The translations under genes were made by a program, and so were the position numbers. DNA of 64,000 nucleotides from Neobacillus sp. PS3-34 (lineage in GTDB: Bacteria; Bacillota; Bacilli; Bacillales; Cytobacillaceae): assembly GCF_030915465.1 (NCBI RefSeq), contig NZ_CP133267.1, positions 1 to 64,000 on the forward strand, in the 5' to 3' direction. Within the stretch, counting starts at the first letter, position 1. Each line of letters begins with the position of its first letter. The notes beneath the pieces were generated by a model. It ran no database searches. It worked only from the letters and a program-made list of their open reading frames with translations, and was not told the origin of the DNA. This document shows positions 1-64,000 of this stretch, piece by piece.

Positions 1-38
1 AATTTGAAGTGACCCCCATAAGTTAGACGGATTTTTGA

Positions 39-878
39 TTAGGCAGCTGATAGGGCTTGAGTTCGGTATTGTACTGGACTCAAACCTTTTAATTTTGCCT
101 TTATTCGTATGTGATTGTAGTAATCAATATATTCGGCTAACTCCCGTTTAAAATGTTCTACACTATCAAACTCTTGTGTATATAAAAATTCCGATTTTAA
201 GATACCAAAGAAATTTTCCATGACTGCATTATCATAACAGTTTCCCTTTCGTGACATACTCTGCGTGATGTGATGTTCTTTTAATGCATGCTGGAACTGA
301 GGCATTTGATAATGCCAACCTTGATCCGAGTGAATTAGGAGCTTTTCTCCCTCTGTTAATCGCTCAAATGCTTGATCCAGCATCGTGGAAACAAGTGAAT
401 ATTTTGGCCTCGAATTCATCGTATAAGCGATGATTTCCCCATTAAACAAATCCAACATGGGAGATAAATAGAGCTTTTCGCCAAATAACTTGAACTCAGT
501 AATATCTGTTACCCACTTTTCATTTGGCTTTTCCGTCTGGAAGTCTCGATCCAAAATATTTGGTGCTGTCTTTCCGACTTTTCCCTTATAAGAGCGATAT
601 TTTTTGATGCGAACAGTGCTCTTCAAGCCTAACTCTTTCATTAACCTCTGGACCTTTTTGTGATTCACTTTATATCCTCGGTTCTTTAGTTCGAGCGTTA
701 TACGACGGTATCCATAACGGCCTTTATGTTCGAGATAAATCTCCTCAATCACTTTTTTTAGTTCGGCATCTTTGTCTGGACGACTTAATTTATTTATGCA
801 GTAATAGTACGTACTGCGGGGGATGCCTGCGATGTTGAGTAACGCTTCAAAAGGAAAATCAATCCTTAGTTCAGACAC
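39..878 (-). CDS. IS3-family transposase OrfB (DDE integrase domain)
   Basis: OrfB carries the catalytic rve/DDE domain of IS3-family transposases. Visible motifs are an HTH_21-like N-terminus (GRYGYRRI), then WVTDITEF with the first Asp, LIHSDQG with the second Asp and SRKGNCYDNAVMENFFG with the catalytic Glu. The separate frame opens with GTG, but by analogy with IS150 the active protein is the OrfAB fusion made by -1 frameshifting at 935-941. The reading frame is intact over the expected length of about 280 residues. Confidence 0.93.
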   Translation of the reverse strand: MSELRIDFPFEALLNIAGIPRSTYYYCINKLSRPDKDAELKKVIEEIYLEHKGRYGYRRITLELKNRGYKVNHKKVQRLMKELGLKSTVRIKKYRSYKGKVGKTAPNILDRDFQTEKPNEKWVTDITEFKLFGEKLYLSPMLDLFNGEIIAYTMNSRPKYSLVSTMLDQAFERLTEGEKLLIHSDQGWHYQMPQFQHALKEHHITQSMSRKGNCYDNAVMENFFGILKSEFLYTQEFDSVEHFKRELAEYIDYYNHIRIKAKLKGLSPVQYRTQALSAA

Positions 879-1387
879 TACTTGCGCTTTGTCCTGGTTG
901 GTAATGTTTCCTTCTTTTGAACTAAGGCATTCAACTTTTTTAAGTAAGCAACCTCCATACGCAAATGGTCTATTTCGGCCTGGAGTGCTTCGACGGATCC
1001 ACTGACGGCTGTTGTTTTTTTTGTTTTCTTCTTCACGGTAGGACGCCCCTTTTTCTTTGATTTGAGGGCGTCTATTCCTTGAGAATCAACTTGTATTCTC
1101 CATTTACGAATTAAGGCAGGAGAAGAGATATTAAAAATCGCTGCTGTTTCATTTGGAGACGTCCCATGATCATTCAAATATTTAAGTACGTCTAGTTTAA
1201 ACTCTGCCGTGTACCTTGTATAGGATTTTGTGAATCCTTGTACCCCCTGATGTTCGTATCGCATCACCCAGTTTCTTACTATATTTTCAGAGGTACCAAT
1301 CGATGCCCCAATCGAGGCATAACTCTCTCCACCCTTTAAATAGCGTTGAATCGCAGCTAATTTATCCTCTGTATGAAATTTAACCAT
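878..1387 (-). CDS. IS3-family transposase OrfA (helix-turn-helix)
   Basis: This 169-residue protein has two helix-turn-helix segments, roughly residues 10-50 and 60-105 (ASIGASIGTSENIVRNWV and ETAAIFNISSPALIRKW). A basic linker and a C-terminal leucine-zipper-like stretch (SVEALQAEIDHLRMEVAYLKKL) follow. In the family OrfA binds the terminal repeats and supplies the N-terminus of the frameshifted transposase. The frame runs through the slippery heptamer and ends just at the OrfB start. Confidence 0.92.
   Translation of the reverse strand: MVKFHTEDKLAAIQRYLKGGESYASIGASIGTSENIVRNWVMRYEHQGVQGFTKSYTRYTAEFKLDVLKYLNDHGTSPNETAAIFNISSPALIRKWRIQVDSQGIDALKSKKKGRPTVKKKTKKTTAVSGSVEALQAEIDHLRMEVAYLKKLNALVQKKETLPTRTKRK
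935..941 (-). promoter_or_regulatory. Programmed -1 frameshift site A-AAA-AAG in the IS
   Basis: On the minus strand the orfA codons TTA AAA AAG place the heptamer A AAA AAG exactly in the phase required for -1 slippage. After slippage the new frame is open through to OrfB (VECLSSKEGN... to SELRIDF). This is the classic IS150/IS3 mechanism for making the OrfAB transposase. Confidence 0.85.
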
Positions 1388-1592
1388 AGAAAAACTGCAC
1401 CTCCGTATGTTAGTAAGTGTCTAACAATCGGGGTGCAGTTCAATTTGCGGCGAGTTTTCTTTTTTTATATGCCAATTTCAATGTCAAAACTACTGTCATT
1501 TCGGTACAATTTTTTAGAAAAACACCTCAAAAAGGGAATCCGTTAATAACATACTCCGTATTTTTTACTGTTCCAATTATGTCATTTCTCCC

Positions 1593-3179
1593 TTAGCTAT
1601 GCAGATTCCCTTTTAACCAGGCGCGTGGACGGAAGGGACCAACAGGAATATGGATTAAACTGGTTTTCCCTTTCGTTTCGAGTTGGTAAAGTTCATCACA
1701 CGATTTAGCATCAAATCCGAGAAGTGGGTGGCCACCCATCCCTAATGAGCCCGCCGCCAAGAGGAGCCGCTGCACATGAATGCCCGCTTCCATCTGCTGA
1801 ATACGATATCCTCTAACTCCCAATTCCTCCATCAGATGTTCCCTGTCACCCACTAAATGGAAGCAGAGTGGGACCTGAAAAAGATTCACATTATCCATCG
1901 ACAATCCATATTGTAGATATCCCCGCTGATCCCCTGACGATATTCTTCGAAGGGCATGAGTATTTTTGTCATAAGAGTATGCCCCATCTGGAACTCCCTC
2001 TATATTATAAAAATAACCATACAAATCGACACGGCACTCACCATTTTCATTTGGCTCATCGAGGTCATTCAGATAGGAGAAAGAAAATGTTTCTGTTAAC
2101 AAAGTGGATAGATGTGTTTGGCTCACTTTTCCCATTATAAAATCGATATCAGGAGAATGCCGTTTCCTGCAAACGGCTGCGAGATCGTACGAAACGGACT
2201 CCGTGTATGGCAGCATGATCGTCTCCATGCCTAAGGAAGACTTCAAACTGCGGTCCTTCTTTAACTTCACAAATGAGTTTGTCGTTTCTAACATCGATGC
2301 TTCATTAAGCTCTCGCAGCATCGGATAATCAATGACTCTCTTAGATCGGTTATAGTATTCATGCTGCTGTTCCGGTATTTCCCGGCACAATTCAGTGGAA
2401 GAAACCGTTTCTTCGCTTCTATTTTCGTTGTTAACCCAAAAGATCGATTGAGTATTAGACAATGGGATAAGCGCATATACACTTTCATCCTGTTCGGATA
2501 GCCCGAGTAAATGATTGATTGCCCGATCAAGAAATTGATAGCATACTCTTGAAGTAAAACCCATCCGATCCGCTACTTCCAACGATTGCCCAATTAACAC
2601 ACCGGCATCTAACCCTTGGAGCCTGTATGAAAAATTATTATATTTATAGTAATTTTTCCAAAACATCGTCGAGATAAAAACGGTGCAAAAACTATCTGAG
2701 ATCTCTACACTATTTCCAAGGCTTCTTGATAAATAGGAATCATAATTTCCTTCTCGCAGCAATATGAGGCGGTGATGTGCTGCGTCATATTGATAGATTC
2801 CCTTTGGTACCTCTTCCAGCTTTAAATACACGTATAATTCACTAGGATACAGCGCACCGCCCGAGGGAACAAATCGCCTTAGTGAATGTGTAAAACTCAC
2901 AGATTCATCCGCGGTGACAACAGGTTTAGCAAATTGAGAGAATTGAGAAATGCCGAATACGTACCACAGGAAATGGCCTACTTCTTCTAAGCTCGGGGTT
3001 CCATTCTTTTCCCGTCCAGTGAATGTTAACGGTACATCTGCCGGAAGTGGAATCTCCTGGAGACCACGATACAGTTTATAGGGGAGTGGCGCGTCCTCCC
3101 AATCCACCTGCCAATCCGGCGGAAAGATTTTATCTGGGTCAAAATGGAGATTGTGTAGAAAAGTTTCTAGCTTCAACAT
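1593..3179 (-). CDS. SagB-type FMN-dependent azoline dehydrogenase of the TOMM cluster
   Basis: This is the last gene of the TOMM operon. It resembles SagB-family nitroreductase-fold dehydrogenases, which use FMN to oxidise thiazolines/oxazolines in the precursor to thiazoles/oxazoles. Two tandem nitroreductase-like halves are visible: YRLQGLDAGVLIGQSLEVAD about residues 190-210 and QQMEAGIHVQRLLLAAGSLGMGG near the C-terminus, as in the long (about 530-residue) Bacillus members. I chose the ATG at 3179 (MLKLETFLHNL) because AGGAGG lies just upstream; longer in-frame starts have no such site and run into the YcaO gene. The gene starts 20 bp after the YcaO stop and is therefore cotranscribed and probably coupled. 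Confidence 0.85.
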   Translation of the reverse strand: MLKLETFLHNLHFDPDKIFPPDWQVDWEDAPLPYKLYRGLQEIPLPADVPLTFTGREKNGTPSLEEVGHFLWYVFGISQFSQFAKPVVTADESVSFTHSLRRFVPSGGALYPSELYVYLKLEEVPKGIYQYDAAHHRLILLREGNYDSYLSRSLGNSVEISDSFCTVFISTMFWKNYYKYNNFSYRLQGLDAGVLIGQSLEVADRMGFTSRVCYQFLDRAINHLLGLSEQDESVYALIPLSNTQSIFWVNNENRSEETVSSTELCREIPEQQHEYYNRSKRVIDYPMLRELNEASMLETTNSFVKLKKDRSLKSSLGMETIMLPYTESVSYDLAAVCRKRHSPDIDFIMGKVSQTHLSTLLTETFSFSYLNDLDEPNENGECRVDLYGYFYNIEGVPDGAYSYDKNTHALRRISSGDQRGYLQYGLSMDNVNLFQVPLCFHLVGDREHLMEELGVRGYRIQQMEAGIHVQRLLLAAGSLGMGGHPLLGFDAKSCDELYQLETKGKTSLIHIPVGPFRPRAWLKGNLHS

Positions 3180-3198
3180 TCTGCCTCCTACTCTTCGA

Positions 3199-5135
3199 TT
3201 ATGGGAACGGATGAGGATGTGGATTAAGCTGTGCAAACGATAACGGCTGCTTCTTATATCCAAGCTTCATTGGGACTGTAAGGACCCTTTCCAGTCCTTT
3301 CACACGAGTTAGGTGATGTCCAAATGTCATTGGCAGCATACCAGGAATCAACACCTTTACACAGAATAATCCGTTCCGTTTGGTTACAGGTGTTGACTGA
3401 TCAACCACAATGACCTCGAGGTTTAACTTGCGAAACCTTTGAAGAATGTCTTCTAGATCATCCTTCAAATCCGAGAACTTTGGCTGCAGCTTGAATTCCT
3501 CCTCAAAAGTACGTAAAGGACGATTATCCTCCAATAAAAATTTCAAGCGAATCTCTGCTTCTGGAAGACCGTACAACATGCCATGGTCCTCCATCGTTTG
3601 GACTGCGAACGGATCATATAACATACGTTCATAATTTTGCCTGTTAGCCGCCAGTTTTTCGTCATGCCTCTTCATCATGCCTGCCAGCTCGTAAATCGCA
3701 CTTTTTACTGCCCTTCGAGGATCGGGATTGGCTCCGGCTGCACAAATAAGGTTTACACCCTTGGAGGTATTGTTTTTTGCTACACCAAATACACTTGGAA
3801 TACCATGTTCCATCGTCGAATTGTAAAAATAAAGATCGAACCCCTCCACCTCACGTATACGGTCGACCATCAGCTGCAATTCTTTATCGTCAACTGAACG
3901 AAGGTCAAGACGCGGGAGTGGCAGCTGTGCATACCAGGTTAACAGGAATGAATCGCGCTCAACGACCTCCATAATGGCATGAAAAATCGCTTCCTCCATA
4001 CTTCCCCCTAATGCACATCCGTTTGAGGTTTCATAAACAACACCTTCCCCGTGCCCCAAACTATAATAAGCGAGTAACTCCGGAACCAGAATCGGACGTT
4101 CTTGTAAAAACGAATAGCCCCAGACCCAATTCATTAGGTCATCTGGACGAAACGGTTTAAATGGGAAACCAGGTATTGCATATTGTTCCTTTTCATGTAA
4201 TCCCACTCTGGCAGGATGTAGCGCTATATTCTCCAAATTGCGGTAACTATCACGAACTACTCTCCTTTTGCCCCGAGGTTCGAGCCCGCAGTATCGCTCC
4301 AATCCTTCTAAAATGGCCGTTAGCTCACTCATCTCATATGAATTAGTACGGCCAGCCACTCCCTCGTCTGCTCCAAACAACGGCATATTTACATAGATAT
4401 CCGCAAATGGCAGCGTGAAATCCTGGATTTTTGCGTTCATGATCCCAGTCCGATAATCCAGATAATCTTTGACCAGGACATTTTTTAATTCATCCATCGA
4501 ACGGCAGCGATACCCATCCTCATTAAGTTTAGGACTTGGTTTTAACCTAATTTTAGCTGATGCTGGTGTGTCATTAGGTATGGGACTGCAAACCGTACAC
4601 AAAGGATCAGGCAAAAAAAAGTGGCTTGAGGTCGATAACGTTCTGAGATTCGTCATATACACTCTTTCTTCTAAGTAGGAGCGCTCCCCTTTAAGGGCCT
4701 TCTGCACATCCTCACTTATCAAAAATGCCATTTGTGTTAATCCAGTTCGTGATACCCATGCATCACGCGGAAACCCTCTTTCTGCCATTCTCATCTGAAG
4801 CTCCAACATTTCTTGACGATCTGGTCCAGCTATTATCCTCCGTATGTCGGCACATTGAGAACATCCCGGTTTATCGGCCGAACATATGGACCGATGATTC
4901 CTTCCCCGAAAGAGACGAAACCTCGAAGCCATGGAATTCCTGCCTTCCTCAATCTCTCCTCCGCTTTTCGATGTATGGCTGGATGCCAGGCGTCGTGCAA
5001 TAATAAAGCTAATTTCGTATCTTCGGGAAACTCTTCTAAAATGTTTTGACGTTTTACAGAATAGTTGCACGACAATTGATCATAGACAAGATCCGCTAAT
5101 AAACCCTCTCCATCCATTAAAATAAGGGCAGCCAT
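3199..5135 (-). pseudogene. YcaO cyclodehydratase with fused leader-binding domain (single-base frameshift near 4875)
   Basis: This is the core TOMM enzyme: an ATP-dependent cyclodehydratase turning Cys/Ser of the precursor into azolines. The N-terminus (MAALILMDGEGLLADLVYD... FVSFGEGIIGPYVRP) lies in one frame from the ATG at 5135. The rest, from KPGCSQCADIRR onward, lies in another, so one base is missing at about 4874-4880; an extra G giving CGG CCG GAT AAA CCG would restore it. Downstream the CxxC cluster, the YcaO ATP-site glutamates (SELTAILEGLERY; EEAIFHAIMEVVERD) and the proline-rich tail NPHPHPFP expected of TOMM YcaO proteins are intact. The start overlaps the previous stop as TGATG. 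The break could be a sequencing indel or a real knockout; no convincing slippery heptamer is present. Confidence 0.85.
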
Positions 5136-7093
5136 CAGGATTCCCCCTCTCCTAGCTGCACACCATAGACCCCTGCCAGTTCATGCTTTAAAAAAGGCTC
5201 AAAGGCAAAATCATATACAAGTAGCTGCTTGCCGTTGCGGTTTAAATTTTTAATGGAGTATTGTAATAGCTCCAAGTGGTTTGTATCTTCGAATGAAGGG
5301 ATATCAAGTTTAAATTCCTTTTCCTTAAGTAAAACGGCTGACTCCGCTTGTCTAACTGTTGAATTCACCTGATTTTGTGTATCAAAAATTGCTTGTTGCA
5401 GCGCACTTCTTAAGGCTAAAGTGGAATGTAAACCTGTGGAAGTGTAACGACGGCCTAGTGTCCTTACCCATATCACGGGAAACCCTAGCATCTCCTTTTC
5501 CAAGCCGATTAACGGTTCCCCATTTAAAGTAGTCAGTGCATTTAAATAAAATCTGCAGCGTTGATCTTCTATCGTTCCCAGGTGTACGCGAAAAATCGTT
5601 TTCAGCGGTTCATCTTGTCTTCTTGTCAATTCCTCTTCTAAATATTCATACAGCCCTCTACAAACAGCCTCTTCGATTGTTGCTCCTGCTCCAATGCCAA
5701 TAAATCCATCCTGTATGTTGATGCCAGCATTTCCTTGCTGTTCTTTGAATCCCATAACGGCTGAATCTATCATTTTTGACACATACATTTCAATGCCCTT
5801 AAGCCCAGCTTCCCTTTTTGCTTCCTCATGTGTTAGACCCGAACAGATTACCTCATGCAGGAGGTCTGCAGGTCCCTCTGATAATGGGTTAACTGCCTGA
5901 ACATAGCACTGAGAAAGAGGAAGCTGGGTCAGATCTCGTTCCTCCCAGGTATGGAAAATCCCTGTTTCTTCTGAGGTTAATCCACTGAAAAATTCCAAGA
6001 GATTATCCTTTGATCCATTTCTTTCCGATACCTCCATCAGCCTTACTTCAAGATCTTCAACCAAACTAGGGTTAAAGCTTTTAGACGTAACTAATGGATG
6101 TGTAATGAATGAAAACCAGTCTCCTTCCAGTGTTTCAAGATCAAGCAGATAAATTTGATTACTTTGAATTAATCCATGAACTCCTGTTACCCTCTTGAAA
6201 CATTCAAACACCATAACATTAGCCAGAATCGATCCCGCTGTTGAGGAGAAAGTTTGCGGCTGCCGCTCTGCCTGCAATGCAGTTTGATGGATGCGGCGCC
6301 ATGCGGATTCCCAGCATTCCTCCGATTCCGGATGAACCAATGGGCCAGCCAGCCCCACTTGCTCTAACCATATTGCAGGTAGAAATGCCTTCCTCTCCTC
6401 TTTGCATACCTGATTTAGTTCCAAAAGTTCTTTTACATTTCCATCCTGGGAGACATACAGAATCCAATCATAAGGCTGCACTGCTTTTTTCCAAAAACTT
6501 CTCCCCTCCTCTTTATTAAAAGGGACCTCCTTTATCTCGACCTCAGAATCCGTCCTGCTAGCATTTTGTACCAGTTCTTTCAGCCGCAGCCGATTTGTGG
6601 GAAGTGAATCTGTTACCATAACATTCAACTTAGACAGTCCCGAATCGAGTAACGCAGTAGCCAATGAAACTAATAAGGGACCTGATCCGACAGCTAAGAC
6701 GTTAGCCTCGCGATACTCTTGAAAACGATAAGCACTGGAATCTACAAAATTCTCCAGGAATTCAATTTGTGAAGCGTATTTTTCAAGAATCAGGCTATTT
6801 AATTGATGTGGTGTATCTTGGCTTACATCACGAACAAAGCCATTCTTGTATAGCGCTTCTGCGATCTCATATACCCTGTTCCGATATGGAGGTGCTAATC
6901 CTTCTGTTAAATCTCCCAATGTTTGCCCCCCATTGAACATTGGCATCAATTTTTCAATCCATTGATAGATCGTATTGCCTTCCATTCGGAATGAACTTAC
7001 ATTATTTCTGAAATACACACCACCCTCCGGATCAGGGAGATAAAATGTATCTCTTTTTACCTTCAGACATGTCGACGAATTAAGTGTTGTCAT
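5135..7093 (-). CDS. ThiF-like thiazole-containing bacteriocin maturation protein
   Basis: This 652-residue protein matches the 'putative thiazole-containing bacteriocin maturation protein' family found beside YcaO in heterocycloanthracin-type clusters. The N-terminal region (LPDPEGGVYFRNNVSSFRMEG) looks like a RiPP leader-recognition-type domain. A Rossmann/E1-like segment follows around residues 125-260 (NVLAVGSGPLLVSLATALLDSG, ILYVSQDG), with no obvious catalytic Cys or ATP site. The C-terminal half contains a degenerate YcaO-like region (GIGAGATIEEAVCRGLYEYLEEEL). It probably presents the precursor to the YcaO enzyme. The start at 7093 is preceded by AAGGAGGGG. It ends in a TGATG overlap with the YcaO gene. 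Confidence 0.85.
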   Translation of the reverse strand: MTTLNSSTCLKVKRDTFYLPDPEGGVYFRNNVSSFRMEGNTIYQWIEKLMPMFNGGQTLGDLTEGLAPPYRNRVYEIAEALYKNGFVRDVSQDTPHQLNSLILEKYASQIEFLENFVDSSAYRFQEYREANVLAVGSGPLLVSLATALLDSGLSKLNVMVTDSLPTNRLRLKELVQNASRTDSEVEIKEVPFNKEEGRSFWKKAVQPYDWILYVSQDGNVKELLELNQVCKEERKAFLPAIWLEQVGLAGPLVHPESEECWESAWRRIHQTALQAERQPQTFSSTAGSILANVMVFECFKRVTGVHGLIQSNQIYLLDLETLEGDWFSFITHPLVTSKSFNPSLVEDLEVRLMEVSERNGSKDNLLEFFSGLTSEETGIFHTWEERDLTQLPLSQCYVQAVNPLSEGPADLLHEVICSGLTHEEAKREAGLKGIEMYVSKMIDSAVMGFKEQQGNAGINIQDGFIGIGAGATIEEAVCRGLYEYLEEELTRRQDEPLKTIFRVHLGTIEDQRCRFYLNALTTLNGEPLIGLEKEMLGFPVIWVRTLGRRYTSTGLHSTLALRSALQQAIFDTQNQVNSTVRQAESAVLLKEKEFKLDIPSFEDTNHLELLQYSIKNLNRNGKQLLVYDFAFEPFLKHELAGVYGVQLGEGES

Positions 7094-7177
7094 TTAGCCC
7101 CTCCTTATTCTTTATCGTTCCTGCTTATGCACTATCATTTTATGTACTTTTATTTGTCCAATATGATAAAACGTAAT

Positions 7178-7212
7178 AAAGTGCCCCTGCTGCAAACACG
7201 CAGGGACACTTT
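7178..7212 (-). terminator. Attenuator-like hairpin between precursor and maturation genes
   Basis: A near-perfect 13-bp stem (AAAGTGTCCCTGC paired with GCAGGGGCACTTT on the minus strand) lies directly after the precursor stop and before the maturation genes. The 3' tail is AT-rich rather than a clean T-run. It probably makes the precursor mRNA more abundant than the enzyme mRNA, a common arrangement in RiPP operons. Confidence 0.7.
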
Positions 7213-7248
7213 CCTTTTAAAATATAAACACATTTAACCCTTTCCGAA

Positions 7249-7569
7249 TTACCATCCCCAACCGCCCCAGCAGCTGGAACAGCCATAACAACCCCCACAG
7301 CTATAGCAGCTAAAACAGCCAAAGCAGCTTAAACCAAGACCAAGACCCAATCCAAAACCACCTAAACCGAAACCACCACATCGGAAGCCTCCGCAACGGA
7401 ACCCTCCACACCGGAATCCGCCACAACGAAAACCTCCGCATCCTCCGCACCGGCCACACCGGCGCAAGTCATTCATATTTTGCTGGCTCAAAGGATCTAT
7501 AGAATTTACCTCTCCAACATGGAATTGATCCAATCCTAACATTTGCAAATCATTATGAAAATTTTGCAT
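7249..7569 (-). CDS. Heterocycloanthracin/sonorensin-type TOMM precursor peptide
   Basis: This 106-residue peptide has a leader of about 37 residues (MQNFHNDLQMLGLDQF...MNDLRR). The core has three parts: an Arg/Cys/Gly tract with the unit RCGGF repeated, a Gly/Leu/Phe stretch (GFGLGGFGLGLGLGL) and a Cys/Ser/aromatic tail (SCFGCFSCYSC...SSCWGGWGW). I count 14 Cys and 5 Ser in the core as candidate cyclisation sites. The leader style and CGG-rich core match the heterocycloanthracin family. GGGGAGG lies a few bases upstream of the ATG. The modified product is expected to be an antibacterial peptide; no dedicated exporter or immunity gene is recognisable nearby. Confidence 0.9.
   Translation of the reverse strand: MQNFHNDLQMLGLDQFHVGEVNSIDPLSQQNMNDLRRCGRCGGCGGFRCGGFRCGGFRCGGFRCGGFGLGGFGLGLGLGLSCFGCFSCYSCGGCYGCSSCWGGWGW
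7373..7446. repeat. 15-bp tandem repeat coding for RCGGF units
   Basis: Five near-identical 15-bp units encode consecutive Arg-Cys-Gly-Gly-Phe blocks. Third positions differ between units, so the amino-acid repeat has been kept while synonymous changes accumulated. The repeat offers an easy route to change core length by recombination. Confidence 0.75.
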
Positions 7570-7776
7570 TTTTTCCTCCCCTTTGTATTTTAATTACACT
7601 CATAAGAGTAGAACGAAGGTAATTCATCAGGTTTGAGTAAATGAAAGATACCATGTGTACTCTCTTCAACAAAATATGAATCAAATTGGGGCATTGTTAC
7701 TGATTTAAGCGCCTATTTCACGTTGAGTATCTTAAAAAGTGGTGAGGTTCCTGGGAGTATTGGTTAATGGCCAAAA

Positions 7777-7806
7777 AAAGAGCCTGGAACATTTTCCAGA
7801 CTCTTT
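7777..7806 (-). terminator. Intrinsic terminator downstream of the GDPD gene
   Basis: Stem AAAGAG-CTGGAA with TTCCAG-CTCTTT around a short loop. A run of A on the plus strand makes a U-tract on the minus strand, so it terminates the GDPD gene. Confidence 0.75.
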
Positions 7807-7841
7807 ATCTATTAATCATTTAGCTTACTTATCTAAGTTTC

Positions 7842-8939
7842 TCACTTTGCAGGAGCCTTATAGCGCTTAGGCAATTTGAAACCACGCTGCTCCATAACCC
7901 CCCGCAGCCGATCCGGGTAGTCTGTGATAAGCCCGTCAACGCCGTCATCGATAAGCTTGTTCATGGTAGGCTCGTCGTCAATCGTCCACGGGATGACCTT
8001 CATTCCGTTCTTGTGAGCTTCCTGAACCATGCGCTTCGTCACATATGGCTCGTAGTTCTCATCAGTGATTTTGCCATTCTGCGGAAAACCATGCACTGGC
8101 GAGATTGCATTAGCGCCAAACGAGTGTGCCGCTGCCACGAGGTCGCCACCGAAGTCGTCGATGTCGATTCCGCCCAACCATGGAGAGGCACCCGGCTGGC
8201 CTGGCTGCAGGAATTGCGGCCCGTTGGTCAGGGCGACGAGTGGTAAGCGCGGCTCTACCTCGTGCATACGCATAAGTGAGCCCCAGTCGAAGCTTTGGAT
8301 TGACACTCGCTTGAGCATCCCGGCTTCGCGAACCTGGCGTGCAACAATCTGTACGAATTCTTCACGAGGAGCCGTTTCCTCCGGTGCGCCGGCTTCCACT
8401 TTTGTCTCGATGTTCATCCACACTTTGTTGGCATCATAGAGTTTGACGAGAGCGAACACCTCACTTAACAGTGGCATCTTAGAACCTGGACTCGTGCGCT
8501 GACCTGGGAATTGAGCCAACGCTTTCGATCCACAATCTAGTTTACGAACTTGAGCAAGGGTTAGGTCCTTTATGTATTTGCCAACGTAAGGGTATTCAGG
8601 GTCACCCGTGAACGCCGGTTCCGTGTCCTGGCACTTGTCGCCTGAAATTTTCCGGTCGTGAGATATGACAGCCTGGTGGTCCTTTGTGATCTGCACGTCA
8701 AGCTCAAGTGTGCTTACACCGACTTCAAGCCCTCTGGAGAACGAAGCAATCGTGGATTCGACGGTGAGACCTAATCCACCGCGATGGGCCTGCAGATCGA
8801 ACCCTTTTGGACCGTAGCTGGATTTGTCTGACCGGGATGGATTCTCAGCAGCGGACGCAGGTTTTGCTGTATCCAGGTCTGCCGCTGAACACACCATAAG
8901 GGTAGCTAATGTTGCTAATATAAATTTTTTCTTCTTCAT
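7842..8939 (-). CDS. Secreted glycerophosphodiester phosphodiesterase (GDPD)
   Basis: This hydrolyses glycerophosphodiesters to an alcohol and glycerol-3-phosphate outside the membrane. After a signal peptide (MKKKKFILATLATLMVCSAA, Ala-rich cleavage area) comes a full GDPD TIM barrel: FDLQAHRGGLGLTVESTIAS with the catalytic His-Arg and Glu, LELDVQITKDHQAVISHD with metal and acid/base residues, MNIETK, and GMKVIPWTIDD/GVDGLITDYPD near the end. It is visibly GC-richer than neighbours with different codon choice, which suggests acquisition. The ATG is preceded by AGGAGATG. Upstream, TTTACT-type hexamers in 11-bp phase suggest PhoP control, fitting a phosphate-scavenging role. Confidence 0.92.
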   Translation of the reverse strand: MKKKKFILATLATLMVCSAADLDTAKPASAAENPSRSDKSSYGPKGFDLQAHRGGLGLTVESTIASFSRGLEVGVSTLELDVQITKDHQAVISHDRKISGDKCQDTEPAFTGDPEYPYVGKYIKDLTLAQVRKLDCGSKALAQFPGQRTSPGSKMPLLSEVFALVKLYDANKVWMNIETKVEAGAPEETAPREEFVQIVARQVREAGMLKRVSIQSFDWGSLMRMHEVEPRLPLVALTNGPQFLQPGQPGASPWLGGIDIDDFGGDLVAAAHSFGANAISPVHGFPQNGKITDENYEPYVTKRMVQEAHKNGMKVIPWTIDDEPTMNKLIDDGVDGLITDYPDRLRGVMEQRGFKLPKRYKAPAK

Positions 8940-8999
8940 TTGCTCATCTCCTAATCACTTATACTATGTATTACTTTTATAAGTATAGAGAGATAGAGT

Positions 9000-9045
9000 A
9001 AACTCCCGGTTACACAAATAATAAGAAATAGTAAATATAAACAAG
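9000..9045 (-). promoter_or_regulatory. Candidate Pho box upstream of the GDPD gene
   Basis: On the minus strand four hexamers are spaced by 5 bp: TTTACT, TTATTA, GTAACC, TTTACT. Nine bases after the last comes TATACT as a -10. The two outer hexamers fit the Bacillus PhoP consensus (TT[A/C/T]A[C/T]A); the inner ones are poor. Inference only. Confidence 0.35.
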
Positions 9046-9158
9046 ACGATAGTAACGGTTCTTTCGACCTTCTTGTTCAACAATCTAATATACATGTATT
9101 TGTTAGGCTACTATTTTCCAAGTTCTTTTTTACATTGTTTATTTTCGAACAAAAGAAG

Positions 9159-9179
9159 ACCACCTACTAAATAGGCGGT
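9159..9179 (-). terminator. Terminator of the DUF1697 gene
   Basis: Short stem ACCACCTA / TAGGCGGT just downstream of the DUF1697 stop, followed on the minus strand by a T-rich stretch. Confidence 0.5.
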
Positions 9180-9224
9180 TAATTAATTTTTCATTATGTC
9201 ACCTCACGCGTTACGGTTCTCTAC

Positions 9225-9770
9225 CTACCCTTCAATAACTTGCTTTAGCATCGCTTCAAGTTTTAAAATAGTTTTCCAATTACGTACGGTGGCCGGGACA
9301 CCTATTTTTGGAAGCTGAGAAGCAAGTTTAGAATCTCGAATGCTTTGACGGAAGTAAAAATAGATTTCTTTTCCTTCTATATAGCATTCATCTAAATCAC
9401 TTTTAAACTGAAGTAAATGATCGATTGCTTCCTGTTTTGGCTGCTCAGCCAGACACGCTACATGTACACTTTCGCCTTCTAGTAACGAGTCCACGGGGTA
9501 TGGGCAATTTTTTATCAGTTGTTCCCATTCCTTTTCTGTTCTTAGGATTACTGTCACTGAAAAACCAAAAGCATTGTTAATTTCCTGCTCGATTAGCTCG
9601 CTTAATCGTGACGCATTCTTGTCAGATTGAAACAAAACATTTCCACTCTGAATATACGTCCTCACTTGTTCCAGCCCCATATTTGTTAAAACGGTTCTCA
9701 ATTCCTGCATCTTAATAATGTTATGTCCACCTACATTAATCCCTCTTAGTAAAGCAATATAGTTCGTCAT
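9225..9770 (-). CDS. DUF1697 domain protein
   Basis: This 181-residue protein begins TNYIALLRGINVGGHNIIKMQELR, the characteristic DUF1697 opening, followed by YIQSGNVLFQSD and SVTVILRT. The length fits the family. It is a soluble protein with no known enzymatic role and no family neighbours here. It is a single-gene unit with a hairpin downstream. Confidence is high in the family and none in the function. Confidence 0.88.
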   Translation of the reverse strand: MTNYIALLRGINVGGHNIIKMQELRTVLTNMGLEQVRTYIQSGNVLFQSDKNASRLSELIEQEINNAFGFSVTVILRTEKEWEQLIKNCPYPVDSLLEGESVHVACLAEQPKQEAIDHLLQFKSDLDECYIEGKEIYFYFRQSIRDSKLASQLPKIGVPATVRNWKTILKLEAMLKQVIEG

Positions 9771-9967
9771 CTTTCTACTCCTTTATTCTTAATAATAACC
9801 AACTTTTTCCACTTTTAATAGTGTTGTCGATACACTTAGTTTTTCAAGAGTTTTAAAAAAGAACATTCGTTTGCTTAATAGCAGCGATATGATATGATTT
9901 AGTGAATTGGAACATCCTATTATGTGTTGTGCCCATTAGAAATCAATCATCAACAAAGAGGAGTATC

Positions 9968-11770
9968 ATGACAAACAATTTCTTCAAAACTTTACTGCTT
10001 TTCTTTTCGATATCCACTTTATTGGCAGGCTGCTCAACGAGTGAACTTGTAAATGAAATAAATCTAGATGACACCAAGCTGCAGTTTGAATCAAACACGA
10101 TTATTTATGATCAAGATAATCATGAAATTCAACGACTTTCTGCCAATCAAAACAGAGAGCTTGTCAGTTTAAAAGAATTGCCTGAATACTTGAAAATGGC
10201 ATTCGTGGTGACGGAGGATAAACGCTTTTATGAACATAATGGAGTGGATCCAAAAGGAATTTTTCGGGCTCTATACAATAATATAAAGTCTGGCACCAAA
10301 AAGGAAGGCGCCAGCACGATTACACAGCAGCTGGCTCGTAATGTTTATTTATCGAGCGAGAAAACGCTGGCGAGAAAATCGAAGGAAGTCATCATTGCCG
10401 CCGAGCTGGAGCGAAAGTATACAAAGGATCAAATCCTTGAAATGTATTTAAATTATATTTATCTTGGCAGCGGAGCGTATGGTATGCAGGCAGCGGCACA
10501 GGAATATTTCGGGAAGGACGCGAAGGATCTGACCATCGCTGAAGCCGCCCTGCTGGCTGGTTTGCCAAAGGCGCCCAGTACATACTCCCCTCGCCACAAT
10601 CTGGAATTGGCAAAGGAACGCCGGGGTGTTGTTCTTTCCTTAATGAGAGAAAACAAAATTATTTCTGCACAGGAAGAAAAGGAAGCGAATGGACAGGAAA
10701 TTATTCTTTCTCAAGAAACATTCAAAAAGCACAGCCCGTATCAGGCCTATATCGATTTTGCAGCCAAGGAAGCAGCAGATGGATTAAAAATTTCTCTTGA
10801 ACAGCTTTATCACGGGGGCTACCACATTTATACCAACCTGGATATCCACGTTCAAAAGTCTATGAATGCGGCAGTGTCCAATTATTATTTTCAAGAGGAT
10901 GAACGGGACCAATCAGTTGAAGTGGGCATGACCTCAGTTGATCCAAAAACAGGTGCGGTTACAGCATTATACGGTGGAAGGAATTATATCTATCAGGATT
11001 TAAACCATAGCACCACCCTGTATCAGCCAGGCTCCGTTATAAAACCGCTTGCGGTCTATGCACCCGCATTGGAAACCGGGCTCTGGAAGCCTGACTCCTT
11101 GATCAAGGACGAACCGATGAGCTTCGGGGATTACTCACCGCATAACGCCGGCGGCAGTTATCATGGCTATGTCACCCTTGCAGAGGCGCTGGCCAGGTCA
11201 TTAAATATCCCTGCTGTTTCTCTGTTGCAGGAGATTGGGGTTAATACCGGCTTCCAGTTTGTCGAAAATGCTGGTATCACATTGGATCCAAATGACCGGA
11301 ATTTGTCTCTGGCACTAGGCGGCTTGACCAAAGGTGTTTCAACTTTGGAAATGGCCCAGGCATATGGAGCTTTTGCCAATAACGGGGTTATGATCGATGC
11401 GCATGCAGTTCGGAATATAACAGACCGGGATGGAACATCCCTCCTGACTGTAAACCCTCCTGCTAAAAAGATCATGTCCGCAGAAACTGCCCAGGAAATG
11501 ACTGAGATGCTTCAGGGTGTTATTTCAAAACCTTATGGAACCGGGAAAGCAGCGAATATTGGCCGCCCTGTCGCAGGCAAGACCGGAACAACGCAATTGA
11601 ATATAAACGGAATCGACGGAAACAAGGATGCCTGGTTCACAGGATATACAGATCACCTCGTCACCTCGATTCATATCGGCTTCGACAGAACCGACAAAAA
11701 CCATTATATTACAAGCGGAGGCGGCAAAACTCCTGCCGAGTTATTCCATTGGTTGATGAGGGATCAATAA
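9968..11770 (+). CDS. Class A penicillin-binding protein with a lipoprotein-type N-terminus
   Basis: This bifunctional peptidoglycan synthase has a GT51 glycosyltransferase domain (EDKRFYEHNGVD from residue 83, then GASTITQQLARN) and a transpeptidase domain with the active-site motif SVIK at Ser356, SLN at 411-413 and KTGT at 538. Instead of the usual cytoplasmic tail and uncleaved TM helix, the N-terminus reads TLLLFFSISTLLAGC, a convincing lipobox, so it may be lipid-anchored. I chose the ATG at 9968, which has AAAGAGGAG just upstream; a longer reading from 9902 has none. At 600 residues it is short for a class A enzyme, without extra C-terminal domains. Confidence 0.9.
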   Translation: MTNNFFKTLLLFFSISTLLAGCSTSELVNEINLDDTKLQFESNTIIYDQDNHEIQRLSANQNRELVSLKELPEYLKMAFVVTEDKRFYEHNGVDPKGIFRALYNNIKSGTKKEGASTITQQLARNVYLSSEKTLARKSKEVIIAAELERKYTKDQILEMYLNYIYLGSGAYGMQAAAQEYFGKDAKDLTIAEAALLAGLPKAPSTYSPRHNLELAKERRGVVLSLMRENKIISAQEEKEANGQEIILSQETFKKHSPYQAYIDFAAKEAADGLKISLEQLYHGGYHIYTNLDIHVQKSMNAAVSNYYFQEDERDQSVEVGMTSVDPKTGAVTALYGGRNYIYQDLNHSTTLYQPGSVIKPLAVYAPALETGLWKPDSLIKDEPMSFGDYSPHNAGGSYHGYVTLAEALARSLNIPAVSLLQEIGVNTGFQFVENAGITLDPNDRNLSLALGGLTKGVSTLEMAQAYGAFANNGVMIDAHAVRNITDRDGTSLLTVNPPAKKIMSAETAQEMTEMLQGVISKPYGTGKAANIGRPVAGKTGTTQLNINGIDGNKDAWFTGYTDHLVTSIHIGFDRTDKNHYITSGGGKTPAELFHWLMRDQ

Positions 11771-11814
11771 CACTCAGGTGAGGATTTATATTCCTATGCA
11801 GGGATGACTAAAAT

Positions 11815-11840
11815 AAAAAACGCCAGAAATGGCGTTTTTT
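11815..11840 (+). terminator. Bidirectional intrinsic terminator
   Basis: Perfect stem AAAAAACGCC / GGCGTTTTTT with a 6-nt loop between the convergent PBP gene and the small minus-strand gene at 11844; it can serve both. Confidence 0.9.
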
Positions 11841-11843
11841 ATC

Positions 11844-12053
11844 TTAGTCATTTTTTCGATTGGCTTTGTTATTTGTGTTGTCCATTATGTTATTAACAGC
11901 GTTTGCTGTTGCGTCTACAGCATTCATCGCCACATTCTCTGTTGTTTCTAATGCACTATGAACTGTATGAAAAGCAGATCCTGCAGTCTCCTTAACGCTT
12001 TCCGAAACACTTTGGTTATTTTCTTGATTGTCATTATTTGTTTGGTTAGACAT
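11844..12053 (-). CDS. Small hydrophilic LEA-like protein, function unknown
   Basis: This 69-residue protein is rich in Asn, Ala, Thr and Glu with no hydrophobic segment. The middle (ETAGSAFHTVHSALETTENVAMNAVDATANAVNN) has an alanine-spaced amphipathic pattern like that of small stress or LEA-type proteins. CACCTCC (plus-strand sense; GGAGGTG on the minus strand) lies upstream of the ATG. I do not recognise a family. Confidence 0.6.
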   Translation of the reverse strand: MSNQTNNDNQENNQSVSESVKETAGSAFHTVHSALETTENVAMNAVDATANAVNNIMDNTNNKANRKND

Positions 12054-12300
12054 CCTGTTTCACCTCCTAAGTAGGTATAGGATATGTAGTAATCAATGAA
12101 ATTATTAAGGTGAAATTTTATTGTGGGAGATGAGTTTATGTCTAGGATGTTGAATGATGTTACTGTCTCTTTATGGAAAAAAAGTTTCTTTGAGCACAAA
12201 TGTTTGTACTTTTCACTAGAGGATTAATCATTTTTTAATTGTAATTAATAAAAAGGTAAGACTTTGTTCATTCTTTGTACATATTTATATTCTAATATAG

Positions 12301-12372
12301 TATTTGTAGCTAGGACATAGCACACTAAACAAACCCCCTTTTTAAGATCCGGTCATATGCCGGGTCTTTTTT
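12301..12372 (+). ncRNA. Candidate short transcript or small RNA
   Basis: A promoter-like TTGTAC ... TATAGT (12275-12301) is followed about 45 bp later by a rho-independent terminator (AGATCCGG / CCGGGTCT plus T6, 12345-12372) with no ORF between. This could be a short RNA, or a terminator left by a lost gene. The rest of 12054-12445 shows no gene. Confidence 0.25.
12345..12372 (+). terminator. Intrinsic terminator, no evident upstream gene
   Basis: Stem AGATCCGG / CCGGGTCT with loop TCATATG and six T's on the plus strand. Confidence 0.7.
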
Positions 12373-12400
12373 ACTGTCTGAACCAAAACTTATTTTTAAA

Positions 12401-12440
12401 GTGACAGGCACCTTCCAAATTTTTGGAAGGTGCCTGTCAC
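12401..12440 (-). terminator. Perfect 19-bp palindrome (terminator or dispersed repeat)
   Basis: GTGACAGGCACCTTCCAAA is followed almost at once by its exact reverse complement, just after the stop of the TPR gene on the minus strand. The GACAGGCACC/GGTGCCTGTC motif is a frequent intergenic palindrome in Bacillaceae. It lacks a clean U-tract on either side. Confidence 0.6.
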
Positions 12441-12445
12441 TATTA

Positions 12446-13858
12446 TCATCCAGTTCGTTGATTGCTTTTTAATTGATCATATACCTTTTGATAGGTAGCG
12501 GCCTCTTCTGCCATCCCTTTTTGTTGATACATTTTACTGATTTTTTTTACAGGAATAGGATTCTGTGGCTGGAGTTCCATTTCCCACGAGTAGCAATCGA
12601 TGGCTTTATCATATTGTCTAAACTCTGCATAATAATCGCCCAATTCCATCATCCGGTCAGGATCTTCTGCCATTTCCAGCATTTTATTCACTTTTTGAAT
12701 CACTAATGATTGGGGGAGTAATTTTTGTATAGGATATAGTTTTTCAATGACCGTTTTGAGATCATGTTCTTTAAGCAGTATTACGGTCAGCTGAAAGAGT
12801 TTTTGTTCTGATTGGCTGGTATGTTCCTCGTGGACAGGCTGTTGGAACATAAAGAGGAAGTCGTCTAATTGAGAAACGACAAATCCCGCACTCAAATTCT
12901 CCCACACTTTAGTCAAAATGGGATCATAAGAAGCCGGCAGGTCATGAATGAATTGTAATAAATAGAGTGCTGATGTTTCATATTTACCTTCTTGAACCAT
13001 TTTTTCAATAACTGGCTTGGCCTCGGGTAACTGTCGATACGGATTGATTTTCATCTGTCCTAATATGAAGATCCATTCTTTCATCGTGACAAATTTTAAA
13101 GCGAGGTCTGTATATTTATCAAGCGGTTCAGTGTTTTGAACTTTTTCCAGCCAAAGCAATAATAATTCAGCTAAACAAGTTTGTTTTCTTAAGATATTCT
13201 CTAAAAATATACGCTTTTCAGGGTGTGTTCTATTTTGAAAGCAATGATGTTCGACAAAAAGAGGATCCTTTTTAAGGATGGAAGCTAAACTTGAGGATTG
13301 GTAAAAATCATGGTATGAATTGTATTCCTGAGAATTAAAGCGCTCTTTTGCTGATTTGAAGTCAGGCGCAAAATCATTTAACATTCGGATGACCTGAAAG
13401 GCTTTAATAAAACTTCCGTTTCTTCTATAGTCAAAATAGACTCGGTCAATTATTTTTATAAGCTCATACTTCTCAAAAAATGCGTCAAGTGTGGTCGCAA
13501 TATAGGCCATTTCATCTAAAGGATAATGGATTTGGAGCTGAGAAAAGAGTTTATTTTTATTCGGAATCGATACGGAATGATTGGGGATTAATGCGGTTAA
13601 GATAGGATGGGGAGCTTCAATAACAATGCCTTCATGAAATGCTGTATCAATAAATGATCCTGCTTCCACCTTAGACAGTTTATCACCGTAAACAAGGGAA
13701 TTTTTATAGTATATAAGATAAAAGCTTTCGTTTTCTGCTGTAATGACCTCAAAGACTTTGGTTCTCGCAAAAATAGCTGCTCGATTGACATGACCTTTTA
13801 CGATATTCTTTTTATCCTTTATGGATATTTCAGTTGGCATGATCAGTTGTTTATACAT
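12446..13858 (-). CDS. TPR-containing protein, function unknown
   Basis: This soluble protein of about 470 residues starts at MYKQLIMPTEI; the ATG at 13858 has AGGGGGC upstream. Longer readings overlap a promoter-like AT-rich region and the terminator of the preceding gene. The N-terminal 110 residues form a compact region (IKGHVNRAAIFARTKVFEV...). The C-terminus has TPR-like helices (MMELGDYYAEFRQYDKAIDCYSWEMELQPQNPIPVKKISKMY, residues about 400-450). No catalytic motif is visible. It may be a scaffold of the kind common in Bacillus, but no partner is evident nearby. Confidence 0.7.
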   Translation of the reverse strand: MYKQLIMPTEISIKDKKNIVKGHVNRAAIFARTKVFEVITAENESFYLIYYKNSLVYGDKLSKVEAGSFIDTAFHEGIVIEAPHPILTALIPNHSVSIPNKNKLFSQLQIHYPLDEMAYIATTLDAFFEKYELIKIIDRVYFDYRRNGSFIKAFQVIRMLNDFAPDFKSAKERFNSQEYNSYHDFYQSSSLASILKKDPLFVEHHCFQNRTHPEKRIFLENILRKQTCLAELLLLWLEKVQNTEPLDKYTDLALKFVTMKEWIFILGQMKINPYRQLPEAKPVIEKMVQEGKYETSALYLLQFIHDLPASYDPILTKVWENLSAGFVVSQLDDFLFMFQQPVHEEHTSQSEQKLFQLTVILLKEHDLKTVIEKLYPIQKLLPQSLVIQKVNKMLEMAEDPDRMMELGDYYAEFRQYDKAIDCYSWEMELQPQNPIPVKKISKMYQQKGMAEEAATYQKVYDQLKSNQRTG

Positions 13859-13978
13859 ATCAGCTTTGCCCCCTATCATAATATCAATCGTCTGCTGTGC
13901 AAGCTTTTGTAAATTTATTATAACATATGACTGAGCGGGGGTTTGGATCAAAGAGCTGTTTTCTGTCCCGAACCATAA

Positions 13979-14036
13979 AAAAGGGCGTCTGCACCGCATT
14001 TAGACATCGATCCAAATACGTTGCCAGACACCCTAC
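13979..14036 (-). terminator. Terminator of the GNAT/nitrilase gene
   Basis: On the minus strand AGGGTGTCTGGCA pairs, with one bulge, with TGCAGACGCCCT across a loop of about 30 nt, followed by T6. Confidence 0.6.
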
Positions 14037-14061
14037 TTTATTAAAAAGACTGTGCTAATTT

Positions 14062-15603
14062 TCAACTTAAGCTTTTCCAATCAATTTGATACAAATCATG
14101 TCGCCGGTCGCGTAATTGGCTTAACGTACCAGAATTCCGGGAACGTCTCAGCTTCTCAAGATCAACGTCACCCACTACAACGGTATCAATATTCGCATCA
14201 CATTCCCCAACAATGCCATCCCTTGCAAACTCAAAGTCTGAAGGCGAGAAAATTCCTGACTGGGCATATTGAATATCCATGTTCTCTACGTGTGTCAGAT
14301 TACCGACGGTTCCAGCAATGCACGTATATACTTGATTCTCAATGGCCCGCGCCTGGGCACAATAGCGAACACGAAGGTACGCCTGGCGATCCTCTGTACA
14401 AAAAGGGACAAAAATGATGTTTGCTCCCTTATCTACCGCAATCCTTGCCAGCTCTGGAAACTCGATGTCATAGGAAATTTGAATCGCGATCTTTCCACAA
14501 TCCGTGTCAAACACTTGAATATCGTTTCCTTCTGCAATGCCCCACCACTTTCTCTCGTTCGGCGTTGCATGAATTTTGGTTTGTTTCTCAATTGTGCCGT
14601 CACGGCGAAAGAGAAAACCGACGTTGTATATATCTCCATTTTCTTCCACGAAATGTGATCCACCGACAATGTTGATGTTATATCTGACGGCGAGCTGTGT
14701 GAACAGCTCAATGTATTGATCAGTAAAGGTCGCAAGTCGACGAACTGCCTGATCCGGTCGTTTTTCTTCGAGAAATGACATCAATTGGGTCGTAAATATT
14801 TCCGGGAACACTGCAAAATCCGATCCGAAATCAGCAGCGACGTCTACATAGTACCCCACTTGCCGAATAAAGTCCTCAAACGAATCAATTTTTTTCATCA
14901 TATACTGTACGGCGCAAATCCTGACTGGAAACGCGGTACGGTAAATCCGCTTAGACTTGGGACGGTAATCGATGTTGTTCCATTCCATCAATGTCGCCAT
15001 AGAATCTGAGGCCTTGTCGTCTGGCAGATACCTTGTGTTAATCCTTTTAATTGTAAATCCCTGAAGAAGCTGGAATGACAACACGGGGTCATATATACTG
15101 TGCTTTTCAACGGCTGCAACATACTCTCGAGCCGTCATTTCATCCTTATATTTATGATAATTTGGGATCCTGCAGCCAATAATGATACTTTTAAGATTTA
15201 ATTGAACGGCGAGCTCCTTGCGTGCCTCGTAAAGACGGTGCCCCAGTTTCATACGCCGGTATGCCGGATCGACCATCACTTCAATCCCGTATAAGTTAAA
15301 ACCATTCGGGTCATGATTCGTAATATACCCATTATCTGTGATGATGTCCCAGGTGTGCTGGTCGTCATACTCGTCAAAATTGACGATTAAACTTGAACAG
15401 GACCCTACAATCTTATCCTCATATTCCACACAGAATTGACCCTCGGGGAATATTCGAATGTGACTTAACAATTGCTCCCGTTTCCAAGGATCCATATTAG
15501 GGAAGCATGCTTTTCCTAATGCAATAATTGCATCAATATCTTCTACTCTTATTTTGCGAATGATGATTTTCTTCTCGTATTTGGACATATCTGTCTCTGT
15601 CAC
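14062..15603 (-). CDS. yhcX: GNAT acetyltransferase / carbon-nitrogen hydrolase fusion (YhcX-like)
   Basis: This 513-residue fusion has an N-terminal GNAT domain (IRKIRVEDIDAIIALGKACF; acetyl-CoA loop around VDPAYRRMKLGHRLYEARKE) and a C-terminal nitrilase-fold domain. Two triad residues are visible in FPEIFTTQ (Glu) and KQTKIHATP (Lys). The usual nucleophile position in the I-x-x-YDIEFPE block is Ser (TCC, residue about 377) instead of Cys. I chose the GTG at 15603, spaced 8 nt from AGGGGTG; an ATG twelve bases further on (MSKYEKK) is also possible. It is a single-gene unit. Confidence 0.85.
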   Translation of the reverse strand: MTETDMSKYEKKIIIRKIRVEDIDAIIALGKACFPNMDPWKREQLLSHIRIFPEGQFCVEYEDKIVGSCSSLIVNFDEYDDQHTWDIITDNGYITNHDPNGFNLYGIEVMVDPAYRRMKLGHRLYEARKELAVQLNLKSIIIGCRIPNYHKYKDEMTAREYVAAVEKHSIYDPVLSFQLLQGFTIKRINTRYLPDDKASDSMATLMEWNNIDYRPKSKRIYRTAFPVRICAVQYMMKKIDSFEDFIRQVGYYVDVAADFGSDFAVFPEIFTTQLMSFLEEKRPDQAVRRLATFTDQYIELFTQLAVRYNINIVGGSHFVEENGDIYNVGFLFRRDGTIEKQTKIHATPNERKWWGIAEGNDIQVFDTDCGKIAIQISYDIEFPELARIAVDKGANIIFVPFCTEDRQAYLRVRYCAQARAIENQVYTCIAGTVGNLTHVENMDIQYAQSGIFSPSDFEFARDGIVGECDANIDTVVVGDVDLEKLRRSRNSGTLSQLRDRRHDLYQIDWKSLS

Positions 15604-15856
15604 GTTCTCACACCCCTGCAATAGTTGTCGCGCTTATGTAATCGTTCTTCAGTCCAATTGCCATTTTTAAATTATGATTTCCAAAAATGGCAAATATAAT
15701 TAGCTTCCCGTTTTGGATGCTATTTTGCTCATATACCCTTTAGATAGCAAGTTAGAAACCTGGAAAAAAATAATTCAGTTATTATAGAGAAAACCTAAAA
15801 CATCAAGCTAAACAACATTTGAATTCACACGTTAAATCACACTGTAAATAACCCGC

Positions 15857-16374
15857 ATGAAAACGCACTTAAATTCACGATATAATTCACAGTGCGTTTT
15901 TTATTGATTTATCAACATTTTGGCAAATTTTAATTAGTAAGAAGTCTTTTCCTTAATTGAGTAACCAGTGACATTTAAAATAAGCGGAGATTTTCCGGTT
16001 AGACTGCAAAATAGAGCGCGGTTCGGGGTATATAAGCGGAGGTTTTCCGATTAAGCAAAGCAAAATTAACCATTTTCACGTTTTTTGAGTCAATAGTCGG
16101 AATCTTTCCGTCTATTGAGGCTGTTTTCAGTGCTATTTCCTAATTAAGAGAAATTTCTCCGCTTATTTATCAAACTCGCTTTAGCGTCTAATGAACTTGT
16201 TCAACTTACGGGTGCTTTAGTAAAAAAAGAAAATTCAAAAAAAGCTTATAGATATTTGCATCTCTAAGCCTTTTTGACTGTGAAATATACTGTGGATTAT
16301 GCTGTGAAGTTTATGTGATTTGCTATTTGATTTGGTCTGCGAGTTACTGTTTTGCACCTCACAAATAAACCCGT
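15857..16374. repeat. Dispersed structured intergenic repeat, copy 1
   Basis: This is about 515 bp of non-coding DNA nearly identical to 34412-34976. It opens with a terminator-like hairpin (AAAACGCACT / AGTGCGTTTT, 15860-15900). Next come units GCGGAGATTTTCCGGTTA and GCGGAGGTTTTCCGATTA, a self-pairing AATAGTCGGAA/TTCCGTCTATT and a closing TCTCCGCTTATTT complementary to the opening AAATAAGCGGAGA. It ends with a second terminator-like hairpin (16238-16275). The nested complementarity implies a folded RNA or cruciform. No ORF is present. It accounts for most of the intergenic stretch 15604-16458; the remainder shows nothing. Confidence 0.85.
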
Positions 16375-16458
16375 TACTGAATAGGGTTTTGCCCTTTTAA
16401 GTATTTATGATATTTAGTAACTTTAACCAACAGGAAAATGGACAATATAAACCCGTCA

Positions 16459-16952
16459 TTACTTGTTTTGAATTTGTTCTAATGGTTTTCCATCTAAAGA
16501 ATATGGAGCACCCACTAGTTTTTCTTTCGTAACCGGTGCGGATATGCCTCCAATCGGTTGGCCATCAACCACCATTACATCAACATAGGTTTTTCCTTCC
16601 CCGTGCGGGTATGTATCTAGATGGTGATTTGTTACAATGAACCGTTCATTAAAGATGGTTTTACCCATATATTTATCGGTTGAAATACCTGGTTGATTCC
16701 AAATCAGTTTTTGATAAGGCGGTTCCGATGGATCATTTAACTTTTCATCGGTTAGCACATAAGATGAGGATGTTTCTTTAGAATAAGCAACTACTTTATA
16801 CCCTTTGTCATTAAGAAAGTCCCTTGCAATTTTAGCCTCTGTACTTAACTTCACTTCATTAATGGTATTGAATGTAGGGTTCAAACTTGAACAACCACTT
16901 AATGATAAAATCAAGAAAAAAAGACTACATTGAACAATTTAAACTTTTTCAT
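16459..16952 (-). CDS. Small lipoprotein, signal peptide out of frame by one base
   Basis: The mature part (CSSLNPTFNTINEVKLSTEAK... to QIQNK, about 145 residues) follows a lipobox LSLSGC and includes a GKTYVDVMVVDGQPIGGIS segment. The natural start, ATG at 16952 with GGGGGG upstream (MKKFKLFNVVFF), is in a different frame. An eighth T in the T7 run (16916-16922 complement) would join them into a perfect lipoprotein signal. As written, the frame opens only at a TTG inside the signal. Probably an indel error; slippage at the run is an alternative. Function unknown. Confidence 0.65.
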
Positions 16953-17245
16953 AACAAACCCCCCTATGCCTAATTCTATATACTATTCGTCATTTTCCAC
17001 TATTTACCTCCATGACATTAGAAATTACACAATTATCATGACAGGTTTTTTTTAAAACTTCATCTATTTACACAAGAGTTTACATGCAAAATCCACCCTT
17101 TATTATCCTCTGTACTGCTGTTAGCGATAGCCAAAGTTTTTTTATGGTGTCAATAAAATGGTAATATTGGTTCATCTTTTAATTTCCTATTCTATGGTAA
17201 TATTATCAAGGATTACATTAATACTACTGTGATAGGAGAAATTAG

Positions 17246-17986
17246 ATGAAAAAAGTTAATATTGCCGCTGTTCTTGTAGCAGTTATACTATTCTTTTCGG
17301 TCTTTCCGAATGTTTCGGAAGCCCATAGGGGAACATTGGACAAATTGGGCGGTCATTTTCAAAATTCTAACTGTGATTATCTATTGCATTCGCCGACACC
17401 ACTTGCCAAATCGGCGAAAACAAAAACCCAGCTGCTTTCCATGATCAAAACCTATAGCAGCAACAAATGCAAAAGTAGTCTGACAGTCAATAAGATTCAA
17501 TTAACCTATGCATTGCCTATCGGTACAGGAACTGCAGCTCCGCCTGCAACAAAACCCGTTATAGCCCCAGCTAAGTCAGCTCTTGCCCTTCACAAAACCT
17601 ATAAAGTAACTTTTTATAAGGGCGTTGACGGGGATACTGCTTATTTTAAAATCAATGGAAAAGCAGTCAAAACCCGCTTCCTATTCATCGATACACCTGA
17701 AAGTACCATCCAGCATCAGCCTTTTGGTAAAGAAGCAAGCAATTATACGACAGCACGACTGTCAAAAGCCAAAAGCATTACGCTTGAAACAGATGGCTCT
17801 AATCTTTATGACAAATACAGCCGCCTCTTAGCATGGGTATGGGTGGACGGAAAACTACTGCAGGAAGATATCACCAAATCAGGTTTGGTGAAACAGTATT
17901 ATGATTACGGGACATATAAGTATGAAAGCCGAATCCGTACTGCCATGTCCTACGCTAAAAGCCATCATGCCGGAATATATAAGTAA
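17246..17986 (+). CDS. Secreted thermonuclease (SNase-like)
   Basis: The protein has a signal peptide (MKKVNIAAVLVAVILFFSVFPNVSEA) and an N-terminal module HRGTLDKLGGHFQNSNCDYLLHSPT with a Cys pair. A Pro/Ala linker (about residues 85-115) leads to a staphylococcal nuclease domain. Catalytic elements are visible: DGDTAYFKINGKAVKTRFLFIDTPE with the calcium-binding Asp, Arg and Glu, and YDKYSRLLAWVWVDG with the second Arg. The predicted activity is extracellular calcium-dependent DNA/RNA cleavage. GATAGGAG precedes the ATG, and a strong terminator follows. Confidence 0.9.
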   Translation: MKKVNIAAVLVAVILFFSVFPNVSEAHRGTLDKLGGHFQNSNCDYLLHSPTPLAKSAKTKTQLLSMIKTYSSNKCKSSLTVNKIQLTYALPIGTGTAAPPATKPVIAPAKSALALHKTYKVTFYKGVDGDTAYFKINGKAVKTRFLFIDTPESTIQHQPFGKEASNYTTARLSKAKSITLETDGSNLYDKYSRLLAWVWVDGKLLQEDITKSGLVKQYYDYGTYKYESRIRTAMSYAKSHHAGIYK

Positions 17987-17990
17987 TTTG

Positions 17991-18019
17991 AAAAAGAACC
18001 CTTGCAGAGGGTTCTTTTT
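17991..18019 (+). terminator. Terminator of the thermonuclease gene
   Basis: Perfect stem AAAAAGAACCC / GGGTTCTTTTT right after the stop. Confidence 0.9.
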
Positions 18020-18071
18020 AAATACATGAATTCTTCAAATTTTTGCTTGTTTATCAGAAATATAATCTTGA

Positions 18072-21000
18072 TTATGCAGATACCTGTGCCTGTTTGCTAT
18101 TATTCGCTTTTTTCGCCTTTCCTTTCAGCACTTCATACATAATTGGGATTACCAAAAGGCAGATTACCGTCGAGCTGATCATGCCTCCAATAACGACTAC
18201 ACCGAGTGTTTGCGAAATAATCGTATTCCCATTACTAGAGACAGCTAATGGCAGCAGGGTTAAGATGGTCGTTCCTGCTGTCATTAAGATAGGTCTTACC
18301 CTTGATGAGGTTCCGTGGAGAATCGCTTGTTTGGTTTCCATCCCTTCAGCGAGGTTCCGCTCTATTTTATCGACAAGGACAATTCCGTTCGTAACCACTA
18401 TGCCCGTAAGCATGAGACATCCGATTAAAGCGGCAAGATTCCACTCTTCTCCTACGAGGGACATGCTCCAAACTGACCCAATGAGAGCCAATGGAATGCA
18501 CATCAGAACGGCCACAGGTGCATGCCAGCTGCGAAAGACAGAACTAACAATCAGTAAAACCAATAGCAATGAAAGGGCAAGCGCGAGACTCATTTCAAAC
18601 ACCATTTGCTTCACCTGCTGGGAGATTCCTCCGATTGAAAAATCGACACCCGGCGGGAGGTTTACCGTTTTCATTGTTTCTTTTACTTGATTTGTTACTT
18701 TTCCGATATCCCTTGTGACAATATTTCCACTGATTGTGGCAATTGGACGCCCGTCCCGTTCGCTAATTACTGTTTGCGTGCTCGTCTTCAATGTCGTAAT
18801 CTCAGCCAACGAAACTTTTCTTCCATCCATAGCCGTAAACATTTCGTGCCCTAGCTTCGATAGGATCGTTTTTTCAGGATCCGGGTCTCCAGCTCTTACA
18901 AGGTTTTCCTTCGTATCTATGCGCAGGATAAGAGGAATGGTTCTATCTCCTGCAGAAACCTCCATCCTTTCTTCTTTTGGCAAATAGCCATTAATCCGAC
19001 TGAGGACATCATTCACTTTTATGTCAAGGCTTTGGATTTTTTTCTGGTTAAGGGACAGATCATGATTCATCGAGGTATCCGTATCATTTGCTGTCCCCTC
19101 CATGCTTAAGCCAGGAATCATTTGCAGCTTGCTTCTCACCAAAATCGCTGCCTTTGCCAGCTCTTGTTGCTTATCACCGGTTAACATCACCTTTAAACGC
19201 GAGTCGTCTCCTGAAATATTCTGGTTGGAAACGGTATATACAGCAGATGTGGACAATGCTGTCAACTGCCGGCGCAGCTGGCTTACGAATATATCGATGT
19301 CAGTTTGCCCTTTTATTCCGACTGAAATATTGGCAATATTTTGTTTCTGTATCCACCCTCCGCCTTCATCAAATACGTCGTCAAACATGGGTGTAAACGA
19401 CGAACCAAGCGTGGAGGAAAAGTTTTTCACGTCTGAATTGTTTTTTAGGATGGTTTCAATATTTTTTACCTCTGCATCCACATCGGAAAGCTGTGCGTTG
19501 TCTGGCAGTTCCACCTGAATGGCAACATCCTTTGAAGTTCCTCTTGGAAAAAAATTCACCGGCATGAAGACAGCCTTGGTGATTGTAATAGCAAATAACG
19601 CAAAAACCAAAACCACAATTACTTTCTTTTTTAAAAAGACGGCCTGTAGGATATTTCGTGCTTTTTTCTCCATACTTCCCTGTCTGGAAGCAGTTTGTTT
19701 TTTCCATAATATATATGCCAGCGCTGGAACGACGATCATCGAAACGGCCAGCGATATGACCAGCGCAATCACTACGGACCAGGCAAATCCAGAAAACGCA
19801 GAGCTGATCATTCCGCCGATAATTGAAATTGGCAGAAAGACGGCAACTGTGGTAGCTGTGGAGGATACAATCGCTGGTATCATTTCGACGACCCCACTCG
19901 CCATACGCCAAATCGTAATCTGACCACTGCTTTTTTCCAGCTGTTTTCGATACATATTGTCCATGACGACGATGGAATCATCAACGACACGCCCCATCGC
20001 CACAATCAAACCTGAAATCGTCAGGATATTCAAACTAACTCCCATCACTTTCAGTATCGCAGTAGTAGCAAGAAGGCAGATGGGCAACGAAACAGCAATA
20101 ATCAAAGTTGAACGGACATTCCTGAAAAAGGCAAACACACAGAGGACAGAAAATGCAATTCCTAATAATCCCTCTTTCAGTAACCCTTTTAAGGCTGTGT
20201 TGATTTCATTTCCCTGATCCATTAAAACAGAAAGATGAATCTGCTTTGACTTGATTTCCGGTATTGCCTGAATCCTTTCATTTATCCTTTTCGTTATATC
20301 TGTAATGTTAGATGAAGGGGTTTTTAGCACATCGAGCAATACACTTGGCTCACCAGCAGTTCTGGAAATCGTTTGTAAGCCTATAATATTGCTTTCAATG
20401 TTTGCCACCTCTTTTAGTGCTACTGAATTTCCGCCCCTAACAGGAATTTTCAGGCTATTGAGGTCTTTAAGATTTATTTTCCAATCTGTAACACGAATCG
20501 GCATGGATAGTTGTCCCAGCGTACCGTCTTTTTCTTTAATACTCCCTTGTGGCCAAACTGGATGTATGGCAGAAAGAGCAGTTTGAATGTCTTTTACAGA
20601 TAGAGAGTATTTTTTAAGAGCATCCGCTTTCAGCGTCAAGACATATCCTTCGTTTCCTGCACCCGTGACCCTGACCTCCCTTACACCCGGGACACGTCTG
20701 ATTTCATGCGCTACTTTTTCCTGAAGGGATGTACGCAATGTCTTTTCATTTGTTTTATCCGAGGTCAAGCTTACCCGCATAATGGGAAAAGAGTTGGTGC
20801 TGACCCGAGTAATTAAGGGTTTTTTCACTCCAGTTGGCAGTTGGATTTGTTCAACCGCAGCCCTTAGGTTGCTTTCGGCCTTTTCCATATCGGTATGTCC
20901 GGGAAAATAGAAACTCGCCATCAATCCCCCATCGAACGAGTTAGTTTCCATATAGTCCAGTTTATCAACCGCCTGGACGGCCTCCTCTACTTTACTCGTC

Positions 21001-21191
21001 AACATTTGTTTGACCTGATCAGCTTGATAGTTGTCTGCCTGGATCGTAACCATCAGAGCGGTGTTGTTTATGGGAGGAAGATAATCACGCTGCATTTGAA
21101 ATGCGGACATTGCACCCCAGATCAAAATGAGGACAACACATGTCAGGATCAAGATTGACCTGTTCATTGTACCTGCAATAAAACGATTCAT
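18072..21191 (-). CDS. RND-family efflux transporter permease
   Basis: This 1039-residue AcrB/SwrC-like proton-driven transporter begins with a TM helix (ILILTCVVLILIWGAMSAF) and has the two-fold RND layout: porter loop about 40-320, TM2-6 about 330-480, second TM at about 515, second loop 540-830 and TM8-12 to the end. The TM4 segment GRVVDDSIVVMDNMY carries the proton-relay Asp pair. Repeats of ASGVVEMIPAIVSSTATTVAVFLPI and SRVRPILMTAGTTILTLLPL mark the two halves. No adaptor or outer-membrane partner is adjacent, as normal for Gram-positive SwrC-type pumps. The substrate is unknown; roles in lipopeptide or membrane-active compound efflux are known in the family. Confidence 0.93.
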   Translation of the reverse strand: MNRFIAGTMNRSILILTCVVLILIWGAMSAFQMQRDYLPPINNTALMVTIQADNYQADQVKQMLTSKVEEAVQAVDKLDYMETNSFDGGLMASFYFPGHTDMEKAESNLRAAVEQIQLPTGVKKPLITRVSTNSFPIMRVSLTSDKTNEKTLRTSLQEKVAHEIRRVPGVREVRVTGAGNEGYVLTLKADALKKYSLSVKDIQTALSAIHPVWPQGSIKEKDGTLGQLSMPIRVTDWKINLKDLNSLKIPVRGGNSVALKEVANIESNIIGLQTISRTAGEPSVLLDVLKTPSSNITDITKRINERIQAIPEIKSKQIHLSVLMDQGNEINTALKGLLKEGLLGIAFSVLCVFAFFRNVRSTLIIAVSLPICLLATTAILKVMGVSLNILTISGLIVAMGRVVDDSIVVMDNMYRKQLEKSSGQITIWRMASGVVEMIPAIVSSTATTVAVFLPISIIGGMISSAFSGFAWSVVIALVISLAVSMIVVPALAYILWKKQTASRQGSMEKKARNILQAVFLKKKVIVVLVFALFAITITKAVFMPVNFFPRGTSKDVAIQVELPDNAQLSDVDAEVKNIETILKNNSDVKNFSSTLGSSFTPMFDDVFDEGGGWIQKQNIANISVGIKGQTDIDIFVSQLRRQLTALSTSAVYTVSNQNISGDDSRLKVMLTGDKQQELAKAAILVRSKLQMIPGLSMEGTANDTDTSMNHDLSLNQKKIQSLDIKVNDVLSRINGYLPKEERMEVSAGDRTIPLILRIDTKENLVRAGDPDPEKTILSKLGHEMFTAMDGRKVSLAEITTLKTSTQTVISERDGRPIATISGNIVTRDIGKVTNQVKETMKTVNLPPGVDFSIGGISQQVKQMVFEMSLALALSLLLVLLIVSSVFRSWHAPVAVLMCIPLALIGSVWSMSLVGEEWNLAALIGCLMLTGIVVTNGIVLVDKIERNLAEGMETKQAILHGTSSRVRPILMTAGTTILTLLPLAVSSNGNTIISQTLGVVVIGGMISSTVICLLVIPIMYEVLKGKAKKANNSKQAQVSA

Positions 21192-21220
21192 AATAAAAAC
21201 CTGCCTTTAAGGAAATAGAA

Positions 21221-21299
21221 AAGGGTGACTCTTAAAATCTGGCAAACAGGCAAACTGCTTTTGTTTGCTGGACCTGACCTTGAAGTCACCCTCTTTTTA
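21221..21299 (-). terminator. Long-range hairpin upstream of the RND gene and downstream of the phosphoesterase
   Basis: AAAAGGGTGACT at 21223 pairs with AGTCACCCTCTTTT ending at 21299 around a large AT-rich loop. It lies just after the minus-strand phosphoesterase stop, where it could act as terminator. Confidence 0.45.
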
Positions 21300-21300
21300 T

Positions 21301-23660
21301 TTATTTAGACTTAGTCTCACCTGGATAAGGCTTATCGCCTTTTACAGCTTTCCAGAGAATCTTGTTCAATTTTTCAGGGTTTGCATGATCGACTCCTGAA
21401 AAATCCAGTTTTTCGGACTCCTTCGCCATCGGTGCATTTTCCCCATTTTTACGGTCAAGAGGATAGGTTGGATCTTCCACTTTAAATGGATCAAATTTCG
21501 GTTTGTGTGTGAACGAATTGATCATCGGTACTGCCGAAGCATCAAATTGTGTCATCGGCTTCATGCCTAAAATCATTTCCATCGTGCGGAGCATCGACGT
21601 TGTATCATAAAAAGTACTGTCCACCTTGCCTGTTTGAGTGTACGGACTGATGACAAGAGAGGTTGTGCGGTGGGCATCAACTGAATCCCAGCCATTCTGA
21701 GCATCGTCCTCCGTAACAAAGATAGCCGTATCCTTCCAATAAGGAGAATGACTGACCATATCAACAAGCTTTCCAACGGCATAGTCGTTTCGAGCTACCA
21801 TCGATTGCGGGCTTAGTTCTCCCGGTTTTGTTCCGAGTGTATGGTCGTTAGGCAGGCGAACGATCTGCAGCTGTGGAAGATTTCCGTTATCTACGAATTG
21901 ATGGAATTCTTCTTTCCACGCATCCAATCGGGTAAGATCTGAAATTTTCATGTCAAAGGTAGGGTAGTCCGGATCAAAATGATTGCCAAGGCTGGTTCTG
22001 ACGCAACATATTTCCCTGTTGCTTTATCATATTGTGTAAATTCACCATAGCTTCTAAACGAAATGCCCGACCGAATCGCATTCGTCCATAAAAATCCTGC
22101 CTTTGGATATGCGGCTTCTTTGCCACCTTCAAAATCATAGCCTCGGTTTCGGCCAGAATAATTGGCCAGCCAGTTCTTCTCCACATAGTCGTTTGCCTGG
22201 GCCGCGGTTGACCAGTTATGTCCCTGTGCGCTGATTTCTGCATTCGCATAAAAATTATCCAACAGGACAAATTGATTAGCCAGCTTATGGATATTTGGCG
22301 TAACATCCTTGCCAAAAATCGTTAAACTCGGATCACCGTTTCCTTTTTTCACGTCACCAAAAACCTGATCATATGTACGATTTTCCTTTATGACATAAAT
22401 AACATGCTTAATCGGAGACTCCTGACCCTCAAAGCGAGGAATCGGGAATTTTTTGCTTGCACTATAGCCCGTTGGTTTATAACTTTCATTATTGCGCTCC
22501 ACTTGTTTCGTATAGTCCTTTAACTGCTTCTCATCCGGAACATCGATAAACGACATGGTTCCTTTGATCATATTCCCGATGTATTGCCCATCACGGTTTG
22601 AACCGGCTCCGAGTCCTTTTGCATTTAGGACCATCAGCTTGCCATCATTTTGATAGATACCGCTCGGATACCATGCGGTTGGAATTAAGCCAGATATCTC
22701 CCCTTTGTTGAGGTTAATGACCGCTACATCGTTATTTCCTCCGTTGGCAACATACAGCGTATGGCCATCTTCACTTAAAGTAAGCGCATTTGGCTGGCTG
22801 CCTGCTGGTGCCTGTTTATAAGGGCTTAAGGAAATGCTTTTGATTTCTTTTTGTTTCACAGGGTCAACGACTGAAATTGAATCGCTGTCGGAATTGGAAA
22901 CATATAACATGCCATTCTTAGTGTCTTCAACCATTGCATTCGGATGAAGGCCGACAGGAATCGTATTTTTCACCGTTAAATTTTCCGGATCAAGCACACT
23001 GATGCTGCTTTCTCCCCAGTTGCTGACATACAGGGATTTTCCATCTTTACTTAAAATCGCTGCATAAGGATGCTTGCCAACAGGCACTGTTTTAGCCATT
23101 TTATTGGCTGTCAGATCTACTTTTGAAACAGAGTGATTTAAATTATTAACAACAAAGAGTGCTTTGCCATCCGTAGAAACGGAAAGCCCTGCCGGATAAA
23201 AATTGGTTTTACTGTTGTCTGTGAGCATAATAGGAGATTTTTCTGTTAGAGTTCCATTATTAAAATCATAAACGCGGATTTTGTTATTGCCGCCAGCGGA
23301 TGCATAAACGGTTTTTCCATCCGGACTGAAGGCGACACCTAAATAAAGTGCTTCAGGAGATTTGTAAGGAATGGTCTGGACGACCTTCTGGGAGTTAATG
23401 TCAACTACTTGAAGCGATTGTTCACCTTGCCCATCATTTGAAACAATGAGAAAGCGATGATCAGGACTTAACGCTCCGCCCATTGGAAAATCACCTAACG
23501 TCAGTTGTTGGCCAGATGGAGTAACGGACCATCCATGAGGTGTAACAGCTGTTCCATCTCCTTTCGGTCCAACCACTAATTTAGTGTATCCTGCATAAGC
23601 TGACGTTGAACCTAGAAGCAAAGTAGCGAGGGACGCTGCAAGCAACTTTTTGCGTTTCAT
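21301..23660 (-). pseudogene. Secreted YncE-type beta-propeller / alkaline phosphatase-family phosphoesterase, paralogue 1 (frameshift near 21986)
   Basis: A signal peptide (MKRKKLLAASLATLLLGSTSAYA) precedes seven or so YVTN-type propeller blades (FSPDGKTVYASAGGNNKIRVYDF, LYVSNWGESSISVLDPENL) to about residue 370. A phosphoesterase domain follows (HVIYVIKENRTYDQVFGD... YANAEISAQGHNWSTAA... VTEDDAQNGWDSVDAHRT). The frame breaks after ASEPAL; one extra G (TTGGGC for TTGGC at 21986) restores GNHFDPDYPTFD and runs to the end, giving about 786 residues. The active-site residues are on both sides and intact, so I suspect a sequencing indel. A Pho-box-like array lies upstream. Confidence 0.85.
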
Positions 23661-23714
23661 ATTGACATCTCCTTGAGATATGTAATGTTTTCAATCTTCA
23701 TGTTACTCCTCATT

Positions 23715-23742
23715 TGTAAATTGAAAGTTAAGTAGAATTAAA
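23715..23742 (-). promoter_or_regulatory. Candidate Pho box upstream of phosphoesterase 1
   Basis: On the minus strand TTTAAT-N5-TTAACT-N5-TTTACA forms three 11-bp-phased hexamers close to the PhoP consensus. TAACAT lies 9 bp downstream as a -10. The same 9-bp offset to a -10 is seen before the GDPD gene. Confidence 0.5.
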
Positions 23743-23870
23743 GAAGTATTAAGAAAAACAGGACGATAGTTGCGTTTAAAAGTTGATTAGTCTTTTCGGC
23801 CTACGACGAAAACACATTTCTTGGAAAGGCATGGGGCTATTGAACCAAATGATACCTTTGGTAAAAATAA

Positions 23871-23900
23871 GAGGCTGCCGCCAATGTAATGGAGAGCCTC
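23871..23900 (-). terminator. Terminator of phosphoesterase 2
   Basis: GAGGCT / AGCCTC stem downstream of the stop on the minus strand, followed by TTATTTTTA. Confidence 0.55.
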
Positions 23901-23913
23901 CAAGCTAATTTAT

Positions 23914-26363
23914 TTATTTCTGTTGCTTGCCTTCATTTTTCACCTTCGGATAGGATCCTTTGATCTTCTTCCAATTTTCTTTATTCAGTCTCTCCCGGTC
24001 AACCGAGTCTGGTTTCGAGAAATCCATATCCTTTGGATATAGAGTGGAGTTTGCTGCTGCAGCTGGTGTAGCATCGCCTTCTTCAGGCCAATATTTTGAC
24101 TGTTCAATCGAGTAAGGCTTGAAATTCGGCTTTGCTGTAAAGGAATTGAACATCGGGATTGCCGCAGACTCAAATTGTGTCATCGGCTTCAAGCCCATGA
24201 TCAACTCCATCGTCCGAAGAATGGCCGGTGTATCATAGAATGTGCTATCCACTTTGCCGATTTGCGTATACGGACTGATCGCAAGCGCTACACTTCGATG
24301 GGCATCCACATGGTCCACCCCACCCTGTGCATCATCCTCGACAACAAAAATGGCTGTATTTTTCCAATACTTTGAGTTACTGACGGTTTCAGTAAGCTTA
24401 CCTAACGCATAATCATTCTGTGCCACCATCTGTTGTGGTCCCCACTTCGAACCGCCAGTATGGTCATTAGGCAAATAAACCACTTCGAATTGAGGAAGAT
24501 TCCCGTTTTCTTCAAACTGTTTGAACTCCTTCTCCCACTCTTTATAACGAGCAGCATCGGAAATATCTAAATCCCAACTTGGATAGTGAGGATCATAATT
24601 GCCGCCAAAATCGGTTGTACCCGGATTATTTGGCAAGTATGTTTTCGTTGCCGGGTCATAATTATAGGCATATTCACCATAGTTGCGGAAAGAAAGGCCG
24701 CCTTCATGGCTACGTCCCAAATATACCCTGCTTTTGACCTGGTGTAAGGGGCTTCATCAAGGATGCCTCCTCCTCCTCCATCAAAATCATAATCACGGTT
24801 TCGGCCAGAGTAGTCTGCGAGCCAGTTCTTTTGGACATAATCATTGGCTTTCCCTGCGGTCGTCCAGTTATGGCCATCTGCACTTACCTCTGCATCTGCA
24901 TAAAAATTGTCCAGCGTCACAAATTGTTTTGCAAGCTTGTGTTGGTTAGGTGTTACTTCCTTGCCATAAATCGCTAAGTTAGGATCACCGTTTCCTTTCC
25001 CTAAATCTCCAAGTACATGGTCATACGTTTGATTTTCTTTAATTACATAAATAACATGTTTAATTGGTGATTTCCCTTCGCCAGGACTCCGCGGGATTGG
25101 AAAAGCTCCTTTATCCTGGTTATTTTTCCACCAGCCATTGGTTTTTGCTTCTTTAACATTGTTATTTTCGTTTGTCTGTTCAGTGTACGATTTTAACTGC
25201 TTGGTATCAGGCACCTCGATAATAGACATCGTTCCTTTTACCATGTTTCCGAGCCACTCATTTGTCTTATCGTTTGGCCCCGCACCAAGACCCTTTGCAT
25301 TCAGGACAAAAAGTTCCTTTTCATCCTTGCCAAGATAAACACCGGTCGGATACCAGGCTGTCGGAATGAGTCCTGTAACTTTTGCATTTTTAGATTCTTT
25401 GCCCAGGTCAATCACCGCGATATCATTGTTCAGGGAATTGGCTACATAAAGGGTTTGGCCGTCATTGCTTACTGTCAGGGCATCCGGCTGGCTTCCAGTT
25501 GGTGCGCCATGATATGGAGCAAGGGAAACGGTATCAATTACATTGAGCTGTTTGGAATCAATTATTGAAATCTCATCACTATCAGAATTCGCAACATAAA
25601 TGGTTCCATCCGCTGGATTCTCAGCAATAGCATTCGGATGGAGCCCTACCGCTACTGTCCTTTTAACAGAGAGATTCTTCGTATCCAGAACCGTGATGCT
25701 GCTCTCTCCCCAGTTGCTGACATAAAGTGACTGACCATCACGGCTGACAACAGCTGCGTATGGGCTTTTGCCAACATGTGAAGTTTTAGCGATTTGGTTC
25801 GAAGCAAGATCGATACTAGAAACCGAATGATCTAGATTATTAGCAACATAAAGGAATTTGCCGTCAGGAGAAACCGAAATCCCTGCCGGATAGAACTGTG
25901 TATTTTGGTCATCCTTCATTAAAATTGGTGCTTGTTCAGTAAGTGTTCCATTTATAAAATCGAACACACGTATCTTGTTATTTCCGCCAGCGGAGGCATA
26001 CATTTTTTTGCCGTCTGGGGAGAAGGCTACCCCAATATATAACGCTTCAGGAGATTCATAGGGAATGGTCTGTATGACCTCTTTACTTTTTGTATTTAAT
26101 ACCTGTAAAGACTGAGTTCCCTGTCCTGCGTTCGATACCACCACGAATTTTCCATCTGGAGATACCGCCCCACCCATTGGGAAATCTCCCAGTTTTATCT
26201 GTTTTCCAGCAGGTGTCAGGTGCCATCCATTTGGAGTTACAGAGGTGCCATCTCCCTGTGGTCCAGACAACAAAGTGTATGCAGCGGAAACGCTAGACCC
26301 AAAAAGTACTGATGCCAGCGCAGCCGAGGCGATAAGCTTTTTGCTGTTACCTTTAAACTTCAT
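23914..26363 (-). pseudogene. Secreted YncE-type beta-propeller / alkaline phosphatase-family phosphoesterase, paralogue 2 (frameshift near 24698)
   Basis: Same architecture and strong similarity to the neighbour at 21301-23660: signal peptide (LIASAALASVLFGSSVSAA), YVTN propeller blades, then KHVIYVIKENQTYDHVLGD, YADAEVSADGHNWTTAG and VVEDDAQGGVDHVDAHRS. The frame breaks after WDVAMKA; one extra G (GCGGGC for GCGGC) restores GLSFRNYGEY and the remaining 250 residues, giving about 816 in all. The tandem pair arose by duplication. The break sits near, but not at, the same codon as in paralogue 1, so the two are independent. TTTACT-N5-TTTAAA-N5-TAAACT lies upstream and may be a PhoP site. Confidence 0.85.
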
Positions 26364-26420
26364 AATATAGACTCACCCTATTCTATGTATTTTGCACTAC
26401 CCAGAAAATCATAGACTGCG

Positions 26421-26462
26421 AATATGAAGTTTAAGTCCTTTAAACATAAAGTAAATGTAAAA
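26421..26462 (-). promoter_or_regulatory. Possible Pho box upstream of phosphoesterase 2
   Basis: Minus-strand TTTACT-N5-TTTAAA-N5-TAAACT with a TTTACA immediately before it. The 11-bp phase is right but the hexamer match is only moderate. The rest of 26364-26934 has AT-rich promoter-like DNA and no convincing gene. Confidence 0.3.
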
Positions 26463-26934
26463 ACACATTATCTTTACTTATAGGACAAATGACATTTGAC
26501 AACGTTTTATAGCTTGCAAAATCCAATAACATACAGCCTTTTTCAGGAATATTGATTTACCCCAATGCCACTTATTTCATTATTTCGGTTTATTAAACTA
26601 GGTATGTAGCAACAATTTTGTGATTTTACACTATTTTAATAAGGAGTTTACAATTTCCTATAAGGCTCCTGTTGAGGAATCGACGGTGATTGCCTCCACG
26701 TCGATATCGCTTTTCGGTACTTTCCTAACTCTATTGAAGGTCACTTCGATAAATTTTAAAACAGCACATCATTTGGAAAAAAATATATACAAAAAATTCA
26801 AAAATCGTTTACTATATAATTAGATACAAAATTTTAGTAGTATTTGGAAACTGTCAAAGCCTCTGATTACTTTTCTCGTATTTTGGTATCAAGATAGATT
26901 CGGCGCGGTTTTGGAAGGGGAATTATACAAAGGT

Positions 26935-28194
26935 ATGCTGAAGGATAGAATTTTCACTTCTCTCATTTTTATTGCTGCATTGGCTGTATCCATTCCTATG
27001 GCAAGCCTTACGATTAATTTTAAAACATATTTTTTTGCTTTAAGCATTTATTGGTTATTTTCCACCCTTTATCACAACTTAAAGCTTACCAGCAAAAAAG
27101 GGCAAATCGTAATGGACTATGGAATATCCTATAGCTTGTCGATTAGCTTATTTACCTGCCCATTAGGATTGCTTATTTTTGAAACACTTTATCGATTCAC
27201 CGTATATTTTAACAAAAAAAGAACGAAAACAAAGGATCCAGATGAATTTGCGGATACCTTTTATAATATTGGTGCCTTTACGCTTAATAACTCTATTGCT
27301 TATTATCTGTTTGTCCATATGTATCCTTACTTTCAAAACATTCCCTTCGGCTTCTGGGTTTTGATGATCATTTTAGTTCTCGTGACATCCATATTATCTG
27401 ATATCTATTTAATAACAAGCTTCTTCCTTTTAGGCGACATGAAGACATTCCATGAGGCTATCGATTTTATCAAGAGCAGAAGCGTGCTCGATATAGGAAA
27501 GTTAGCCATTACGAACGGTCTATTATATCTCTTTCTACAGGAACATAAGTGGGAAATGTTACTTAGCCTTTTCGTCCTTAATTATCTGGTTAGCCGCTCA
27601 TTTATTTCAAAGTCTCAAAACCTGGAAAATAAAATTGAACGCGATAAGTTTGAACAAATGGCCTATACAGACTTTTTAACTGGTGTTTCCAATCGTGCAT
27701 ATATGGATAAGCTGATGGCAGAGTTGAATCAAACAAATGATTATATTGGAATTGTTGTAGCAGACATTGATCATTTCAAAAGCATTAATGATAATTATAA
27801 CCATGCTGTAGGAGATCAGGTGATTCGACATTTCGCCGCTACTTTAAAGAGCTTTTTAATGAAAGATGATTATCTGTTTAGAAGTGGTGGAGAAGAATTC
27901 ACTATGTTCCTTTTAAACAGGAATTTTGAAAGTAATGTGAAGATAATTGAAGAGATACTAGAAGGAATTAAAAATAGCAATGTGACCGTTGAATTTAACA
28001 ATGAGAAACACTCTATATCTTATACAGTCTCTTTTGGCCTCTATTTTGATAAGGTAAATGCACATGTATCCATGGAAAGAGGATATATTTATGCCGATCA
28101 ATTATTGCTACTGTCGAAAAAATTAGGAAAAAACAGATTGTCTTCAAAAAATGGGACAATCCAGGAAGTCCCTCTATCAAATTATTATATTTAA
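26935..28194 (+). CDS. Membrane-bound diguanylate cyclase (GGDEF)
   Basis: The N-terminal about 215 residues form five to seven hydrophobic helices (SLIFIAALAVSIPMASL, TYFFALSIYWLFSTLYH, LSISLFTCPLGLLIF, FGFWVLMIILVLVTSIL) and probably sense a membrane or external signal. The C-terminal GGDEF domain has YTDFLTGVSNRAYMD, VVADIDHFKSINDNYNHAVGDQV and the active-site motif GGEEF at 318-322, so it should make c-di-GMP. I took the ATG at 26935; a TTG eight codons earlier is possible. It is a single gene ended by a strong terminator. Allosteric I-site is not obvious. Confidence 0.9.
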   Translation: MLKDRIFTSLIFIAALAVSIPMASLTINFKTYFFALSIYWLFSTLYHNLKLTSKKGQIVMDYGISYSLSISLFTCPLGLLIFETLYRFTVYFNKKRTKTKDPDEFADTFYNIGAFTLNNSIAYYLFVHMYPYFQNIPFGFWVLMIILVLVTSILSDIYLITSFFLLGDMKTFHEAIDFIKSRSVLDIGKLAITNGLLYLFLQEHKWEMLLSLFVLNYLVSRSFISKSQNLENKIERDKFEQMAYTDFLTGVSNRAYMDKLMAELNQTNDYIGIVVADIDHFKSINDNYNHAVGDQVIRHFAATLKSFLMKDDYLFRSGGEEFTMFLLNRNFESNVKIIEEILEGIKNSNVTVEFNNEKHSISYTVSFGLYFDKVNAHVSMERGYIYADQLLLLSKKLGKNRLSSKNGTIQEVPLSNYYI

Positions 28195-28221
28195 ACCTTA
28201 TTTCAACAATGATGCATTTGC

Positions 28222-28267
28222 AAAACGAAAGACACCCTCCAATTAATTAGAAGGTGTCTTTCGTTTT
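28222..28267 (+). terminator. Strong bidirectional terminator
   Basis: AAAACGAAAGACACC / GGTGTCTTTCGTTTTT, 15-bp stem between the convergent GGDEF and cupin genes. Confidence 0.9.
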
Positions 28268-28293
28268 TGTACCCCATAATTATTTCATTCCCA

Positions 28294-28788
28294 CTAATAG
28301 ATTAAGTCTTCTCGGCATGGTATTCCATTCTCGACACAATAGTCACAGTAACGCTTGTAGACCGTAAATATATCATCCTGGCCAATGACTTGGTTTTCTT
28401 CATCAAAATATTGTAGTGAACCTCCTAAAATGAACAGCGTAATCACTTCTTCATCTTCTGTTATTAACGTATGTATATCACCAGGCGGTTCAAAAATAAA
28501 CGTTCCAGGCTTTGCTACTCAATTCCTCTCCTCGTATCTCCATTGTCCTTGGATATTAAAACCTATAACGCTTCCCCCGGTGTGCCGGTGGCGAGTTAAC
28601 GTTTTGTTCGGTTTAATCTTAAATAAATATGTCCATGTACCTGTTGTAAAATCAAACCGGAGTGGTTTAAAATGGCACTGCCTATCATCAAATGGCACCC
28701 AGGGCAAATCCTCGCTATTTATTATTTTTTCAGGAAGCTGAAGCTTTTCAGCAAAATTTATTAATGTATCATCTAGAAGTTTATTCAT
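28294..28788 (-). pseudogene. Cupin dioxygenase-like protein interrupted by an in-frame TGA
   Basis: This resembles 2,4'-dihydroxyacetophenone dioxygenase-type cupins: WTYLFKIKPNKTLTRHRHTGGSVIGFNIQGQWRYEER with the His metal ligands. A TGA at 28519-28521 follows, where the family has Trp. The same frame then continues VAKPGTFIFEPPGDIHTLI...CREDLIY to the stop at 28294. One base change (TGG to TGA) explains it. As written, a protein of 89 residues would lack the second cupin motif. It may be a real nonsense mutation or a base error. Confidence 0.75.
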
Positions 28789-28842
28789 TTTCGATTCTCC
28801 CTTTCACCCTATTTCTTGTGCTAATCAAACGATTGCCTATGG

Positions 28843-29194
28843 TTATTGTTCTTCCCACACGTTAAAAATCATTCCAATTGGATCCTTGACATAGCAATCC
28901 TTGCCCTTGCCTTCCCATCGAACAATTTCAAACCCTATTTTCCAATAAATGAGTTTTCGCTTCTTCTAAATCCTCAACGAAAATCTCCATTATAGGTCCA
29001 AGATTTTCATTTCCTTTTATTAAAAAAATATTATTATAGGCCGTGCTGAACCCAATTTCATTTTCGAAACCTTGCTCAAGCTGATTAACTCCGAGAATAT
29101 TTTCATAAAATGATTTTGCTTTTTCAATATCCCGAACCTGAAATCCAATATTCTTGGATACTCTATATTTCATCGTAAAACCCCTCCTCTTCAT
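28843..29194 (-). pseudogene. VOC/glyoxalase-like protein with a frameshift near 28936
   Basis: This small VOC domain has YRVSKNIGFQVRDIEKAKSFYENILGV and IMEIFVEDLEEAKTHLLEN. The frame then ends at once, while another frame continues GFEIVRWEGKGKDCYVKDPIGMIFNVWEEQ, a typical VOC C-terminus. The offset is +1 or -2. The start is probably MKYRVSKN at 29173, with AGGAGGGG upstream. Substrate unknown; resistance or lyase functions are both seen in the superfamily. Confidence 0.75.
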
Positions 29195-29356
29195 AATAAG
29201 TTCTTACTATATATTTTCCATGGGCTCCCTTTTTCCTTTAAAAAACATCTAATTTATTCATTTACAATGGAGTTCTGCTGTTTGATAATGAAAATGTAAT
29301 GCTGTGAAATTCAGAAAAATACGATAATTTTATAGATTGATAAAGGGGTGTCAAAA

Positions 29357-29848
29357 ATGAATCAAAAAGAATATGAATGGGTCAAGGAAACTCGAGCAGA
29401 ACTTCTTAACTTTTGCCGTGAGCTAGAGCCAAATGACTTTACTCGCCAACTAGACGGGTTCGGATTTCAAAGCATACGAGACACACTGATTCATATAGCG
29501 GATTGTTATCACGCATGGCTCGGATCATTTGTTTTATTAAAAACGAAGAAGCCGCTCACGCCAAAAGAAAACCGGGGGCACGTAGGTATTGAGGAAATAA
29601 CAAAACGATTTGAACAAGCTGATGCATATGTAAATAAGGTTTTCGAAGTACACTCACAAAACATGGATGAGCACATTCATCGGGAGATTCCCTGGAGAGA
29701 TGAAGGAGAAATCTTATCCCTTACACCAGATAAACTGCTCACACATACCATCACTCACGAATTCCACCACAAGGGCCAGGTTGTAACGATGGCACGCCAG
29801 CTGGGCTATCAGCCTCCGAATACAGATGTGTTGGGAACTAGAGATTAG
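29357..29848 (+). CDS. DinB-family protein
   Basis: This four-helix DinB/YfiT-like metalloprotein of about 163 residues has likely metal-binding His in LIHIADCYHAW and THEFHHKGQVVTMARQLGY. The ATG at 29357 has AAAGGGG at good distance. The family includes thiol transferases and proteins of unknown role induced by DNA damage. A second, divergent DinB member lies at 33675. Confidence 0.88.
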   Translation: MNQKEYEWVKETRAELLNFCRELEPNDFTRQLDGFGFQSIRDTLIHIADCYHAWLGSFVLLKTKKPLTPKENRGHVGIEEITKRFEQADAYVNKVFEVHSQNMDEHIHREIPWRDEGEILSLTPDKLLTHTITHEFHHKGQVVTMARQLGYQPPNTDVLGTRD

Positions 29849-29870
29849 GCAATAAATACTAAATGGACAA

Positions 29871-29921
29871 AGCAAAAAGAGGCTGTTTTTTAACTAACGG
29901 GTTCGGTTGAGAAGTACAAAA
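29871..29921. repeat. Left arm of a 50-bp inverted repeat flanking the DUF2185-like gene
   Basis: AGCAAAAAGAG-CTGTT ... TAACGGGTT-GGT ... AGTACAAAA is matched in reverse complement at 30865-30914 with roughly three quarters of positions identical. Confidence 0.65.
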
Positions 29922-30024
29922 TACTAAATAACAATAAAAATAACATCCGAATTCGTAAAAAAATTGACATAGGAAATAGCAATAAGAATAGCAAAAAAAG
30001 GGGCGACAATCACTCCTTTTTCAT

Positions 30025-30654
30025 TTAACTGTTTAAATAACCATCCCAATCGTAATCATCAATCTTATAAAATTCGCCTACATCATTTCTTTCATATGCA
30101 CATAAAGGCGGTTCTTGAATAAATTTCAAAATGGAATCGTCGAAATTCAAGATTACTCCAACAGAGACAATTTGAAAGTTTTCGGAATCACTTAGAAAGT
30201 CATCGGCTTCATAGCCGCTTAATATTGACCAACCAGAATCACCTTCGCCATTTGGATAATCCCTTAGCATAAAGTTAAATTCTCTTTTTTCAAGTACATC
30301 TTCGCTAACCGTAACTAAGGTGTCAAAATAAAAATCCCATTCAGATGAATTCGGGTCTTGATATTCCGTATCGCATATGTTTTCAATTCCGAATGGAATC
30401 GCATCGCCTATTTTTAAAGGCAAGCGATGAGGTTCATTGTTCAGTTTTCCTTTAAACTTTTTTCCTTTTATGTTGGTGATTTGAACCCACATTCGATCTC
30501 CTCTATATCCATCATCTTCAGCTTTATCAGTTACGAAGATTAACTTTACCAAATCACCAACTTTTAATTTGTCCAACACCTCTGAACTAGTAACATAAAA
30601 CGTATACGGCGATTCTTTGTTTAGGTCGTAAACATTATCTAAATACCAGGACAT
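30025..30654 (-). CDS. DUF2185/Imm33-like immunity-type protein
   Basis: This acidic soluble protein of about 209 residues is read from the ATG at 30654 (MSWYLDNVYDL; GGGGGAG upstream). Longer readings enter non-coding DNA. The middle (DLVKLIFVTD... DRMWVQITNIKGKKFKGKLNNEPHRL) and the segment GEGDSGWSILSGYEADDFL resemble DUF2185/Imm33 domains, associated with toxin immunity in some bacteria. No toxin gene is adjacent. The gene is enclosed by a 50-bp inverted repeat (29871-29921 and 30865-30914), which hints at a mobile cassette. Confidence 0.7.
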   Translation of the reverse strand: MSWYLDNVYDLNKESPYTFYVTSSEVLDKLKVGDLVKLIFVTDKAEDDGYRGDRMWVQITNIKGKKFKGKLNNEPHRLPLKIGDAIPFGIENICDTEYQDPNSSEWDFYFDTLVTVSEDVLEKREFNFMLRDYPNGEGDSGWSILSGYEADDFLSDSENFQIVSVGVILNFDDSILKFIQEPPLCAYERNDVGEFYKIDDYDWDGYLNS

Positions 30655-30807
30655 CCTTTTTTCTCCCCCCAACATACACCCAATTAGCACCCATTTTAAC
30701 ACAGTTTTCGGAGGGAGTCTGTTGGACAGCATACTCTTGCTAATTGGTGTACAAATTACATTGCTAATCCATTTGCTAAAACTGATAAAACCCATATATA
30801 TCAACAA

Positions 30808-30843
30808 ATAATAGAAGTCTAAATCGTTTGCGAATTAGACTTC
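30808..30843 (-). terminator. Hairpin upstream of the DUF2185-like gene
   Basis: AGAAGTCTAA / TTAGACTTCT stem followed on the plus strand by TTTTTG; it could end plus-strand transcription inside the inverted-repeat unit. Confidence 0.5.
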
Positions 30844-30864
30844 TTTTTGCATTGCTATTTCATT

Positions 30865-30914
30865 TTTTGTACTCAATTACCTAACCCGTTATTTTTTAAC
30901 AGTCTCTTTTTGCT
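30865..30914. repeat. Right arm of the 50-bp inverted repeat
   Basis: Reverse complement of the 29871-29921 arm with a few substitutions and one length difference. No clear target duplication outside the arms. Confidence 0.65.
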
Positions 30915-30924
30915 CTTCTACTAT

Positions 30925-32205
30925 TTATAATTTCACTTTATTTAAATCCTGTTTAGCCTGAACATTTATTCCTTGTTTTTTAATGATAATGACAAACAAG
31001 CTTGCTAAGATACAAAACATTCCTGCAATCGAAAATGCCCATGTGTAGGAGTCGAATACCTTAAAGATGATGCCTCCGCCAAATGCTGCTACTGCTGCTC
31101 CTACCTGATGAGATGCAAAAATCCAACCGTAAACAATCCCGCTTTTCTTCACCCCAAAAATCTGTCTGGAGATACTAATCGTTGGCGGGACTGTTGCAAT
31201 CCAGTCCAAGCCATAAAATATAGAGAAAATCACGAGTAAGGTTATGGAGCCTTTCATCAGCGCAAAAGGAAGAAGAACAAGCGAAGCCCCTCTTAAACTG
31301 TAATACCAAAATAACAGCCACCTGTTATCAAAGCGGTCCGAAAGCCAGCCGGAAATGGTGGTTCCGACCAGATCAAATACACCCATAAATGAAAGCATTG
31401 AGGCTGCGGTAACTAAGGGTATTCCAAAACCCATACAATATGAAACAAAATGTGTGCCAATCAATCCGCTTGTTGAAAGCCCGCAGATAAAAAAACTGCC
31501 AGCCAATAGCCAAAATTCCTTCACACGTATCGCTTCCATCAGACCCTGGAAAGCAATAATGATTGGATTCTTATTCTGAACGGTTTGATTCTCTTCTCTT
31601 TTCTCTTTGAGTCCGTAAGGTAAAATATCAACGTCCTTTGGTGAATTTTTCATAAAAATTAGAATCATAGCCAGCATAATAAAGCTGAGGACCAAAATAA
31701 ATCCAATCGCCCAGCGCCATGAGTAATTTTTGATTAAAATCGCCAGAACCGGAAGCAAAATTAACTGTCCCGTTGCTGTACTTGCCGTTAATATTCCGAC
31801 TGCAAGCCCTCTTCTTTTCTCAAACCAATGATTGGCTACATATGGGCTAAGAACCGTTAAAAACAGGCCAGACCCCAGCCCAATAATAATCCCCCATATT
31901 AAAATCAACTGCCATGATTGGTTCATAAGAAACGTCAGCAATATACCTGCCATCAAGGTGGCCATGGATACGACCATCATTTTCTTTAGGCCAAGCACCT
32001 CGATTAAAGCCGCCATAAACGGACCCGATATTCCGTATAAAAAGAGACTGATCGCAAACGCCAGAGAAATGACAGACCGGTCCCATCCAAATTCATGCTC
32101 AAAAGGGTCAATGAAAACTCCTGATGATGATCGAATGATTCCTGCAACAATAATTGAAAAGAAAGAAATACATAAAATAATCCAGCTGTAATGAATACGT
32201 TTCAA
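30925..32205 (-). CDS. MFS transporter (OFA/monocarboxylate-type)
   Basis: This membrane protein of about 426 residues has twelve predicted helices in two halves separated by a charged loop (PKDVDILPYGLKEKREEN). The first helix SWIILCISFFSIIVAGIIRSS and the loop EHEFGWDRSVISLAFA are typical of the oxalate-formate/monocarboxylate MFS branch. No ATG is available; TTG at 32205, 8 nt after GAGG, is preferred. It is divergent from the XRE/cupin regulator at 32390, which probably controls it. Substrate unknown, likely a small organic acid or drug. Confidence 0.85.
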   Translation of the reverse strand: MKRIHYSWIILCISFFSIIVAGIIRSSSGVFIDPFEHEFGWDRSVISLAFAISLFLYGISGPFMAALIEVLGLKKMMVVSMATLMAGILLTFLMNQSWQLILIWGIIIGLGSGLFLTVLSPYVANHWFEKRRGLAVGILTASTATGQLILLPVLAILIKNYSWRWAIGFILVLSFIMLAMILIFMKNSPKDVDILPYGLKEKREENQTVQNKNPIIIAFQGLMEAIRVKEFWLLAGSFFICGLSTSGLIGTHFVSYCMGFGIPLVTAASMLSFMGVFDLVGTTISGWLSDRFDNRWLLFWYYSLRGASLVLLPFALMKGSITLLVIFSIFYGLDWIATVPPTISISRQIFGVKKSGIVYGWIFASHQVGAAVAAFGGGIIFKVFDSYTWAFSIAGMFCILASLFVIIIKKQGINVQAKQDLNKVKL

Positions 32206-32389
32206 CACTTCACCCTCAATCAAGGAAGTAAAAATTCATTTATACGAGAATCCACTCTAAAAAGGCTACTTGCAAAGCTTTTGAGAACGCTGTATGTTAT
32301 AATTAACAAAACGAACAATATAACGTCTATACTTTATCATTGTACAATATGGTCGTTATACTGCACAACCTAAATGTTGGAGTGTTTTT

Positions 32390-32944
32390 ATGGACGAATT
32401 GAATTTGATCATAGCAAAGAATTTAAAGGCCTATAGAGAAAGTAAAAAGTTAAGCTTAGAACGGGTTGCAGAGCTAACAGGTGTTAGCAAAACGATGATT
32501 GGACAAATTGAAAGAGGCGAATCAAGTCCGACTATATCCACAGTCTGGAAAATTGCCAATGGATTAAAAATTTCTTTTACTTCCTTAATCCATAATCCTC
32601 AGCCGGATACGAAGGTTATTTTAAAAAGTGAAATACAGACACTTTCAGGTGACAATGGAAATTATCAGCTTTACCCCTATTTTCCTTTTCAGGATGACAG
32701 ACGATTCGAGGTTTATTCCGTTGAGATTGCTAAGGATGGCCTTTCTCGAATCTGATCCGCACCCGGATGGAACGGAAGAATTTTTAATTGTTTTTGATGG
32801 GGAACTAACGGTTTGTGTGAATGATCAAGAATATGAAGTAAAAAGTGGCAATTCCATCCGGTTCAAGGCAGACAGCCCCACGCCTATCGAAACACCGGGA
32901 ACACATTAATCCGTCTTAGTATGGTCCTCTATTATCCAAACTAA
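32390..32944 (+). pseudogene. XRE-family regulator with C-terminal cupin sensor (two frameshifts)
   Basis: The N-terminal HTH (NLKAYRESKKLSLERVAELTGVSKTMIGQIERGESSPTI) and the start of a cupin domain lie in one frame to about 32740. The next 135 bases (FLESDPHPDGTEEFLIVFDGELTV) are in a second frame. The end (PHAYRNTGNTLIRLSMVLYYPN) returns after one C is restored in the CCCC run at 32876-32879. Reconstructed, it is a normal XRE/cupin regulator of about 184 residues that would bind a small ligand. It starts with GGAG spaced well before the ATG and is divergent from the MFS gene. Confidence 0.8.
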
Positions 32945-32946
32945 GT

Positions 32947-32973
32947 AACCCTGTTCTTTGTCGAACAGGGTTT
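32947..32973 (+). terminator. Terminator of the XRE/cupin gene
   Basis: AACCCTGTT / AACAGGGTTT stem with loop CTTTGTCG. Confidence 0.85.
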
Positions 32974-33001
32974 ACTTTTGATTCTCCACAGGACAATCAA
33001 G

Positions 33002-33454
33002 TTACAATTTAAAAAAGTAATAACGAAATTCCTCGTCTAACTTAAATCCCTGACTTTCCCAAAATCCCCATGCCTTTTCATTAATATGCTCTACTGAAAG
33101 CTCAATTCCTTTTGCTTTCGTTAACAATGAAAATTCCTTTACTTTCGCGAAAAGCTGTTTACCAAACCCAGAATGACGAAACCCCTCTGATATAAAAAAG
33201 TCATTTAGTAACCAAACTCGCTGTAAGGTTAAGGAGGAAAAAATCGGATACAGTTGGGCAAAACCAATAACTTCACTATCTTGCTCTGCAATAAATATCA
33301 CAGATTCCATGTGTTCAAATTTATCAAAGAGAAATGCTTCCACTTCAGCAGGATTTCTTTGCTGTTTAAAATACTCACGATAGGAATCAAATATAGGAAC
33401 TATATAAGGAAAATCTTGAATATTGGCTTGTCTGATAATTAGATCAGTATTCAT
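33002..33454 (-). CDS. GNAT-family N-acetyltransferase
   Basis: This complete GNAT domain of 150 residues has LIIRQANIQDFPYIVPIFDSY at the start, FIAEQDSEVIGFAQLYP in the middle, the acetyl-CoA loop FISEGFRHSGFGKQLF and ELSVEHINEKAWGFWESQGF at the end. Acceptor unknown. It is a single-gene unit. Confidence 0.87.
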   Translation of the reverse strand: MNTDLIIRQANIQDFPYIVPIFDSYREYFKQQRNPAEVEAFLFDKFEHMESVIFIAEQDSEVIGFAQLYPIFSSLTLQRVWLLNDFFISEGFRHSGFGKQLFAKVKEFSLLTKAKGIELSVEHINEKAWGFWESQGFKLDEEFRYYFFKL

Positions 33455-33674
33455 TGTACATCCCCTAGCTCTTGGATTTATTTATTTCAAATGTACCAAA
33501 CCTTTTAGAGAAACAAAACAGCATTAGCTTGTAAAGCATCTCGTATAGTCATAATAGATATCCCAATTGCATACATACAACAATGGGATGACTTTGCCAT
33601 TTAGCATTGCTATGTGAAAAAGTGCCGCTTTAATTTGTGTAATGATGAGTTAGTAAAGGACGGAGGATTCTAGG

Positions 33675-34175
33675 ATGAAGAATAATAAAGAGGTTCGTGA
33701 GGAGATTTTACTAAGTGTTTCAGGTTTAACAGACGCACAATTAAATGAAAAACCTAATGGCATGTGGAGTATTATGCAAGTTTTAGAGCATCTATATTTG
33801 ACGGAACGGACGATCGTTTACCAAATGATGAGGGTGATGGCAAACGATGAGGAATCGCAGGTAGAAAATAAACCAATACATCTAGCACTAAACCGCACAA
33901 ATAAGTTTGTTGCACCGTCATTTCTTACACCTTCTGTAGAGTTTACAACGCTGGACGCTATAAAGGCGAAACTCCTTGCGTCGCGGACTGCTTTAGAAGC
34001 ATTTGTAACTTCCGCTGATGAAGAGAAGATGCTGAAGCGCTCTTTTCCAAATCCTATTTTTGGATTAATTCATGTTAAGCAGTGGGTTGAATTTATCGGT
34101 TTCCATGAGGAGCGTCATTTAGCACAAATTGAAGAAGTGAAACAGGAGTTAGGCTTTTACGAGGTGAAAGAATAG
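33675..34175 (+). CDS. DinB-family protein
   Basis: This 166-residue four-helix protein has MWSIMQVLEHLYLTERT (first His ligand) and WVEFIGFHEERHLAQIEEVK (second and third His). It is distinct in sequence from the DinB protein at 29357. GGACGGAGG precedes the ATG. Function in this organism unknown. Confidence 0.87.
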   Translation: MKNNKEVREEILLSVSGLTDAQLNEKPNGMWSIMQVLEHLYLTERTIVYQMMRVMANDEESQVENKPIHLALNRTNKFVAPSFLTPSVEFTTLDAIKAKLLASRTALEAFVTSADEEKMLKRSFPNPIFGLIHVKQWVEFIGFHEERHLAQIEEVKQELGFYEVKE

Positions 34176-34355
34176 CCCACGCTTACTGAGAGGTTTTGTC
34201 CTTAATGGGGCTTATGAAAGACATTTCCCTACTACTACAAATATGTTTTGTCCTCCATAGGCCTTATTGAAGTTTTACTCTCATCTTGAAAGATTTTGTC
34301 TTTTAGAGATCTTAAAGTATCAAAAAATACGTATCCCCCTACTCGAACAATAAGG

Positions 34356-34382
34356 AACCCCCACTCATTCGAGTGAGGGTTT
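34356..34382 (+). terminator. Terminator-like hairpin 180 bp after the DinB gene
   Basis: AACCC-CACTC / GAGTG-GGGTT with loop ATTC. Its right half (CATTCGAGTGAGGGTTT) recurs at 34978-34994 on the far side of the dispersed repeat. Confidence 0.6.
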
Positions 34383-34411
34383 ACTTTAGAGGTGCAAACA
34401 TTGTAAAACAC

Positions 34412-34976
34412 TATGAAAACGCACTTGAATTCACGATATAATTCACAGTGCGTTTTTTATTGATTTATCAACATTTTGACAAATTTTAATTGCTTATTTT
34501 GTCTTAATTCAGATAGTAAATCGCAGGGTATGAAATCATTATTGGAGGGTGTGTGAATTATTTGTGATTTAGTAAGAAGTCTTATCCTTAAATGAGTAAC
34601 CAGTGATATTTAAAATAAGCGGAGATTTTTCGGTTAGACAGCAGAATAGAGCTCAGTTCGGGGTATATAAGGGGAGGTTTTCCGATTAAGCAAAGCAATA
34701 TTAACCATTTTCACGTTTTTTGAGTCAATAGTCGGAATCTTTCCGTCTATTTAAGCTATTTTCAGAGCTTTTTCCTAATTAAGAGGAATTTCTCCGCTTA
34801 TTTATCAAACTCGCTTTAGCGTCGAATGAACTTGTACAACTTACGGGTGCTTTATAATTCAAAAAAGGCTTAGAGATATTTGCATCTCTAAGCCTTTTTG
34901 ACTGTGAAGTTTATGTGATTTGCTATTTGATTTGGTCTGCGATTTTCCGTTTTGTACCTCACAGGTAAACCAGTTG
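34412..34976. repeat. Dispersed structured intergenic repeat, copy 2
   Basis: This is homologous to 15857-16374 over its whole length. It is about 80 bp longer near the 5' side (extra segment between TTTTAATT and AGTAAGAAG) and lacks a short duplicated TGTGAA-containing stretch near the 3' end. The same hairpins are conserved (AAAACGCACT/AGTGCGTTTT; GGCTTAGAGAT/ATCTCTAAGCC, perfect here). Compensated stems support selection on structure. No ORF is present. Confidence 0.85.
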
Positions 34977-35018
34977 TCATTCGAGTGAGGGTTTCTTTTC
35001 CTATTAATTACCTCGTTA

Positions 35019-35300
35019 TTATAATCCGATCATTTTCAATACTTGGTGGAAGCCTTGCAGCGCAAATCCCCCTAAATATCTATAGGCTATTAATGCGATG
35101 TATGCAGAAAAATCAATTACACCAAATGGAGGAATAAATCTTCTAAAGATTGCTAAGTAAGGGTTAACTAGTTTCCCAATCCCTATTCCAATCCTTGATT
35201 TATGGAATTGCGGAAACCAAGATCCGAAAATAAAGATTAAAATTAACCAATAATAAATATCGTAAATATATTGTCCAATCTGAAAAATAACTGTGCCCAA
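35019..35300 (-). CDS. YggT-family membrane protein
   Basis: This 93-residue protein has two hydrophobic helices (IYYWLILIFIFGSWFP and FSAYIALIAYRYLGGFAL) around the family signature LVNPYLAIFRRFIPPFGVIDFSAYIA. YggT proteins are usually encoded in the cell-division/ylm region; here the gene stands alone, so it is an extra copy or an unusual locus. Role not established. Confidence 0.88.
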   Translation of the reverse strand: MGTVIFQIGQYIYDIYYWLILIFIFGSWFPQFHKSRIGIGIGKLVNPYLAIFRRFIPPFGVIDFSAYIALIAYRYLGGFALQGFHQVLKMIGL

Positions 35301-35670
35301 ATTTTATTTCTTCCCGTCTATAATAAATTTTTAATAACGTTTTCACCATTGTTATTTTCTTTATTTCCCCTTCTTATGTATACATATACGATAAAAGCCT
35401 AAAAAGGTTTCAAATTTTTCCGTTTGTTCTATAAGCTGTACCTTTACACAAATAAAAAATCCACCCATTCTACAACTCATTTGACGAGCCTCACTACAGA
35501 TGTAATAAGAAATAGGCTACGTTAAAGAATATTGTTGATTTTTAAACAAAAGAAAGTGTCCGTTAGCGGCAGTTGGATTTTCACCTCAAGCCACCATAGC
35601 TAAACAGAACTAATATTAGTGAGAAAGATTTATTATACATTACACTGAAAAAAATACCTCATATTATGAA

Positions 35671-35695
35671 AAAAAGGCTGCCGTAACAGCCTCCC
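35671..35695 (-). terminator. Terminator of the sigma/SpoIIP operon
   Basis: GGCTG / CAGCC stem, with a run of A on the plus side giving a U-tract on the minus strand, just after the SpoIIP-like stop. The stretch 35301-35670 shows no gene. Confidence 0.75.
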
Positions 35696-35699
35696 TAAA

Positions 35700-36602
35700 T
35701 TATTTCTTCTTTAATAGTTCTTCAATAACCTTTGCAAAGGCATCTACCGTTCTATATTCTTCCGCCAAAGTATTTTCAACTCCACCAATCTCCAATAAGG
35801 CCGATTCATCTTTTAAGTCTTGATTGTAAGTACTTTGATTGCTTGGATTCGATTTAACAACTACCCCTCTTGATAAACCCGGATATTTTTCTTCAAGTAT
35901 TTTATGAAGGCTTTCTGCAAACTTGACATTCTTATCGTAATTAACACTTGAACGAGATACCGTAAATGTAATTCTTGCATAATCTTTTCCATTTATTTTG
36001 GTGGTTGTAACATTTCTCTTTTGTGTGTCTCGGTGTATATCAAACACCATTTTAATGCTCTTGTGGTTTTTCAAAGCTTCGCTTAATGCTTCCCTTGAAA
36101 CGGTATATGACTGTACCATAGTTAGTCCTCTATCCTTCAAAATCTCCATTACATCTCTGTTTTCATGTATATTTTTTATACTTTTATTATTTAAATCCTG
36201 ACTAAGTTTTTCTCCCACTAATGTTATATTCTTTAATGAATGAAAAGCCATGTTGGGATCTTTGACCTTGGTTTCTGAAATGAAAGATTCTTTATTGTGT
36301 GAATGATAAATATAAATTAATGGTTCTTGCTGGTTAACTATGGATGATGCGTGACGTTCATCAATCAAAGAAAGCGTATTATTAATGACTTCGTTTCCGT
36401 TATAAGAGAAAATCCATAAAAGTACGATACTACAAAAAAGGAATCCGCCGGAAAGAACAGATAGACGTTTAAAGGTTCTTTTTCTATTCATTTTTCTTGC
36501 TATTTTTCTTAGTTTATCTTCTGTATCTGAAACAAAGTCTGGTCGTGGGTTAAGTGGGAATGTTTCTTTAATAAGGGTAAAAAGCTCATTATCAGTTTGC
36601 AT
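35700..36602 (-). CDS. Membrane-anchored SpoIIP-like amidase fused to an anti-sigma-like cytoplasmic tail
   Basis: This 300-residue protein has a cytoplasmic N-terminus of about 45 residues (LFTLIKETFPLNPRPDFVSDTEDKLRKI), one TM helix (LSVLSGGFLFCSIVLLWIFSY) and an external SpoIIP domain. That domain shows YIYHSHNKESF, MVFDIHRDTQKRNVTT, the run KYPGLSRGVVVKS, and ESALLEIGGVENTLAEEYRT. SpoIIP is the sporulation peptidoglycan amidase/endopeptidase. The His and Glu active-site positions appear kept. It is overlapped by 11 bp with the ECF sigma gene upstream, the place normally taken by an anti-sigma factor, so it may both sense the envelope and restrain the sigma factor. It differs from canonical SpoIIP in its N-terminus. 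Confidence 0.82.
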   Translation of the reverse strand: MQTDNELFTLIKETFPLNPRPDFVSDTEDKLRKIARKMNRKRTFKRLSVLSGGFLFCSIVLLWIFSYNGNEVINNTLSLIDERHASSIVNQQEPLIYIYHSHNKESFISETKVKDPNMAFHSLKNITLVGEKLSQDLNNKSIKNIHENRDVMEILKDRGLTMVQSYTVSREALSEALKNHKSIKMVFDIHRDTQKRNVTTTKINGKDYARITFTVSRSSVNYDKNVKFAESLHKILEEKYPGLSRGVVVKSNPSNQSTYNQDLKDESALLEIGGVENTLAEEYRTVDAFAKVIEELLKKK

Positions 36603-37128
36603 TTTCTATTACCTCCTCTACATCGATATTTAATTTCTTTTTGAGAACTTTCAAAGCTCTGTGAAAATCCACTTTAACCTTGGATTCACTACAATTGAGT
36701 ATTTCTGCTGTTTCTTTTATTGATAGTTCGTTTATACCTCTCAGTATTACTACAGCTCTAAAATCTGGTTTTAATTTAGATATAGCTACGTGAACGATTT
36801 TCTTTAATTCTTTTTGTACTATTATTTCATTGGGCTCCTTATCAGTTGATACGAGCTGTTTGAAAAATCCCTCCTTAAAGATAGAACTAAATTTTTTCTT
36901 TCTATAATGATCAATTGCAATATGTTTTGCTATCGAAAAAATCCAAGTCTTTAAGTTGCCGTTATTAAAGTTTGATAAATTGTTCAAAACTCGTATAAAC
37001 ACTTCTTGAGTCAAGTCCTCTGCATCGTTTTGATTTCCAGTAAAACAAACAAGAAACCGGTAAACGTCCAAATAGTGAAGACGATAAATTCCAATAATAT
37101 TGTCTTCCAGGTTCTCTAAATCAAACAA
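36592..37128 (-). CDS. ECF-type RNA polymerase sigma factor
   Basis: This 178-residue group IV sigma factor has region 2 (LHYLDVYRFLVCFTGNQNDAEDLTQEVFIRVLNN, then WIFSIAKHIAIDHYRKKK) and region 4 (FRAVVILRGINELSIKETAEILNCSESKVKVDFHRALKVL). The stop overlaps the SpoIIP-like start. A sigma factor directly followed by a single-pass membrane protein is the standard sigma/anti-sigma layout. Its target promoters are not visible here except perhaps its own. Confidence 0.92.
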   Translation of the reverse strand: MFDLENLEDNIIGIYRLHYLDVYRFLVCFTGNQNDAEDLTQEVFIRVLNNLSNFNNGNLKTWIFSIAKHIAIDHYRKKKFSSIFKEGFFKQLVSTDKEPNEIIVQKELKKIVHVAISKLKPDFRAVVILRGINELSIKETAEILNCSESKVKVDFHRALKVLKKKLNIDVEEVIENAN

Positions 37129-37329
37129 ATTTCTCCCCCCTCATTATGTATTCAATTATTAATCGTTTGAGTTTTAGGAAAGGTTACAAGGTTAATGTTA
37201 TTTTTTCAAATTATAACGAACTGCACTTGTAAGGAGTCTGTAACTATACAAAAAAAGACCGTCTTATATGACGATCTGACCCATTAGTTGAAAAAGAAGA
37301 TTGATTGCAACAACTCAAACAAACTATTG

Positions 37330-37611
37330 TCATTTGGCAAATCTATTCATAAGGTATAATATTAAAAAAAGCAGAGGAAAAAGTAAAAATGCAATAGCGG
37401 GTATAACAGTATGCACTGCACTGTAAGAGTAGCCAACTATTTTGTGACTTAAAAATAAACTTTCTAAACTGCCTGTCATTACGATTGGGATAATTATGCT
37501 TAATAACAGGCTTAATGCTAGGTTTAACCCTCTTCTCTCCACTTTCTTCCCTTCTAAAAAACAACCAATACTTATTAGCGATAATATAACGAACAATAAA
37601 TAACCCATCAT
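37330..37611 (-). CDS. Small membrane protein, unknown
   Basis: This 93-residue protein has three hydrophobic helices (YLLFVILSLISIGCFLEG, LALSLLLSIIIPIVMTGSL, VIPAIAFLLFPLLFLILYLM). GAGGTGAG lies upstream of the ATG. No family recognised. Confidence 0.6.
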   Translation of the reverse strand: MMGYLLFVILSLISIGCFLEGKKVERRGLNLALSLLLSIIIPIVMTGSLESLFLSHKIVGYSYSAVHTVIPAIAFLLFPLLFLILYLMNRFAK

Positions 37612-37740
37612 CTCACCTCATTTCAACCCTATTCTAGAATTCTCTATTATTAACAAAATTCCTTTTTTTTACAAATGCCTTTTCTAGACCAATAAACAAA
37701 TATTCCTTTTTAAATTAACCTTCCCTGTTACTTAAAAAAG

Positions 37741-37775
37741 AAAAATACCTTACTCCTTATCGAAGTAAAGCATCC
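37741..37775 (-). terminator. Terminator-like hairpin of the AAGGAGTAA-loop family
   Basis: On the minus strand GCTTTACTTCGATAAGGAGTAAGG then TTTTTC. The same hairpin style is at 52875 and 58675. It may end the alcohol dehydrogenase transcript. Confidence 0.5.
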
Positions 37776-37885
37776 CTTGAACAAGAATCTATTAAATTTC
37801 TCTGTACAAAACGTTTCTATATCTTCTACCGATACGTCGTACACGGTGGTACTGGATGCAGATAATAGTTCCAATGGGAGGTCAA

Positions 37886-38845
37886 TCACTCCATTTTAAT
37901 ATCAAGGACGATCTTCCCCTTTGTATGTCCACTTTCAACATGCCTGTGCGCCGCCACGATCTGATCCAAAGGATAGCACTTCTCAATAAAGGCTTTTACT
38001 TTCTCTTCCTCTACAAGCCCGCGTAAGAAGTCCAAGTCCTTGTCATTAGGTTTAGTAAGATGCACTTTAGCTTTCTTGTGACCAATCAAAGAACCGATCA
38101 TCAATTGAATGGGATGGTATTTGGGGTAGATAGCGTTTTCAGTAATATAAACACCTGTCTCGGTTAATGAAGGCAAACAGCTGAAAAAGGTCCGTTTACC
38201 AACCGCATCAAGGATCACATCGTACTTTTTTCCGTTATCCGCGAAATTTTCCTTGGTATAGTCAATCATGTAATGTGCACCAAGGTCTTTAACCCACTGA
38301 AGATTCGAGGTACTACAAACAGCGGTTACCTCAGCCTCGAAGTATCTGGCAAGCTGAACAGCAAAGTGCCCGATGCCGCCCGATGCACCATAGATCAAGA
38401 CCCTTTGGCCTTGCTTAATCTGTGCTACATCCCTCAATGCTTGCAGCGCTGTCTGAGCAGCACAAGGTATAGCCGCTGCCTCCTCAAAGGTAGCGTTCTT
38501 CGGCATAAAACTTAGGACATTCTGACGAGGGCAGACATATTCTGCATGGGATCCAATACAACTCCCGAAAACTTGATCGCCAACCTTAAATCTGTCCACG
38601 TTTTTCCCGACCGCTTCAATCGTACCCGCAACGTCTATGCCCAGGGTGTGATTTTTGGGTTTTGTAAGACCATTTTCTATCCTTGTAGGCAAATAGCCCT
38701 TTCGGAACAGAACGTCATATGGATTGACCGAAGCGTTGTACACTCTGATCAACACCCTATCGTCATCCTTGATGGTTGGCTGTTCGACATCCTCTATATT
38801 TAGGACTTCAGGGGGACCATATGATCTGTATATTGCTGCTCTCAT
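37886..38845 (-). CDS. NAD(P)-dependent quinone oxidoreductase-like alcohol dehydrogenase (MDR family)
   Basis: This 319-residue medium-chain dehydrogenase has the N-terminal GroES-like fold (YGPPEVLNIEDVEQP, NPYDVLFRKGYLP, HTLGIDVAGTIEAVGKNVDRFKVGDQVFG) and a Rossmann domain with VLIYGASGGIGHFAVQLA. The catalytic zinc ligands are missing (no Cys/His at the usual positions), as in quinone oxidoreductase-type members, so NADPH-dependent reduction of quinones or enones is more likely than alcohol oxidation. Single gene. Confidence 0.88.
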   Translation of the reverse strand: MRAAIYRSYGPPEVLNIEDVEQPTIKDDDRVLIRVYNASVNPYDVLFRKGYLPTRIENGLTKPKNHTLGIDVAGTIEAVGKNVDRFKVGDQVFGSCIGSHAEYVCPRQNVLSFMPKNATFEEAAAIPCAAQTALQALRDVAQIKQGQRVLIYGASGGIGHFAVQLARYFEAEVTAVCSTSNLQWVKDLGAHYMIDYTKENFADNGKKYDVILDAVGKRTFFSCLPSLTETGVYITENAIYPKYHPIQLMIGSLIGHKKAKVHLTKPNDKDLDFLRGLVEEEKVKAFIEKCYPLDQIVAAHRHVESGHTKGKIVLDIKME

Positions 38846-39086
38846 CTGTTTAACCTCCTTGATTCTTTCTCGATTGGTTAGATCTCTTCATCTTGAGTGG
38901 ACCTTTGCTCATTCCAATAGAAAAGTCGGCCTAGTCATCCCCCGCGCACTGCAATAAATCAATTTATTTAAGAATCCGCCTTATTAAGATTTGTGCTAAA
39001 ATATCTCGTCGCTTTCTTTTTTTGCAGACTAATTTAAATATATTCCACTAACCCGTTAGTAGAATAAGACACCTCTTCTCAAACAT

Positions 39087-39266
39087 TTAACCTTTGAAAT
39101 AAAATAAAATAATTAAAAAAATAATTAGTCCTATTAAGAAAAAAGGACCAACACCCGAACTGAATACTATGTAAATTCTAAGGTGGAGAAAAACGTTAAC
39201 GACAAGAATTATTAGTAAGAAACAAAGCAATAAAATTATTAAATTAACATTTTTATTCCTATACAA
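39087..39266 (-). CDS. Small two-helix membrane protein
   Basis: An open frame of 59 codons starts at TTG (39264-39266) with GGGG about 8 nt upstream. It encodes two long hydrophobic helices (VNLIILLLCFLLIILVVNVFL and GVGPFFLIGLIIFLIILFYF). Composition alone suggests a real membrane peptide, but the weak start and AT-rich DNA make this uncertain. Elsewhere 38846-39551 shows no gene. Confidence 0.35.
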   Translation of the reverse strand: MYRNKNVNLIILLLCFLLIILVVNVFLHLRIYIVFSSGVGPFFLIGLIIFLIILFYFKG

Positions 39267-39551
39267 AGAATCAGCCCCAATCCTGCGTTAGCAGGGAATC
39301 CGAGTGTAACAATTTACCATTTACTTTTTATATGAATATTTAGCCTTAGCGTGTAATATTCGTGAAATTTCCTCAACTAACCATAAGAATAAGAAAAAAA
39401 CCACGAACAATGGAAGCACTTGACCTTCACTTCTTACACCGGCTAATTGAGCGGACTAACTACCTTTTTTGATGTAAACTGAATATAGCAAAAAATGTTA
39501 AGAACGGATGTACGATTGCTGTTATAGTGAATGTATGGCAGGTGAAGACGA

Positions 39552-40445
39552 GTGGAGTATGAGGTCTGTATACAACGAACACTAGATTATATCGAAGAGA
39601 ACTTATATCAACAAGTTACTCTAATGGAATTAGCTGAGATTGCTTGCTTTTCTCCTTTTCATTATCATCGTGTATTCCAGACAATGGTCGGAGAGTCTGT
39701 GATGGATTACGTGAGAAAAAGGCGCCTAACATATGCAGCAGAATGTTTATTCTATACCGACAAAAAGGTAATAGATATAGCATTCGATGTTGGTTTTCAA
39801 TACCCAGAATCATTTAATCGGGCATTCAAAAAATTCTATGGAGTTTCACCAAGACAATACCGCGATTCCAAAAGATTATCTGGACCCTTGATTGGAAAAG
39901 CCTGCCTACTTACAACTCACTTTATAGGAGGTATTTGTATGGAACCAAAATTAGTCACCAAACCTGCTTTTCACATTATTGGCTACGAACTTAAAACGAG
40001 AAATAAAGACGGTCAAAATAACAAGGACATTCCTCATTTTTGGCAACAGTACTTGCAAAAAAATTTAGGTAGTTATATTCCGAATCCCATAAACAAAAAC
40101 CAAGAACTCGGAATATGCACCAATTTTAATCCTGAAACAGGTGACTTCGTTTATGTAATTGGAATGGAAGTAAAAAAGGGAACTCAAGCACCTGAAGGAA
40201 TGGTATATGTGAGTTTCCCTGAATTGGAATATGCGGTATTCACTACACCCAAGTCAGATGAAAAATCGTTTAGCTCTTCTATTCAGTCCACATGGAAGTA
40301 CATCTTTACAGAATGGTTTCCACAATCGGGCTATGAACATGATGGAACAGTGGAATTCGAACTGTATGATGAAAGATGCTACGGATTAGAGAACAAAGAA
40401 ATAGATATCTACATTCCGGTGAAAAAACAAACGGTTATGGGGTAA
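39552..40445 (+). CDS. AraC-family regulator with GyrI-like effector-binding domain
   Basis: This 297-residue protein starts at GTG with AGGTGA upstream. The two AraC helix-turn-helix motifs lie at residues about 10-100 (VTLMELAEIACFSPFHYHRVFQTMVGESVMDYVRKRRL and DIAFDVGFQYPESFNRAFKKFYGVSPRQYR). The GyrI-like C-terminal domain (from residue about 130) has KPAFHIIGYELKTRNKD and ends FELYDERCYG...IDIYIPVKK. Such proteins respond to small hydrophobic or cationic compounds and activate efflux genes. No obvious target is adjacent except the SulP gene, which is convergent. Confidence 0.9.
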   Translation: MEYEVCIQRTLDYIEENLYQQVTLMELAEIACFSPFHYHRVFQTMVGESVMDYVRKRRLTYAAECLFYTDKKVIDIAFDVGFQYPESFNRAFKKFYGVSPRQYRDSKRLSGPLIGKACLLTTHFIGGICMEPKLVTKPAFHIIGYELKTRNKDGQNNKDIPHFWQQYLQKNLGSYIPNPINKNQELGICTNFNPETGDFVYVIGMEVKKGTQAPEGMVYVSFPELEYAVFTTPKSDEKSFSSSIQSTWKYIFTEWFPQSGYEHDGTVEFELYDERCYGLENKEIDIYIPVKKQTVMG

Positions 40446-40510
40446 AGATAGATAAGAATCCCTATTGTCAAAACAGGCTTGACTGATTTTATTTTCAGAT
40501 TAAAATAAAA

Positions 40511-40538
40511 AAACACGCTAAAACCAATTAGCGTGTTT
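40511..40538 (-). terminator. Bidirectional terminator between AraC and SulP genes
   Basis: AAACACGCTAA / TTAGCGTGTTT with loop AACCAA. Confidence 0.9.
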
Positions 40539-40546
40539 AAATTATT

Positions 40547-42010
40547 TTAATGGTTTACAACTTTCTCCAGTCCGCCTGGCTTGTTGTGAACCGCAATTTT
40601 TTTAATAAGTTTATTGCTCTCGGTATTTAATCCTTTAAGATTCACTTTGACCCCATTTTGATGATACTTGATGACCACTTTATCAATGGCACCTACAGCT
40701 GAATCATCCCAAAGATGTGCGTTCGAAAGATCCAAATGAATTTCTTTTACTTCTTCTTTATAATCAAAGCTATTTACAAAGTCAGTAACAGAAGCAAAGA
40801 AAAGTTGACCCGAAACATGATAAGTCTTTTTATGGGAACCTTGAGCTGAAAGACTGGTTACGTTCACTTTAGAGATTTTTGATGCAAAGAATATTGCACT
40901 TAGTATAACTCCTACTAAAACTCCCATGGATAGGTTACTAGTTTTTACGACTGTAATAACTGTCACGATCATAACAATTGTATCCGTAATTGGCACCTTT
41001 TTAAAAGATCTTAGACAAGACCAATCGAATGTTCCGATTGAAACCATAAACATGACCCCAACTAAAGCAGCCATCGGAATTTGAACCAAGAATCCTTTTA
41101 GCAACATAATGAGTGTCAATAAAAAGGTACCTGCAACAAATGTAGATAAGCGACCTCTTCCACCAGATTTGACGTTAATTACAGATTGTCCAATCATTGC
41201 ACATCCAGCCATTCCGCCAAATAAACCAGATACAATATTCGCAATCCCTTGACCCCTGGCTTCTTTGTTTTTATCACTATCTGTATCCGTCATATCATCT
41301 ACAATTGATGCCGTTAATAATGTTTCTACTAATCCAACAATCGCAATAGACAAGGAATAAGGAAAGATAATTTTCAGCGTTTCAAAGGTAAATGGAATAT
41401 CCGGGAATGCAAATACAGGTAATTTGGATGTCAATTCACCCATATCCCCTACTGTACGAACATCACTACCTGTAAAAATAGAAATTGCTGTAATAACTAA
41501 TATAGCTACTAACGGTGATGGCACTGCTTTTGTGAAACGAGGCAGGATATAAATAATGGCAAGAGCTCCTGCAACCATCGCATACATTTGCCAAGATGCC
41601 CCTTTAAACTGAACTAATTGGGCAGCAAAGATTAAAATGGCGAGTGCATTAACAAACCCTGTCATGACAGATCGAGGAACATACTTCATCACACGGCCTA
41701 ACTTTAGAACACCCATGATGATTTGTAAAACACCTGTGAGCAGGGTTGCTGCAAGTAAATACTGCAATCCGTGGTCCTTTACCAATGACCCCATTAAAAG
41801 TGCGGTCGCACCTGTGGCTGCTGAAATCATCGCCGGACGTCCTCCAACAAACGCGATCGTAACGGCAATACAAAACGAAGCGTATAATCCTATCATCGGA
41901 TCCACACCGGCAATGATTGAAAATGCAATCGCTTCTGGGATAAGAGCAAGAGCCACAACGATCCCTGACAAAGTTTCACTTACACCTGTGTAGAGTCCTG
42001 GAATGTTCAT
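40547..42010 (-). CDS. SulP-family anion transporter with STAS domain
   Basis: This 487-residue transporter has about 12 membrane segments with the SulP signature [25 protein letters not shown] and [31 protein letters not shown] cytoplasmic STAS domain (residues about 400-487, [23 protein letters not shown] ... [20 protein letters not shown]) follows. Family substrates include sulfate and bicarbonate. The N-terminus is short ([12 protein letters not shown]) and the ATG has only a weak ribosome site, so the start is the least certain part. Confidence 0.9.
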
Positions 42011-42151
42011 AATAATTAATAATTATATTGTCTGTTACCTACATAGACCACTAACTATCCCCATAATAAATTTAAAAACTGTACCTTATAATGAAAATAT
42101 ATAAATGCTATATTTTCCCTATAAATATATTAGAAAGGGGCAACGTTTATT

Positions 42152-42343
42152 ATGGCATTAGAAATGAGAAAAAAATGTGAGCGCTGCGATGCTTCAATTG
42201 GTGACAACTCTACCGCTTTTATTTGTGTTCATGAATGTACATTTTGCTCTCCGTGCACAGAAGAAATGAATCATATTTGTCCAAATTGCGGTGGAGAACT
42301 TGTAAGAAGACCTATGAATCCTCAAACTGTTTGTTCACTTTGA
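42152..42343 (+). CDS. DUF1272 zinc-ribbon-like small protein
   Basis: This 63-residue protein carries four Cys-X2-Cys pairs (CERCDASIG, CVHECTFCSPCTE, CPNCGGELVRRP) typical of DUF1272. It probably binds zinc; function unknown. AAAGGGG lies upstream and a clean terminator follows. Confidence 0.9.
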   Translation: MALEMRKKCERCDASIGDNSTAFICVHECTFCSPCTEEMNHICPNCGGELVRRPMNPQTVCSL

Positions 42344-42349
42344 CATGAT

Positions 42350-42374
42350 AAAACAGGGTTTAGCCCTGTTTTTT
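42350..42374 (+). terminator. Terminator of the DUF1272 gene
   Basis: AAAACAGGGT / GCCCTGTTTTTT stem-loop. Confidence 0.88.
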
Positions 42375-42397
42375 GTTGCTGGCCAAGTCTTACTGCC

Positions 42398-43024
42398 TTA
42401 TACTGTCCACAATGGATTGATTTCGATTAAATTTCCTGTAATGCTTAAGGTCGTATCCTCTACTGCTGAACGTTTCTTTAAAAAAGGAAGATTATTATCA
42501 GCATAGTTTTGATGTGATGTAGCATCTTCCCAAATGGAAGCAACTAAATACCTATCATGATCATTTATGCTTTGACTAAATACTCCTGATAACATTCCCT
42601 GTGCATCTGTCATCCCCTTATTCCACACTTCTAGCTGCTTATCCTCAAAATCCGCATGAAAACCATTTTTCACTAAACAATCTGCCACTCGAAGAATGTT
42701 ACCTTTTCCTAGTATGGTAGTGATGTCGATTGAATTAATATCATTTTTCTTTTTATATATTTGGACAGAAATATTTACATATGTATTTCGTTGATTACTA
42801 TTTTCAAAAATTCCGTCGTGAAGATGGTCCATAAAATTTTTATAAGCCCTACTGTCTTTCCAAAAAGATAAAATACAGGCCTCATTTTGATTATGTTGAT
42901 CCCAGCCCCCCAATTGGCCTAAAAACCCCTCTGCATTTTTTATTTTCCTCCATGCCTCTTGAGCCTTCGAAAATGATATCTTGTCACTATTATTGACCTG
43001 ACACTTAATCCATTTTATTAACAT
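42398..43024 (-). CDS. YdbC/DUF4937-like ABM-fold protein
   Basis: This 208-residue protein starts MLIKWIKCQVNNSDK and has two ferredoxin-like ABM halves (AEGFLGQLGGWDQHNQNEACILSFWKD and QGMLSGVFSQSINDHDRYLVASIWED). It resembles B. subtilis YdbC-type DUF4937 proteins, possibly heme- or small-molecule-binding, but the role is not known. GGGGGAAATGAATAG lies before the ATG. Confidence 0.78.
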   Translation of the reverse strand: MLIKWIKCQVNNSDKISFSKAQEAWRKIKNAEGFLGQLGGWDQHNQNEACILSFWKDSRAYKNFMDHLHDGIFENSNQRNTYVNISVQIYKKKNDINSIDITTILGKGNILRVADCLVKNGFHADFEDKQLEVWNKGMTDAQGMLSGVFSQSINDHDRYLVASIWEDATSHQNYADNNLPFLKKRSAVEDTTLSITGNLIEINPLWTV

Positions 43025-43189
43025 CTATTCATTTCCCCCTATTTAAAAAGAAATACCTTACTTTATTTTCTACATTAATAAAGTAATTACCTCACTAGCC
43101 CTTTATCATAATTGGATGTTTGCGAATATAAAATCAGTCCATCTAGAATTCCATTTTCAATAATTTTATAGTTAAATATAAAAAACTAT

Positions 43190-43365
43190 TACCCGATTTC
43201 TTCTCGGCGTAAATCTTTAAGTTCTTTTTTTATTTCTTTGAGCTCCGACCTTAGTGCTTTAACTTGCTGTGAAGAATCTATTCCAATACTAACCGCATAC
43301 TGAATGATCAAAAATAAAATAGCAGATCCAACCAATCCGTAAAACATTATTATGAAAATCCCCAC
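43190..43365 (-). CDS. Small membrane protein with charged helix, poly-A frameshift
   Basis: A GTG at 43365 follows AAGGGGGG. It encodes one hydrophobic helix (MFYGLVGSAILFLIIQYAVSIG) and an alpha-helical charged tail (SSQQVKALRSELKEIKK). If the A6 run (T6 at 43226-43231) had seven A's the tail would read ELKDLRREEIG and stop at 43190, an ideal coiled coil. As written it changes to NLKIYAEKKSG and runs on to 43144. Probably another homopolymer error. Function unknown. Confidence 0.5.
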
Positions 43366-43661
43366 TTTTTAGCCCCCCTTAAACAACACCTATTAAAATT
43401 ATAAAATATATTTCCAATATTTAATTTTAAGACGTTTTTACAAAAAAAAAATGATACTGCTTTTTCCATTAACCTGTTAACCTGCCCCCTTTTGTTTATT
43501 AAGAAATCTACAAAAAAATATCAATAGATTAAATATGAATTTTTTAAAAACTATTTGGTACAACTATTTGTTCATTTTGCGAAAACCATCACATGATAGT
43601 GAAACCTTACTATAATTAAAAGTGTCAAAAGCAATTGTTTATTTTGAAAGGAGCTACTACC

Positions 43662-43865
43662 ATGGGGTTAATACTTGGCATATTTATTGGCTTGGTAACA
43701 GGTGTATTATTGGGGACAGCCATTTCATTTCCTGTAGGTTCAGCTGTAGGGATTTTTATCGATAGAAACTTTACTGATTGGGCAATAGAAATTGAGATTG
43801 CTTTAATAATCTTGTGCTCTTTCATTATTTTTAAGTTTTTTAATGCTCGCTTGAAAAAGTGCTAA
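43662..43865 (+). CDS. Small membrane protein, unknown
   Basis: This 67-residue protein is read from the ATG at 43662 (GAAAGGAG upstream). It has a glycine-rich first helix (GLILGIFIGLVTGVLLGTAI) and a second helix (IEIEIALIILCSFIIFKFF). No family recognised; a hairpin terminator follows. Confidence 0.6.
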   Translation: MGLILGIFIGLVTGVLLGTAISFPVGSAVGIFIDRNFTDWAIEIEIALIILCSFIIFKFFNARLKKC

Positions 43866-43896
43866 ATAGCTCTTTAATATTTAACTAACAACATCT

Positions 43897-43927
43897 GAGG
43901 TACAGGACCTTCTTAGTTCTGTACCTC
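43897..43927 (+). terminator. Terminator of the small membrane protein gene
   Basis: GAGGTACAG / CTGTACCTC stem followed by TTTC. Confidence 0.75.
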
Positions 43928-44071
43928 TTTCATTTACTCATAATTAAATAATAATTAAATTCACTTTGTAATGTCTTCCGCATCTCCAAGCATTGCGCCG
44001 GCAATTGTCATAAAATCTTCCCTTCCGGTCTCAAAATGACAATATGTGACATCTTACGAGTCGAGAGATCT

Positions 44072-44345
44072 CGTTTGAAATGTTGTTGGATGTAAACCAC
44101 AATGCAACGGACGTTTTTATGCAATTGAAAGACCGCTGGTAACGGCGAGAGGTGACGGGCAGAGTTACAATTATGCCAACTTCAATCCCAAGTATGCCCA
44201 ATACGCATTAACGATTCTACGCGTTTACTTTACCTTTTGTATGCCTTATTTTAATAAAAGAGATGGACAGGAATTGACTCCAGCACAACGATTAGGAATT
44301 ACAGATAAACAATTCACCATAGAAGACATTATTTACTTAAGATAG
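44072..44345 (+). pseudogene. C-terminal remnant of a transposase
   Basis: An open stretch without a start encodes VVGCKPQCNGRFYAIERP, then YNYANFNPKYAQYALTILRV, YFTFCMPYFNKRDGQELTPAQRLGITDKQ and a stop. The arrangement (array of aromatic residues, LTPAQRLGI, then the end) is that of a transposase C-terminus. Nothing upstream continues it, so it is a decayed insertion. A hairpin at 44346-44382 follows. Confidence 0.55.
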
Positions 44346-44382
44346 AAAAAAGGCACAGAGGTTTAAAATTCTGTGCCCTTTT
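44346..44382 (-). terminator. Terminator between the remnant and the 304-aa gene
   Basis: AAAAAGGCACAGA / TCTGTGCCCTTTT stem. Confidence 0.8.
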
Positions 44383-44421
44383 ATATGTTATTCGCAACTA
44401 ACTTTGCATTATTAAAGCTTC

Positions 44422-45336
44422 TTATTTTAATTCTAGATACCATTTAGATGATTTTTGGAATTTCTTATAAATATCATCCATCCAGCCGGTACTTGGCTCT
44501 CTTTCCAAATGTTTATTGTTTAAAATCCAACAAGTAATTTTCATTAGCTCTTCCTCTGAAAGTTCTCTCTGAGTAGCTGCTAATTTGTCCATCCAAGGTT
44601 TCTTGGGTGAACTACCAACTGCATTATCTAACCAGTTAATACAATCTTTTTTTATTTCGAATGTTCTATTTTTGAGGTTGCCAAAAATGAAGCTTATAAC
44701 TTGATAACACCCTTGATTATTATTTACTTTATAATTGTTAAGATTATTTATTATTTCTGTGTTATCTGGTTTTATATATCCTAATATTTTTTTAAAATCC
44801 TTAATATTATGATGGTACCCTCTTTGACTGTTCAACTCAAGTAGATGTTTAAGAGCTTTATTTCGCATAAGAAAGTCAGCGGAGTTAAAGAACTTACTTT
44901 GTTTTTCTATTTTCCAAATATAATCAAATATATCAGAGTTAGGATTAACCGGTGTTCCACTCAGATATGCCAAAAAAGACGTTAACTCATTTGGGCTAAA
45001 TACCTGTTTTGAAGAAAATGCCTCATCTATAAAATCTCTAATCTTTAAAGACGAAAAATTTACTCCTGAGTATACGCCACCCCACATTAAGTCGTAAATC
45101 TTAATAAGGCGACACAAAAGGTATTTCAATGATCTTCCTTCTAAAAGACTTAAGATATTTTGAAGTGAATCGTAGGCGGTAGTAAAATTTTTCTTTTTTA
45201 TATTGAGGTCGATCCAGGATTCCACCCAATTATCAATAACATCAAGTTCTTCTTTTTCAAGTTCAAAGGCCATAGCAAAAGTATTTGCTTGTCCAATTTC
45301 GGTTTTTTTAATGCTTTCTAATCCGTTTTTAGACAC
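44422..45336 (-). CDS. Hypothetical 304-aa soluble protein
   Basis: This is an alpha-helical, AT-rich gene product with no signal peptide, TM helix or recognised motif. Notable stretches are ELDVIDNWVESWIDLNIKKKNF near the start and RELSEEELMKITCWILNNKHLEREPSTGW near the end. Its AT-rich composition and the adjacent transposase remnant suggest acquired DNA. I do not recognise a family, and no partner gene is adjacent. Confidence 0.6.
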   Translation of the reverse strand: MSKNGLESIKKTEIGQANTFAMAFELEKEELDVIDNWVESWIDLNIKKKNFTTAYDSLQNILSLLEGRSLKYLLCRLIKIYDLMWGGVYSGVNFSSLKIRDFIDEAFSSKQVFSPNELTSFLAYLSGTPVNPNSDIFDYIWKIEKQSKFFNSADFLMRNKALKHLLELNSQRGYHHNIKDFKKILGYIKPDNTEIINNLNNYKVNNNQGCYQVISFIFGNLKNRTFEIKKDCINWLDNAVGSSPKKPWMDKLAATQRELSEEELMKITCWILNNKHLEREPSTGWMDDIYKKFQKSSKWYLELK

Positions 45337-45425
45337 TTTTTCACCTTCATCTATCCAAGAATTATTGAATTGCTTGATATACGCCTTTCAGTAATTTTAC
45401 CATATAATATTTGCTTAATAAAATG

Positions 45426-45466
45426 AAAAAAGCAGTGCTATTTCAGTTGTGAAATAGACTGCTTTT
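45426..45466 (-). terminator. Terminator of the YjeM-like permease
   Basis: AAAAGCAGT-CTATTTC / GAAATAG-ACTGCTTTT, long stem downstream of the permease on the minus strand. Confidence 0.75.
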
Positions 45467-45569
45467 ATATTTTTTTTAATATTTGCGTTTTCCTATGCGG
45501 GTACTCCAAAAGAGAACGGCTTAGCCATATTGTACTCCACTTTAATCTTTATCTTTTTGAATTTTATGG

Positions 45570-47089
45570 CTAACTTATTTTCTTTTTCTTCTTTTCTGTA
45601 CCATGTGTTTTTTCATATTGGCGATACATTAACCATGCAACAACTGAGAAAATAACAGGTCCAGCCACACTCCAAATGGTTGTTTGCATCTCCCCTTCTA
45701 AAGCTGGCTGTACGATACTAAAGAAATTTGCAAGTCCAACTGTTAGAACAACAATCCATGTCCAAAAAATTGCACTCAATTGCGTTTTATATACGACAAA
45801 CGGCTTATTAATTTCTACTTTTTTCTTAAAATACGGGAATGCAAGTGCTATAAATACATACGGTAATGTCATAGCCACGTTAGTCATCGAAACGAGTATG
45901 TTAAAGAATGTGGCCATTGTGCTTCCACCGAAAGCGATTAGTGCGATCATTAAACAAACAATTACAGCTTGAATCCACATCGCATTAACAGGCAGTCCAT
46001 TCTTTGTTTCACCGATTTTTCCTGGCCACAATCTCTTAGGCGTTCCTTCAATCATCTGCTTTAATGGTGAAAACATCAAGGTAAAGAACGCACCAGACAG
46101 TGCTAAGAACATTGAAAGTCCAATGTATCTTGCAACCCCAAATCCCAAAGCCGTAGCTGTAGCATGGCTTGCACCAAAAGCGGTACCTAGTGAGTAGCCT
46201 AAATTGGCCATAACTATATAACTTGCGTTTCCAAGGTTAACATTCTCTATACCCATTACAGATGCCCAGTTTGTGAATATTCCAATTAAAAGTATTCCTA
46301 ATGAATACCCTACAGAGATGATGGCTGCCGATAAAAGAATTCCTTTCGGAAACGTTTTTTCTGGATTTTCTGTTACATCCACTAAACCGCCTACTGCTTC
46401 AATTCCGCCATAAGCGAAGAGGGCATAAACTACAAACGCTAAAGAAGCAACCATATCACCTGCATATATAGGATTTGGTGTTTGAGTAAATGAATGTATC
46501 CCTGTAATCGGCTGCGCCAAATGTCCATGATTACCTATAAGTACTGCTATTGCACCAACCCAAAGAAAAACATTCAATAACAAGACTGCAGTTCCACCTA
46601 AAGAGGTTACTTTCTTAATCTTATCCAGACCCTTTGTTGATGTATAGGTTACTAAAAGAATCCATCCAATTCCTAAAACCCCCAGAACCTGAGGTCCTCG
46701 AAGATTAAATAATGTCCAGCTTTGTGTTGTATCTTCTCCAAAGATAGCATTTGACACCGGAACCCACATACCGGATGCGACATTAACCATCCAAGTTATA
46801 TAAGAAAAATACCACATGAACGTTCCTATAAATGCGAATTTTGGCCGATGGATTTTTCCATCCATGAGTAGATACCACCCTTTTCTTCTTTAAAGGCGGA
46901 TCCAAATTCAGCTACCATTAATGCAAAAGGAACAAAGAAGGTTATGGCTGAAAATATGTACCAAGGAATAGCGGCATAACCCATCTTATAAAATGATCTT
47001 GGAATGTTGTTGAATCCATAAACAGAAGTAAAAATCATTAATACCAGGGACACTAAAGTCAACTTTTTGATTGCGTTTGTGTTTGACAC
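45570..47089 (-). pseudogene. YjeM-like APC amino acid permease (frameshift near 46843)
   Basis: Together the two frames give a normal APC permease of about 505 residues resembling the glutamate/GABA antiporter-like YjeM group. The first 82 residues (KLTLVSLVLMIFTSVYGFNN... KGGIYSWMEKSIG) are in one frame and the rest (PKFAFIGTFMWYFSYITWMVNVASG ... 10 further helices) in another. One C restored (GGCCCA for GGCCA) joins them. Substrate unknown. It lies 560 bp downstream of the dimethylamine-type operon on the same strand, but no operon is evident. Confidence 0.82.
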
Positions 47090-47644
47090 ACATTTCCCCT
47101 CCTAATTATAGTTATCAAATACCTTCGACACTTAATGTTCACTGCGTTTCATCATTCTTCATCCTGCATATAAAAATAGAGAAGCATTACCGGCCATCCT
47201 AAGCATTTAATGAAACCGCTTTCTCTCCTTGCTTTTATTATATAAGATTTCCACTATAGCTACTTTAATCCACTGTTACAATCATATGAACAATTTAAAA
47301 GTCCAAACTGAGGAGAAGAGGTAATTCAAAAAAATAATTTGGATAGTTTCACCATCATTTAGGAGTGCAGAATCTCCTAAATGAATCCATTCTAATACTA
47401 GTCCTTCCCGAATTCCTTTAACTAGGGATAGCACACTTTAATTCAACAATGATTTTAGTTTTCCAGTTCTTCTCTTCTAACGTTGAAACAAGTCAACAAA
47501 AAAATCCCACTTATGACACGGTTCACCGTGACTAAATGAGATTAAGAATGATTATTCCAAACTTGAAATTTAGTTAATAATAGCTTTTCTTCATTATTAT
47601 TTCATCTTAACGTTTATTTACCTTGTATCTCCATACACATACCT

Positions 47645-48607
47645 TTATATATTCAATACCAATCCTCCCTTCCCTCTCGATACACAACTTAGCATCGTTT
47701 GGTTTGAACATTGCTGTTCTTCTGATAGAAATGAGTCGAAGTGAACAATTTCACCCTCTACTACTTTTACTTCGCACGTCCCACAACCACCAACACGGCA
47801 GGAGAAAGGGATCTTGATTCCATTTTGAAGGAGTACGTCTAGTAGTGAAGAAGTCTCTGGAACCTCAAGCTGTTTGTCACTTCTTGTAAGTTTTACTTGG
47901 AACGCATGATGATCCTTCTTTGGCGGAGGTGCAAATCGTTCAAAATGAATATTAAAGGAAGGATACCCATATGTTTTAGCTGCTAATGTAAAATCTTGAA
48001 TCATGGCCTCGGGACCACAAAAATAAACATGTGTACCTATTCGATGATTCAAAAGTTGAGTTGGCGATAACCGTTTTGAGCCTTCACCAGTTGAAAAATA
48101 GAAGTGACATTGATCAGGAAAGACCTTACGTATGTAGTCATAAAAAGCACACTGTTCTTTTGATTTTGCTGCATAATGAAGCTCAAACGAACGATTCTTA
48201 TCAACCAACTCTCCCATCATGGATAAAATTGGCGTAATCCCAATCCCAGCTGCATAAAAGGCATGATGTTTCGCTTGAAAACTTAATGGAAAGTAATTTT
48301 TCGGATAGCTTACTGTTAAAACATCACCTACTTGAACATTTTGGTGCCAATAACGAGAGCCACCAGTTGAGAACTCTGCTAAACGGACAGCAATTTCAAA
48401 CAGGCAATTCTCAGAACTTATGTTAAAAATAGAATAATGCCTTTCCAATGTACCTGAAGGGTGTGGCAAAAAGGTTGTAATATGAGAACCACCACTAAAG
48501 GACGGAAGCATAGAGCCATCAAGTGCTTGTAAGGTGAATCTTTTAATCGTGGAGGTCTCTTCCATAATATTTTTTACGCGGACTTCAAATAGTGAATTTC
48601 GATGCAA
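47645..48607 (-). CDS. 2Fe-2S reductase (PDR/VanB type) of the dimethylamine monooxygenase-like operon
   Basis: This 320-residue protein has a flavin-binding domain (GSHITTFLPH, ERHYSIFN), a pyridine-nucleotide domain (FYAAGIGITPILSMMGE, YFCGPEAMIQDF) and a C-terminal plant-type ferredoxin (SCRVGGCGTCEVKVVEG ... TMLSC). It should pass electrons from NAD(P)H to the heme N-demethylase encoded upstream. It follows the DmmA-like gene by 18 bp. The stretch 47090-47644 upstream of the permease shows no gene. Confidence 0.88.
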   Translation of the reverse strand: MHRNSLFEVRVKNIMEETSTIKRFTLQALDGSMLPSFSGGSHITTFLPHPSGTLERHYSIFNISSENCLFEIAVRLAEFSTGGSRYWHQNVQVGDVLTVSYPKNYFPLSFQAKHHAFYAAGIGITPILSMMGELVDKNRSFELHYAAKSKEQCAFYDYIRKVFPDQCHFYFSTGEGSKRLSPTQLLNHRIGTHVYFCGPEAMIQDFTLAAKTYGYPSFNIHFERFAPPPKKDHHAFQVKLTRSDKQLEVPETSSLLDVLLQNGIKIPFSCRVGGCGTCEVKVVEGEIVHFDSFLSEEQQCSNQTMLSCVSRGKGGLVLNI

Positions 48608-48625
48608 GCTAATGCTCCTCCAGTA

Positions 48626-49087
48626 TTAAATAGATGAATAGCCAAGATAGGCCTCCAAACGACGTGAATAATGGGTGGAAACGTCTAGTTCTAGTCCACA
48701 ATGCTTACAAGTAATGTGTAACTCATCATCGACATCATTGACACCATGACATTTACAACATATTAATTTCTTCCTTATAGATCCCAGGACATTCATTTTC
48801 ATTTCATATTCCGAAAACCCTGCCCCAAAAGCTAGATTTTTCAATCGATTTACAAATTCCCACTTCCCAGATAAAAATAAATAAGTTCCCATTTTTTGCT
48901 GACTTAACCAAAGATCGAGGAAGGAATCGGATTCATTCTCTATTACGAGGAAATCAAATGGGACCTTTACTTCCATTGCTTGTTGAACGAGAAAGTATAG
49001 AGACTCTGCACCCTTTGAATCAGCACAAAATAAATATTTCCTTTTCCCCTTTTTAAATGAAAGCTCGCTTGGCACCTGACTCATCAT
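48626..49087 (-). CDS. DmmA-like subunit of dimethylamine monooxygenase
   Basis: This 153-residue protein has a C-terminal zinc-ribbon (CCKCHGVNDVDDELHITCKHCGLELDVSTHYSRRLEAYLGY), matching the characteristic DmmA C-terminal motif with THYSRR. The N-terminal half resembles an oxidoreductase-associated alpha/beta fold. It overlaps the heme-protein gene by 4 bp (ATGA), which implies translational coupling. It is thought to form part of the monooxygenase complex. Confidence 0.85.
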   Translation of the reverse strand: MMSQVPSELSFKKGKRKYLFCADSKGAESLYFLVQQAMEVKVPFDFLVIENESDSFLDLWLSQQKMGTYLFLSGKWEFVNRLKNLAFGAGFSEYEMKMNVLGSIRKKLICCKCHGVNDVDDELHITCKHCGLELDVSTHYSRRLEAYLGYSSI

Positions 49088-50034
49088 ACCTTTTTCAGTT
49101 CCTCTTCCAGATATTCAAGTACTTGTTTTCGATATAGAGAAATACCCTTGTATTCTGAAATAAAGTCAGGGAGTTCAGAAAGAATTGCATAAAATTGCTC
49201 TAGCCAAGGGGTATGTTGAATAAACCTTTTTAAAGGCAGCATGTGTGAATGAATGGTAAATAAAATACCATTGCTTTTTGGCAGACGAAATAGTTTTTGA
49301 ACTTCTACCCTAAAATGTACGAGTTCTCCTGCATTTTCCTTTGATACTTGCTTACGAGCCTGCCCCCATTCTGAAAAGGTTTCAAGCGAGGTATCTAACC
49401 TGCTGCCAGCCATGAGTGACCAATTTTTTCTCCCCCAGGGTGTACCTGCTTCAATTCTCATTAGAAATTGCAGGATTCTATCATCTAGAAAATCAGACTG
49501 AAAGCCTAGAATGGGTGTATGGATTTCTTTAAAAGACATACCTAAGTCAAAATACAAAGACCAATTCGCTGGAAAACAAAGCTGTCCAGCATCTAAAAAT
49601 AAATTGCCATCCCGTTGCATCATCAGTATTAAATCTTCTTGAACATGGCGGCCAATGAAATCTAAAGGCTCCAATTCAAGAGACGCACTATCACCAAATG
49701 TAAATGCAATCGTTTCTTTTGTCTGAACGTTTGAAAATACCCACTGTTCTTCTTTCTTTTCTAATTCAAATTTATCAGGATAATAAAAAACAAGATTATG
49801 TATTATGAGATCAACAATTTCCCACTGTGCATCCATTGTATGTGGTGTTGATTGATAACATCGTTCCGGATGATTTGTAAGCAGCTCTTTTTTCAGATTA
49901 ATTTCATCTAAATAATGATCCGTCAGTTCTATTGCATTCGGCGGGTTTAATGGAATCGCGTTGTTTGAGTATCGATACACATTACTATCACTAAAAGGAT
50001 AAGGAAAAGATAGTAGATCACGATTTGATTTCAT
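49084..50034 (-). CDS. Heme-dependent oxidative N-demethylase (DUF3445 family)
   Basis: This protein of about 317 residues belongs to the DUF3445/HDOD family that oxidatively demethylates secondary amines. Visible family elements are FPYPFSDSNVYRYS at the start, YQSTPHTMDAQWEIVDLI, DLILMMQRDGNLFLDAGQLCFPANWSL, IHTPILGFQSDF and FTIHSHMLPLKRF. I chose the second ATG (50034), spaced well from AAAGGTG; the earlier one at 50061 has no ribosome site. First gene of a three-gene operon. Confidence 0.85.
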   Translation of the reverse strand: MKSNRDLLSFPYPFSDSNVYRYSNNAIPLNPPNAIELTDHYLDEINLKKELLTNHPERCYQSTPHTMDAQWEIVDLIIHNLVFYYPDKFELEKKEEQWVFSNVQTKETIAFTFGDSASLELEPLDFIGRHVQEDLILMMQRDGNLFLDAGQLCFPANWSLYFDLGMSFKEIHTPILGFQSDFLDDRILQFLMRIEAGTPWGRKNWSLMAGSRLDTSLETFSEWGQARKQVSKENAGELVHFRVEVQKLFRLPKSNGILFTIHSHMLPLKRFIQHTPWLEQFYAILSELPDFISEYKGISLYRKQVLEYLEEELKKV

Positions 50035-50196
50035 AGATTCACCTTTTTCAGAATTTTTCATTTACTTATACTATACAAAAAAACAGTAATGAATTCATAC
50101 TGAAAAAACCAATTTTCTTGTGAAACCTCTGTATTAACTAAACATTTCCCAGTTCTTCATCTTAGAGCCTTTTAAAAACTTAGAAACCATAAAAAA

Positions 50197-50222
50197 AAAC
50201 GTACCAATCATACGGTACGTTT
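50197..50222 (-). terminator. Terminator of the gp49-like gene
   Basis: AAACGTACC / GGTACGTTT stem followed on the minus strand by T-rich DNA. Confidence 0.75.
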
Positions 50223-50251
50223 ATTTTTATTTTTTATATTTAAGGAAAGTC

Positions 50252-50620
50252 TTACACTAAGTATGCTCCCAACGCTACCATAGCGTTCTTTAATGCATGT
50301 TCATATGCTCTATCTTTACCTATAACTAAGCGGAAATCAGCCACATCTCGAACAGTTGAACGTCCCTCTACTTCATAACCATTTTCAAAGATTAGAAGGC
50401 AAATAGTTGATTTATCGCTCATACGGTGAAATTTTTTCTCAACAATCATTTCCTCTAACTTAATTCGTCTTTCATCCTTAATCCCAACAGTTCTAGAATA
50501 GGGGATTACTATATGGTCATAGATATGGTTATTCTTACAAGTTACTATTAGAATTTTTTCTCCTTTATGGTCTACATTATTAATCTCTCCGCATTTTGGA
50601 CAAATACTTTCTATAGACAT
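50252..50620 (-). CDS. Small zinc-ribbon protein with gp49-like C-terminus
   Basis: This 122-residue protein has an N-terminal CPKCGEINN plus a later Cys (CKNNH) that could form a zinc site. The C-terminus, IFENGYEVEGRSTVRDVADFRLVIGKDRAYEHALKNAMVALGAYL, resembles the phage gp49/Gp49-like family used in DNA-packaging loci. There is no phage context. Its mRNA leader carries a c-di-AMP riboswitch with its own terminator (50705-50885). AAAGGGAG precedes the ATG. Confidence 0.7.
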   Translation of the reverse strand: MSIESICPKCGEINNVDHKGEKILIVTCKNNHIYDHIVIPYSRTVGIKDERRIKLEEMIVEKKFHRMSDKSTICLLIFENGYEVEGRSTVRDVADFRLVIGKDRAYEHALKNAMVALGAYLV

Positions 50621-50704
50621 TTTTTCTTCTCTCCCTTTAAGTTAATTTATTTTCTTTTTAATACTTCTTTTTCCTCAGAATTCATTAACACTTCTATTAA
50701 AATA

Positions 50705-50737
50705 AAAAGACCACTAAGTTTACTTAGTGATCTTTAA
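50705..50737 (-). terminator. Expression-platform terminator of the c-di-AMP riboswitch
   Basis: AAAGATCACTAAGT / ACTTAGTGGTCTTT, 14-bp stem with U-rich tail, 85 bp upstream of the gp49-like gene. It is positioned to be the OFF structure. Confidence 0.8.
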
Positions 50738-50756
50738 TCGCACTAAAAGTAAACCT

Positions 50757-50885
50757 CCTCTCTAAACGCTTACGAGGTTAGCTGTTGGATTGGCCTAAAG
50801 AGTAGCCCTACCTTCAAAAAGGATTCACCCCAAGTACAAATGTACAAAAAATTGGGTCCCCCGCTCCTAGTGGATTAAGCGATAT
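50757..50885 (-). promoter_or_regulatory. c-di-AMP riboswitch (ydaO-yuaA type)
   Basis: On the minus strand the conserved blocks occur in order: CGCTTAATCC, GAGCGGGGGACCCAA, TTGGGGTGAATCC, AGGGCTACTCTTTAGG, CAACAGCTAACCTCGTAAGCG and GAGAGGAGG. These match the B. subtilis ydaO leader, which binds c-di-AMP and turns genes off when it is high. The known targets are potassium transporters and cell wall hydrolases; here only the small gp49-like gene follows. Confidence 0.9.
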
Positions 50886-51094
50886 AAGGTTGCTTTGATA
50901 AAATTTTTAATTTTCTGATGATAAATATATTCCTTTCAATGTGAATTGTAAATAGGAAAATAAAAAAAATTTCCTTCCTCAACAACGCTGCCCCGCTTGT
51001 CAAAAATGAAAAAAGGATCGCCGCAGCAACCCTTCTATACCTGAAGCAATTATCACGATTATTTTGCGGAAAGGGCAAGCTACCCATATTCACT

Positions 51095-51876
51095 CTAGAA
51101 ATCGGGTTTGGTACCGATTACAACAGTAGCGTCCAGTTCGTCGTCATTTTCCACCAGTGTAGTTAGCCCGTTTCGAGCAAAGATCTCAACGGTTTGCAAC
51201 GCCTGCCGCTCGCTAGTCTCGACCAGTAGATGTCCGCCTGGTGCCAGCCAAAGTGGCGCATCAATAGCCACTCGTCTCTGGAAGTCCAGCCCATCCGCCC
51301 CCCGTCGAGCGCCAGTGGAGCCTCATATATGCGGGCCTCCTGGGGTAACAGTTCGATTGCCTCTGTAGGTACGTAGGGTGCGTTTGCGACCAGAATGTCG
51401 ACACGACCACGCAGTTGGATTGGAAGTGGATCGTAGAGGTCACCTTCGTACACGTGAGCGAAGAAGGAAGTAAGATTGCGGCGGGCACACATCACTGAGA
51501 CTGGATCGATGTCAATTGCATACAACTCGATTGGTCCCAGAGCTCTGGCAATCGCGGCACCCACCGCGCCCGTTCCGCAGCACAGGTCAACAACAATGGC
51601 TCCTTGCTTGCCGAAAGCTGCAGCCTGGCGGACGAGAAATTCGGTGCGGCGGCGAGGAACGAAGACTCCAGGGTCAACCGATATCCGGATACCACAGAAA
51701 TCCGCCCAACCCAGGACGTGTTCGAGGGGAAAACCGTCTGCTCGTCGATCCACCATGGCGGCTAGGGCGTCAGGCGTCCATGCCTCTGAGATAAGCAACC
51801 GCGTCTCCTCTTCTGCATATACACAACCGGCGGTCCGAAGCCTGGTGATTATACGTTTTTCTATATCATCATCCAT
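51095..51876 (-). pseudogene. HemK/PrmC-family N5-glutamine methyltransferase (frameshift near 51300)
   Basis: This SAM-dependent methyltransferase has IVVDLCCGTGAVGAAIARAL (motif I) and VDILVANAPYVPTEAI (NPPY-like active site, here NAPY). The reading frame leaves the family after ALDGG; one extra G in the G6 run (51298-51303) restores ADGLDFQRRVAIDAPLWLAPGGHLLVETSE and ends TVVIGTKPDF at 51095, giving about 260 residues. The gene is GC-rich and differs from its neighbours, which suggests acquisition, and the PrmC-like sequence is of the actinobacterial type. The target protein is unknown. Confidence 0.82.
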
Positions 51877-52002
51877 GAAAAAATTATTTTTCTTCCCTAT
51901 TTATATCACCTCTCTAGATACCTTGTTATCCTTGGTAATTCGTTAAAAATTGGAGAATTCCTTCCTTAACTCTTTGTTTGCCAACCATGCAGCGCACCTA
52001 TC

Positions 52003-52713
52003 CTATGGCCGCATACTCTTGCTTTGTTGAAGAAGTTTAGATTTCCCTGTTTTTTCCCATTCTTCCACCGTTTCAAAGGCCTTTTCAGGAGAATATCCTT
52101 TCCCTACAAGAACGCCCATTAATATAAATTCTTGAAGGACATGCGTGGAATTAATTCCTCTTTTTAAATCCTTTAAGCCTTCATTTACCAAAAATTCTGT
52201 GTAACGTATCCACTCATCTGGCGTCTTTTCTAGAGTATCTGCGTTTTCATTAATACTACCGGCATAAATTTCTGTATTAATAAAATTATATAAATCTGCA
52301 TGTTTGAGTTCATCTGTTAGAATTCCAAATACGATGTCTCTGTAATATCGATAGGGCAGTCCTTGTCGAATAACACGATACTTTTCCATCGCTTTTAATT
52401 CACCAAACATGGCATTTTTAATACCTTCCTTAAATGTTGCAGGTGGCTTAAATTCTTCTTCCTTCTTTAAAACAACATCATGCCCTGTTAAATTTTTATA
52501 CATTTCCTTAAATAGTTTATTATGTCGTATTTCATCGTTCCTGATGGATGTAATGATTTCTTTATGTTCTTTTGTCGGTGCTTTTGTAATTAAATAATCA
52601 TAAAAAATCTGGTCTTCTTTTTCCCCTTGCACAGCCTCTGCTATCAATTGCAAAGACTGTTGAAATGCTTGTTGATCATACATTTGATTATTGTACGTGT
52701 CCCTTGTATACAC
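52003..52713 (-). CDS. Ferritin-like diiron protein
   Basis: This 236-residue protein has two four-helix-type iron-binding pairs: AEAVQGEKEDQIFYDYLI with IRNDEIRHNKLF, and FGELKAMEKYRVI with GILTDELKHADLY. Ferritin-like proteins of this length in Bacillus are of unknown function; iron storage or oxidative protection are possible. The stretch 52714-52927 shows only a hairpin. Confidence 0.8.
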   Translation of the reverse strand: MYTRDTYNNQMYDQQAFQQSLQLIAEAVQGEKEDQIFYDYLITKAPTKEHKEIITSIRNDEIRHNKLFKEMYKNLTGHDVVLKKEEEFKPPATFKEGIKNAMFGELKAMEKYRVIRQGLPYRYYRDIVFGILTDELKHADLYNFINTEIYAGSINENADTLEKTPDEWIRYTEFLVNEGLKDLKRGINSTHVLQEFILMGVLVGKGYSPEKAFETVEEWEKTGKSKLLQQSKSMRP

Positions 52714-52874
52714 AAAATCCCCCCTGCCATCTTTACCTCATCATTAGCCTATGAGAAACGGAAGAAAATGTGCCCATATCTGTTTTTAGTTAAGAGTAAC
52801 CAAGTCTTTATTACTTTTTATCAAGTCTACAATTTCTCTCTTGATTACTTTGATTGGAACATTAGTTGAACATC

Positions 52875-52909
52875 AAAAAAGTGCATTACTCCTTCTTGAA
52901 GCAATGCAC
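52875..52909 (-). terminator. Terminator of the GNAT gene (AAGGAG-loop hairpin)
   Basis: On the minus strand GTGCATTGCTTCAAGAAGG is followed by AGTAATGCACTTTTTT, a stem with U-tract. Its loop resembles those at 37741 and 58675. Confidence 0.7.
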
Positions 52910-52927
52910 CGGTTAATACAAAAATAG

Positions 52928-53446
52928 TTAATTCTGTTTAAGATAATAAGCCATTACTATATCATCACTATACGAACCATCTTCATATTTAATTTGATTT
53001 ATTTGTCTTCCTTCCTCTAAAAACCCCATACGCTCATAAACTTTAATCGCCCTATCATTAATAGAAACTACACCTAAGCAAATTTTTTCTACGTTTTCCT
53101 GTTTTTTTGCCCAATCTAATAGGAACGTAATGAGCTTCGTCCCGATTCCTTGATTGCAAAATTCCTCGCTTATGGCCATACTCATTGACCCAGCATGTTG
53201 TAATCGTTGCTGTTCATAACGATTGAATACTAAATAGCCGACAACTTTACGATCCACTTCATAAACAATAAAAAGATTACCGTTCTCAATGTTTTTCCGT
53301 ATTTTATCTGCTTCTTTTTCTACATTGGTTGATATATTATTTGAAACAAAAAATTTTGTAGTATTTTCTGATAAAATAATACTATTTCGAATATCAATAA
53401 TCGCTTCAGCATCTACTTCCATAGCTGACCTGATCACAAAAAACAC
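52928..53446 (-). CDS. GNAT-family N-acetyltransferase
   Basis: This 172-residue GNAT protein has FFVIRSAMEVDAEAIIDIRN at the start, VVGYLVFNRYEQQ in the middle and the acetyl-CoA motif AISEEFCNQGIGTKLITFLL, ending VSINDRAIKVYERMGFLEEG. It resembles phosphinothricin/ribosomal-type acetyltransferases. Single gene. Confidence 0.87.
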   Translation of the reverse strand: MFFVIRSAMEVDAEAIIDIRNSIILSENTTKFFVSNNISTNVEKEADKIRKNIENGNLFIVYEVDRKVVGYLVFNRYEQQRLQHAGSMSMAISEEFCNQGIGTKLITFLLDWAKKQENVEKICLGVVSINDRAIKVYERMGFLEEGRQINQIKYEDGSYSDDIVMAYYLKQN

Positions 53447-53490
53447 CTCTAATCTTTTACCCTCTTAAGCCTTTAGCACAAATTGTATAA

Positions 53491-53844
53491 TTAACACTTA
53501 CAAATCATTAGATGATTTCCATCAGGGTCACTAAAATTAAAATAGTGATCATGTTCAATTTCAGTTAATAAATGAACATTCTTTTCCTTCATATACTGAT
53601 ATGCTTCTTCAATATTTTCTGTATTGAAATGAAATAAGGGGGTTTTTACGATATTTTCTTCTGAATAAATCTTACTATCTAATACAATTCCCGTACCATT
53701 CATTGGTATGACATAAAGATGACCGAAAAGGATTTCTACATCTGCTCGTAAACCTAAAATGTCACAATACCAATCTCGAGCTTGTTCTATGTTGCTAACT
53801 GGAATAAAGACCGTTCCGATTTGATTTAATATAGGGCTATTCAA
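53491..53844 (-). CDS. VOC/glyoxalase-like protein
   Basis: This 117-residue single VOC domain has GTVFIPVSNIEQARDWYCDILGLRADVEI and ends HDHYFNFSDPDGNHLMICKC. A likely metal-ligand Glu is in FHFNTENIEEAY. Substrate unknown. Confidence 0.85.
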   Translation of the reverse strand: MNSPILNQIGTVFIPVSNIEQARDWYCDILGLRADVEILFGHLYVIPMNGTGIVLDSKIYSEENIVKTPLFHFNTENIEEAYQYMKEKNVHLLTEIEHDHYFNFSDPDGNHLMICKC

Positions 53845-53970
53845 AAAACCACCTCCAAAATAATTTTCATAGTACCCTTATCTATTACATTCGCTTTTTT
53901 ATTTACCTTTCCTGCAAAGTCAGCACAATAAGAAAAGATGACTAAATGGATAATCCATACCTAAATTCTT

Positions 53971-54912
53971 CTATATAGTTGCGTTTTGTTTCATATACTC
54001 AATCGTCTGCCTTAGACCTTCACGATATGATGTACGTGGAATTGGCCTTATCAGCTTTTCGTACTTTTCTCCATCTAGCACAACTGGTTCTTCATTCAAG
54101 TAAAACATTTCTACCACTTCACGCATCTGACGATTAAACAGGCCCATAAATCGAATCATATTCTTTGAAACAGTGGATACCCCTTTTTGATACCCCGTTA
54201 TTTCTCTGATCGTTTTAATCATTTCTTCTCCAGTAATGATGCCATATCCGGGTATATTCCAATTTTGTCCATACGCCTTCTCCTGAAGGGACAAACTAAC
54301 AATGGCCTTCGCACCGTCTAGGGTATAGATAAATTCCCTGGGAATGCATTGATTTCCCACATAGCTTGCCTTTTTATCTTTCACTACATTTAAAAGGGTA
54401 TAATTTAGAATCGTATTTTCTGCATTAGGTCCATAAAAATCAGGGAAATGTGCAATTAGAGCAGGAACCTTTGATTCCTTGACCAAGTTTTCCACTTGAA
54501 GGCGAATATTTCCTTTTTTCGTATGCGGATTTTTCTCAGTTTTTTCACTCGCTTTTTCCCCTAAACTTCGTCCGTAGGCATATATATTATCCACGATAGC
54601 CAGCTTGGTAGAATGCTTCTCAGAGGTTTGTAGAATATTAGACATCATGATGGGGAGTTTCTCTTTCCAATCTATATAAGGAATGTTTGAAGATTGAAAA
54701 ATAATGTCAACGCCATTAGCCGCCCTGTCTAAATCCTCTAAGCGAAATACATCTCCTGTACAGATAGTGATATTGGCATCGTCCGCAAAAAGTCTCTCTA
54801 ATTTTTCACGAGTGCGTGCGAACGCTGTCACCATTATTCCTCTACTCGATAATTCCTTTACAATGGAATATCCCATACCACCTGAAGCACCTAATACTAA
54901 TGCTTTTTGCAT
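53971..54912 (-). CDS. NAD-dependent epimerase/dehydratase-like protein under TetR control
   Basis: This 313-residue SDR/extended-type protein begins with the Rossmann motif MQKALVLGASGGMGYSIVKEL. It carries YAYGRSLGEK in the active-site region and GYGIITGEEMIKTI further on. It probably acts on a sugar or small ketone. It lies 51 bp downstream of the TetR gene on the same strand; each has a copy of the sequence TTRACCAYTGKTCAA upstream. Confidence 0.83.
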   Translation of the reverse strand: MQKALVLGASGGMGYSIVKELSSRGIMVTAFARTREKLERLFADDANITICTGDVFRLEDLDRAANGVDIIFQSSNIPYIDWKEKLPIMMSNILQTSEKHSTKLAIVDNIYAYGRSLGEKASEKTEKNPHTKKGNIRLQVENLVKESKVPALIAHFPDFYGPNAENTILNYTLLNVVKDKKASYVGNQCIPREFIYTLDGAKAIVSLSLQEKAYGQNWNIPGYGIITGEEMIKTIREITGYQKGVSTVSKNMIRFMGLFNRQMREVVEMFYLNEEPVVLDGEKYEKLIRPIPRTSYREGLRQTIEYMKQNATI

Positions 54913-54932
54913 AGCTCGTTCCTCCTTTTTAA

Positions 54933-54947
54933 TTAACCATTGGTCAA
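54933..54947. promoter_or_regulatory. TetR-type operator, copy A (upstream of the NAD-binding gene)
   Basis: TTAACCATTGGTCAA, an imperfect palindrome matching copy B at 12 of 15 positions. Confidence 0.6.
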
Positions 54948-54962
54948 TTTAATCCAAAAAAA

Positions 54963-55532
54963 TTAATCGATCAATTTAATCAAAAAATTCGCATGCGAAT
55001 CAGCCAGATCCTTTACTTCCTCATAGGTAGTAACATGGCGGCAATAATGTGTGACAAATCCATGCAGTGATAAAAAAATGCTGTATATATCCTGAAGAGA
55101 AATTTTTTTATCACATATAGCGAAAATACTTTGTGCAAATTTCTCATAGCTTTTGTTAGGACCTTGATTGATAAAATTTCGAACTTCTTCATCCTTTATC
55201 AGGAACATGATTTCATAATGGCTTTGGTGTGTAAGGCCAAATTCTATGAACCTTAAAAAGATGTTCTTTAGTTTTGCCTTATTTTCGATGCCCTGCTGCA
55301 TCACTTCATCCAATATTTGATCCAGCATGGAGAAATGGTCTTCCACTAATGCATAAAACAACTCAGCTTTATTTTTAAAATGATAATAAAGGGCACCATG
55401 ACTATAATCTAATTCTTTTGCTATTTGTCGCATCGATACATGCTGATAGCCTTTTTTCACAAAAAGATCTCTTGCGGCTTCCATAATCATTTCTCTTGTT
55501 AGTTCTTTTAGTACGGTTTTTCGTGGTGACAT
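54963..55532 (-). CDS. TetR-family transcriptional regulator
   Basis: This protein of about 189 residues is read from the ATG at 55532 (AAGGAGG upstream). The N-terminal HTH is REMIMEAARDLFVKKGYQHVSMRQIAKELDYSHGALYYHFKNKAELF. The C-terminus is the ligand-sensing region, with no recognised motif. The operator copies at 54933 and 55546 suggest autoregulation and control of the NAD-binding gene. Confidence 0.9.
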   Translation of the reverse strand: MSPRKTVLKELTREMIMEAARDLFVKKGYQHVSMRQIAKELDYSHGALYYHFKNKAELFYALVEDHFSMLDQILDEVMQQGIENKAKLKNIFLRFIEFGLTHQSHYEIMFLIKDEEVRNFINQGPNKSYEKFAQSIFAICDKKISLQDIYSIFLSLHGFVTHYCRHVTTYEEVKDLADSHANFLIKLID

Positions 55533-55545
55533 GATTTCCTCCTTA

Positions 55546-55560
55546 TTGACCACTGTTCAA
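55546..55560. promoter_or_regulatory. TetR-type operator, copy B (upstream of the tetR gene)
   Basis: TTGACCACTGTTCAA, an imperfect palindrome 14 bp upstream of the ATG at 55532; position fits repression of the gene itself. Confidence 0.65.
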
Positions 55561-55608
55561 TTTAAAGTATATTTCAAATATTTTCCATTGTCAAATAAAA
55601 AATAATCA

Positions 55609-55878
55609 TCACTTATAGATTGCCAGAAAGGATAAAACTATACATAAAACGGCTAAAATAAAAAAAAGCACAGAAGTTACACGACTCCTTCTCATCTTAA
55701 AACCATAAGCAACAAAAAATATTGCCGCAGCTAATTTGGAACCGCTTTGATAATAGGCATGATTCGAAAAAGATGAACTGCTAAAAATAATAGAAATAAG
55801 CAAAGTTGTAAGGATTAGTATTTTAAACCACATTGGCTCTCTTAGGAATTGTTTAAGCATAAATTTTATCCGCTGCAT
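55609..55878 (-). CDS. Small membrane protein, unknown
   Basis: This 89-residue protein has three hydrophobic helices (FKILILTTLLISIIFSSSSF, LAAAIFFVAYGF and TSVLFFILAVLCIVLSFLAI) with a basic cluster KMRRSR between the last two. It is not similar to a family I recognise. Confidence 0.6.
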   Translation of the reverse strand: MQRIKFMLKQFLREPMWFKILILTTLLISIIFSSSSFSNHAYYQSGSKLAAAIFFVAYGFKMRRSRVTSVLFFILAVLCIVLSFLAIYK

Positions 55879-56017
55879 AACCGTTTAACCCCCTTCAAGT
55901 ACTTCTTATTAACATATGGTGTGTTAATCAAAAGTATCACTTACCTTTACACGGTACTTGAGTAAGCTGTTAAAATTCAGGTATATAGAAAAGCAATCCG
56001 ATTTGCACCGATTGCTT

Positions 56018-56656
56018 TTAACCTTTAAGAAGCGCTATAAAGTCCTCCAGCTTCTCCATCGATATCAAGTTTTCATTGCATTTTTGGCTATCCTGGCAAA
56101 TATAGTTTCCTCTCCGAATGAATGTACCCATGGCAGCACCTTTCGTTTCAGACATAAATAAACCAACTTGCCCTTGCTTGCTGCAAAGAGTACATATCCC
56201 CTTTTTACTTGCAGGGCTAAACGATCCGTGCAGACCTATGAAATCATTTTCTCGAAGGGCAATGATATACTTTTTATTCGTTCCTTTGTCATTCCAGCCA
56301 AGATACGAAATTTCCTTCAAATCGATATCATCAATGGATGGCAGCTTCAACTTCTTTGCTTTTGGAAAAAGTTTTTTCACCGTCTGCTCTGTCACTTTTT
56401 TAAAAGGAATGATAAATGGCCTTAAAGCTGCCAAATATTCTTCCGCCTTCACATGGTCCTCCACCTCGCTAATCGGCTCGATTAACAGTTTTTGTTCCAC
56501 ATTTATAGTAAAAAAAAGGTTGGAGACCTTATCACTTACCAATGATTTTAGTGCGCTGAGCACATTCCTGTCATTTACGCTAGCATGCCCATTTATGAGA
56601 ATTTGCGTTTGTGTTTTAATAAACTGATACTGGTCTGCTCGTATAAAAGGTTCCAT
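56018..56656 (-). CDS. FusB/FusC-type EF-G-binding protein
   Basis: This protein of about 212 residues has the FBP-type N-terminus (MEPFIRADQYQFIKTQTQILIN) and a C-terminal four-Cys zinc finger (CTLCSKQGQVGLFMSE ... GNYICQDSQKCNENL). In staphylococci this family rescues EF-G from fusidic acid. Chromosomal Bacillus homologues exist, and this one may act as a general EF-G-release factor. GGAGGAG precedes the ATG at 56656. Single gene. Confidence 0.9.
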   Translation of the reverse strand: MEPFIRADQYQFIKTQTQILINGHASVNDRNVLSALKSLVSDKVSNLFFTINVEQKLLIEPISEVEDHVKAEEYLAALRPFIIPFKKVTEQTVKKLFPKAKKLKLPSIDDIDLKEISYLGWNDKGTNKKYIIALRENDFIGLHGSFSPASKKGICTLCSKQGQVGLFMSETKGAAMGTFIRRGNYICQDSQKCNENLISMEKLEDFIALLKG

Positions 56657-56760
56657 TTTTAACTCCTCCAATCTCTCCCTATTACTTTAAACGGTCGGAT
56701 CCGCTCTTAATAGGCATAAAATAATTCTAACTAAACTATACACAAAAAGCACTGAGAGCA

Positions 56761-57027
56761 TCAGTGCTTTGAATAGACTATTTTTTTAATCGTTTCAATC
56801 GAAAGGAAGTAATCATCTGCCAATTCATGTATGGCTCTTCCATCTTCAAAAGCATTCCTGATGGCGACATTCCGGCTGTCAATTAACCTTCTGCCCCCGG
56901 ACTTGGCTCCCCATTTTGCACGAGTGGATTCAGGTTTGGGGATGTAAATCGTTTCTCCCTGGACATACTTTTGAATTTCCATTATCAGTTTTTCCGGTAA
57001 TACTGCACTTGCTTTCATGTATTTCAT
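56761..57027 (-). CDS. CD3324-like small HTH protein
   Basis: This 88-residue protein has KASAVLPEKLIMEIQKYVQGETIYIPKP and a C-terminal HTH-like DGRAIHELADDYFLSIETIKKIVYSKH. It is found near metabolic genes in many Firmicutes and probably binds DNA. GGGGCTGGC upstream is a weak ribosome site. Confidence 0.78.
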   Translation of the reverse strand: MKYMKASAVLPEKLIMEIQKYVQGETIYIPKPESTRAKWGAKSGGRRLIDSRNVAIRNAFEDGRAIHELADDYFLSIETIKKIVYSKH

Positions 57028-57094
57028 TTCAGCCAGCCCCTTATTTATTTTTTGAAAATAAGGTGCAAAGCCTAGTAAAGAATTGGCGATATGA

Positions 57095-57190
57095 TTAGCT
57101 TACATTAAACCCCATGCAAAGTATCGCCTTTCCGATAGCAGGCTTTGCATGAGTGGCAGAAGTATTAGGCAAAAGAAACTGAATTGCCAT
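57095..57190 (-). CDS. Candidate 31-residue peptide gene
   Basis: An ATG at 57190 sits 6 nt after AAAGGAGG, one of the best ribosome sites in the window. The ORF encodes MAIQFLLPNTSATHAKPAIG, then KAILCMGFNVS and stops. Its central part overlaps a hairpin (ATGCAAAG / CTTTGCAT). This could be a short peptide gene or a leader. No known family. Confidence 0.35.
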   Translation of the reverse strand: MAIQFLLPNTSATHAKPAIGKAILCMGFNVS

Positions 57191-57301
57191 TTGATTGCCT
57201 CCTTTGTGTACCATAAATATCCTTAAACACACTTTATTATAAAATAAAGCTGTTTATTTTGCATGTATTTTCTTGGCGCTTGGAAGCCCAAACATTTCTC
57301 A

Positions 57302-57754
57302 TTATATGTTTACATCCACTAATTCAAACCGCTCACAAACTACCAGCATATCCTCAGTAAATTCAAACCTCAATTTACTTAACTCTCCAGTAAAAAACCT
57401 AACGTGAGCTTCTTTCCAAAATTGGTACGTTCTATCCCCTTCACCTTCCACAATAGCAAACTCTTCTGGAACTTCATTCATAGGCATTATTTTAATATCT
57501 ACTGTTTTAATAATAGCTACAGGCAAATCCTTGCTGTTTAAGATAATGCTATAATCACCAACGGAAGGTAATGGTTCGTTTTCCACTTCATAAAAAATTA
57601 ATCCAGAGCAAGTGGCTGTTTTTACACCCTCTATTACTAATTGAGCTAAATGGTCAGGATCAGCTCCAAATTGCCACGAACTTACCGACATTGGTCTTTC
57701 TAGCCCTCGACTTTCCCAAAACTCATTCCAATATATTTGCGCTGCTTGATTCAT
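57302..57754 (-). CDS. ASCH-domain protein
   Basis: This protein of about 150 residues is read from the ATG at 57754 (AAAGGAG upstream). The ASCH domain has WQFGADPDHLAQLVIEGVKTATCSGLIFYEVENEPLPSVGDYSII and FAIVEGEGDRTYQFWKEAHVRFF. ASCH domains bind RNA or modified nucleosides; function here unknown. It begins about 29 bp after the upstream RmlD-like gene, probably cotranscribed. Confidence 0.82.
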   Translation of the reverse strand: MNQAAQIYWNEFWESRGLERPMSVSSWQFGADPDHLAQLVIEGVKTATCSGLIFYEVENEPLPSVGDYSIILNSKDLPVAIIKTVDIKIMPMNEVPEEFAIVEGEGDRTYQFWKEAHVRFFTGELSKLRFEFTEDMLVVCERFELVDVNI

Positions 57755-57783
57755 ATTTTGGCTCCTTTGCCATTTCAAATAAT

Positions 57784-58608
57784 CTACAACCCGCTTAAAA
57801 GGTAAGAAATAATATCTTGATTCGTACTTTGCAGAGAGTCTGGCATATCATCACGAATTGATTGCAGTGCAAAATAACGAGTATCATCAGTTTCTTGAAA
57901 TAATTGATAGCGCAATATGCTTTTTTCACTTCCTAGTTTACTTATGATCTGTTCAAAATATTGTCCCTGATCCATCATATCCACTGAACCTAAGTGAAAA
58001 GTCCCTTTTAGATGATTTTCAATAATGAACCGCAGTTGTTTTGCTAACTGAACATCCAAAAGATTATTACATACTAGATTGCTGAACACATCTATCATTT
58101 TATTGTTTTTAATGCTTTCTTTGATTAAGTTCCATCTTGGAGAATTCTTACCCCAGATCGCCGGGATTCGAATAATGATCGCTCGCTCATCTAAAATTTC
58201 TTTTAGCATGTTTTCACATTCAATTTTGAACTTCCCATAATCTGATTCGGAAATAGGAATATCTGATTCTGTGTGTGGTTTTGTAAAGTCACCGTCAAAT
58301 ACATTTGTGGTAGAAAAGAAATACAAACGACTATTACTATTTCGTAATTCCATTGCCAATTCTTTATGAAACTTGAGCTGGTGATCAAAGTCTCCTCTTA
58401 GGCATGAAATCACAATGTCGGGTATAATTGAACGTGTAATTTCCAGCAGCTTTTCGATTTCCTGAACTTCTAATTGGAACTGTTTTTCAACTGGGAGACC
58501 TGTTAACGAAGAGGAATATGTTCCATATATATCAAATCCATCTTTCAATTCATCGATTAAGGCTTTCCCAACAAGCCCGCTTGCACCAAGAATAAGCACC
58601 TTATCCAT
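57784..58608 (-). CDS. RmlD/dTDP-4-dehydrorhamnose reductase-like SDR
   Basis: This extended SDR of about 274 residues is read from MDKVLILGAS (ATG at 58608, GGGGAG upstream). The nucleotide motif is GASGLVGKALIDEL, with SESDYGKFKIECENML carrying the catalytic Tyr-x3-Lys. IIRIPAIWGK and FHLGSVDMMDQGQYFEQI resemble RmlD-type members. It probably acts on a sugar nucleotide, but no polysaccharide genes are near. Confidence 0.8.
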   Translation of the reverse strand: MDKVLILGASGLVGKALIDELKDGFDIYGTYSSSLTGLPVEKQFQLEVQEIEKLLEITRSIIPDIVISCLRGDFDHQLKFHKELAMELRNSNSRLYFFSTTNVFDGDFTKPHTESDIPISESDYGKFKIECENMLKEILDERAIIIRIPAIWGKNSPRWNLIKESIKNNKMIDVFSNLVCNNLLDVQLAKQLRFIIENHLKGTFHLGSVDMMDQGQYFEQIISKLGSEKSILRYQLFQETDDTRYFALQSIRDDMPDSLQSTNQDIISYLLSGL

Positions 58609-58674
58609 CGCCATTCTCCCCATTCTCCAACTAAATTTATTAAAAACCGATCCCTGTACTGTAAGTTCAACAAA

Positions 58675-58713
58675 AAAGAGCACTTATCCTTCTTGGAGAA
58701 ATGCTCTTGGTAG
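58675..58713 (-). terminator. Hairpin with AAGGA loop, no gene upstream on its strand
   Basis: On the minus strand AAGAGCATTTCTCCAAGAAGG is followed by ATAAGTGCTCTTTTTT; U-tract on the minus strand. Related to the hairpins at 37741 and 52875. Confidence 0.5.
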
Positions 58714-58845
58714 TTGCTACATTTTTCAGTTGATAGAAGAATATTTTCTGCTGAGATTAAATACTTATTTAAGAAACGAGCCTAAATTTAACAAAGTCCT
58801 TTAAGTGAAGTACAATATGTGCTTTTGAAAGGTGTGTTTTAAATA

Positions 58846-59130
58846 GTGATTCTGTTCGCTAAAATTATTGTGACTCTGGGATTTTTATTTGCAGGATTTT
58901 CATTTCTATTTAATCAGTTCAATTCAAGGTCTTCATCTAAGAAGGTGGCATTTAATCTTTTAGTTCTTATTTGTTCAATTCCACTTATATATGCTGTTTA
59001 TACAGATAAGGTGGAAAATACTGCATTTATAAAGCTAGATATTGGACTGGCGTATAATCTTACCTGGGTAATCACAATTCTTGTATTACTTCTGGCATTC
59101 TTAATCATTTTGGTAAATAAAAGAAACTAG
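58846..59130 (+). CDS. Small membrane protein, unknown
   Basis: This 94-residue protein starts at GTG (GAAAGGTG upstream). It has an N-terminal helix (AKIIVTLGFLFAGFSFLFN), a second (VAFNLLVLICSIPLIYAVY) and a third (LTWVITILVLLLAFLIILV). It lies 24 bp before the YitT-like gene and could be cotranscribed. Confidence 0.6.
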   Translation: MILFAKIIVTLGFLFAGFSFLFNQFNSRSSSKKVAFNLLVLICSIPLIYAVYTDKVENTAFIKLDIGLAYNLTWVITILVLLLAFLIILVNKRN

Positions 59131-59154
59131 TTTTAAGTTTTATACGATGGAATT

Positions 59155-59787
59155 ATGATATTTGGAAGTAAGGTGATCATCATCTTTATAAAAATAGTGG
59201 CTATTTTAATCGGCAGCCTATTAATTGGGACTGGAATCAATGGGTTTTTAGTTCCGCATCATTTATTAGATGGTGGAATTGTTGGACTTGCCCTTATTCT
59301 CCATTATCATTACGAATTTCAAGTCGGTATATGTATGATTTTGCTAAGTACCCCACTTTGTATATTTGCATGGTTCCTGAACCGGAATTTATTATATACA
59401 AGTTTGCAAGGTTTGCTGGTTTCTTCCTTTTCAATTGATTGGTTAGCACCAATCCAAACCTATTTTCCACTCCCTATTTTAATTAGTTCTTTATTAGGTG
59501 GGGCAATTATTGGTGTGGGTATTGGATTAATGCTTCGATATGAAACAAGCACAGGTGGAACAGATTTATTAGCCTATATCATATCTCGAGCGTCAACAAT
59601 AAATATTGGGATCATGATATTTCTCCTTGATGGATTGGTAGCCATAATAGGTTACAATGCACTTGGGCTTAAAAGCTTTCTCTATTCAGCATTAACCATA
59701 TTAGTAGTGGGATTCATTGCATCAAGATTTACTGTTAACGAATATAGGAGGACTTCTTTTCTTTGGAGAGGCTACCCCTTTTTATAA
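59155..59787 (+). CDS. YitT-family membrane protein
   Basis: This 210-residue protein has four or five hydrophobic segments with the signature GINGFLVPHHLLDGGIVGLALILHYHYEFQVGI and the region GVGIGLMLRYETSTGGTDLLAYII, typical of YitT/DUF161. Many YitT proteins also carry a cytoplasmic DUF2179 domain; this one ends soon after the membrane part, so it is a short form. Function unknown. Confidence 0.88.
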   Translation: MIFGSKVIIIFIKIVAILIGSLLIGTGINGFLVPHHLLDGGIVGLALILHYHYEFQVGICMILLSTPLCIFAWFLNRNLLYTSLQGLLVSSFSIDWLAPIQTYFPLPILISSLLGGAIIGVGIGLMLRYETSTGGTDLLAYIISRASTINIGIMIFLLDGLVAIIGYNALGLKSFLYSALTILVVGFIASRFTVNEYRRTSFLWRGYPFL

Positions 59788-60145
59788 AAACAATTATTTT
59801 CCCCTCCACTTTTTCCGGTGTAACTTACTTAACCACATGGAGTTTCGTTATTCATAAAGCGGGTAATATAAAATTAAGATAATAATCTGGATCTTATTTT
59901 ATATTTAGTGGGGATAGCATGCGTGGCTATCACGGTATTAGGCGTAGGTGGAGCCTATACTATGTGAAAGATTATATAAATCACTATTTAAATAGAGTAG
60001 TGGTTTTTCTTATGGGATTTTTTAAAAGGAAGGCTCTGTTAACGAACATTGTGGATTTTATTCTTTCTTTGTGCAGGATACAAACACAATCTCTTATCTC
60101 TCTTCATGTATATATTGTGTTATAGGGATAGGAGGTTTTATAAGT

Positions 60146-60604
60146 ATGATAATAAAAAGCATTAGAAAAATGTTCTGTTATTTGTTTAAATTTAGACAAA
60201 AAAGAAAATGTCCAGAACAAATAACCCAATGTGAAGGTTTGCAAGGTCAAGAAGTAAGAAGACTGATTGCAAGGAATAATTATGATCCTATAACTAATTT
60301 ATCTTATATTTACACTCAAGAAAACTTAACGTATGAAACAGCAAGTAATTTCTGTCAGGGATTATTTTTCTACAAACTAGCCACTTTAAGTGAATTAAAT
60401 CAACTTGCTCACATGTTTACTTATGTTGATGAGGATGGCAATCCACAAAATTGCCCTACGTTAGTTTGGAGTAGGAAAGCGAATGGGAAACCTGTTATCG
60501 TCCGGATTGCGCCATGTAGCGGTGACAGAATTGAACTTATAAGGAGATTTGACTTAGGGAAATGCAAAGTTCAAGGAATTTGTGTCTCACTAAAAGGTAA
60601 CTGA
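60146..60604 (+). CDS. Hypothetical protein, 152 residues
   Basis: This basic N-terminus (IIKSIRKMFCYLFKFRQKRKCPEQ) is followed by a compact region with YTQENLTYETASNFCQGLFFYKLATLSELNQLAHMF and TLVWSRKANGKPVIVRIAPCSGD. AGGAGG lies 10 nt upstream of the ATG. Several Cys but no clear metal motif. No family recognised. Upstream, 59788-60145 shows nothing convincing. Confidence 0.6.
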   Translation: MIIKSIRKMFCYLFKFRQKRKCPEQITQCEGLQGQEVRRLIARNNYDPITNLSYIYTQENLTYETASNFCQGLFFYKLATLSELNQLAHMFTYVDEDGNPQNCPTLVWSRKANGKPVIVRIAPCSGDRIELIRRFDLGKCKVQGICVSLKGN

Positions 60605-60748
60605 GCTGAAGATGAAATACACGAAAGGACCTCCAACGGGCACTTTTTTGTGTCAATTATCAACACTTAAATAAAGAGCAATACCTTTTTACACGGTATC
60701 ACTCTATCTATTTACTATAAATATTCATACTCATAAAATCCTGCTTTC

Positions 60749-60874
60749 TCATTCCTTACTAACGATTCCTTCCTGTTTTAGGTTTGATGGTTCTCCAGCT
60801 TCCTCTTTCACTTCCATTAAATACGAGCCTAATTCTTGCCTCAACTGTTCTTCTGACTTCTCCTCGTACTTAAT
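60749..60874 (-). CDS. Possible small acidic protein
   Basis: An open frame of 41 codons encodes a charged, protein-like sequence (KYEEKSEEQLRQELGSYLME ... EEAGEPSNLKQEG). It has no in-frame ATG, GTG or TTG, only ATT or, with one extra T in the T5 run at 60875, the GTG further up; GAGGGGG sits in the right place. Given the frame errors elsewhere this may be a real gene with a damaged start. Confidence 0.3.
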   Translation of the reverse strand: MKYEEKSEEQLRQELGSYLMEVKEEAGEPSNLKQEGIVSKE

Positions 60875-61162
60875 AAAAACACCCCCTCGTTGTTAATTCT
60901 TATTTTAAAAATCCATAAAAAGTATCTGCCACTTTTAACACTTATAGTATCTATACCTGTACTAAGACACATTAAACGGTATTAACTGAATTTTTCTTTG
61001 TTAATATTTAACATTCATGCCTTCTTGATGAACGTTACCTTTTAACTTTCCTATTTAAATTATCCTTCCACCCTTTTCGTATTCTCCAAAATCCTGGACT
61101 AAATAAAATATTTCCATTCGGGAATAGTAAAACTAACTATTTGGCATTAGGAGGATATACGA

Positions 61163-62836
61163 TTGGGAACTAATGAAAATACATTATCCATTTTCGCCTT
61201 AGGCGGCATCAATGAAATCGGTAAAAATATGTATGTGATTCAATATGCTGATGATATCGTGATTATCGATTGTGGCGGCAAATTTCCTGATGAAAGCTTG
61301 CTAGGCATTGATTTGATTATCCCTGATATTACCTACTTGGAAGAAAATCAGGATAAAATCCGCGCTTTAATTGTGACACATGGGCATGAGGACCATATCG
61401 GAGGAATTCCTTACTTTTTAAAGAAATTAAATGTCCCTATTTATGCTACTCGTTTTACGCTTGGTTTAATCGAACTAAAATTAGAAGAACATCGCCTTAC
61501 AAGGGATACGAAATTAGTGACGATCAACTCGGATTCAAAGATTGAGTTGGGCGAAATAAGTGTATCCTTTTTCAAGGTAAGCCATAGTATCCCAGATTGC
61601 CTAGGAATCGTTTTCCATACACCTGAAGGAAATGTCGTACATACAGGAGACTTCAAATTCGATTTAACTCCTCCTAATGGCGAGTATTCGGATATTCATA
61701 AAATGGCTGAAATCGGTAATCAAGGTGTCATCGTATTAATTTCTGAAAGTACCAATGCTGAACGTACTGGTCTAACACCATCTGAACGGATGATCGGAGA
61801 CCATATGTACGAGGCTTTTGTAAAAGCTGAAGGAAAAATCTTTATCTCCACCTTTGCATCCAATGTAAATCGGGTTCAGCAGGTGGTTGATGCTGCGATA
61901 AAAACGAACCGGAAGCTGGCCTTGCTTGGGCGAAGTATGATCAATGTTGTTGGAGTTGCAATGGAACGAGGCTATATAAATATTCCTGATGGAATGCTGA
62001 TTGATGGACGTGAAGTAGATAAATTTGATCCAGAAAAGGTGGCGGTCCTTTGTACGGGCAGCCAGGGAGAGCCAATGGCAGCTCTTTCTCGGCTGTCCAG
62101 CGGTAATTATCGGGATGTAGCGATTTACCCTGGAGATACTGTCATCTTGGCAGCATCTCCAATACCAGGAAATGAAAAGGATGTTTCTCGTATCATTGAC
62201 AACATGTTCCGCCTCGGCGCCAACGTCATATATGGCTCGGGAAGCACAACCGGAATGCATGTTTCCGGCCATGGCTATCAAGAAGACTTAAAGCTCATGC
62301 TTACTTTAATGAAGCCGACGTATTTTATTCCAATTCACGGAGAATATCGAATGCTGCACCATCACCAGCTGTTAGCTGAATCCGTTGGAGTGGAAAATGG
62401 AAATACCTTCATTATTAAAAATGGGGATGTAGTCGATGTTGAAAATTCGGTTGCCCGCCAGACTCGAAGTATACCGTCCGGAGATACGTATGTTGACGGA
62501 ATGGGTGTGGGTGAGGTCGGAGAAATCGTATTGCGTGACCGCAGACAGCTTTCTGAGGATGGAATGCTTGTCATTGTCCTGACATTAAGTAAAACCGACC
62601 GAAGGATTATTCAAGGACCAGATTCGATAAGCCGAGGATTCGTTTTTGTAAAGGATAACGAAGACCTCTTAAGAGAGATCAACCGCCTTGTAAAGAAAAC
62701 CGTTAATGACCTGCAAGCGGAGAATATCCGCCAGTGGAATGTCATTAAACAAAACATAAAAAAGTCTATCGGACAATATCTTTTCACCAAAACAAAGCGC
62801 AAACCAATGATACTTCCTATTATTATTGAAATTTAA
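61163..62836 (+). CDS. Ribonuclease J (J1-type)
   Basis: This 557-residue metallo-beta-lactamase/beta-CASP RNase starts at TTG (AGGAGG upstream). The catalytic HGHEDH lies at residues 73-78. Also visible are HTGDFKFD, the beta-CASP block SESTNAERTGLTPSE, LCTGSQGEPMAALSRLSSG, ASPIPGNEKDV, SGHGYQEDLKLMLTLMKPTYFIPIHGEYRML and the C-terminal domain to the end. The intact HxHxDH makes this an active endo/5'-exonuclease, J1-like rather than J2. Bacilli already have two RNases J, so it may be an extra paralogue. Single gene with a hairpin after it; the leader (60875-61162) shows no gene. Confidence 0.93.
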   Translation: MGTNENTLSIFALGGINEIGKNMYVIQYADDIVIIDCGGKFPDESLLGIDLIIPDITYLEENQDKIRALIVTHGHEDHIGGIPYFLKKLNVPIYATRFTLGLIELKLEEHRLTRDTKLVTINSDSKIELGEISVSFFKVSHSIPDCLGIVFHTPEGNVVHTGDFKFDLTPPNGEYSDIHKMAEIGNQGVIVLISESTNAERTGLTPSERMIGDHMYEAFVKAEGKIFISTFASNVNRVQQVVDAAIKTNRKLALLGRSMINVVGVAMERGYINIPDGMLIDGREVDKFDPEKVAVLCTGSQGEPMAALSRLSSGNYRDVAIYPGDTVILAASPIPGNEKDVSRIIDNMFRLGANVIYGSGSTTGMHVSGHGYQEDLKLMLTLMKPTYFIPIHGEYRMLHHHQLLAESVGVENGNTFIIKNGDVVDVENSVARQTRSIPSGDTYVDGMGVGEVGEIVLRDRRQLSEDGMLVIVLTLSKTDRRIIQGPDSISRGFVFVKDNEDLLREINRLVKKTVNDLQAENIRQWNVIKQNIKKSIGQYLFTKTKRKPMILPIIIEI

Positions 62837-62872
62837 TCAGTCTGTTAGAGGCCATACAAATTCCGCTTTGAT

Positions 62873-62918
62873 GCCGCCTATCTCAATTCCTTGTAGTCAA
62901 AGAATTGAGATAGACGGC
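62873..62918 (+). terminator. Hairpin downstream of RNase J
   Basis: GCCGCCTATCTCAATTC / GAATTGAGATAGACGGC, 17-nt arms with few mismatches, no strong U-tract. Confidence 0.55.
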
Positions 62919-62968
62919 AGAATAACGCTGTGTGCAGATTTTCGTATAAAGTGCCTATTTAAATTCAT

Positions 62969-63615
62969 TCACAATAACCCTTCTCTTTGCCATTTCTTTA
63001 GCAAAATATATCGCTGAACTCCCCTGATCATTGCAACGGCTGCTTGTGCGTGGGTAACTGCTTCATTCATCCGGTTCTCTTTTACCAGTACTTCAGCTGT
63101 CAAAGCCTCTCGCATCCACGGCTTTGGGTTTTGCTCAATAAGAATACGAGCTTTTTTCAGGTCACCCATTATGATAGCCCTTGCCGCTTCGTAATAAAGG
63201 GTAAAAGTTGTTTTTCGCATTTTCCTTAACAGCTTTTCCATTTCTTCAGGGCGTTCGTAAAAATCGCCTGTATTAATTGGTATTGCTTTCTGTTATAGAA
63301 GTGGGTAAGACTTTTATTGGTTTTATTTACTGCTTCATCTACCTCTTTTGCAGAACCATTCGCTACGCCGTAAGAAAGCTGGTAAAAGGGATTTCGTTTA
63401 TTCTTCAGCAAAAATTTTTCAATCTTTTCGATATCCCCGCTTCCCCATAGCAATCGAACACTAGGATAAGCTAAGAAGTAGAATACGGTAAGAAAATTCA
63501 ATGTGGAAATCATGGGCATTGGTAGATCGAAGAACCCTCCGAGGAATGAAAATAATATTACGGCAAGAAAAGCATAAACAAGAGTTAATATCTTCACGCT
63601 TTTTTTCTCCTTCAT
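62969..63615 (-). pseudogene. Membrane-associated TPR-like protein (frameshift near 63261)
   Basis: Two frames join to one protein of about 215 residues. The N-terminus has two TM helices (VKILTLVYAFLAVILFSFLGG, MISTLNFLTVFYFLAYPSV) and an alpha-helical region to IQAIF. The rest, from ERPEEMEKLLRKMRKTTFTLYYEAARAI to the end, follows after one T is restored in the T5 run (63259-63263). The C-terminal half has tandem helix pairs (ARAIIMGDLKKARILIEQNP, AEVLVKENRMNEAVTHAQAAVAMI) like TPR repeats. Function unknown. Confidence 0.72.
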
Positions 63616-63837
63616 CTATGGTGTCATTTCATTCTATCATGGAACATGAGCAATTTACATTTGATTGTCAGGTCTGTAGTAGTTTTCAACTGAGCCTATG
63701 AAAATAGCAAAAAATTAAGGGATAAATAAGATACCTACAAAAGAACATTTAGGTTGTTTCCACTAATTGGATATAATAAAATAATAGTAACTACTTAGGT
63801 AGTCGGTATGAAATAAGAAGGTTTTTCCTTTCTCAGT

Positions 63838-64000
63838 AACCAGAGTAAACGTAGTAACAAGAGTAACCAGGGAAATTAAAATAAGCGGAGATTTTCCGGT
63901 TACATGCAAAATGGAGCTCATTTCGGGGGAAATAAGCGGAGGTTTTCCGGTTATGCAAAGAAAAGTACCCCATTTTCGCAGTTTTTAAGTAAATAGGCGG
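63838..64000. repeat. Dispersed structured intergenic repeat, copy 3 (cut by the window end)
   Basis: From GAGTAACCAG at 63860 onward it matches the other two copies: AAATAAGCGGAGATTTTCC, the GCGGAGGTTTTCCGGTTA unit, and then ATTTTCGCAG-TTTTTAAGT-AATAGGCGG. The 5' hairpin of the other copies is absent; instead AGTAACC-type repeats precede it. The element continues past position 64000. Confidence 0.8.

What the first reader, a model, noticed from the sequence alone, without database searches (positions are those of the whole stretch)
1593..7569. TOMM cluster with a linked precursor of unusual three-part core
Seen directly: precursor, ThiF-like, YcaO and SagB genes lie consecutively on the minus strand with overlaps (TGATG) and a hairpin after the precursor. 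Known: many heterocycloanthracin-type precursors in the B. cereus group are not next to their enzymes; here they are. The core combines RCGGF repeats, a Gly/Leu stretch with no heterocyclisable residues, and a Cys/Ser/aromatic tail that recalls sonorensin. Inferred: two modified blocks joined by a hydrophobic linker. No exporter or immunity gene is visible, so export and self-protection are unexplained.
Basis: partly seen in the sequence, partly recalled or inferred. Interest (0 to 1): 0.75.

Follow-up and report, generated by a model that had tools for sequence, protein, structure and literature searches.

The report
Sporulation-timed azole peptide gene cluster
This is a member of a known family of bacterial peptide-modifying gene clusters, and the control region in front of its peptide gene looks like the switch that spore-forming bacteria use in the dying mother cell, which could explain why no export or self-protection gene has been found.

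Summary
The genes are real. The cluster is a heterocycloanthracin/sonorensin-type TOMM set: precursor (TIGR03601), F protein (TIGR03693), fused cyclodehydratase (TIGR03882+TIGR03604) and SagB dehydrogenase (TIGR03605). However, 12 of 32 testable genes in a sample of this genome (that one included) are frame-broken, so an assembly error is likelier than decay.

A precursor in the enzymes' locus is normal: 71 of 79 named relatives have one. The two-block core is shared with others. The 16-residue Gly/Leu linker is rare, the longest of 217 precursors; Neobacillus drentensis has 15.

The new point is upstream. Precursors share a GerE-like box plus a sigma-K-type promoter. In the two main sets 49 of 81 and 34 of 75 upstreams carry the full pattern, against 0 in 100 shuffles and 2 of 593 neighbouring upstreams. 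Of ten exact matches in this genome, two others lie just before a CotD and a gerPA/gerPF homologue. This points to late mother-cell expression; release by lysis or deposition on the spore would explain the missing exporter and immunity genes. No expression data were available, and more distant groups match the exact pattern poorly (3 of 65).

The parts
7707..7718 (-). GerE-like box AAATAGGCGCTT, upstream of the precursor promoter
   Evidence: Coordinates; conserved in relatives; GerE consensus RWWTRGGYNNYY recalled
7671..7697 (-). sigma-K-type promoter AC-N17-CATATTTT; the -10 element is 7671-7678
   Evidence: profile of 143 anchored promoters
7570..7670 (-). 5' leader of the precursor mRNA (start site inferred), ending in the ribosome-binding site AAAGGGGAGG
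7252..7569 (-). precursor peptide gene, 106 aa: leader about 1-36, RCGGF block, Gly/Leu linker, Cys/Ser/aromatic tail ending CWGGWGW
   Evidence: TIGR03601, 61.8 bits against cut-off 35
7178..7212 (-). hairpin between precursor and F gene; possible partial terminator (it lacks the T-run that the terminator scan asks for)
   Evidence: -22.9 kcal/mol here; over 71 precursor-F gaps the median best hairpin is -22.9 against -11.9 for shuffles; not listed by the terminator scan
5138..7093 (-). F protein (ocin-ThiF-like, leader-binding), 652 aa
   Evidence: TIGR03693, 776 bits against cut-off 561.9; only match in the genome
4836..5135 (-). N-terminal part of the fused cyclodehydratase, first frame (100 aa)
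3202..4932 (-). rest of the fused cyclodehydratase (C-domain remainder plus YcaO), second frame; frame-broken with respect to the first
   Evidence: TIGR03604 410 bits, TIGR03882 123 bits; only SagD-type match in the genome
1596..3179 (-). SagB-family FMN dehydrogenase (B protein)
   Evidence: TIGR03605, 204 bits against cut-off 78.4; B in 75 of 79 named relatives

Best explanation
A heterocycloanthracin/sonorensin-type TOMM cluster whose precursor is switched on in the mother cell late in sporulation, by RNA polymerase with sigma-K helped by GerE. Part of the transcripts would stop at the hairpin, giving much precursor and less enzyme. The F protein holds the leader, the fused cyclodehydratase turns core Cys (perhaps some Ser) into azolines, and SagB oxidises them to azoles, in two blocks joined by an unmodifiable Gly/Leu linker. 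The product leaves when the mother cell lyses, or stays on the spore, so neither a dedicated exporter nor an immunity gene is needed. Shown: gene families, neighbourhood, conserved promoter pattern, sigma-K and GerE homologues in the genome. Inferred: that sigma-K and GerE really drive it, the role of the hairpin, the chemistry (known for the family), the release route and the function. A working cyclodehydratase is assumed, since the break in this assembly is probably an error.
For: Family hits over curated cut-offs. Set 1, 81 unique precursor upstreams: GerE box 62, sigma-K pattern 60, both in order 49; 100 dinucleotide shuffles gave means 3.9, 3.0 and 0 (maximum 10, 8, 0). 593 upstreams of other ORFs in the same loci gave 24, 28 and 2; 82 F-gene upstreams gave 4, 2 and 0. 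Set 2, 75 order-level upstreams with precursors identical to set 1 removed: 40, 65 and 34; shuffles 4.1, 2.7 and 0. Box to -10 spacing is 39 or 40 in 48 of 49 full matches of set 1 and in 38 of 38 among all 83 set-2 upstreams. In the class-level sample, 15 precursors without an F match in the fetched stretch include 11 with the sigma-K pattern; these 11 come from three genomes of one family and at least one looks accidental. Whole-genome search of the pattern: 10 matches against 3 for the reversed pattern; five have an ORF with an RBS-like start within 260 bp, among them this precursor, a gerPA/gerPF homologue and a CotD homologue. PMC517825 counts gerPA and gerE in the sigma-K regulon (passage). 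Sigma-K model over cut-off; 74-aa GerE-type protein whose own upstream has AC-N17-CATATGAT. The purine of TRGGY and the pyrimidine of the inverted CCYA are A-C, no base pair, in 42 of 118 sequences, which fits protein sites better than an RNA stem. No exporter or immunity family was seen to recur near the cluster.
Against: No RNA, protein or mass data. In the class-level sample the full pattern is in 3 of 65 and linked precursors match AC-N16-18-CATAnnnT in only 10 of 50. In set 1, 32 of 81 lack the full exact pattern. The -10 is followed by TG, where the recalled sigma-K consensus has TA. The GerE consensus is recalled, not read in a paper here; the only paper found with that string gives it for PedR. 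Two further genome matches lie 103 and 172 bp before ORFs not recognised as sporulation genes, and five of the ten have no such ORF. The CotZ upstream in this genome was uninformative. Related sequences are not independent events, and shuffles do not correct for that; the 593 control ORFs include genes inside operons, which need no promoter. Sonorensin is reported as an antimicrobial peptide purified from B. sonorensis (PMC4544038, passages). The cyclodehydratase of this assembly is frame-broken.
Confidence: 0.65

Rival explanations
1. An ordinary secreted bacteriocin made by growing or stationary cells. The exporter, leader protease and immunity gene are general or lie elsewhere in the genome.
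For: Sonorensin is described as a bacteriocin that kills other bacteria (PMC4544038, passages). TOMM products are often exported (recalled). A heterocycloanthracin-family gene is up in B. cereus biofilms (PMC6962202, passages).
Against: The sigma-70-type scan of 1400-8000 finds nothing above chance (15 sites against a shuffle mean of 14.0), while the sigma-K-type promoter is strongly conserved. No transporter family was seen to recur next to the cluster: the one ABC-ATPase group is in 20 of 82 loci, 3.6-8.8 kb from F at scattered places. In the biofilm study sporulation genes rise too.
Confidence: 0.2
2. The modified peptide is a spore component (coat, crust or germination-related) rather than a weapon. 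The Cys/Gly/aromatic repeats serve cross-linking or protection.
For: The promoter pattern is shared with a CotD and a gerPA/gerPF homologue; low-complexity repeats of varying length; up to six precursors in one genome; no immunity gene seen.
Against: Cores differ strongly between species. The enzymes are of an antibiotic-making family. Reported antimicrobial activity of sonorensin.
Confidence: 0.35
3. The cluster is decaying here: the cyclodehydratase is dead by frameshift and an IS3 element sits next to it, so no azoles are made.
For: Two frames in the only cyclodehydratase of the genome; IS3 genes at 42-1387; N. pocheonensis (L069) has split cyclodehydratase and SagB genes too.
Against: 11 of 31 other homologue-covered genes in the sampled genome are also frame-broken, among them malate:quinone oxidoreductase, SpoVR-family, Mrp/ApbC and TruA homologues. 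This points to a faulty assembly. Precursor, F and SagB are open.
Confidence: 0.15
4. The upstream block is, or includes, a transcribed RNA control element rather than only a promoter with protein sites.
For: Conservation continues past the -10 into the leader (GTTGAAGAGAGT); GAGAG...CTCTC complements in 39 of 54 leaders against a mean of 5.6 (maximum 10) when the part behind the first 20 nt is shuffled. A leader hairpin could coexist with the promoter.
Against: The two half-sites around the -35 are A-C in 42 of 118; no Rfam match at gathering strength. The alignment fold gave zero for real and shuffled alignments alike, so it is uninformative.
Confidence: 0.1

Closest known systems
Heterocycloanthracin (HCA) TOMMs, TIGR03601 (Haft 2009; Cox 2015)
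   Same: Leader family, F protein, fused cyclodehydratase, SagB, Cys-rich repeated core
   Different: Precursor next to the enzymes (far away in most B. cereus-group genomes); aromatic tail and long Gly/Leu linker; a sporulation-type promoter is not mentioned in the text and passages read
Sonorensin (Bacillus sonorensis)
   Same: Same TIGR03601 family by model name; sonorensin predicted to be HCA-type (PMC4544038, passages)
   Different: Core sequences were not compared here; sonorensin's repeat motif is recalled only
Neobacillus drentensis precursor (L008) and its cluster
   Same: Nearly the same three-part core (15-residue Gly/Leu linker, CWGGWGGW tail); F 74% identical
   Different: Cyclodehydratase in one frame; precursor 58% identical over 115 aligned positions
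Sigma-K/GerE-controlled mother-cell genes (gerP, cotD type)
   Same: Promoter layout: RWWTRGGYNNYY box, AC, N16-17, CATAnnnT; matches also precede a gerPA/gerPF and a CotD homologue in this genome
   Different: Those genes encode coat or germination proteins, not a RiPP precursor

Membership tests
Heterocycloanthracin/sonorensin TOMM | Precursor scores above TIGR03601 cut-off | tested here: met
   61.8 bits against 35
Heterocycloanthracin/sonorensin TOMM | Ocin-ThiF-like F protein (TIGR03693) | tested here: met
   776 bits against 561.9
Heterocycloanthracin/sonorensin TOMM | Fused C-D cyclodehydratase lacking about 100 N-terminal residues | tested here: inconclusive
   TIGR03882 and TIGR03604 both met in the main piece and 78 of 79 relatives have one ORF of 645-677 aa, but here the gene is in two frames; the missing N-terminal part was not measured
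Heterocycloanthracin/sonorensin TOMM | SagB-type dehydrogenase in the cluster | tested here: met
   TIGR03605, 204 bits against 78.4
Heterocycloanthracin/sonorensin TOMM | Azol(in)e formation on the core | not testable with these tools
   Needs mass spectrometry
Sigma-K/GerE mother-cell regulon | Sigma-K-type promoter upstream, conserved beyond chance | tested here: met
   Present in the window; 60 of 81 and 65 of 75 in sets 1 and 2; weaker in the class-level linked set (10 of 50)
Sigma-K/GerE mother-cell regulon | GerE-type box upstream | tested here: met
   Present in the window; 62 of 81 and 40 of 75, shuffle means about 4; consensus recalled
Sigma-K/GerE mother-cell regulon | Sigma-K and GerE present in the genome | tested here: met
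   GerE named from length and PF00196 match, no equivalog model reached its cut-off
Sigma-K/GerE mother-cell regulon | Loss of expression in sigK or gerE mutants | not testable with these tools
   Bench test proposed

The most novel reading that the evidence does not exclude
Heterocycloanthracin-type peptides in Bacillales are late-sporulation products: azole-rich peptides made in the mother cell under sigma-K and GerE, and released at lysis or laid on the spore. That is why this large RiPP family shows no dedicated exporter, protease or immunity gene. It would be a spore-borne weapon or coat component rather than a classical secreted bacteriocin.
Probability: 0.6. Interest if true: 0.8.

Novelty: new variant of a known kind. 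Interest (0 to 1): 0.6.

Why it matters
Heterocycloanthracins are one of the large TOMM groups (254 clusters in Cox 2015, passage), yet the text and passages read here leave their natural product, export and immunity open. A conserved mother-cell promoter would tell experimenters when and where to look (sporulating mother cells, lysates and spores rather than growing-culture supernatants) and would tie a RiPP family to endospore development. It can be tested directly in laboratory Bacillus.

Tried and rejected
Decay of the cluster through the cyclodehydratase break: set aside because 11 of 31 other genes in the sampled genome are likewise broken; some of those comparisons are at 47-57% identity and less certain. 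Linkage as the unusual feature: rejected. Nearby exporter: none seen to recur; short or fast-changing immunity proteins under 70 aa would have been missed. Plasmid-borne F relatives are few and distant (9 records, none covering 80% of F). Sigma-70 promoter: not above shuffles. Rfam: no match at gathering strength near the precursor. A common folded 5' leader: the alignment fold was uninformative. CotZ upstream as a control: by eye it lies behind coding-like sequence and says nothing; Coat_X has no match in this genome. Literature: searches found no paper; one search counted 12 papers holding both 'heterocycloanthracin' and 'sporulation', of which I read passages in two; neither set of passages gives sporulation control of these peptides, and the other ten were not opened for this.
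Full report
What is there. On the minus strand at 1593-7569 lie a 106-aa precursor, an F protein, a fused cyclodehydratase and a SagB dehydrogenase. They hit their curated families above cut-off: TIGR03601 61.8 bits (cut-off 35), TIGR03693 776, TIGR03604 410 with TIGR03882 123, TIGR03605 204. Searches of the genome (one 4.90 Mb contig) found one F protein, one SagD-type domain and one TIGR03601 precursor. The F and cyclodehydratase genes overlap by TGATG. A strong hairpin separates precursor and F gene. In 71 such gaps of set 1 the median best 50-nt hairpin is -22.9 kcal/mol against -11.9 for shuffles. It has no T-run and the terminator scan does not list it, so its role is open.

The cyclodehydratase is in two frames: 100 aa at 4836-5135, then the rest at 3202 to about 4932. 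In 78 of 79 named relatives it is one ORF; the exception is N. pocheonensis. To judge whether the break is real I compared 1661 proteins of other loci with the window and twenty 20 kb stretches of the same genome (464 kb). Of 32 genes covered at least 70% by a homologue of at least 45% identity, 12 need more than one frame; one of these is the cyclodehydratase itself. Homologues of the others include malate:quinone oxidoreductase, a SpoVR-family protein, Mrp/ApbC and TruA. With that background the break says little, and an assembly fault is the likelier reading. Intact copies exist in relatives.

Linkage. Among 79 named relatives found by the F protein, 71 have a TIGR03601-like precursor in the locus; the eight without are four Paenibacillus and four Fictibacillus records. 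Of 80 precursors in these loci, 69 lie within 600 nt upstream of F; eight loci have two or three precursors. In an order-level sample 87 of 397 genomes have a precursor. I examined 85 of those loci. By the first start rule 67 precursors in 67 loci were counted and all 67 have an F match in the same fetched stretch of 3-19 kb; 18 more were not counted because the start rule failed, and one locus gave no hit. A widened rule placed 83 precursors in 82 loci. So linkage is the rule in this order, and the distant precursors described by Haft 2009 (PMC2674419, whole text) belong to the B. cereus group.

The core. Of 218 distinct precursors of all three sets 217 could be scored (one with masked bases dropped). 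The window has the longest internal stretch without Cys, Ser or Thr (16 residues), followed by N. drentensis (15) and then 13. By a simple home-made rule the order RCGG block then aromatic block occurs in 30, the reverse in 24, mixed in 13; 150 were not classified. The best-scoring relatives of the whole precursor are L003 (61%) and L008 (58%). The three parts are real, and it is the long linker that is rare.

The promoter. Upstream of the precursor lie AAATAGGCGCTT (7707-7718) and AC-N17-CATATTTT (7671-7697). This fits the GerE consensus RWWTRGGYNNYY and the sigma-K consensus AC-N16/17-CATAnnnT, both recalled. PMC517825 describes a two-part sigma-K motif with a five-base -35 element and a ten-base -10 element 14-16 bases apart (passages). 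Set 1 (83 precursors from 71 named relatives, the window, L003 and L004; 81 unique upstreams): 62, 60 and 49 for box, promoter and both in order. Shuffles gave 3.9, 3.0 and 0; 593 other upstreams in the same loci gave 24, 28 and 2; 82 F upstreams gave 4, 2 and 0. Set 2 (75 upstreams, precursors identical to set 1 removed): 40, 65 and 34; shuffles 4.1, 2.7 and 0. Box-to-minus-10 spacing is 39 or 40 in 48 of 49 and 38 of 38 full matches.

Where it is weaker. In the class-level sample 68 of 398 genomes have a precursor, seven of them already in the order-level sample or the window. I examined 65 further loci and placed 65 precursors in 61 of them; the weakest listed matches were not fetched. The exact pattern is much weaker: box 24, promoter 16, both 3 of 65, with shuffle means 3.5, 1.8 and 0.02. 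With spacing 16-18 the promoter is in 10 of 50 with an F match (shuffle mean 1.7) and in 11 of 15 without one (0.8). Those 11 come from three genomes of one family, some of the stretches are only 3-10 kb long, and at least one match looks accidental. By eye many of the other linked ones show AAATGGGC and CATAAA or CATACA at another spacing, but several do not. Shuffles and neighbour controls do not correct for common descent; what they show is constraint.

Controls in the genome. The pattern occurs ten times in 4.9 Mb against three for the reversed pattern. Five of the ten have an ORF with an RBS-like start within 260 bp: this precursor (101 bp), a gerPA/gerPF homologue (31 bp; PF10676, 99 bits), a CotD homologue (38 bp; PF11122, 100 bits), and two ORFs not recognised as sporulation genes (103 and 172 bp, not run against a library); the other five have none. 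PMC517825 counts gerPA and gerE in the sigma-K regulon (passage); cotD as a sigma-K/GerE gene is recalled. A sigma-K match is over cut-off, and a 74-aa GerE-type protein is present with AC-N17-CATATGAT upstream of its own gene. The two half-sites around the -35 read A-C, no base pair, in 42 of 118. Conservation runs on into the leader, where GAGAG...CTCTC complements occur in 39 of 54 against 5.6 in shuffles, so a leader hairpin may exist as well.

How it would work. Reported for the family by others: F binds the leader and the truncated fused cyclodehydratase depends on it (PMC4603692, passages; PMC10634744, passages). Inferred here: sigma-K and GerE start transcription late in the mother cell; the hairpin keeps precursor in excess; modification happens in the mother-cell cytoplasm; the product is freed by mother-cell lysis or deposited on the spore. 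PMC517825 notes that the lysis enzymes CwlC and CwlH are themselves switched on by GerE (passage). No recurrent exporter, protease or immunity family was seen within about 8 kb. Apart from the four core genes only six ORF groups of 70 aa or more reach 6 of 82 loci; named by eye they are ABC ATPases (20 loci, scattered, 3.6-8.8 kb from F), an oxidoreductase, a response regulator, a GGDEF protein, an L,D-transpeptidase-like protein and a sensor kinase. A study of B. cereus biofilms reports a heterocycloanthracin-family gene and sporulation genes both raised (PMC6962202, passages), which is compatible but not proof.

Verdict. As a gene cluster this is a member of a known family with a rare long linker. 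The sporulation-type promoter, conserved over the order-level part of the family, is the part that would surprise a specialist and can be tested at once.

Noticed in passing
window:3202-5135 and L182-L201: The assembly seems full of frame breaks: 12 of 32 homologue-covered genes need more than one frame, so pseudogene calls in this genome are unsafe.
   Followed up: partly
window:21304-23660 and 23917-26363: Two tandem genes with beta-propeller plus phosphoesterase parts; in both, the phosphoesterase part lies mostly in a separate neighbouring ORF.
   Followed up: no
window:42-1387: IS3-family transposase genes directly downstream of the SagB gene.
   Followed up: no
L004, L056, L057, L059, L060 and others: Precursors with the two core blocks in reverse order (aromatic block first, GGRCGG block last); 24 of 217 by a simple rule.
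   Followed up: partly
window:7570-7670: The mRNA leader starts with a strongly conserved GTTGAAGAGAGT, and in relatives often has a CTCTC complement further on (39 of 54 leaders, shuffles 5.6).
   Followed up: partly
L220, L228, L234, L252 (G566) and L241, L242, L256, L266 (G576): Two genomes with six precursor matches each; all ten that were fetched have the sigma-K-type pattern (one probably by accident), and nine of the ten show no F match in the fetched stretch of 3-19 kb.
   Followed up: partly
L069: In N. pocheonensis both the cyclodehydratase and the SagB gene are split.
   Followed up: no
L073, L074, L076, L081: Paenibacillus loci with F and cyclodehydratase but no SagB match and no precursor found; possibly another azole class.
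   Followed up: no
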